Shown here one piece after another: positions 1-25,684 of a stretch of DNA of 25,684 bases. Where the stretch lies: the IMG/VR virus record IMGVR_UViG_3300030106_000675, positions 1-25,684 of that record; one strand, 5' to 3'. Numbering within the stretch: the stretch's first letter is position 1; every line of letters starts with the position of its first letter. Origin of the DNA: a virus. Under the pieces are notes generated by a model. It was not told the origin of the DNA. It saw nothing but the letters and a program-made list of their open reading frames with translations, and did not search any database. Position numbers and translations under genes: made by a program.

Positions 1-67
1 TAGCTAAAGGTTTCCACCCAAAGTCTCTTATTTTTTTAATTGTATTTCTTTTTTTCGGTTTACTCAT
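1..67 (-). CDS. Hypothetical protein, 5' part only
   Basis: The first 22 codons of a leftward gene that runs off the left edge. The start is the ATG at 67-65, with a purine-rich GGGGAG ribosome-binding sequence about 7 nt upstream. The visible N-terminus is basic (MSKPKKRNTIKKIRDFG). It follows the SSB-like gene by 14 nt and is probably in the same leftward operon. Too little is visible to assign a function. Confidence 0.5.
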   Translation of the reverse strand, partial: MSKPKKRNTIKKIRDFGWKPLA

Positions 68-81
68 ATTAAGTCTCCCCC

Positions 82-387
82 CTAGAATGGTATATCGTCT
101 TCATTAAAGTTAGACCCAGTTGGTTCTTCTTTAACTGGTTCTTCTTTCTTCTCCATAGGAATATCCAAACGAGCAAACTTATACTCGTTATTGTTCTTAG
201 AAGTCCTATCCCACAAAGCTACTCTAAGTTCAGCATTACCTCCCTCTTTCACTCTAGTTACTAAATCCTTTAACAGTTGCTTAGATAGTTCAACCTTGCC
301 TGTCCAATCAGGTTTAGTATCCTTATCCTTGAAGTTGTTAATGTAAATAGCACCCTCCGACTGTACTCTATTATTATTATCAGCCAT
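82..387 (-). CDS. Putative single-stranded-DNA-binding protein with acidic DDIPF tail
   Basis: About 101 residues from the ATG at 387, which has a good AGGAGA ribosome-binding site; a longer reading frame upstream lacks one. The body has short alternating polar and hydrophobic stretches and a WDRTSKNNNEYKFARL segment, compatible with a small beta-rich DNA-binding fold. The C-terminus is acidic and ends NEDDIPF, the hallmark of bacterial SSB tails, which recruit partner proteins. Its start overlaps the stop of the annealing-protein gene by 8 nt (ATGGCTGA), so the two are probably translationally coupled. The pairing with a single-strand annealing protein and a RecB-like nuclease supports a role in phage recombination or replication. 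The SSB assignment rests mainly on the tail and the context. Confidence 0.62.
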   Translation of the reverse strand: MADNNNRVQSEGAIYINNFKDKDTKPDWTGKVELSKQLLKDLVTRVKEGGNAELRVALWDRTSKNNNEYKFARLDIPMEKKEEPVKEEPTGSNFNEDDIPF

Positions 388-1168
388 CTTTTTTCTCCTC
401 GCCCTCAGGCAATTTATTTGCAAACTCTTTTATTTCATCCATAATTTGTTTGTGTTTGTCAGGATGATGTAGCTTAATCTTTCCAAAGCCTAGTGCATTA
501 TCATTTATCGCACCACGCAAAGCCTTTTTTGTTTCATACAGTTCAGCAGTAATCATAAAGCCTTTAAAGAACAAGTCCGCCCACTCAGGATTTTCATAAT
601 CATCATCTTTAGGATTGTCTAATTTTTCTTCGTCAGACGCATCAGGTGATTTTTTATTTGACTGGTTAATATTTTTTTCTTGGCGTGCTTCCTCAGTTCC
701 CTCTGTTACCCAATCAGGTATATCAACATCTTCATCTGATTTACTGTCTTTCTTTTCATCAAGATAAACCAAATCCTCTCCGCCATAGATGTGATGTCCT
801 AAACCAAACATAGCCATAGTCTTAACAAGACAACGCATCTTGGTATCACTAACTTGTCTAGCACTAGGATTTTTTATAGCATTGTATCTGTTATCCATAA
901 CTGGCAACCACATTTCCCTTGATAGATTGCCAATAGTAATACGACATCTAATCTCTGCTGAACCATCAGGCATTTGCACATAAGGAACACCTGTATCTTT
1001 TTGCTCGTAAAATCCATACTGAGCATCAGGATAGTGTTTCATAAGAATACCCCATGCCCATGCCCAAGATAAATAAGACAAGTTCATCTTCTTTTCTATA
1101 TGATCAGAGCAGTCCACTTTAGATAAAGTATTCCACACTTCTTTATAAGTAAGTTCTTTACTAGGCAT
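380..1168 (-). CDS. Sak/DUF1071-like single-strand annealing protein
   Basis: 262 residues. The N-terminal 140 residues carry the motif YLSWAWAWGILMKHYPDA followed by beta-rich sequence with RCRITIGN and a segment ending in GLGHHIYGGEDL. This pattern is typical of the DUF1071 / Sak family (RAD52-like recombinases) used by phages to anneal complementary strands. The C-terminal 120 residues are charged and of low complexity (KKDSKSDEDVD, DDDYENPEWADLF) and probably form a linker or a partner-binding tail. The gene overlaps the upstream small gene by 8 nt and the downstream SSB-like gene by 8 nt. With the nuclease at 1426-2316 it forms an exonuclease, annealing protein and SSB recombination set, analogous in role to lambda Exo and Beta. 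Family call from recognised motif; activity inferred. Confidence 0.8.
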   Translation of the reverse strand: MPSKELTYKEVWNTLSKVDCSDHIEKKMNLSYLSWAWAWGILMKHYPDAQYGFYEQKDTGVPYVQMPDGSAEIRCRITIGNLSREMWLPVMDNRYNAIKNPSARQVSDTKMRCLVKTMAMFGLGHHIYGGEDLVYLDEKKDSKSDEDVDIPDWVTEGTEEARQEKNINQSNKKSPDASDEEKLDNPKDDDYENPEWADLFFKGFMITAELYETKKALRGAINDNALGFGKIKLHHPDKHKQIMDEIKEFANKLPEGEEKKDG

Positions 1169-1433
1169 TTGCCACCCCCTGTTTAGCTAACTTAATTTCA
1201 TCTTCAAAAAAGAAATTGATGGAGGCATAAATATCCTCCCATGTAACCCCAAAATTTGCATCGTGATTATCTTCTACCCTTTGCAATACATCCATGCACT
1301 CTTCATCTGTTAATTTAATTGCTAAATCATAGTCTTCAACAACCTTATTAACATCTTCAATGCACCAAACTATAGCTATGGAATTAGTATCGTTATAACC
1401 ATTTCCATAATCAATTTTTTTATTATCAGCCAT
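1161..1433 (-). CDS. Small acidic protein of unknown function
   Basis: 90 residues, ATG at 1433 with GGAG about 7 nt upstream. It is acidic and rich in Asp and Glu (DVNKVVEDYDLAIKLTDEE; INFFFEDEIKL), with a predicted helical centre and no recognised catalytic motif. It sits between the RecB-like nuclease and the annealing protein, and overlaps both by 8 nt through the same ATGGCTGA junction. That implies coordinated translation with the recombination genes. No function can be assigned from sequence. Confidence 0.7.
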   Translation of the reverse strand: MADNKKIDYGNGYNDTNSIAIVWCIEDVNKVVEDYDLAIKLTDEECMDVLQRVEDNHDANFGVTWEDIYASINFFFEDEIKLAKQGVANA

Positions 1434-2316
1434 TTTTTAACTCCTGTTGATACTGATTACAAAACTGAGCAACATTACAATACCCTTTGCATTTAGTATA
1501 TTCGCCTACAGAATGCTCAATACTAAGATTTGCAACATCACTCCCCTTAATATACTCCTCAGCCTCATGTTGAGAGGGCAAGACTCTTACTGCAGTCTTT
1601 CTACCTTTCTTCATTACTCTGAAAGTATCATCTTTCTTCCACCTCTCCTCGTCTGTGCAACGAGGAAGTTCATCGCCTAACAGAAACTTAGTCTCTGCTT
1701 GTTGATGTAAAGAAACTCTTTCTCTAATAAACTTGTCTTGTTCTTCAAAACTCCAAACTGGTATATCAATAACACTAATTGCACTCTTGGGATAATTCCC
1801 CCCCCTACGCATCAATTCGTTTTTGTTCCAGTCTCTCGCTAGTGCAATAATATTTAACTGGTCAATAGTTTTTCCGCCTGCATTTTCGTGCAACCAAGCA
1901 TAACAATTAAGTTGTTGTTCCCAATCAGGTTTGCCACCTTTTAAAGCAGATATAACAGTCCAAACAGAGGTAACTTTGTAATCTTTTAAAGTGTTTTCAT
2001 CTAAAGCTAGGCTATCTGTTTGACCACTAATACTCCATCCGCTTACATCAGCGAAGTATCTTTGCTCAGTTATAGTGTCTTCTTGGTTTTCGTTGGCTCG
2101 TTCTAGTAGCGTATGTATGCTTTGCCCTAGTATCTTCCATATCTCGTCTGAGTAGTCGAGAGTGATCTCTTCGTAGTTTGCCTCAGTCAAAAGCCTAATT
2201 CTAGGAGACTGCAATAAACCAGTTACAGATATGACGGATTTGCCCTTAGAGTATTGGTCGTTCTCTATCGCCCTAATAATCTCTACAGGAAGATTATGTT
2301 TGTTCGTGTATTTCAA
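1426..2316 (-). CDS. PD-(D/E)XK nuclease, RecB/Cas4-like, with four-cysteine set
   Basis: 296 residues, starting at a TTG (2316) without a strong ribosome-binding site; the N-terminus MKYTNKHNLP fits the family start. Core features: LGQSIHTLLERA (His68), SGQTDSLAL with Asp101, then KDYKV with Asp112 and Lys114 forming the D...DxK catalytic centre, and a QQLNCYAWL helix at about 134-142, as in RecB-family exonucleases. Cys220, Cys276, Cys280 and Cys286 are arranged as one upstream cysteine plus three near the C-terminus, similar to the iron-sulphur site of Cas4 and AddB. The likely role is a 5'-end-resecting exonuclease that provides substrate for the annealing protein next door. No cas1 or cas2 gene or repeat array is visible, so a CRISPR role is not supported. 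Confidence 0.8.
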   Translation of the reverse strand: MKYTNKHNLPVEIIRAIENDQYSKGKSVISVTGLLQSPRIRLLTEANYEEITLDYSDEIWKILGQSIHTLLERANENQEDTITEQRYFADVSGWSISGQTDSLALDENTLKDYKVTSVWTVISALKGGKPDWEQQLNCYAWLHENAGGKTIDQLNIIALARDWNKNELMRRGGNYPKSAISVIDIPVWSFEEQDKFIRERVSLHQQAETKFLLGDELPRCTDEERWKKDDTFRVMKKGRKTAVRVLPSQHEAEEYIKGSDVANLSIEHSVGEYTKCKGYCNVAQFCNQYQQELKNG

Positions 2317-2370
2317 TTACTTATTTCTTTTAACTTTGATACCTTGTTTTGATTTTATATTTTTTCTCTG

Positions 2371-2619
2371 TCATTTTGTCCGCCATATTCCTACACCATC
2401 ATCTAACTGTCTTACAGTAAATTGTTTTGTAGGGTTTTTAATCTTATATCTATTAACAAAGTTTCTTATAATTCTATGCTCTTGATATATCTTACTCTTA
2501 CCCATATCAACCTTGACCATATCGCCTGCTGACATATCTTCAATAGGTATATTATATTTTCTTGGTTTACCTTGTTTGTTCTTTGGTAAGGGTACACCTT
2601 TTACTATTTCAAATTCCAT
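2371..2619 (-). CDS. Small conserved phage protein, unknown function
   Basis: 82 residues from ATG 2619. It begins MEFEIVKGVPLPKNKQGKPRKY, continues with IEDMSAGDMVKVDM, and ends with an FTVRQLDDGVGIWRTK segment. The closing pattern (FT-R-x-x-x-DGV-x-x-WR-x-K) recalls a short beta-hairpin protein family common in phages (DUF7303-like), whose function is unknown. It lies 14 nt downstream of the first gene of the leftward operon and 54 nt upstream of the nuclease gene. The short gap 2317-2370 holds no supported feature. Confidence 0.68.
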   Translation of the reverse strand: MEFEIVKGVPLPKNKQGKPRKYNIPIEDMSAGDMVKVDMGKSKIYQEHRIIRNFVNRYKIKNPTKQFTVRQLDDGVGIWRTK

Positions 2620-2632
2620 TGTAAACTCTCAT

Positions 2633-2878
2633 TTAATTACTCTTAGTTGTGTTCTCTAGTTCAAGAGCCTGTTCAAGCAGTGCATCCCTTTTAGATAGTA
2701 TTTCATCTTTAAGTAAAGCCAAGACATCTGATTTGTTTTTTATTATCCCTTTAAGAATAGCCGTCCCTTGACATGATTTACTTATGCCTAGTTCTGAATG
2801 CACCTCATCGAAAATCTTCCAAAGTTCCCTGTCTAATGCAACAGTAATAGAACCCTGTTCTTTGTTTTTACTTCTCAT
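2633..2878 (-). CDS. Small putative DNA-binding protein (ribbon-helix-helix-like)
   Basis: 81 residues, the first gene of the left leftward operon. The N-terminal half (GSITVALDRELWKIFDEVHSEL) has the shape of a short beta strand followed by an amphipathic helix, as in ribbon-helix-helix regulators. The C-terminal half is a long charged helix (LLKDEILSKRDALLEQALEL), likely coiled coil. No clear ribosome-binding site precedes the ATG at 2878. A TATAAT hexamer reading leftward at 2938-2933 could serve it, but no good -35 accompanies it. Position at the divergent promoter region would suit an autoregulator; this is an inference. Confidence 0.6.
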   Translation of the reverse strand: MRSKNKEQGSITVALDRELWKIFDEVHSELGISKSCQGTAILKGIIKNKSDVLALLKDEILSKRDALLEQALELENTTKSN

Positions 2879-2918
2879 ATAGGTAGTGTATCACACAAAA
2901 AATCAGAATGAAGACATT

Positions 2919-2946
2919 TTGATTAATAAATTATTATAAATAGTAT
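2919..2946 (+). promoter_or_regulatory. Candidate sigma70-like rightward promoter
   Basis: TTGATT at 2919-2924, a 16-nt spacer and TAGTAT at 2941-2946 (4 of 6 consensus bases in each box). It would place the RNA start near 2953, about 36 nt before the first rightward gene. The region is AT-rich, lies between divergent genes, and also holds a TATAAT on the opposite strand at 2938-2933. A modest match. Confidence 0.35.
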
Positions 2947-2988
2947 TTGCGAGTTGATTACGAAAGTTTTTTAAACTAATATGTATGA

Positions 2989-3261
2989 ATGTGTCCTGAA
3001 AACAAAAACATAATGAAAGTTGTTGAGTGCATGATACTTAAACAAGCTATTAGAGATTTGGCATCTAAAGACACTAATCTATCAGAGTCTGCATCAGACT
3101 TTTTTAAATCATCAAACTATAAAGAGTTGTGTTTATCCTTAGAAATAGATAAGTCCATGATGGATAAATCTATTAAGGAGTTAGAGACATATCCTTTAAT
3201 AAGCAAAAAGAAGTTAGCTAATAAGATGGCGATTATGCTAGATGGATTTAGTAGGGAGTAA
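2989..3261 (+). CDS. Small conserved phage protein, unknown function
   Basis: Up to 90 residues. It is mainly helical: MILKQAIRDLASKDTNLS is followed by SASDFFKSSNYKELCLSLEID. The second part resembles small proteins of marine phages with a pattern of an aromatic-rich turn, an E-L-C helix and a Leu-Asp end; their function is not established. The start is uncertain, since no clear ribosome-binding site precedes ATG 2989 and the in-frame ATGs at 3013 and 3031 are alternatives. It is the first rightward gene after the divergent promoter region and is separated from the primase-helicase by the operator cluster. Confidence 0.6.
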   Translation: MCPENKNIMKVVECMILKQAIRDLASKDTNLSESASDFFKSSNYKELCLSLEIDKSMMDKSIKELETYPLISKKKLANKMAIMLDGFSRE

Positions 3262-3264
3262 GTG

Positions 3265-3332
3265 TAGTAGGTATATACTTACTAAGTTTTAATTAATAGG
3301 TATCTACTAAAGTAGTAAGTATATACCTACTA
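3265..3332. promoter_or_regulatory. Operator-like cluster: two 20-bp palindromic sites flanking a partial site
   Basis: The 20-mer at 3265-3284 (TAGTAGGTATATACTTACTA) is exactly repeated in inverted orientation at 3313-3332. Each arm is itself palindromic at 18 of 20 positions, giving the consensus TAGTARGTATATACYTACTA. Between them, near 3296-3309, lies a partial copy with GGTATCTACTA. The right site ends 2 nt before the GGAGG ribosome-binding site of the primase-helicase gene, so a bound protein would block transcription or translation initiation. A related cluster precedes the large terminase gene at 13189-13266. Binding by a dimeric regulator, for instance the ribbon-helix-helix proteins encoded here, is inferred. 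Confidence 0.75.
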
Positions 3333-3346
3333 TGGAGGATTGATAA

Positions 3347-5095
3347 ATGATTGTCAACAATGACATAGAGGCTAGTGTGCAAAATTTATCACATGGTCAG
3401 CACAAAACAGTTTGTCCTATCTGTTCAAACAATAGAAAAAAGAAGAACGATAAGTCGCTATCTGTAAACATAGATAGTGAACGGATTGTCTATAATTGTC
3501 ATCACTGTGGCAGTAATGGTGCAATAAATACGAAAAAAAATTGGAGTAAACCACACATGAAAGCAGTAAAACCGATAAAAAAACAAGAGCCGATCACATT
3601 ACCAAATACGGATGATAAAGAAGATAGCATCAAATGGCTAGAAAATAGAGGCATCAGCGAGCAGATTGCAAGCACGACAGGAGTTGTCTGGGGTAAAAAG
3701 AAATATAAACCAGTCATAGGTTTTTCTTACGCTTCTGAGGATGGTAGCGTTTATGCAGTCAAATGGAGAGTTGCAAATGGAGAGAAAATCTTTTGGTGGG
3801 AGGGAAATGCTCAAAAAATGTGGGGTAGAAACCCAAAGAACAAGAGTCTTGAAGATGTAGAAAGCACTATTGTTATTACTGAGGGAGAAATGGATTGTCT
3901 TGCTATCAAAGAAAGTTTCAAAAACTACATGAATATAGATGTTTACAGTGTTCCTCATGGTTCGCCATCAAAGATTACTGATGGCAAGATCGACCCAAGT
4001 GAGGATAAGAAGTTTGCCTATTTGTGGGAGGATAGAGATAAGTTTGAGGACATAGAAAGAATAATACTTGCTACTGATAATGACGAGGCAGGCGATGTTT
4101 TGGCACATGAATTGTCTAGAAGACTTAATATAGCAAGATGTTATCGCATGGATTACAAAGGTAAAAAAGATAGTAATGAAGTCTTGATGAAAGATGGAGC
4201 AAAAGCACTTAGAGATATGGTAATTAAAGCCAAACCCATACCTTTACATGGTTTAAATAGTATTGACTTCTATCAGGATGAATTTCAAAGTCTATACGAG
4301 CAAGGAAAACCAAGTGGAGCAAGCACTGGATACTCTAGCGTAGATGATTTATTTACTTTAAGCACTGGAAACTTGATTGTGTGTACAGGTTATCCAAGTG
4401 AGGGTAAGTCAGCATTTATTGACCAGTTAATAGTTAATCTTGGCAAACAGTCAGGATGGAAGACTTGTTTTTGTTCTTTTGAAAAGCCACCAAGCCTACA
4501 CGCAGTACAATTAAGTCAATTAGTTACTGGTAAGCCATTTTTTGATGGTGTCAACGAGAGAATGACCCAAGAAGAGAAAGACTTTGCTGAAACTTGGATA
4601 AAAGAGCATGTATTGTTCCAAGATTACAAGGGAGGAGAGTTGCCAACGATTGAGGCTATCCTAGAGAAAGGTGCATCAGCAGTGATGCGTAATGGTATCA
4701 AAGTATTAGTCATAGACCCCTACAATTTCATACACAATGAGAAAAAAGGACTGGAAACAGATGCGATAAGCAATATCTTGACAAAGATACAGTTGTTTGC
4801 AAAACAACACGATTGCCTTGTAATTTTTGTCGCACATCCCAACAAGCCTTTCGTAAGGGATGGAAAAAAGAATGTTTGCACTGGCATAGATATCTCAGGA
4901 AGTATGGCATGGTTCAGCAAAGCTGATATGGGATTGACTGTATATAGAGGAGAGGAAAGTGTAGAGATACATTGTTGGAAAGCTAGATGGGGTTGGAATG
5001 GTAGGTTAGGCAGTGTAAAATTAGGTTTTAATCCAGTAAATGGTAGATATAGTGAGTACGAAGAGGCAGAAGATGATTTCGATTGGGATTTCTAA
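3347..5095 (+). CDS. Primase-helicase, T7 gp4-like
   Basis: 582 residues, ATG 3347 with GGAGG about 8 nt upstream. The domains are complete. A zinc-binding domain has C23-x2-C26 and C51-x2-C54 (CPIC; CHHC). A TOPRIM primase core has ITEGEMD (Glu180) and ATDNDEAGD (Asp244, Asp246). A RecA/DnaB-like helicase has Walker A GYPSEGKS at 348-355, Walker B VLVIDPYN at 453-460 and a VAHPNKP motif near 495. The enzyme would synthesise primers and unwind DNA at the phage replication fork. The C-terminus is very acidic and ends with an aromatic residue (DDFDWDF), as in T7 gp4, whose tail contacts the DNA polymerase. A polymerase gene is not in the window. The next gene overlaps its end by 23 nt. Expression may be controlled by the operator cluster just upstream. 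Confidence 0.95.
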   Translation: MIVNNDIEASVQNLSHGQHKTVCPICSNNRKKKNDKSLSVNIDSERIVYNCHHCGSNGAINTKKNWSKPHMKAVKPIKKQEPITLPNTDDKEDSIKWLENRGISEQIASTTGVVWGKKKYKPVIGFSYASEDGSVYAVKWRVANGEKIFWWEGNAQKMWGRNPKNKSLEDVESTIVITEGEMDCLAIKESFKNYMNIDVYSVPHGSPSKITDGKIDPSEDKKFAYLWEDRDKFEDIERIILATDNDEAGDVLAHELSRRLNIARCYRMDYKGKKDSNEVLMKDGAKALRDMVIKAKPIPLHGLNSIDFYQDEFQSLYEQGKPSGASTGYSSVDDLFTLSTGNLIVCTGYPSEGKSAFIDQLIVNLGKQSGWKTCFCSFEKPPSLHAVQLSQLVTGKPFFDGVNERMTQEEKDFAETWIKEHVLFQDYKGGELPTIEAILEKGASAVMRNGIKVLVIDPYNFIHNEKKGLETDAISNILTKIQLFAKQHDCLVIFVAHPNKPFVRDGKKNVCTGIDISGSMAWFSKADMGLTVYRGEESVEIHCWKARWGWNGRLGSVKLGFNPVNGRYSEYEEAEDDFDWDF

Positions 5096-5588
5096 TGAAT
5101 GTCAGATAAACGATGTCGGCTCGCCATATCTACATAAAAGAAACAAAGTAGGTCTCACTCGCATAGGCAAAAGTAGAGTTGCAAGGGCGATTGTTTACGA
5201 TCAACACATCATAGATAAAGCATATCTGCAAGACCTGATAGATGAAAAACAACATAACTGTCTTAATAAATATCTGCAAGTGATAGTAGTCAGTGGAGCT
5301 TTTCCCACTGGTGTCCAAGCTCATAAAGAAAAAATATTTACCAGTCAATATTCCTTCGCAGAACCTAGAGGTACTGTTCTAATGGGTGTTCAAAAGTTCT
5401 TAATAAATGAATGCGGAGAGTCAGTAGAAAAAAGACTATGGAAAATCATGTGCGATAATCCACAGGATGTTGATAGATTGGATTTAAAAGTTTTAGAAAA
5501 GTCTAGCAACGCATTAATGCACTACTGGTTTATTGGAAATCACTCTCCTGTTTCTTTGTTTCAACAAGCCTTGACAAACCCACTGTAG
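5073..5588 (+). CDS. Conserved hypothetical protein downstream of primase-helicase
   Basis: 171 residues from ATG 5073, chosen because AAGAGG lies about 7 nt upstream; it overlaps the primase-helicase by 23 nt. The N-terminus is basic (YLHKRNKVGLTRIGKSRVARAI), followed by a helical segment and VIVVSGAFPTGVQAHKEK. No domain is recognised. The tight overlap suggests cotranscription with the primase-helicase and perhaps a replication-related role, but nothing in the sequence proves it. Its 3' end overlaps the convergent gene at 5530-5802 by 59 nt. Confidence 0.7.
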   Translation: MISIGISNECQINDVGSPYLHKRNKVGLTRIGKSRVARAIVYDQHIIDKAYLQDLIDEKQHNCLNKYLQVIVVSGAFPTGVQAHKEKIFTSQYSFAEPRGTVLMGVQKFLINECGESVEKRLWKIMCDNPQDVDRLDLKVLEKSSNALMHYWFIGNHSPVSLFQQALTNPL

Positions 5589-5802
5589 CCTCCTCTCGAT
5601 TGTTTTTGTTGGCTAGTTGTTCATCTAAAGCCTTTTGTGTTGCTTTGTCATAAACATTTAACAAATCTTCTAAATTTTTTTCTTCTGCCAAGCTATGTAT
5701 CATGTGAATTATTTGCTTGTTTAAACTTCTATTCTCATGCTTTGCCAAAGAATGTGCTAGTTTATATGTCTCTTCTGAGCATCTAATGTATAGACTCTTC
5801 AT
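5530..5802 (-). CDS. Arc-like ribbon-helix-helix DNA-binding protein
   Basis: 90 residues from ATG 5802. An AAGGAG sequence lies about 10 nt upstream, and the TTG further out would sit on top of it. The N-terminal 45 residues (MKSLYIRCSEETYKLAHSL, then AKHENRSLNKQIIHMIHSL) show the strand, helix, turn, helix pattern of the Arc/MetJ superfamily: a beta strand pairs in the dimer and inserts in the DNA major groove. The remainder is a charged helix (coiled coil likely). Such dimers bind short palindromes, so the operator clusters at 3265-3332 and 13189-13266 are natural candidate targets, though the link is untested. It overlaps the upstream gene by 20 nt and the convergent gene by 59 nt. Confidence 0.72.
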   Translation of the reverse strand: MKSLYIRCSEETYKLAHSLAKHENRSLNKQIIHMIHSLAEEKNLEDLLNVYDKATQKALDEQLANKNNREEATVGLSRLVETKKQESDFQ

Positions 5803-6085
5803 CGTTATCAATCTCCTTGTAAATTATTTTTGGACTTTGTAAAACTTCACCCACTGCTACACTCTCTCTGCCTACTTGCCAAAATTTAGAAGTCTCTAGT
5901 GTTTCTATTGCATGAGCCATAAAATGTTCGTTAGCTATTAATAAAGGATTGTCTAGTAATGTTATGGCATAAGACATAGCATCAACCTCACTATCAAATA
6001 TCCACACTTGATGTTTCCACTCTCCAACAGATCGATATTTGTTAGATGTATCCATCTCAAAAGTATGTCTAATAACAGCGAACAT
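5783..6085 (-). CDS. Hypothetical protein
   Basis: About 100 residues from ATG 6085 (MFAVIRHTFEMDTSNKYRS). The sequence continues GEWKHQVWIFDSEVDAMSYAITLLD, an alpha/beta pattern without catalytic signature. The start is uncertain: a TATAAT lies at 6098-6093, so ATG 6085 would be nearly leaderless, and ATG 6055 is an alternative with a roughly 30-nt leader but only a weak ribosome-binding site. It overlaps the ribbon-helix-helix gene by 20 nt, so the two probably share a transcript. Confidence 0.6.
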   Translation of the reverse strand: MFAVIRHTFEMDTSNKYRSVGEWKHQVWIFDSEVDAMSYAITLLDNPLLIANEHFMAHAIETLETSKFWQVGRESVAVGEVLQSPKIIYKEIDNDEESIH

Positions 6086-6092
6086 GATAGAA

Positions 6093-6121
6093 ATTATAAA
6101 GCATTTTGATAGCAATTTGAA
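6093..6121 (-). promoter_or_regulatory. Candidate leftward sigma70-like promoter
   Basis: Reading leftward, TTCAAA at 6121-6116 (4 of 6), a 17-nt spacer and a perfect TATAAT at 6098-6093. It would start RNA near 6086, at or just before the first ATG of the leftward two-gene unit 6085-5530. Confidence 0.4.
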
Positions 6122-6519
6122 TGTACTTGCTCCATGTGGAACAAAAGTTGGAGGGATAAGACTGCAAACAAAGAGTCAACATTCCTTAAACAGCTAACTC
6201 TTATCTCATCCCTCCTATCTCACTCTCAATATGGAGGTATTGAAATTAGGTAGTTAGTGCATGGTGGTTTAGTTCTCATTTACTTTCATCCTTAACCCTA
6301 TCTCTTGACTACTCTAATTTAATAGAGGGTAGGGATTTTACAAAGGCTCACTTCCTAACTACTATCTAATTAGAGCATATGAGATAGCATACTGCAATAA
6401 TCTATCGTGTTAAATTTTATGTAATTTTTACTGCCAAGCTACAGTCAAATAAAAACGCATGACTGGTAAATATTTTTCTAGCAGGAGATGCCAGTTTCTC
6501 GTTATACTTTTTTTAAGCC
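6122..6519. other. Non-coding region with a large potential RNA fold (6244-6371)
   Basis: No gene is supported in about 400 bases; every reading frame is short and lacks a ribosome-binding site. The stretch is nevertheless structured. AATTAGGTAGTTAG at 6244-6257 pairs with 6355-6362 plus 6366-6371, a 14-bp stem interrupted only by a 3-nt bulge (6363-6365). Inside it, CTACTCTA pairs with TAGA-GG-GTAG (6309-6333) and has a 6-nt loop. Separately, GGAGGGAT at 6150-6157 pairs with ATCCCTCC at 6208-6215. It may be a small RNA or a structured leader for the leftward genes; the strand is not determined. Confidence 0.4.
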
Positions 6520-6566
6520 AAAAAAAAAGGCGATAGCCACTATTAAAGTAGCTACCGCCTTTTTTA
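6520..6566 (-). terminator. Rho-independent terminator of the ribozyme-rich leftward operon
   Basis: An A-tract, GC-rich stem and T-tract hairpin: GGCG...ACT at 6529-6541 pairs with 6547-6559, and runs of A and T extend the stem on both sides. Read on the minus strand, the two imperfect positions are G-U pairs. Read on the plus strand they are A-C mismatches. The element is therefore better conserved as a leftward terminator. It ends 8 nt past the last gene of the operon (stop at 6577-6575). Confidence 0.85.
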
Positions 6567-6574
6567 TTTTGAGA

Positions 6575-6832
6575 TTAAACCCAATCTTCGATACATTCCC
6601 CCCCATATTCATCGAAAGGTCTGTAGTTGCTAGACCAAATTCTAGGTCGATACTTTCCTAGAGTTTTGTCCTCGCACTTTTCACAAAAATAAGCAACGAA
6701 ATCTCCCTCAGCATCATCGCATCGAGACATTTCATGTAAAGGTTTTCCCTCTTCATCTCTATTGCTTTCACAACAGCCATGATAAGGCTGTTTACTTGTG
6801 CCATAACAATACTTTTTCCAAGGCTTATTCAT
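6575..6832 (-). CDS. Small cysteine-rich protein, possible zinc ribbon
   Basis: 85 residues from ATG 6832, with GAGGAG 5 nt before it; an in-frame GTG at 6838 sits too close to that site. Seven cysteines include the pairs HGCCES and FCEKCEDKTLGKY; CEKC looks like half of a zinc knuckle. Its start overlaps the stop of the upstream gene (ATGA). It is the last gene before the terminator. Function unknown. Confidence 0.68.
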   Translation of the reverse strand: MNKPWKKYCYGTSKQPYHGCCESNRDEEGKPLHEMSRCDDAEGDFVAYFCEKCEDKTLGKYRPRIWSSNYRPFDEYGGECIEDWV

Positions 6833-7164
6833 AGACACTCCTCTATAAATACCTTTCCATCTTTAGATAGCAAAGTAATTGTATCGCCTACATCAAAGTA
6901 AACTTTGAGGTCTTTGATAGAGACTCTTTTATCTCCTCTAGGATTATTAACCCTATAAAATCTAATCTCAGTCTCATCGAGCATAGTCTTATTGTACTTA
7001 AAGACTGCATCAATGGTATGTTTTTCTCCACACCCCATCGCATTATAGTCTATGCCAAGTTCTCGTAATGCAAAATCAACCACACTTTTATTAGCATCAA
7101 TGATACTTTTATCGAGCATAGTCTTAGTAATTTTGATTACACCTATTGCTTTTTCTTTACTCAT
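6829..7164 (-). CDS. Hypothetical protein downstream of hammerhead ribozyme C
   Basis: 111 residues from ATG 7164, chosen for its strong AGGAGG 5 nt upstream; a longer frame to 7224 would run into the ribozyme. The sequence starts MSKEKAIGVIKITKTMLDK and ends with a beta-rich part (FDVGDTITLLSKDGKVFIEE) resembling a small barrel. No known domain was recognised. The ribozyme at 7197-7252 lies entirely in its 5' leader, 33 nt from the start codon. Predicted cleavage would give this gene and the next a separate mRNA with a ribozyme at its 5' end. Confidence 0.7.
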   Translation of the reverse strand: MSKEKAIGVIKITKTMLDKSIIDANKSVVDFALRELGIDYNAMGCGEKHTIDAVFKYNKTMLDETEIRFYRVNNPRGDKRVSIKDLKVYFDVGDTITLLSKDGKVFIEECL

Positions 7165-7196
7165 AATACCTCCTATTTCAAGTAAGAAATTTAATT

Positions 7197-7252
7197 TTCT
7201 GTTTCGACTCTTTTGAGTCTTCATCAGTGAAAATACACATTTTCAGACAGAA
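7197..7252 (-). ncRNA. Hammerhead ribozyme C, type III
   Basis: Reading leftward: stem III strand UUCUGU (7252-7247), cleavage nucleotide C (7246), stem I of 7 bp (UGAAAAU/AUUUUCA) with a GUGU loop, core CUGAUGA, one extra A, stem II of 5 bp (GACUC/GAGUC) with an AAAA loop, core GAA (7205-7203), then stem III partner ACAGAA (7202-7197). Stem III closes with 6 perfect pairs, including the required A15.1-U16.1. Predicted cleavage is between 7246 and 7245. The extra A between A9 and 10.1 resembles that known in the plus-strand hammerhead of chrysanthemum chlorotic mottle viroid, which is active. The ribozyme stays on the downstream mRNA. Confidence 0.9.
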
Positions 7253-7296
7253 TTTTGTAAAATTGGATGCACATACTGACCCACAAGACGATATCA

Positions 7297-7338
7297 GGAG
7301 GGGGTTAAGGGTCTAAGACCCCTGAAAAAACCCCCCCC
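7297..7338 (-). other. GC-rich hairpin between the VWA gene and ribozyme C
   Basis: A run of eight G (7338-7331, minus strand) pairs with CCCCCUCC (7304-7297), with one G-U. The loop holds a second hairpin, GGGUC/GACCC (7321-7317 with 7313-7309). It lies just after the VWA gene stop (7350) and before ribozyme C. It would protect the 3' end of the upstream mRNA after cleavage. A U-run lies inside it, not after it, so a classical terminator is not supported. Confidence 0.55.
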
Positions 7339-7349
7339 TTAAATCGCAT

Positions 7350-8732
7350 CTAGGAGTGCATACCTGAGATATCAACAGGACATATCTCGCCAAATGGTAT
7401 GTCTTTGGTGCTTGGAGGGTAGTATCTCCTTTCGTGAGTAATACCCCAAAACACAGGGACATCAGGCTCTAAGTCAGCATTGACTTCGCCAAAACCATCT
7501 GTGAAATATATGAATGCTGAGACAGTATCGACATCATCAGAGAAGTCATTGAATAAATTAAAAGGAGGGTCAAAATCAGTTCCGCCTCCACCTCTTAATT
7601 CAAACTCAATGTCCTCTCCTTGAGATAATTCAAAGACATCCCACCACTCGCCTTGAGAGTTCTTGCGAACCCTAGTATCGCAGTAGCACACTCTAACCTT
7701 TTCAATACCTAAGTCTTCACATATCAGTTGAACCGCACCACCAACATAATCTAACTCAGGCTGAGATACAGAGCATGATGTATCAATCGCAATAGCGATT
7801 TCTCCACCACTTGCAACACCTACTTGACTAGGTAAATTAATACCTCTCCATGAATGCCTTTTATTAAGTCTATTCCATGAAGATTGTTTCTCGAATGCAC
7901 CAGTTAAAAACTCCCTGATTTTATCAATCCAGTCAATGTGAATACTTTTGACCTCATTGATAGCACCTCGCATGGAAGATGAACCACTTATACTTGCAGT
8001 TTTATCAGCAAGAAAAATCTTACTCCTAATTGCATTTTGCAGTTCATCCATCTGCACTTGAGTTTTAATAGAGCCATCTTCGTTTGCACCATCCAAGACC
8101 TCGCCAACAAGTGTGGGGATTGCATCATATTTGCTACCTCCATTCCCACCTTGTTTTGTTTGCTTGGAATTTGCATCCTCAGAGAAATATTTACCAGTCA
8201 ATGTATCTTCCTCACTTTCAGAGTTATCAATCTCTTCAGAAGTGTCTCCACCTGAAGATTGATCCTCGCTATTTTCCTCGCCATCGCCATTACTAGCTTT
8301 AGCTTGTTTCATAGCATCCTCAAAGGCATCATCGTTGGTATCTAATATTCGATACACTTGTTCCGCAGTCATTCCATGATATTTTTTATCAAGAAGACCG
8401 CCCTCAGGAAGAGATAACCTCAAGTCATAAACGATGTATGCATTGATTACATAATCACATGCAATATTAAATAATTTATGATTGCGATTACCTCTCCTAC
8501 AAGGATGCTCAAAGACAACATGTAATGCCTCATGTATCAGCACCGCCTCTATCTCCTCAGGCAAGATTGTTTTAACCCATTCAGGATTGTAAAAAATTCT
8601 CTCGCCATCGGTAGCCATAGTGTCGTGCTGATTAGACTCTACTAAATCAAGACTCAGCAACATTGAGGCTATCCCAATATCTTTACGCATGAGTCTTGCT
8701 CTAGCTTTTATTACATTATTAATATCAGTCAT
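7350..8732 (-). CDS. Metallopeptidase / VWA-like protein (DUF2201 family)
   Basis: 460 residues from ATG 8732, preceded by GGGGGTAAG in the same position as the GGAGGTAA of sister genes. The N-terminal domain contains LIHEALHVVFEHP, with the HEXXH zinc motif at 67-71, in the putative metallopeptidase domain of DUF2201 proteins. A low-complexity acidic and Gly/Ser linker covers about 145-200. The C-terminal domain is VWA-like, with the metal-binding DTSCS (317-321), a GGGGTDF segment (381-387) and YFTDGFG near 409. Such proteins work with MoxR AAA+ ATPases, one of which is encoded upstream (9851-10906). The start overlaps the DUF3150-like gene by 8 nt. The role in the phage cycle is unknown; remodelling or maturation of a host or virion complex is inferred from cellular MoxR/VWA systems. 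Confidence 0.85.
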   Translation of the reverse strand: MTDINNVIKARARLMRKDIGIASMLLSLDLVESNQHDTMATDGERIFYNPEWVKTILPEEIEAVLIHEALHVVFEHPCRRGNRNHKLFNIACDYVINAYIVYDLRLSLPEGGLLDKKYHGMTAEQVYRILDTNDDAFEDAMKQAKASNGDGEENSEDQSSGGDTSEEIDNSESEEDTLTGKYFSEDANSKQTKQGGNGGSKYDAIPTLVGEVLDGANEDGSIKTQVQMDELQNAIRSKIFLADKTASISGSSSMRGAINEVKSIHIDWIDKIREFLTGAFEKQSSWNRLNKRHSWRGINLPSQVGVASGGEIAIAIDTSCSVSQPELDYVGGAVQLICEDLGIEKVRVCYCDTRVRKNSQGEWWDVFELSQGEDIEFELRGGGGTDFDPPFNLFNDFSDDVDTVSAFIYFTDGFGEVNADLEPDVPVFWGITHERRYYPPSTKDIPFGEICPVDISGMHS

Positions 8733-9702
8733 TTTTCTTACCCCCATATAGATTACCCATAAGGCTATCTTTTAAAGGGTCAATGACTGAGGTAATGTTG
8801 TCAGACACAGTTTGCCTTTTAGACTCGCCAATATCTGTATTATCTCTAAGAGACTCTACATTATTTATTTGAGCCAAGACTTGCGTAAGACCTTGATGTG
8901 CCTTAGCTATGTCCTTGTCATTACCCAACATGTCTTTATTGACTGAGGGTATCATCTGCACATTAGCTTTAAACTTTTCTATGCTAGAGTTCTTAAAGAA
9001 CCCTCCACCCTTTTTATTGGGGTCATAGCTTTTAAGTTTTTCAGCTATCTGCTCGCCTTGTTCAACAATACCACCAACAAAATCACGCATAGTTGTTTCC
9101 ACAAACTTTCGTTCTCTTTTTAGTTGTTGTTTAACAAGTCTTTTAACGACATCTTCACTTGCAGTTGTCCTTATATCGTTGCCATATTGAGATAGCATCT
9201 GCACTTCAAAATCAAACTTAAATTTACTCTTGATATCTTCGACATCAGGGTAATCTTCAATATTGAATGCATCGCCTAAATCAATTCTAGCTTGCTCGAT
9301 ATAGCTAGGATACTTCTTGCAAAAACCATCGACCTCTCTAAAAAATTGGTCTTTGGACTTGCTCAATTCTTCTAGCAATTCATCAAGCCTACTATTGGGA
9401 CATAATCTCCAACCACTCAAAACCTTATCGTCAGAGTCAGTTGAATTATCATCCCATGGCAAAGTTAAAGGATAAAATACATTGTTGCGAACCTGATTGA
9501 TGATCCTACGAAAATATTTATTCGCATTTACACCCACAAGATGTTTTGCAACATGTAAAGATTTATCAGCATTAGCAGATTTCCATACTGCTAACTCTTT
9601 CCTAAGACCCTTGTCAGTCTTGATCCCACTCCAAAATTTCGTTGTTAGACGAACAAGTGTGCAAGACTCATACAAGGGATTATTATTTTTTAAATTATCC
9701 AT
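8725..9702 (-). CDS. DUF3150-like protein of the MoxR/VWA cassette
   Basis: 325 residues, ATG 9702 with GGAGG 5-6 nt upstream. The region around 77-105 (FYPLTLPWDDN, then SGWRLCP) and the following helices (FFREVDGFCKKYPSYI, DLGDAFNIEDYP) match the pattern I associate with DUF3150, found beside MoxR ATPases in phages and bacteria. The C-terminal half is helical and charged. The gene lies between the ATPase and the metallopeptidase/VWA gene, overlapping the latter. This suggests an adaptor or substrate-specificity subunit of the same complex. Its mRNA would begin at the cleavage site of ribozyme A, 62 nt upstream of the start codon. Confidence 0.7.
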   Translation of the reverse strand: MDNLKNNNPLYESCTLVRLTTKFWSGIKTDKGLRKELAVWKSANADKSLHVAKHLVGVNANKYFRRIINQVRNNVFYPLTLPWDDNSTDSDDKVLSGWRLCPNSRLDELLEELSKSKDQFFREVDGFCKKYPSYIEQARIDLGDAFNIEDYPDVEDIKSKFKFDFEVQMLSQYGNDIRTTASEDVVKRLVKQQLKRERKFVETTMRDFVGGIVEQGEQIAEKLKSYDPNKKGGGFFKNSSIEKFKANVQMIPSVNKDMLGNDKDIAKAHQGLTQVLAQINNVESLRDNTDIGESKRQTVSDNITSVIDPLKDSLMGNLYGGKKND

Positions 9703-9737
9703 GTTACCTCCATAAAATGAATAAGTTATTTATGAAT

Positions 9738-9761
9738 GTTTTTCCCATCGCTAGGAAAAAC
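9738..9761 (-). other. 5' hairpin immediately downstream of ribozyme A cleavage site
   Basis: GUUUUUCC (9761-9754) pairs perfectly with GGAAAAAC (9745-9738) around an 8-nt loop. It begins 3 nt after the predicted cut (9765/9764), so the released mRNA would start with a hairpin. It shares three bases with stem I of the ribozyme, so the two folds would be exclusive until cleavage. Confidence 0.55.
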
Positions 9762-9850
9762 CCTTATTCCCTCAAAGGAGGGTATAGAGCATTACTGCAT
9801 CTAAGTTTAAAATTTCGTCTGCTAAGAAAACACAGACTCGTCAGAGGGTC
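9759..9850 (-). ncRNA. Hammerhead ribozyme A, type I
   Basis: It starts on the base after the ATPase stop codon (9853-9851). Reading leftward: stem I strand GACCCU (9850-9845), core CUGACGA (9844-9838), stem II GUCUG/CAGAC (9837-9833 with 9821-9817), core GAA (9816-9814), stem III strand AUUUU (9813-9809), then a 38-nt insert. The other stem III strand is GGAAU (9770-9766; three Watson-Crick and two G-U pairs), followed by cleavage nucleotide A (9765) and stem I partner AGGGUU (9764-9759; the last pair is U-G). The insert carries two hairpins with the motifs GUAAUG and CCCUCCUUUGAGGG, shared with ribozyme B. Predicted cut between 9765 and 9764; the ribozyme stays on the upstream mRNA. Confidence 0.85.
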
Positions 9851-10906
9851 TTATAAATACTCTAAATCCGCATTATTGATTTTAAAATGTGCATACGCAT
9901 TAGTATTTAATATCTCTTTTCTATTACTAGAACATTGTCTTACAAAGAAGACTGAAAATTCTCTAGTCTTCAATTTAAGAATATAGGTAAGGGCATTCTC
10001 GAACCAGTCGCAAACATCCTCTTTGCTAGCATCGTTAATCTTTTGATTAAGAGCCACGATAGTTGCAAAACAAAGACCTACCTCGTTATCAGGAACGATA
10101 TCGACTTCCTCGCCATTAACAATGTCAGTAAGATTGGGAACATCTTTTGATAGCTTGCAAAAATTCGCAAACTCAAAAGATTGTTCCTCGCCTACTAGAG
10201 TTTTAGTAATAGACTGCACATCATCGTCAATGCCTACTGCATTAAGAATGTTAGACAGATTTACCCATTGTCTAGGGCAAGGCTGAGGCTCGATGATCTT
10301 CGCATCAAATTGCTCTAATGATTGAGGCTGAAATTGAAGATAACCCAATACTGTAGGATTAACTCTATTCAACATCGCCCAATCGAGCCAATCATCAAAA
10401 TCAACATCAAACTCAATTAATGATAATCTTGAGATCACTTGCGATGGAAGTTTACTACTACTCGCCCTATCGCTTGCTCTATTTGATGCACAAACAATTC
10501 TCCACCCCTCAGGCAATTCATACTCGCCTAATTTTCTTTCGTCAATTAGTTGAGCAACAATGCTCTGCACACTAGGATGCGATTGTGCGTACTCGTCAAA
10601 GAATAGAACCCCACTACCACTAACAGGAAGATTACCCAAAAAGGCTCTCTTCTGCTCGTTCTTTTCATTGATGTATGGAAGACCGCCAAGATCGACAGAC
10701 TCATATAGCGACAGTCTAAAATCAATGTAGCCAAACTGTTTTTCAGTTGGATTAATTTTAGCTACCATTTCTCTATTGTCTGCCAATTTCTCAGCAAGAC
10801 CTCGGACTATTGCGGATTTACCCACTCCAGTTCCACCAATCAAAAAGGGTACTACCCCACCTTGTAAGCATTTATATAAATGCTCTTTTACTTTTGATGA
10901 CTTCAT
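9851..10906 (-). CDS. MoxR-type AAA+ ATPase
   Basis: 351 residues from ATG 10906, preceded by GGAGG; an ATG 12 nt further upstream overlaps that site. Walker A is GGTGVGKS (24-31), Walker B is VLFFDEY (100-106), sensor 1 lies in CASNRASDRAS (139-149) and an arginine follows in QVISRLSLIEF, as in MoxR ATPases. The C-terminal part forms a helical lid. MoxR ATPases form hexamers and act as chaperone-like machines with VWA proteins. Here the partners are the DUF3150-like and metallopeptidase/VWA proteins downstream. Ribozyme B lies upstream and ribozyme A directly after the stop, so predicted cleavage releases it as a single-gene mRNA, about 1.2 kb long. Confidence 0.9.
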   Translation of the reverse strand: MKSSKVKEHLYKCLQGGVVPFLIGGTGVGKSAIVRGLAEKLADNREMVAKINPTEKQFGYIDFRLSLYESVDLGGLPYINEKNEQKRAFLGNLPVSGSGVLFFDEYAQSHPSVQSIVAQLIDERKLGEYELPEGWRIVCASNRASDRASSSKLPSQVISRLSLIEFDVDFDDWLDWAMLNRVNPTVLGYLQFQPQSLEQFDAKIIEPQPCPRQWVNLSNILNAVGIDDDVQSITKTLVGEEQSFEFANFCKLSKDVPNLTDIVNGEEVDIVPDNEVGLCFATIVALNQKINDASKEDVCDWFENALTYILKLKTREFSVFFVRQCSSNRKEILNTNAYAHFKINNADLEYL

Positions 10907-10939
10907 AATTACCTCCATAATTTTAAGTCAGTAAGAAAA

Positions 10940-10973
10940 GTTGACTAGTAAATATTTCTATCCACTAGGCAAC
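10940..10973 (-). other. 5' hairpin immediately downstream of ribozyme B cleavage site
   Basis: GUUGCCUAGU (10973-10964) pairs with ACUAGUCAAC (10949-10940): 9 pairs and one mismatch around a 14-nt loop. It begins 5 nt after the predicted cut (10979/10978). The ATPase mRNA would thus start with a stable hairpin about 35 nt before its start codon. Confidence 0.6.
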
Positions 10974-11057
10974 ACCAAGACACCCTCAAAGGGTCAGTCC
11001 ATTACTGGATACTGGTTTAATGTTTCGACCTTATCTCAAAGGTCTTCATCAGTTGGT
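10974..11057 (-). ncRNA. Hammerhead ribozyme B, type I
   Basis: It starts on the base after the stop codon of the upstream gene (11060-11058). Reading leftward: stem I strand ACCAA (11057-11053), core CUGAUGA (11052-11046), one extra A, stem II GACC/GGUC (11044-11041 with 11030-11027), core GAA (11026-11024), stem III strand ACAUU (11023-11019), then a 34-nt insert. The other stem III strand is GGUGU (10984-10980), followed by cleavage nucleotide C (10979) and stem I partner UUGGU (10978-10974), a perfect 5-bp stem I. The insert forms CAG-UA-UCCA-GUAA-UGGA-CUG and CCCUUUGAGGG hairpins, as in ribozyme A. Predicted cut between 10979 and 10978. Confidence 0.88.
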
Positions 11058-11489
11058 TTAATAATCTAAAAAGACAGGACAATTATTTACTTTTCTTAAA
11101 GTAAAAATTGCATCATCATCGATTTCAAAATCAACACCATTCAAATGTAAAAATTGCTTATAGTTTTTTTGTGATAATTGAACGAAATCATTTTCAAACA
11201 AAAGAGCAAACAAGGTATTCAATCTCTCTCTAGTTGTTGGTGTTCCCCACCCACACATTGAGAAACATAAATGAATATTGTTGTTATCTTTTCTTGAGTT
11301 AGGCATAAATTTGTCAGATAAGTAGTCAGGGTGGAAATTCTCCCACCATGCAATTTTATTATCATGCAAATATAAACCACTAGCCGATCTCGTAAGTATG
11401 CTACCCCTCGGTATAGTATTTGAATTGCCAATTTTTTTCTTCTTGTTAAAGATAAATGCTTGAGCAATTTCTTTAGATACTTTTCTCAT
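11058..11489 (-). CDS. Conserved hypothetical phage protein
   Basis: 143 residues, ATG 11489 with GGAGG about 8 nt upstream. It begins MRKVSKEIAQAFIFNKKKK and includes a HDNKIAWW segment and CGWGTPTTRERLNTLF. The GW-x-T-x-TTRERLN motif is one I recall from unannotated marine phage proteins; no function is known. The gene overlaps the upstream small gene by 17 nt. Ribozyme B starts right after its stop codon, so predicted cleavage makes the 3' end of its mRNA. Confidence 0.72.
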   Translation of the reverse strand: MRKVSKEIAQAFIFNKKKKIGNSNTIPRGSILTRSASGLYLHDNKIAWWENFHPDYLSDKFMPNSRKDNNNIHLCFSMCGWGTPTTRERLNTLFALLFENDFVQLSQKNYKQFLHLNGVDFEIDDDAIFTLRKVNNCPVFLDY

Positions 11490-11673
11490 AAATTAATCCT
11501 CCATTGGTTGCACTCTCTATACATTCAGAATAACTATCTTGCTCGACTGTTTCCCATTCGCATAAAGGTTGGCTATCTTGGGCAATAACTTTCGCTTGTT
11601 CTTCGTTATCAGCCTCTACTATTTTGAATACTTTATAAGTGTATTCTCCTTTTACTATGTATCTAGTTTTCAT
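11473..11673 (-). CDS. Small acidic hypothetical protein
   Basis: 66 residues from ATG 11673, chosen for its GGAGG 7 nt upstream. The sequence has a YIVKGEYTYKVFKIVEADNEEQA segment, the strand-helix pattern of small phage proteins that react to nothing I can name. The ribosome-binding site and start of the next gene are encoded within its last codons. Ribozyme D lies in its leader, 30 nt upstream of the start codon. Confidence 0.68.
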   Translation of the reverse strand: MKTRYIVKGEYTYKVFKIVEADNEEQAKVIAQDSQPLCEWETVEQDSYSECIESATNGGLIYEKSI

Positions 11674-11696
11674 AATTAATCCTCCATAGATTAAGT
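11671..11696 (-). repeat. 26-bp direct repeat, copy 1 (ribosome-binding site and start codon)
   Basis: Bases 11671-11696 are identical to 11948-11973. In both places the repeat covers the start codon, the GGAGG site and the 3' flank of a type III hammerhead ribozyme. A ribozyme plus ribosome-binding-site cassette has therefore probably been duplicated. Confidence 0.85.
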
Positions 11697-11702
11697 AAGT
11701 TT

Positions 11703-11760
11703 TCTGTTTCGCATATCCCATTACAGGATGCTCGTCAGTCAGGTTAATTCCTGATACAGA
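11703..11760 (-). ncRNA. Hammerhead ribozyme D, type III, near-consensus
   Basis: Reading leftward: stem III strand UCUGU (11760-11756), cleavage nucleotide A (11755), stem I UCAGG/CCUGA with an AAUUAA loop (5 perfect pairs), core CUGACGA, stem II (GC-AUCC with GGAU-(AU)-GC, 6 pairs and a 2-nt bulge), core GAA (11710-11708), stem III partner ACAGA (11707-11703), 5 perfect pairs. No extra nucleotides occur in the core. Predicted cut between 11755 and 11754. The ribozyme remains at the 5' end of the mRNA for 11673-11058. Confidence 0.92.
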
Positions 11761-11780
11761 GGGGGGAATAAATCCCCCCT
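11760..11780 (-). other. GC-rich hairpin immediately upstream of ribozyme D
   Basis: AGGGGGGA (11780-11773) pairs perfectly with UCCCCCCU (11767-11760) around a short AU loop. It lies 5 nt after the stop codon of the 54-residue gene. It would cap the 3' end left by cleavage at 11755. A U-run precedes it on the transcribed strand, but none follows, so it is not a standard terminator. Confidence 0.7.
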
Positions 11781-11785
11781 ATTTT

Positions 11786-11950
11786 TTACAAACTATCTTT
11801 TAATATATTTAAATGTTTTAAAGACATATCTATAGCAGTGTCAAAATCACTTTGATTTCTCCAACCAACAGGCATATCTTTTATACCAAGTAAAAGAGCT
11901 TTCAATTCATTAGCTAGAATTTCTGCATACACATTTTTATCTTTATCCAT
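11786..11950 (-). CDS. Small hypothetical protein (54 residues)
   Basis: ATG 11950 with GGAGG 7 nt upstream, stop TAA at 11788-11786. The protein begins MDKDKNVYAEILANELKALL and contains GIKDMPVGWRN, ending in a short helix (LKHLNILKDSL). It is predicted to be all-helical. No family is recognised. It is the first gene of the leftward operon. It lies between ribozyme E and the hairpin and ribozyme D, and predicted cleavage at both would give an isolated mRNA of about 290 nt. Confidence 0.7.
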   Translation of the reverse strand: MDKDKNVYAEILANELKALLLGIKDMPVGWRNQSDFDTAIDMSLKHLNILKDSL

Positions 11951-11973
11951 AATTAATCCTCCATAGATTAAGT
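11948..11973 (-). repeat. 26-bp direct repeat, copy 2
   Basis: Identical to 11671-11696; see that entry. Here it joins the 54-residue gene to ribozyme E. Confidence 0.85.
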
Positions 11974-12051
11974 GTTTCTTGTACCCATCGATTGACTAGC
12001 GGAATGCTAGCAAACTGGATACTCATTCAGCTTGTTAATTCAAGGACACTT
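11970..12051 (-). ncRNA. Hammerhead ribozyme E, type III, with extra core bases
   Basis: Reading leftward: stem III strand AAGUGU (12051-12046), cleavage nucleotide C (12045), stem I CUUG/CAAG with the same AAUUAA loop as ribozyme D, core CUGAAUGA (one A more than consensus), stem II GUAUCC/GGGUAC (12022-12017 with 11986-11981, one U-G), and within it a second hairpin CUAGC/GCUAG. Two extra A follow (11980-11979), then core GAA (11978-11976) and stem III partner ACACUU (11975-11970), 6 perfect pairs. All helices are intact, but the core insertions may reduce or abolish activity. Predicted cut between 12045 and 12044. Confidence 0.68.
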
Positions 12052-12091
12052 GGAGGTGTGTCGCTACTGGAAATTATCGTCTCCGCCTCCA
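12051..12091 (-). other. Hairpin immediately upstream of ribozyme E
   Basis: UGGAGG (12091-12086) pairs with CCUCCA (12056-12051) around a 29-nt loop. The position matches the GC-rich hairpins before ribozymes C and D. The last base is shared with ribozyme stem III. Confidence 0.45.
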
Positions 12092-12264
12092 TGCCTTAGT
12101 TCCAAACTGTATCGAGTTCTTTCAGCACTTCTTTGGGTACGCTTTTTGTGAGTTAAAGAGGTAAATCTAGTGACCTCCTTGCCTATACTATCTCCTTACT
12201 ATGTGAGCAAGGCTAGACTGTTCAATTATTGCTGTTCTATAAATTGTCCTATGTTCGTTGTCAT
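12092..12264 (-). other. Untranslated leader of the leftward operon
   Basis: About 170 nt between the promoter start and the first hairpin. I found only very short frames. Two purine-rich ribosome-binding-like sequences near 12165-12185 have no start codon at a useful distance. Nothing else is supported. Confidence 0.4.
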
Positions 12265-12270
12265 AAGATG

Positions 12271-12298
12271 ATTATACCTACATTGTAATCATATTCAA
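12271..12298 (-). promoter_or_regulatory. Leftward sigma70-like promoter of the ribozyme-rich operon
   Basis: TTGAAT at 12298-12293, a 16-nt spacer and a perfect TATAAT at 12276-12271. RNA would start near 12264. It faces the five ribozymes and the terminator at 6520-6566, and stands back to back with the terminase genes. Confidence 0.65.
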
Positions 12299-12396
12299 CA
12301 CCATATCTGCTCGCACTCTGTGAGCATTCCCAAACTATCAATGACCAGTTAATATTTAGGTTAGTAATGTAATCCGCAGCCTTCGATATTTGAACC

Positions 12397-12879
12397 ATGA
12401 AAGACGACAAAAAACCTAAATTGAAAGTAGTAAAAAAAGAACCTGATCTAACCATCAAACAACGCAAGTTTGTTGAAGAGATTGTTAAGGGCAAGTTGGG
12501 AAGTTATAAGGAGGCATATGCGAAAGTTTACGATGTAGCTTTAACCAAGACAGGGAATATCCCTAAGTGGGTAGAAGTGGAGGCTAGTAAGTTAGTAGCT
12601 AACCCTAAGGTAGCACTAAGCATACAAAAGGCTATACAAAGAAAAGAGCATTCAGCAGTAGCCTCTAGCCTCAGGACAAGGAACTATGTCATAGAGAAGT
12701 TATATAAGGAGAGTCAGGAGAGCGACTCAGACGCATCCAGAGTACGAGCATTAGAGTTATTAGGGAAAAGCATTGGATTGTTCTCAGATGTTATAGAGAC
12801 TAAGGAGACAAGACCTAGTGAACAGATAGAGGAAGAGATAGAAGAGAGATTGATAGAGTTGTTAGAGAAAAAAGAATAG
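12397..12879 (+). CDS. terS: Terminase small subunit
   Basis: 160 residues, ATG 12397. The N-terminal half (LTIKQRKFVEEIVKGKLGSYKEAYAKVYDV; the pattern T-x-KQ-x-x-FV) is typical of small terminase DNA-binding domains, and SKLVANPKVALSIQKA follows as in that family. The middle is helical (oligomerisation), and the C-terminus is a Glu-rich helix (EQIEEEIEERLIELLEKKE) that may contact the large subunit. The protein recognises phage DNA and starts packaging. No ribosome-binding site is evident, and an in-frame stop lies just before the ATG, so this start is forced. An unusual 393-nt gap separates it from the large subunit. Confidence 0.82.
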   Translation: MKDDKKPKLKVVKKEPDLTIKQRKFVEEIVKGKLGSYKEAYAKVYDVALTKTGNIPKWVEVEASKLVANPKVALSIQKAIQRKEHSAVASSLRTRNYVIEKLYKESQESDSDASRVRALELLGKSIGLFSDVIETKETRPSEQIEEEIEERLIELLEKKE

Positions 12880-13188
12880 CAGTACCACCCTATTTTCGAT
12901 CCACCTTTAATGAAACCCCCACCCCACCTGTGCGTGTGTCGTGTACGCACGCCATACATACATAGTGATTTGCACATTCATAGACCTAATTTGATTTTCC
13001 TATAGGTATTGCTTTTTGCTAGCAGTGTTTTTATGTATGCCACCCCCCTTTTTCCCAGTTTTTGTTAGAGTCTCATATACCCACAAAAAATTTTTTGCAA
13101 TTTTATGTTGCTTTTTCATGTGAAGAGGTGCAATATTGTAAAATCTGTAGATTTTTATATCTAGTACACAGGTATTTTGGTTCACAGA
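12880..13188. other. Non-coding gap between small and large terminase genes
   Basis: About 310 bases without a supported gene; one 64-codon reverse frame lacks an ATG start and a ribosome-binding site. It contains a C-rich patch, then a hairpin GTGCGT/ACGCAC (12930-12935 with 12945-12950, 9-nt loop) that is GC-rich in an AT-rich setting, then homopolymer runs near 13083-13115. Packaging start sites often lie in or beside small terminase genes, so a pac or cos function is possible but not shown. Confidence 0.4.
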
Positions 13189-13266
13189 TGGCAAGTATGT
13201 ACCTACTAAAGGGTATCTAAGTAAGTTTTTTTATTTAGTATATAGATATTAGGTATATACTAAGTA
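13189..13266. promoter_or_regulatory. Second operator-like cluster, upstream of the large terminase gene
   Basis: The sites at 13189-13208 and 13247-13266 each match the 20-bp palindromic site of 3265-3332 at 17 of 20 positions, in opposite orientations. A partial copy with GGTATCTA lies between them (13212-13219), as in the first cluster. The second site ends 7 nt before the terminase ATG and contains TATACT, which could act as a -10 box. No ribosome-binding site fits in this space. Shared control of both operons is inferred. Confidence 0.7.
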
Positions 13267-13272
13267 ATTAGT

Positions 13273-14769
13273 ATGAACAGCCAAGTTTTAAGCAAGTTAA
13301 GTCATCTTGATGCTGATGAAAAGCGTGAATTGTTGGGTTTATTAGAAGAATTAGACCAAGCAAAGTCTAGAGAGAAGTGCCAAGATGCGTTTTTACCCTT
13401 TGTTAACGAGATGTGGAGTGCTTTTATACATGGAAAGCACCATGAAGTTATGGCTGAGGCTTTTGAAAGGGTCGCTAAAGGTGAATTAAAGCGTTTGATT
13501 ATCAATATGCCACCTCGTCATACTAAATCCGAGTTCGCATCCTACCTATTACCAGCATGGTTTCTAGGAAGATACCCTGATAAGAAGATTATTCAGACTG
13601 CCCATACTGCTGAACTAGCAGTTGGCTTTGGTAGGAAGGTTAGAAACTTGGTAAACAATAAAGATTTTAAGAATATATTCCCTGATGTCAGTTTGCAAGC
13701 AGACTCTAAAGCTGCTGGTCGTTGGAATACCAACAAAGGCGGTGAATATTTTGCGATAGGAGTGGGTGGTGCAGTAACTGGTAAAGGTGCTGACCTATTA
13801 ATTATAGATGACCCCCACAGTGAGCAAGAAGGTGCAAGTTCTGACATCAATGTATTTAACCGAACCTACGAGTGGTACACATCAGGTCCTCGTCAGCGTT
13901 TGCAACCTAAGGGTGCAATCGTTGTAGTGATGACTAGATGGCATCAGAAAGACCTTACAGGTCAAGTTATTGATGCTAGTGTAAAACGAGGCGGAGCAGA
14001 CCAGTGGGAAGTTATAGAACTTCCTGCCATTTTACCTTCAGGTACTCCTCTATGGTCTGAATTTTGGAAATTAGAAGAACTACAGGCTTTAAAATCTGAA
14101 CTCCCCTCGTCTAAGTGGATGGCTCAATATCAGCAAGACCCTACTGCTGAAGAAGGTGCTTTAGTAAAAAGAGAATGGTGGCAAGAGTGGGATTACACAG
14201 AACCTCCTCAATGTGAATTTATCATACAATCTTGGGATACTGCCTTCTTAAAAACACAGCGAGCAGACTATTCAGCTTGTACCACTTGGGGTGTCTTTTA
14301 TAAAGAAAACGAAGAGGGTCAACATGCACCTAATGTTATTTTATTAGATGCTTATAAAGAACGCTTAGAGTTTCCTGAGCTAAAAAAATTAGCGATGGAT
14401 AAATATAATGCATATAAGCCTGATGCCTTTATAGTAGAGGCTAAGGCTGCTGGTATGCCCTTAATATTTGAATTACGACAAATGGGTATCCCAGTACAAG
14501 AATACACTCCTAGCCGAGGTAACGATAAGATATCAAGAGTAAACGCAGTTTCAGATTTATTTGCATCAGGCGTGGTTTGGTGTCCTGCTACAAGATGGGC
14601 GGAAGAAGTTGTAGAAGAGTTTGCAGCTTTCCCCAATGCAGAACATGATGATTTAGTAGATAGCAGTACGCAAGCACTACTAAGATTTAGACAAGGTGGG
14701 TTTGTTCCCTTATATACAGATGAAGAGGATGAACCTTTAGAACATAACAAAGTTGCAGATTATTACTAG
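13273..14769 (+). CDS. terL: Terminase large subunit
   Basis: 498 residues. The ATPase domain has the deviant Walker A PPRHTKS at 80-86, as in many phage terminases (PPRHGKS class), Walker B LLIIDD at 175-180 with the catalytic acidic residue in DPHSEQE, and the coupling segment VVMTRWHQKDL near 218. The RNase H-like nuclease domain has QSWDTA (Asp322), VEAKAAG (Glu389) and NAEHDDLVD (Asp460). The protein cuts and translocates DNA into proheads through the portal. The start is ATG 13273, right behind the operator cluster, with no Shine-Dalgarno sequence. The portal gene follows 9 nt downstream. Confidence 0.96.
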   Translation: MNSQVLSKLSHLDADEKRELLGLLEELDQAKSREKCQDAFLPFVNEMWSAFIHGKHHEVMAEAFERVAKGELKRLIINMPPRHTKSEFASYLLPAWFLGRYPDKKIIQTAHTAELAVGFGRKVRNLVNNKDFKNIFPDVSLQADSKAAGRWNTNKGGEYFAIGVGGAVTGKGADLLIIDDPHSEQEGASSDINVFNRTYEWYTSGPRQRLQPKGAIVVVMTRWHQKDLTGQVIDASVKRGGADQWEVIELPAILPSGTPLWSEFWKLEELQALKSELPSSKWMAQYQQDPTAEEGALVKREWWQEWDYTEPPQCEFIIQSWDTAFLKTQRADYSACTTWGVFYKENEEGQHAPNVILLDAYKERLEFPELKKLAMDKYNAYKPDAFIVEAKAAGMPLIFELRQMGIPVQEYTPSRGNDKISRVNAVSDLFASGVVWCPATRWAEEVVEEFAAFPNAEHDDLVDSSTQALLRFRQGGFVPLYTDEEDEPLEHNKVADYY

Positions 14770-14778
14770 GAGATTATA

Positions 14779-17220
14779 TTGGCAGTAGAAAGACAACCTG
14801 CTACACCTATAGAGGGTTTGATAGAACAAGAACCTGATAGTGTAAGCATTGCTATAGAAAATCCTGATTCAGTTGCTATAAACACAGAAGATGGTGGGAT
14901 GATTATTGATTTTGACCCACAAGATGATATGCCTGCATCAGAATTTGGTAGTAATTTAGTAGATTTTATAGATGAGAATGAGTTAGAACTTATTAGTTCT
15001 GAGCTTTTATCTGCATTTAATATGGATAAAGATTCTCGTAAAGAATGGGAAGAAAGCTATACTAAAGGCTTAGACCAGCTAGGTTTAAAGATAGAAGAGA
15101 GAACTCAGCCTTGGAATGGTGCATGTGGTGTATTTCATCCTATGCTATCTGAGGCAGTCATAAGGTTTCAATCACAGGCAATATCAGAAATATTTCCACC
15201 ACAAGGTCCTGTTAAAACTAAAATTGTAGGAAAAATAACAGAAGATAAAGAAAAACAGTCCATGCGTGTGCAGGACTATATGAATTATCTATTGACCTAT
15301 GAGATGTCAGAATATAGAACAGAGACAGAAAAGTTATTATTTTCTTTACCACTAGCTGGCTCTGCATTTAGAAAAGTTTACTATGATCCTACCTTAGATA
15401 GACCTAGTGGTATTTTTGTACCATCTGAGGATGTAGTTGTTAATTATGGTGCAAGTGATTTAGAAACTTGTGAGAGAGCCACTCATGTGATGCGTAAATC
15501 TGCAAATGACATACGCAAAATGCAAGTTAGTGGTTTTTATCGTGATGTTGATTTATCTGCATCTGAAAGCACCTACTCTGATATTACAGAAAAATATAAT
15601 GAGTTAACTGGCGAAACTGATAATGATAAGTATGATAAACGCCATACTTTATTAGAAATGCAAGTTAACCTTGATATAAAAGGTTTTGAAGATGAAGTTG
15701 ATGGTAAACCTACAGGTATTCAATTACCTTATGTTGTTACTATGGATTATCCAAGTGGCATGATTTTAAGTATTAGAAGAAACTATTACGAAGATGATGC
15801 ACAGAAAAAAAGACGAACACACTTTGTACACTATCAATACCTACCAGGATTAGGTTTTTATGGGTTTGGTCTAATACACATGATAGGTGGTTTAGCTAAA
15901 TCTGCTACAAGTTTATTAAGACAACTGGTTGACTCAGGAACATTATCTAATTTACCTGGTGGTTTAAAAGCTAGAGGTTTAAGAATTAAAGGTGATGATA
16001 CTCCTATCATGCCTGGTGAATTTAGAGATGTTGATGTACCAGGTGGTGCTATTAAAGATAATATTACATTCTTACCTTATAAAGAACCAAGTCCTACCTT
16101 ATATCAACTACTTGGAAACATAGTAGAAGAGGGCAGGCGTTTTGCAAGCATATCCGATGTTAAGGTTTCTGATATGAGCAACCAAGCACCTGTAGGTACA
16201 ACTCTTGCTTTATTAGAAAGAAACATGAAAGTTATGAGTGCAGTGCAAGCTAGACTGCACGCATCAATGCGTAAGGAGTTTGATATCCTTGTTAATGTTA
16301 TAAAAGACTTTGGTGAGCCAAAATATCCTTATGAGGTTACTGAAGAAGAAGATATCAAAAAAGCAGACTTTGATTCTAGAATAGACATTCTGCCTGTATC
16401 TGACCCCAATGCAGCAACTATGTCGCAAAGAATTATGCAGTATCAAGCTGCTTTTCAGTTGGCTCAAACTGCTCCTGAAATGTACGATATGCAAGAACTA
16501 CATAGACAAATGTTAGAAGTATTAGGTATTCAAGATGTAGATAATATAGTTCCTGATACAGACGAAGTATTACCTGTTGACCCAGTAACTGCAGTACAAA
16601 ACTTAATTAACAATAAACCTGTTAAAGCATACGATTATCAAGACCATGATGCACATATACAAACTGTTGCATCTGCTCAAGAGAATCCTGAGATTATTGG
16701 GTTGGTTGAGAAATCACCAAATGCTCCTGCAATATTAGCATCAGCATCAGCTTATATTAATGACCACTTGACTATGAAATATAGACAACAGGTAGAGGAT
16801 GAGTTGGGTATAGAGTTACCACCAATAGGTGAACCTATTGCTCCTGAGATCGAGGCACGAATATCTAAGCTAGTTGCAGAGGCATCTACTAGAGTTACTG
16901 AGAGAGCAAGGATGGAGGCAGAACAAAAACGCATTAATGAACAACAGCAAGACCCAATCATACAAGCTAAACTACAAGAAGTAGCTACTAAACAAGCTGA
17001 AGTACAGCGTAAAGCTAATGCAGATGCAGCAAGATTACAGTTAGCTGCAGAGAAACAAAGAGCACAAGCTGAGTTAGAAAAAGATAAATTACAAGTAGAA
17101 GTTGCTAGCACATTGCTAGAGGAAGATAGAAAAAGCAAAAAGCAAGCAGTAGAAGATTTTAAAACAGGTCTTGACATCGCAAAAGAAGTAACGGAAGATG
17201 TCAATACGAATGATAAATGA
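14779..17220 (+). CDS. Portal protein
   Basis: 813 residues, TTG start at 14779 preceded by AGGAGA at the end of the terminase gene. Typical portal features are RTQPWNGACGVFHPMLSEAVIRFQ at about 107-130 (split: RTQPWNGACGVFH and PMLSEAVIRFQ), LPLAGSAFRKVYYDP, and the stem and clip region with GFGLIHMIGGLAKSATSLLR. The last 140 residues are a Glu/Gln/Lys/Ala-rich helix, probably the barrel or a coiled coil projecting into the head. The protein forms the dodecameric DNA entry vertex and docks the terminase. Its length is typical of large podovirus portals. Confidence 0.9.
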   Translation: MAVERQPATPIEGLIEQEPDSVSIAIENPDSVAINTEDGGMIIDFDPQDDMPASEFGSNLVDFIDENELELISSELLSAFNMDKDSRKEWEESYTKGLDQLGLKIEERTQPWNGACGVFHPMLSEAVIRFQSQAISEIFPPQGPVKTKIVGKITEDKEKQSMRVQDYMNYLLTYEMSEYRTETEKLLFSLPLAGSAFRKVYYDPTLDRPSGIFVPSEDVVVNYGASDLETCERATHVMRKSANDIRKMQVSGFYRDVDLSASESTYSDITEKYNELTGETDNDKYDKRHTLLEMQVNLDIKGFEDEVDGKPTGIQLPYVVTMDYPSGMILSIRRNYYEDDAQKKRRTHFVHYQYLPGLGFYGFGLIHMIGGLAKSATSLLRQLVDSGTLSNLPGGLKARGLRIKGDDTPIMPGEFRDVDVPGGAIKDNITFLPYKEPSPTLYQLLGNIVEEGRRFASISDVKVSDMSNQAPVGTTLALLERNMKVMSAVQARLHASMRKEFDILVNVIKDFGEPKYPYEVTEEEDIKKADFDSRIDILPVSDPNAATMSQRIMQYQAAFQLAQTAPEMYDMQELHRQMLEVLGIQDVDNIVPDTDEVLPVDPVTAVQNLINNKPVKAYDYQDHDAHIQTVASAQENPEIIGLVEKSPNAPAILASASAYINDHLTMKYRQQVEDELGIELPPIGEPIAPEIEARISKLVAEASTRVTERARMEAEQKRINEQQQDPIIQAKLQEVATKQAEVQRKANADAARLQLAAEKQRAQAELEKDKLQVEVASTLLEEDRKSKKQAVEDFKTGLDIAKEVTEDVNTNDK

Positions 17221-17413
17221 CATCAAAGAGCAATCACTTTCACAATTTTTAAAAGTAAGACTTAGAGATGTTATGAATGAACATGCTGACCATATATCTA
17301 CAGGGGGTTGTAAAGACTTTCCTGAATATAAGAGAATGGCTGGCGTAATCGAGGGTCTTGCCCTCGCAGAAAGAGAGGTGTTGGACTGGATAGATCAACA
17401 CATCAAAGAATAG
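17198..17413 (+). CDS. Small conserved portal-adjacent protein
   Basis: 71 residues from ATG 17198 (alternative ATG 17210), overlapping the portal gene by 23 nt. The pattern HADHISTGGCKDFPEYKRMAG, then GVIEGLALAEREVLDW, recurs in small proteins next to the portal gene in marine phages. Two amphipathic helices are expected. The function is unknown; a virion assembly role is suggested by position only. Confidence 0.72.
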   Translation: MSIRMINDIKEQSLSQFLKVRLRDVMNEHADHISTGGCKDFPEYKRMAGVIEGLALAEREVLDWIDQHIKE

Positions 17414-17441
17414 GAACTCGACACCTTATGTCGTGCAATAT

Positions 17442-17837
17442 ATGAAAGAGGCAATAAAACAACCTAAAACAGTCGAAAAACCTGAAGACTTGCAAGATGA
17501 TGTTAAAAGTCAACTTCCTGAGCCTCAAGGTTATAAGATATTAGTTGTGATGCCACAAGCTGATGAAAAAACAGAGGGTGGTATTGTTAAGGCTAGTCAA
17601 ACTATTAGAGATGAAGAAGTTAGTAATATCTGTGGATATGTATTAAAACTTGGTCCTGATTGTTATAACGACAAAAATAGGTTTCCTAGTGGACCTTGGT
17701 GCAAGGTAGGAGACTGGGTTGTATTTCGTGCATACTCAGGCACAAGAATGAAAATGTATGGTAAAGAGTTTCGTATAATTAACGATGACACTGTGGAAGC
17801 AGTTGTCGAAGACCCTACAGGAGTAGTTAGAGCATGA
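17442..17837 (+). CDS. GroES-like co-chaperonin
   Basis: 131 residues from ATG 17442 (an in-frame GTG at 17433 is possible; neither has a clear ribosome-binding site). After an N-terminal extension of about 28 residues it carries the Cpn10 fold: YKILVVMPQADEKTEGGIV with the mobile-loop region around KASQTIRDEEVS, then GYVLKLGPDCY, KVGDWVVFRAYSGTRM and RIINDDTVEAVVED. It would cap the host GroEL during capsid protein folding, like T4 gp31 and other phage co-chaperonins. It sits between portal and scaffold, fitting that role. Its stop overlaps the scaffold start (ATGA). Confidence 0.85.
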   Translation: MKEAIKQPKTVEKPEDLQDDVKSQLPEPQGYKILVVMPQADEKTEGGIVKASQTIRDEEVSNICGYVLKLGPDCYNDKNRFPSGPWCKVGDWVVFRAYSGTRMKMYGKEFRIINDDTVEAVVEDPTGVVRA

Positions 17838-18877
17838 GTGAAAATTCAACAGTAGAAACCTCAATAGAAACTGAATTTCAACCTAACGCTGATGGTAATT
17901 TAGAACCACAGACTATGGAAGATAAATTTTTTGGTGTAAAAACTCAAATAAATTCTAAATCTGATGAAGATAAAATAGATGTAGAAGTAGTTGATGATGT
18001 GCCAAAAGAGGATAGAAAACCTCCTAAACAGGAGACTGCAGAAGAACAATCTATTGATGATGATGCATTAGATAAAGAAATCTCTGATTATAGCAAGCGT
18101 GCTGGTGATAGAATTAATAAAATTAAATATGAGTATCACGAAGAACGCAGAGCAAAAGAACAAGCACTAAGAGAACAACAAGAAGCTGTAACTAGATTGC
18201 AAACTTTGATGACAGAAAATCAAAAGATGCAAGCTATGATTAATCAAGGCGGTGAAGTTTTAAATCAAACTGCAATTAATAATGCACAGTTTGCTAAAAT
18301 GAGTGCACAAGAAAAATTTAAAAAAGCCTATGATGAAGGTAATGCAGAAGATATGGCATTGGCTCAAGAAGAACTTGCTAAAGCAACACTAGCAGAGCAA
18401 GGTGCTTCACAATATTCACAAAAATTACAACAACAAGTTGCTGCAGAATATGAGCAACAAGCACCAGCACAACAACAGTTAGACCCTGTTATGGATGCAT
18501 GGTCAAAGAAAAATCCTTGGTTTATGGGTAGTACACCTGCAGATAAACAAATGACTGCTTATGCAATGTTTATAGATCAAAGATTACAAGCAGAGGGCGT
18601 TGACCCTGCAACACAGTCTGATAAATATTACAGTTCTGTGGATGCTGCTATGAGAAAAGAATTTCCAAATTTTTTTGGTGTTTCTGAAACTAAAGTAGAA
18701 GAAGCACCAATAGAAGAAAAACAACAACCAACAAATGTTGTAGCACCAGCATCGAGGTCAACTGGTGAAAAATCTAATCCTCGCAAAATAGTATTGACTC
18801 AGACACAAGTTAAGTTAGCACGACAACTTGGTATAACGCCTGAGCAATATGCAAAACAATTATTACAGGAGTCCTAA
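17834..18877 (+). CDS. Capsid scaffolding protein
   Basis: 347 residues, acidic N-terminus (about 1-95), then a long Gln/Glu/Ala-rich coiled-coil part (IKYEYHEERRAKEQALREQ and following), a conserved part with LDPVMDAWSKKNPWFMGS, and a basic C-terminus with LTQTQVKLARQLGITPEQY. The C-terminal helix-turn-helix would bind the capsid protein inside the prohead. High charge, coiled coil and position before the capsid genes fit the family. It overlaps the GroES-like gene by 4 nt and abuts the next gene. Confidence 0.85.
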   Translation: MSENSTVETSIETEFQPNADGNLEPQTMEDKFFGVKTQINSKSDEDKIDVEVVDDVPKEDRKPPKQETAEEQSIDDDALDKEISDYSKRAGDRINKIKYEYHEERRAKEQALREQQEAVTRLQTLMTENQKMQAMINQGGEVLNQTAINNAQFAKMSAQEKFKKAYDEGNAEDMALAQEELAKATLAEQGASQYSQKLQQQVAAEYEQQAPAQQQLDPVMDAWSKKNPWFMGSTPADKQMTAYAMFIDQRLQAEGVDPATQSDKYYSSVDAAMRKEFPNFFGVSETKVEEAPIEEKQQPTNVVAPASRSTGEKSNPRKIVLTQTQVKLARQLGITPEQYAKQLLQES

Positions 18878-19381
18878 ATGGAAGAAAGTAAAGATAATAA
18901 TATTCAATCTTCTAACGAAGACCAAGTGCGTACCCCTAGAGGGAGTGAAGACCGAGAGGTTACCCAGCATGTAGAAAGCTGGGAAAATCCATCTAACTTA
19001 CCAAGTCCTAATCCGCAAGAAGGCTGGGTTTTTAGATATATTAGAACAAGTTTATTAGGTAAATCTGATAATCCTAATGTATCAAGAAAATTCCGTGAAG
19101 GCTGGATACCATGCAGAGCAGAAGATCATCCTGAATTACAAATTCATATGATGGACTATAAATCTGAATGGGCAGATAAAGGTCATATTGAAGTAGGTGG
19201 ACAATTATTATGCAAAATGCCAGCAGAGAAAGCGAAAGCTAGAGATGAGCACTTTAGAAATATGGCTCAAAATCAAATGGAATCTGTTGACAATGTATAT
19301 TTTAAGGACCAAGACTCAAGAATGGCTACAAAACAAGTGTTTGAAAGAAAATCTAAAACAACATTTGGTAGAGACTCTTGA
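18878..19381 (+). CDS. Conserved hypothetical protein between scaffold and capsid genes
   Basis: 167 residues, ATG 18878 directly after the scaffold stop, with AGGAG 7 nt upstream. A disordered N-terminus is followed by WVFRYIRTSLLGKSDNPNVSR, the FREGWIPCRAEDHPEL segment and a GHIEVGGQLLCKMPAEKAK segment. This arrangement is common in marine phages with this gene order. It is presumably structural or an assembly factor; no enzymatic motif was seen. Confidence 0.7.
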   Translation: MEESKDNNIQSSNEDQVRTPRGSEDREVTQHVESWENPSNLPSPNPQEGWVFRYIRTSLLGKSDNPNVSRKFREGWIPCRAEDHPELQIHMMDYKSEWADKGHIEVGGQLLCKMPAEKAKARDEHFRNMAQNQMESVDNVYFKDQDSRMATKQVFERKSKTTFGRDS

Positions 19382-19418
19382 TCTTGGATTAGTAATTGTT
19401 TTAAATTAGGAGACTATT

Positions 19419-20006
19419 ATGGCTTCATCAGCTAGTCCATTCGGTGCTAGACCTGTTGGTTCATTAGTGTCTTGTGCATACAATGCTAAAATTACACATT
19501 ACAAAATTAAAAATAATTTTGGTACATCCATTTTTTATGGAGATTTTGTAAAGTGGGCAGACGATAATCCAAATACCACTATCCAAAAGGATACTGGTAC
19601 AACGGCTTGTACTCCCATTGGTGTATTTTTAGGATGTGCATACACTGACCCATCAACTGGTCAATTTACACCAAACCAATATTACCCAGCATCAACTGCT
19701 GCGGATGATATTGTCGCATATGTTGCATCAGACCCATTTCTGATAATGCAAATGCAGTCCGATGAATCTTTAGATCAAGATGATCTAGGGAAGAATTGTG
19801 CTGTAGTTCAAACTGCTGGTTCGACTTCAATCGGAACAAGCAGAAACGCAGTCGATGGTAGCACTGCTGCTACGACTAATACACTACCATTAAAGATTAT
19901 CGACTTTGTCGATGGTCCTGATAGTGCTATTGGTGATTCAAAGACTGATGTATTGGTGATGTTCAATGTTGGGCATCAGTTACTTAACACAACAGGCATA
20001 GGCTAG
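19419..20006 (+). CDS. Capsid decoration / stabilisation protein (putative)
   Basis: 195 residues, ATG 19419 with AGGAGA 7 nt upstream. It begins MASSASPFGARPVGSLVS and is beta-rich, with GTSIFYGDFVKWADD and a PIGVFLGCAYTDPSTGQ segment. The pattern GxRPVG, SIFxGDxV and a GVFxG core is one I associate with head decoration proteins encoded just before the capsid gene. It is followed 11 nt later by the capsid gene. Confidence 0.68.
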   Translation: MASSASPFGARPVGSLVSCAYNAKITHYKIKNNFGTSIFYGDFVKWADDNPNTTIQKDTGTTACTPIGVFLGCAYTDPSTGQFTPNQYYPASTAADDIVAYVASDPFLIMQMQSDESLDQDDLGKNCAVVQTAGSTSIGTSRNAVDGSTAATTNTLPLKIIDFVDGPDSAIGDSKTDVLVMFNVGHQLLNTTGIG

Positions 20007-20017
20007 AGGTATAAATT

Positions 20018-20956
20018 ATGGCTATTTCAAGAGCTAATGAGCTTAAACAGCTTCTACCAGGCTTAAACGCTTTGTTTGGAGAAGAGTACAATAACTACGA
20101 GAACGAGCATGAAGAAATTTATTCAACTGAGAACTCTGAAAGAAGTTTTGAAGAGGAACTCAAGTTGTCAGGTTTCGGTGCTGCTCCAGTAAAAGACGAA
20201 GGTTCTTCAATATCTTTTGATACTGCACAAGAATCTTTTGTTGCTCGTTATACACATGAAACTATTGCTTTAGGTTTTAGTGTTACAGAGGAGGCTATGG
20301 AAGATAATTTATATGTATCTTTGTCTGCTCGATACACAAAGGCTTTAGCAAGAGCAATGGCTTACACTAAACAAGTTAAGTCAGCGTTTCCTTTGAATAA
20401 CGGCTTTACCAATTCATTCCAATCAGGAGATGGGGTTAACCTATTTACTGCTGATGGTGATGGAGTAACAGGTGGTGATGGACACCCATTAGTGTCAGGC
20501 GGAAAAAATTCCAATAGACCATCCACTGGTGCTGACTTGAATGAAACATCTTTAGAAGATGCTATTATTCAGATTGGTAAATGGACTGATGAGAGAGGAC
20601 TTAAAATTGCTGCTAGACCAGTAAAATTAATCGTTCCATCAGACCTGCAGTTTGTTGCAACTCGTCTTCTTGAAAGTGAGTACAGAGTTGGTACTGCTGA
20701 CAATGACATTAATGCTATTAGAAGCAATGGTGTGATACCGCAAGGTTTTTCAGTTAATCATTATTTAACTGATACAAATGCCTTCTTTATCATTACTGAT
20801 GTGCCTGATGGCATGAAGCATTTTGTCAGAAGTCCAATGACTACAAGCATGGATGGAGACTTTGACACTGGTAATGTGAGATACAAAGCTAGAGAAAGAT
20901 ATTCCTTTGGAGTATCTGACCCTCTTGGTATCTTTGGTTCACCAGGCTCAAGCTAA
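20018..20956 (+). CDS. Major capsid protein
   Basis: 312 residues. The N-terminal part (MAISRANELKQLLPGLNALFG) is followed by YARYTHETIALGFSVTEEAMEDNLY-like sequence (here ARYTHETIALGFSVTEEAM), long helices with ALARAMAYTKQ, the peripheral domain LIVPSDLQFVATRLLES, and a C-terminal strand region ending RYKARERYSFGVSDPLGIFGS. The RYSFGV... end is common in HK97-fold capsid proteins of Mu-like and marine phages. A terminator follows 6 nt after the stop, which would boost capsid mRNA over the genes downstream. Confidence 0.9.
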   Translation: MAISRANELKQLLPGLNALFGEEYNNYENEHEEIYSTENSERSFEEELKLSGFGAAPVKDEGSSISFDTAQESFVARYTHETIALGFSVTEEAMEDNLYVSLSARYTKALARAMAYTKQVKSAFPLNNGFTNSFQSGDGVNLFTADGDGVTGGDGHPLVSGGKNSNRPSTGADLNETSLEDAIIQIGKWTDERGLKIAARPVKLIVPSDLQFVATRLLESEYRVGTADNDINAIRSNGVIPQGFSVNHYLTDTNAFFIITDVPDGMKHFVRSPMTTSMDGDFDTGNVRYKARERYSFGVSDPLGIFGSPGSS

Positions 20957-20961
20957 ACTTT

Positions 20962-20988
20962 AAGGGGAGCTATGCTCCCCTTTTTTTC
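20962..20988 (+). terminator. Rho-independent terminator after the capsid gene
   Basis: AGGGGAGC (20963-20970), a 3-nt loop and GCTCCCCT (20974-20981), followed by seven T. A perfect 8-bp GC-rich stem. Confidence 0.93.
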
Positions 20989-20991
20989 GTT

Positions 20992-21053
20992 CTAGGGGAT
21001 TTTTTTTGTTTATCGACTGCCCTAGCAGACTTGCCAAGACGATAGACTTTTTT
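20992..21053 (+). other. Structured leader between capsid and next structural gene
   Basis: Two exclusive folds are possible. CTAGGG (20992-20997) can pair with CCCTAG (21020-21025). Alternatively TATCG (21011-21015) pairs with CGATA (21040-21044), enclosing CTGC/GCAG (21017-21028) and followed by a T-rich run. The second looks like a weak terminator, the first like its antiterminator. No known riboswitch was recognised. Confidence 0.4.
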
Positions 21054-21069
21054 CTTTTAGGAGAAGATT

Positions 21070-21654
21070 ATGGCGAATACAACATTTAATGGACCAGTAA
21101 GGTCCGAAGGTGGTTTTGAACAAATCACTAAAAACTCAACAACTGGAGCAATAACAACTAATCTAGATGTTGATACAAGTGGTAATATTAGTACAACAGG
21201 AACAGTAAATAATTTACTATCTGTTACTAGCGTTACTGATTCAACACTTACTCCAACTACAGCACAGTCTGGAACTATTTTTAGTTTGAATAGAGCTGCT
21301 GGTATTACAGTAACCTTGCCTGCTGCTGCTGCTGGACTATTTTATGAATTTCATATAGGCACTACATTTACAGGTACTTTTATTTTACAAGGTGCTTCTA
21401 GTGCAGATACTTTCCAAGGAATGGTATTTCAGCTTGATAAAGATGAATTAGGAAGCGTAGTAGCTCTTAATGAAGATATTGACACCGCAGGATGGAATGT
21501 TCCTGCTGCTGCTGACTATAGATTAACTATGGATGCTGACACTGATGGTCGTTTTATTGGCGGTCATATTAGATGTGTAGCTATTACAGATGCCATATGG
21601 CTTCTTAATGGTCATGTCTTTGGTGATGGCACTGTTTCTCATAGTTTTAGCTAG
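21070..21654 (+). CDS. Putative virion structural protein
   Basis: 194 residues, ATG 21070 with AGGAGA 7 nt upstream. It is rich in Thr, Ser, Gly and Ala, with repeated short strands (NTTFNGPVRSEGGF, LDVDTSGNISTTGT, GITVTLPAAAAGLFYEF). This resembles head fibre or decoration proteins with beta-helical or jelly-roll parts. No enzyme motif was seen. It is the first gene after the capsid terminator. Confidence 0.7.
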   Translation: MANTTFNGPVRSEGGFEQITKNSTTGAITTNLDVDTSGNISTTGTVNNLLSVTSVTDSTLTPTTAQSGTIFSLNRAAGITVTLPAAAAGLFYEFHIGTTFTGTFILQGASSADTFQGMVFQLDKDELGSVVALNEDIDTAGWNVPAAADYRLTMDADTDGRFIGGHIRCVAITDAIWLLNGHVFGDGTVSHSFS

Positions 21655-21663
21655 GAGTAAATT

Positions 21664-22071
21664 ATGGCTGATGCAGTAACTTCACAAACTATCATTGATG
21701 GTGAAAGAAATTGTGTTATGAAGTTTACCAATGTCAGCGATGGTACTGGCGAATCCGCAGTAGCTAAGGTAGATGTATCTGCCTTAGCTTCTAATTCAGA
21801 AGGTGAAGCATGTTCTGAAGTTAGAGTTTTGCGTGTGAGTCATGCGATTGTTGGTATGTCGGTACAACTATTCTTTGATGCAACTTCAAATGTTTTATTT
21901 ATGGAACTAGCTGAAAGCAGTAACGGACACATGGAGTTCGGTGAGTTTGGCGGTATTCCAAATAATGCAGGGAGTGGTAAAACAGGAGACATCTTATTTA
22001 CTACTAAAGGTCATAGTTCAGGAGACACTTATTCTATCGTATTAGAAATGACTAAAGTGTATTCTGACTAA
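21664..22071 (+). CDS. Putative virion structural protein
   Basis: 135 residues, ATG 21664 with AGGAG about 7 nt upstream. Beta-rich: MKFTNVSDGTGESAVAKVDV, SHAIVGMSVQLFFDATSN, then GDILFTTKGHSSGDTYSIVLEM. This conserved type recurs in marine phages downstream of the capsid gene, and a surface or neck position is plausible. The family name is unknown to me. Confidence 0.7.
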   Translation: MADAVTSQTIIDGERNCVMKFTNVSDGTGESAVAKVDVSALASNSEGEACSEVRVLRVSHAIVGMSVQLFFDATSNVLFMELAESSNGHMEFGEFGGIPNNAGSGKTGDILFTTKGHSSGDTYSIVLEMTKVYSD

Positions 22072-22083
22072 TTAGGAGAAATT

Positions 22084-22383
22084 ATGTCTAATTATATTAT
22101 TTCTGAAACTGGTGAGTTTCCTCCACAATATAAGGTATTAAGTCTTAGTGATGATGGTATTTATCGACCTATCTTTGGTCCTGATCCTGACTTAGAAGAT
22201 GCTCAACGCAAATGCGATGAGATGAACGGAGTCAGAGCAAGGGATGATAAAGGTCATTATATAGCTGATGATCCAAGCACACCTGATGTGAATGAGGCTT
22301 ATGTTGGTGGCAAAAAACCTAAAAAGAAAAAAATTGCCAAGAAAAAAACAGTTAAGAAAAAGAAAACAGTTAAGAAAAAATAA
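22084..22383 (+). CDS. Hypothetical protein with lysine-rich tail
   Basis: 99 residues, ATG 22084 with AGGAG 7 nt upstream. The first 70 residues form a small acidic globular domain (QYKVLSLSDDGIYRPIFGP; LEDAQRKCDEMNGVRA). The last 25 residues are almost only lysine with threonine and valine (KKKTVKKKKTVKKK pattern), a repeat-like tail suited to DNA binding. The stop overlaps the next start (TAATG). Confidence 0.7.
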   Translation: MSNYIISETGEFPPQYKVLSLSDDGIYRPIFGPDPDLEDAQRKCDEMNGVRARDDKGHYIADDPSTPDVNEAYVGGKKPKKKKIAKKKTVKKKKTVKKK

Positions 22384-22910
22384 TGCTTAACATTGCTCTA
22401 TTGATGAAAGAACTTCGTCAATGGAGTAAAACTGTTTTAGAACAACCGCAGAGTAAGTTTAATAACTTACCTGCGTGTCCTTTTGCTAAGAAGACTTGGA
22501 ATAATAACAAGGTTGATATTATGATAAGTCAATGTGGTGATTGGTCAGACCTCATGGATAGTATTATAAGTTTCAATGATACTTACGATGTTATTATTTA
22601 TTGTGGTGATGACTATGAAAATATTACTGCAGATGAATTAGTTGAAAGAATTGATTTATTAAACGAACAAGCTAATCCATTAAATTTATATTTAATGGGT
22701 TCACACCCTGATAGCGAAATATCTTTTGCATCAGACACAGAGTTTTACGGAATATTTGATGATGACTATTATCAAATCTTTTTACAAAGATTAGATACAT
22801 TAATTGAAGCATCTGATAATATCTTTAAAAAGGGTTATTATAAAAATTATAATAATAACGAATTTCAATCCCAAATATTAAATAGGAGAAAATTATGGCA
22901 GGGAAAATGA
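22383..22910 (+). CDS. Conserved hypothetical protein
   Basis: 175 residues, ATG 22383 sharing a base with the previous stop. It contains LPACPFAKKTWNNNKVDIM, ISQCGDWSDLMDSI and an alternating hydrophobic strand VIIYCGDDYENIT, followed by NPLNLYLMGSHPDSE. The family has been seen in marine phages and bacteria, with a conserved CPFAKK motif; no reaction is known to me. The protein is acidic, in contrast to its neighbours. Confidence 0.65.
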   Translation: MLNIALLMKELRQWSKTVLEQPQSKFNNLPACPFAKKTWNNNKVDIMISQCGDWSDLMDSIISFNDTYDVIIYCGDDYENITADELVERIDLLNEQANPLNLYLMGSHPDSEISFASDTEFYGIFDDDYYQIFLQRLDTLIEASDNIFKKGYYKNYNNNEFQSQILNRRKLWQGK

Positions 22911-23104
22911 AGTCTAAAATTATGAAAAATGGCATGAAAAATGGTAAAAATACCAAGAAAGCTAAAGTTATGAAAAAGCGTTCAGGTATGAAAATACCTA
23001 AAAAAATGGGTATGGGTAAAAAAACTGACATGAAAATGAAAAAAGGCATGGAAGTTCAAAACTTCAAAGACATGGTGTTTAAGAAGTTTGGCGGAAAACT
23101 ATAG
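22895..23104 (+). CDS. Very basic Lys/Met-rich small protein
   Basis: 69 residues, ATG 22895 with AGGAG 7 nt upstream, overlapping the previous gene by 16 nt. The composition is extreme: lysine and methionine dominate (MKSKIMKNGMKNGKNTKKA pattern), and it ends NFKDMVFKKFGGKL. It probably binds DNA or RNA and could be packaged with the genome. No domain was recognised. Confidence 0.6.
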   Translation: MAGKMKSKIMKNGMKNGKNTKKAKVMKKRSGMKIPKKMGMGKKTDMKMKKGMEVQNFKDMVFKKFGGKL

Positions 23105-23121
23105 ACCAGTAAACTTTTTTA

Positions 23122-23409
23122 ATGCCGATAAGAAAAAAATCTAAAATGCCTCCTCGTAATAAGAGGAATTTTAGGTCTACCAAGTCTGGTGCAGGCATGA
23201 CTGAGGCTGGAGTTAAGGCTTATAGAAGATTAAATCCAGGTTCTAAGTTAAAAACTGCAGTTACAGGCAAAGTTAAAAAAGGTAGTAAAGCTGCTAAACG
23301 CAGAAAATCTTTTTGTGCAAGGTCAGCAGGTCAAATGAAAAAGTTTCCAAAAGCTGCAAAAAACCCTAACTCTAGGCTACGGCAAGCTCGTAGAAGATGG
23401 AAATGTTAA
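23122..23409 (+). CDS. DUF6321-like basic protein
   Basis: 95 residues, strongly basic. It has the pattern STKSGAGMTEAGVKAYRR, NPGSKLKTAVTGKVKKGSK, RRKSFCARSAGQMKKFPK, NPNSRLRQARRRWKC, which is characteristic of a family common in marine phages (DUF6321). Two conserved cysteines lie at SFCARS and the C-terminus. The function is unknown. High charge suggests nucleic acid binding. The next gene starts immediately after its stop. Confidence 0.78.
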   Translation: MPIRKKSKMPPRNKRNFRSTKSGAGMTEAGVKAYRRLNPGSKLKTAVTGKVKKGSKAAKRRKSFCARSAGQMKKFPKAAKNPNSRLRQARRRWKC

Positions 23410-23517
23410 ATGGTTATTAGCCGTGCTAACTTAAAAGTATTAACTAGAAACGCACCAGCAAGTAAAAAGAAATATGCCACTAAAAAAAGGAAGGTCAAGA
23501 AAAACAGTAAGCGATAA
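23410..23517 (+). CDS. Tiny basic protein (35 residues)
   Basis: ATG 23410 immediately follows the previous stop codon. The sequence starts [20 protein letters not shown] and ends in a Lys-rich tail. Its end overlaps the start of the next small gene by 44 nt in another frame. It resembles short proteins found upstream of the MPLKKG-type gene in related phages; no function is known. Confidence 0.55.
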
Positions 23518-23632
23518 TATATCTAAACTTGTGCGTGAGGGTAAACCTCAGAAACAAGCTGTTGCTATTGCTTTACAAACTGCAGGTATCAATGAGAAGA
23601 AAAAGAAGAGACCCAAAGGTAGGAACAGGTAA
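23474..23632 (+). CDS. Small conserved phage protein, MPLKKG type
   Basis: 52 residues from ATG 23474 to TAA 23632. The pattern [20 protein letters not shown] followed by [18 protein letters not shown] is a well-conserved small protein of marine and soil phages, probably helical with a basic N-terminus. It overlaps both neighbours in other frames (44 nt and 41 nt). No function is established. Confidence 0.75.
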
Positions 23633-23882
23633 AAAACCTAAAGGTAGTAGTAGAAGACTTTACACTGATGAAAACCCCAAAGACACAGTTAGCATTAAGT
23701 TTGCAACTCCTGCAGATGCAAGAAAAACAGTTGCAAAAGTTAAAAGAATTAAAAAACCTTTTGCAAGAAAGATACAAATTCTTACAGTCCTTGAACAAAG
23801 AGCAAAGGTAGCTGGTAAAAACGAACAAGCAAAAATAGCAAAAAAAGGTAAGGAGGCTATAAGAAGACAACATGGCAACTAG
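23592..23882 (+). CDS. Conserved basic protein of unknown function
   Basis: 96 residues from ATG 23592 ([20 protein letters not shown]); a longer frame upstream would run through the previous gene. The pattern [20 protein letters not shown], then [20 protein letters not shown], is conserved in marine phages. It overlaps the next gene by 11 nt. A role with packaged DNA or the virion is possible given its charge and context. Confidence 0.72.
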
Positions 23883-24573
23883 CGGTACAACAGCATTTAA
23901 TTTAGATTTATCTGACATTATGGAAGAGGCATATGATTTATGCGGTCTTACCATGCGTTCAGGCTATGATTATCGTAGTGCTAAAAGAGCTTTAAACTTA
24001 ATATTTTTAGAGTGGCAAAACAAAGGATTAAATCTTTGGAAAATAGAACAAGCCTCTATAACTCTTACTGCTGGCACATCCTCTTATGCTGCAGAAACAA
24101 GTGCATTAGAAATAGTAGATGCATTTATTAGAACAGATGCTGCAGACACCACAAAACAATTCGATCAACTATTAAATAGAATATCTAGAACTCAATATAA
24201 TCATCAAGCTAAAAAATTAAATCAATCTAAACCTACACAGTTTTTTGTAGATAAAGGTACATCAGGGATTAATATAGTTCTTTGGTCAACACCTGACTCT
24301 GCACAAACATATACCTTAGTATATGACTATATCAAACGCATTGAAGATGCAGGTAGTGTTGCTACTAATAATGCAGATGTACCATCAAGATATTTACCAT
24401 GCTTAACTTATGCACTTGCATATAATATAGCTTGTAAAAATACTGAAGCTACCCCAAAAGTACCTATGATTAAAATGCGTTATGATGAATTATGGAATGA
24501 AGTTAGTGATGCAGATAGAGAAAGAGCATCAGTAAAATTTGTTCCTGATAGTAGTATTTATAGTAATTATTAA
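23872..24573 (+). CDS. Head-tail adaptor / tail accessory protein (P22 gp4-like)
   Basis: 233 residues, ATG 23872 with a purine-rich AAGGAGG about 13 nt upstream. The N-terminal helices (DLSDIMEEAYDLCGL, SAKRALNLIFLEWQNKGLNLW) are typical of portal-docking tail accessory factors, and SRYLPCLTYALAYNIACK follows later. The protein would attach under the portal ring. Its end overlaps the next start (TAATG). Confidence 0.72.
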   Translation: MATSGTTAFNLDLSDIMEEAYDLCGLTMRSGYDYRSAKRALNLIFLEWQNKGLNLWKIEQASITLTAGTSSYAAETSALEIVDAFIRTDAADTTKQFDQLLNRISRTQYNHQAKKLNQSKPTQFFVDKGTSGINIVLWSTPDSAQTYTLVYDYIKRIEDAGSVATNNADVPSRYLPCLTYALAYNIACKNTEATPKVPMIKMRYDELWNEVSDADRERASVKFVPDSSIYSNY

Positions 24574-24884
24574 TGTACGCAAAAGGTAAAAAGGCTTTAG
24601 GTATATGTGATAGATGTGGATTTACTTATAAACTATCAGAACTTAAATATGAAATAGAAGACAAAGTTCGTAATGGTTTGCGTGTCTGCACTTATTGTTT
24701 TGACCCTGACCATCCACAACTTAGAGTTGGTGAATTACAAACTTCTGATCCGCAGGCATTATTTAATCCTAGAGTAGATTCAGGAGAAAAAGCCTCAACA
24801 ACATATTTTGGTTTTAGTCCTGTATCTAGTACAGGCATGGTGTTAAGAGGTAATGTAGGTAAAGTAAAAATAACTATAGGCTAA
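24573..24884 (+). CDS. Small zinc-ribbon phage protein
   Basis: 103 residues, ATG 24573. CDRC at 12-15 and CTYC near 39-42 make a four-cysteine zinc ribbon, followed by DPDHPQ as in related small phage structural-region proteins. The C-terminal half is Gly/Ser-rich. Function unknown; the position between two adaptor genes suggests assembly. Confidence 0.72.
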   Translation: MYAKGKKALGICDRCGFTYKLSELKYEIEDKVRNGLRVCTYCFDPDHPQLRVGELQTSDPQALFNPRVDSGEKASTTYFGFSPVSSTGMVLRGNVGKVKITIG

Positions 24885-24885
24885 T

Positions 24886-25527
24886 ATGACATACGCAGAA
24901 TTAAAAAGTTTAATACAAAATTATGTACAGAATACAGAAACAACATTTGTTTCTGACCTACCTAATTTAATTAAACAAGCAGAAGAGAGAATACTAAAAA
25001 CAGTTAATCTTCCAGTATTTAGAAAGAATGTAAGCGGTACATTAACATCAGGAAATCAGTACCTTGCGACACCATCTGATTTTTTAGATAATTTTTCTTT
25101 ATCATTTACAAGTTCTAGTGAACAAACTTTTTTGTTATATAAAGATGTAAACTTTATCAGAGAGGCATATCCTAACGCATCAACTACTGGTATTCCAAAA
25201 CACTATGCTTTATTTGATGACACCACTTTTATAGTAGGACCAACACCAAATGATGATTTTGTTGTTGAGTTACACTATTTTTACAGACCTGCATCTATTA
25301 CTGCAGGTGCTGATAGTGGCACTACATGGCTAGCTACCAATGCTATAAATACTTTACTCTATGGAACTTTATTAGAGTCTTATGTATATATGAAAGGTGA
25401 GCCTGATATTATGATTCAATACGAGAAAAGATATTTAGAGGCTTTAGGTAAACTAAAAAATCTAGCAGAGGGTGATAATACAGTAGATATATATAGAGAT
25501 GATGCTGTTAGAGTACAAAGAATATAA
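24886..25527 (+). CDS. Phage adaptor protein (SU10-like)
   Basis: 213 residues. The N-terminus MTYAELKSLIQNYVQNTE, the segment LPNLIKQAEERILKTVNLP and the later LATPSDFLDN, YFYRPASIT and LLYGTLLESYVYMKGEPD match adaptor proteins of SU10-like podoviruses, which ring the portal. The start codon follows the previous stop by 1 nt. Its end overlaps the next start (TAATG). Confidence 0.75.
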   Translation: MTYAELKSLIQNYVQNTETTFVSDLPNLIKQAEERILKTVNLPVFRKNVSGTLTSGNQYLATPSDFLDNFSLSFTSSSEQTFLLYKDVNFIREAYPNASTTGIPKHYALFDDTTFIVGPTPNDDFVVELHYFYRPASITAGADSGTTWLATNAINTLLYGTLLESYVYMKGEPDIMIQYEKRYLEALGKLKNLAEGDNTVDIYRDDAVRVQRI

Positions 25528-25684
25528 TGTTTAATGTAGATGTAAAATCAAGCATAGGTGATATAACAGTTAGCACTACTAAAAATAAAGGTCATAGTCC
25601 TGAATATTGGACAGAACGCATAGTAGAAAGACTTATAAGTATTAGTGATAATGCTAATCCTATGGTCAAAGCACAAGCAGATGC
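25527..25684 (+). CDS. Hypothetical protein, 5' part only
   Basis: 52 codons visible from ATG 25527 to the window edge, no stop. The sequence includes TTKNKGHSPEYWTERIVER and ends with small helices. It resembles a short conserved protein seen after adaptor genes in marine phages (pattern H-x-PE-x-W-x-ER). Function unknown. Confidence 0.65.
   Translation, partial: MFNVDVKSSIGDITVSTTKNKGHSPEYWTERIVERLISISDNANPMVKAQAD

Follow-up and report, generated by a model that had tools for sequence, protein, structure and literature searches.

Gene content and boundaries of the operon

The window, i.e. the whole 25.7 kb virus record analysed here, has one operon on the minus strand, from about position 12300 down to 6520. 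Beyond 12.4 kb, the plus strand encodes the terminase subunits, the portal protein and the major head protein. The portal protein is nearest to that of the Pelagibacter phage HTVC023P group (42-46% identity), and the hammerhead-bearing window belongs to a marine-type phage. A nucleotide search of 50,697 phage records with the window returned zero matches. Relatives of the MoxR and VWA proteins described below are common in N4-like and other phages, with low identity.

All the coordinates of the operon refer to the minus strand. The region's best promoter-like site, a sigma-70-like TTGAAT-16-TATAAT sequence matching the consensus at 10 of 12 positions, lies at 12271-12298. It is followed by a 54-residue gene without family match (11786-11950), a 66-residue gene whose start was taken from the sequence (11473-11673), a gene for a Kyanoviridae Gp96-like protein (PF23790; 11058-11489) and a gene for a MoxR-like AAA ATPase (AAA_5; 9851-10918, with a likely start codon at 10906). 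The DUF3150-like protein gene (8725-9702) and the metallopeptidase/VWA-like protein gene (PF13203, PF09967; 7350-8747) overlap by 23 nt, and no ribozyme is present between them. A 111-residue gene (6829-7164) and the last gene, without confident family (6575-6838), complete the operon, which is closed by the region's best intrinsic terminator, a hairpin of 19 pairs at 6523-6565.

The relative L001 aligns with the window at both operon ends and shows again the hexamers of the promoter and the hairpin of the terminator. An initial sequence-only reading of this DNA had proposed a good promoter and a good terminator at these places. Each is the top-ranking site of its class there, but promoter-like matches in the region are no commoner than in shuffled sequences.

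Detection and structure of five hammerhead ribozymes

The same reading had placed five hammerhead ribozymes in the operon, with cuts after 12045, 11755, 10979, 9765 and 7246. We searched the window with a descriptor composed without these coordinates, which demands the core CUGA(A)NGA and GAAA, the A15.1-U16.1 pair, H17 and three helices, in the type I and type III arrangements. On the minus strand it recovered exactly five sites, with scores of 32-40: the leader hammerhead, of type III (11970-12051, cut after 12045), a second type III (11703-11760, cut after 11755), two of type I (10974-11057, cut after 10979; 9757-9852, cut after 9765) and a last type III (7197-7252, cut after 7246). In 40 dinucleotide shuffles, the same scan gave 0.2 matches with a score of at least 14 per 51 kb strand, and none of at least 30. 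Type II hammerheads were also sought in the window and none was found. A weak plus-strand match (20563-20678, score 27) has a long loop and lies inside the coding sequence of the capsid gene; it was taken as a chance match.

Three covariance models, built from relatives alone with the window left out, recovered all the five sites, with E values of 6.4e-12 (12045), 3.5e-7 (11755), 1.5e-20 (10979), 5.8e-9 (9765) and 1.6e-19 (7246). The Rfam 15 models, proposed earlier as the check, matched none of the five at gathering score. At relaxed score, Hammerhead_3 matched the 11755 site with 30.1 bits (E 0.002) and gave a mis-registered match at 9807-9865 with 20.6 bits (E 1). The null result at gathering score reflects a limit of the Rfam models for phage hammerheads such as these.

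The core C3UGANGA9 and G12AAA is exact in four of the five hammerheads. The exception is the leader ribozyme at 12045, which reads CUGAAUGA, A6 being followed by one additional A and G12 preceded by two; this variant core is itself kept in relatives. In the 10979 and 7246 ribozymes, one additional A follows A9, ahead of stem II. The A15.1-U16.1 pair and a base other than G at the cut are present in all five, as demanded by the scanner, the cut bases being C, A, C, A and C. By single-sequence folding, the minimum free energy (MFE) structure is the hammerhead for 12045 and 7246; for 9765, stems I and II are formed and stem III is missing, when 11755 and 10979 are folded in isolation, stem III competes with other pairings in the MFE structure. 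At the level of sequence and predicted structure, the five folds are confirmed as hammerheads, that of the leader with a variant core.

Conservation, covariation and exchange of types in related phages

In the relative L001, whose MoxR is 79% identical to that of the window, the operon recurs and bears six hammerheads, and L002-L018, in which the VWA protein is 47-51% identical, carry four to seven each. The leader hammerhead is 93% identical to its L001 counterpart over 84 nt. Across 49 loci with the MoxR/DUF3150/VWA module, some of them from same or near-identical phages, 191 hammerheads are in sense orientation and one is antisense, with up to seven per operon.

Measured against the protein coordinates, the positions recur from phage to phage. 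Hammerheads lie in the leader; others precede MoxR by 43-80 nt and DUF3150 typically by 65-80 nt, and still others follow VWA at a distance of about 100 nt. The MoxR proteins of relatives sharing these hammerhead junctions have identities of 25-79%. At the DUF3150/VWA junction, no hammerhead was found where the two genes overlap, as in the window, whereas the gaps of about 90-140 nt in L073, L084 and L090 do contain one.

Compensatory changes in related phages, which the initial reading had proposed to look for, were found. For the 7246 family, regions were picked by protein coordinates and core motif, stems not being required. In this alignment 97.6% of the cells are paired and double changes occur at 12 of the 18 pairs, with 44 double-change cells against 13.9 in shuffled alignments; controls with slid partners gave no signal. 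The 10979 and leader families exhibit a compensatory-change signal like that of the 7246 family. For 9765, two stem III pairs differ from the L001 counterpart with both sides changed, in a comparison of two sequences. Across the relatives, CUGANGA, GAAA, U16.1 and the non-G cut base are retained while the stems vary.

The MoxR/DUF3150 junction holds a type I hammerhead in the window and L001, and a type III in most other relatives. When the regions of this junction were chosen by protein coordinates alone, the catalytic core motif was present in 27 of 29. The cut site is thus kept though the ribozyme is replaced, which points to selection on cleavage of the junction and not on a particular sequence. 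At the same junction, L033 and L145 present hammerhead-like folds in which stem II is limited to about one or two pairs; their stem III covaries (AAUCCU/AGGAUU versus AAUCGU/ACGAUU). Upstream of MoxR, L009 and L007 have a type I core reading CCGAUGA (U4C), possibly impaired.

Type III hammerheads with a two-hairpin insert

Several junctions of the relatives that had seemed empty turned out to contain a type III hammerhead in which 28-40 nt are inserted after A9, ahead of stem II. This insert consists of two abutting hairpins, the first with 4 bp and mostly a GNRA-type loop. Such ribozymes lie at L001:9660-9765, L006:2753-2847, L093:2732-2815 and, twice, at L015:2781-2876 and 5420-5490. The insert is found at two junctions in one lineage, and also, with a different sequence, in the distant L093. 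The five-helix form is both the MFE and the centroid structure (z -4.1 and -5.7) and shows compensatory changes. Structured inserts between A9 and stem II occur in ten or so distinct ribozymes, their presence differing between homologous sites of close relatives. According to a 2023 paper, an insert at the junction of core and stem II is in no known hammerhead alignment.

Stop codons and hairpins at the predicted cut sites

The two types differ in how they are placed relative to the upstream gene. For type I, the upstream stop codon ends no more than 10 nt away from the start of the ribozyme in 41 of 60 cluster representatives, versus none of 35 for type III. In some type I ribozymes, the UGA of the catalytic core doubles as the stop codon. 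In the window, the 10979 hammerhead starts at the base right after the upstream TAA stop and the 9765 hammerhead overlaps the TAA stop codon of MoxR.

Of 33 type III representatives, 82% have a strong hairpin (z<-2) in the interval from stop codon to ribozyme, compared with 18% in the control (p 8e-10). Several of the exceptions are leader ribozymes, as there is no gene there to end. An earlier flank test on clustered sequences, with fixed 60-nt windows, gave modest signals (type III upstream, p 0.001) and, in the module contigs, no difference between type I upstream and type III upstream (p 0.23); the type III hairpin became clear once the interval was anchored at the stop codon.

Both type III ribozymes that follow a gene in the window have such a hairpin, predicted to act as a 3' end cap. 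Between the stop codon and the 11755 hammerhead lies a G6-AUUUAUU-C6 hairpin (11761-11779), within a 25-nt element also present in L001. After the VWA stop, a strong G-rich hairpin (7283-7347, -35 kcal/mol) precedes the 7246 hammerhead. The post-VWA hairpin is found in nearly all the members of the main lineage and is very stable across window and relatives (-23 to -38 kcal/mol), its sequence being replaced wholesale between lineages. In some lineages, UCAGGGG/CCCCUGA could pair there as a pseudoknot.

With stop-fused type I and hairpin-preceded type III ribozymes, nearly every predicted cut would give the upstream message a structured 3' end. Together with the terminator at 6523, the hairpins of the window would let every predicted message of this operon end in a stable structure.

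Hammerheads beyond the module lineage

Searched at the DNA level alone, one type I form matched at least 119 stretches in viral contigs. Among the matches listed, for type I and one further pattern, 110 of 129 loci passed the full scan. As a negative control, the same type I pattern was run on 84,980 cellular genomes; none of the 90 matches passed the full scan. Arrays also occur in a separate kind of operon, which is unrelated to the MoxR module and encodes glutamine-amidotransferase, amidoligase-like and gamma-glutamyl-cyclotransferase proteins: G007 (L173:9000-17500) carries seven hammerheads of type I, each separated from the next by one main gene, and G002 (L160) has four of type III.

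No hammerhead lies in the first 50 kb of the five cultured phages that are closest in their portal protein (HTVC023P, HTVC027P, 023Pt_psg01, DSL-LC04 and CRP-902), and none was found in the regions examined of MEP401, S-TIM54 and two Manatee Spring genomes. The cultured Tetrasphaera phage TJE1 (HQ225832) presents a type III hammerhead at L192:4982, antisense to the annotated orf18; this hammerhead belongs to the same subclass, with a U bulge and an AAAA loop.

Discussion

The comparison across relatives supports the folds, their conservation, their placement at junctions, their strand and the stop and hairpin rules, as far as sequences can speak. From these we consider it likely that the operon segments itself co-transcriptionally at the five hammerheads into end-protected mRNAs. 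Transcription starting at the promoter near 12280 would yield a single RNA that reaches as far as the terminator near 6523 and cuts itself while being made. This would release the leader and separate messages for the 54-residue gene, the next two genes, MoxR by itself, DUF3150 with VWA, and the final two genes. Each message would present its stop codon with a stable structure close behind. At a type I cut, the ribozyme body, fused to the stop codon, would stay on the upstream message and form its 3' end; at a type III cut after a gene, the dedicated hairpin would close the upstream message and the ribozyme body would remain on the downstream one as a 5' leader. The final message would be closed by the terminator hairpin. 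The likely purpose would be that every gene unit obtains mature ends of its own with no need of host RNases or internal terminators, which may allow stability and dosage to be set unit by unit, e.g. for MoxR alone.

This segmentation map agrees with that of the sequence-only reading and has gained the conserved junctions, the sense orientation, the covarying stems and the stop codons and hairpins at the cuts; for cleavage in the cell, as for 3' protection and dosage control, we infer it from this layout. The A6a insertion of the leader ribozyme counts against self-cutting, such an insertion being associated with low activity (PMC3088659). The competing pairings of stem III in the separate folds of 11755 and 10979, the lack of hammerheads in the first 50 kb of the five cultured portal-protein relatives and the scores below Rfam gathering level also weigh against it.

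Cutting might instead be conditional, on a ribosome at the stop codon or on a ligand or protein bound to the insert, so that the arrays select which genes are expressed. Type I ribozymes do overlap stop codons, sometimes through the core UGA itself, and a terminating ribosome should block the folding of a ribozyme lying over its stop codon; the structured inserts and the variant cores (A6a, U4C) would also fit regulated switches. We nevertheless regard this as rather unlikely, because the cores are mostly canonical and the helices ordinary, the insert comes and goes between homologous sites of close relatives, and a known ligand or partner is lacking. That the folds are non-catalytic and kept as plain structural leaders stabilising 5' ends is very improbable: structure alone could protect an mRNA and some members have variant cores, but CUGANGA, GAAA, U16.1 and the non-G cut site are retained as the stems change, and clustered hammerheads of this sort from phages are reported to cleave (PMC3088659).

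Two further readings have, in our judgement, hardly any probability. In one, segments freed by paired cuts would be closed into circles or ligated to one another as joined messages. The 2',3'-cyclic phosphate and 5'-hydroxyl ends that a hammerhead produces are substrates of RtcB, which speaks for such a pathway; however, the RtcB family had zero matches in 13 related phage records, with control genomes positive, while in a search for T4-type RNA ligases the controls gave no signal. Circles and spliced products were sought for clustered hammerheads and none was seen (PMC3088659). The hammerheads could also be remnants of selfish elements, passengers of mobile DNA sitting between genes by chance, as hammerheads are frequent in selfish elements (PMC3088659) and similar classes recur across different phage operons. 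This reading is disfavoured by the junctions conserved over MoxR identities of 25-79%, the use of one strand only, the covariation and the fixed spacing to stop and start codons.

Returning to co-transcriptional self-segmentation, a broader form of it can be put forward tentatively. Stop codon, hairpin and hammerhead together may serve many phages as punctuation that replaces terminators and RNase sites, with type I ribozymes reading the core UGA or an adjacent stop, their cut being gated by a terminating ribosome, and with the two-hairpin inserts of some type III ribozymes, in the five-helix form, tuning or sensing.

The arrangement in the window is not wholly new, since clusters and the processing idea were published in 2011. 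Perreault et al. (PMC3088659) described clustered hammerheads flanking genes in prophages and proposed that long phage transcripts are processed into operon- or gene-length mRNAs; their tandem sets cleave in vitro, and a triple cluster also in E. coli. As in those clusters, several same-strand hammerheads of mixed type lie here between the genes of a predicted phage transcript, flanking single genes or short blocks. Unlike in that work, five lie in one bounded operon, and six or seven in relatives; they are conserved junction by junction across a phage lineage, with exchange of types; and the genes differ (ardA and others in the Perreault set). The PMC3088659 text as read does not state the stop-codon and hairpin rules. 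The initial reading knew of no described operon of this density; clusters and processing had been described, whereas the density (five, and up to seven in relatives) and the layout rules exceed the open-access literature found, and later subscription work may cover such arrays. What a specialist would find surprising are the layout rules and the insert ribozymes.

A leader hammerhead in a phage operon is also known from the HHphage ribozyme in the early-operon leader of haloviruses HF1/HF2, where the transcript 5' end has been mapped to a point no more than 3 nt from the cut and the ribozyme is probably active in vivo (PMC3088659). There, a single ribozyme is present, the host is archaeal and the core insertion is near C3, in contrast to the insertions after A6 or A9 found here. 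The 11755, 12045 and 7246 ribozymes share core (a variant one at 12045), three helices and predicted cleavage geometry with type III of RF00008, but they fall below the Rfam gathering cut-off and differ by a one-nt bulge before stem II and by conserved loops (AAUUAA; GUGU/AAAA). The type I ribozymes have the open stem I topology of metazoan repeats and retrozymes (PMC7229834, PMC6155905); unlike those, they are intergenic in a phage, stop-fused and outside repeats.

These results indicate that the Rfam models overlook phage hammerheads such as these, and the 28-40 nt inserted after A9, ahead of stem II, in some relatives widen the known hammerhead architecture. The role of prokaryotic hammerheads has been an open question, tied to phages (PMC6155905). 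With a conserved, exchangeable hammerhead at nearly every non-overlapping junction, the operons of this phage lineage offer a testable role: the ribozymes may provide the phage with self-made mRNA ends.
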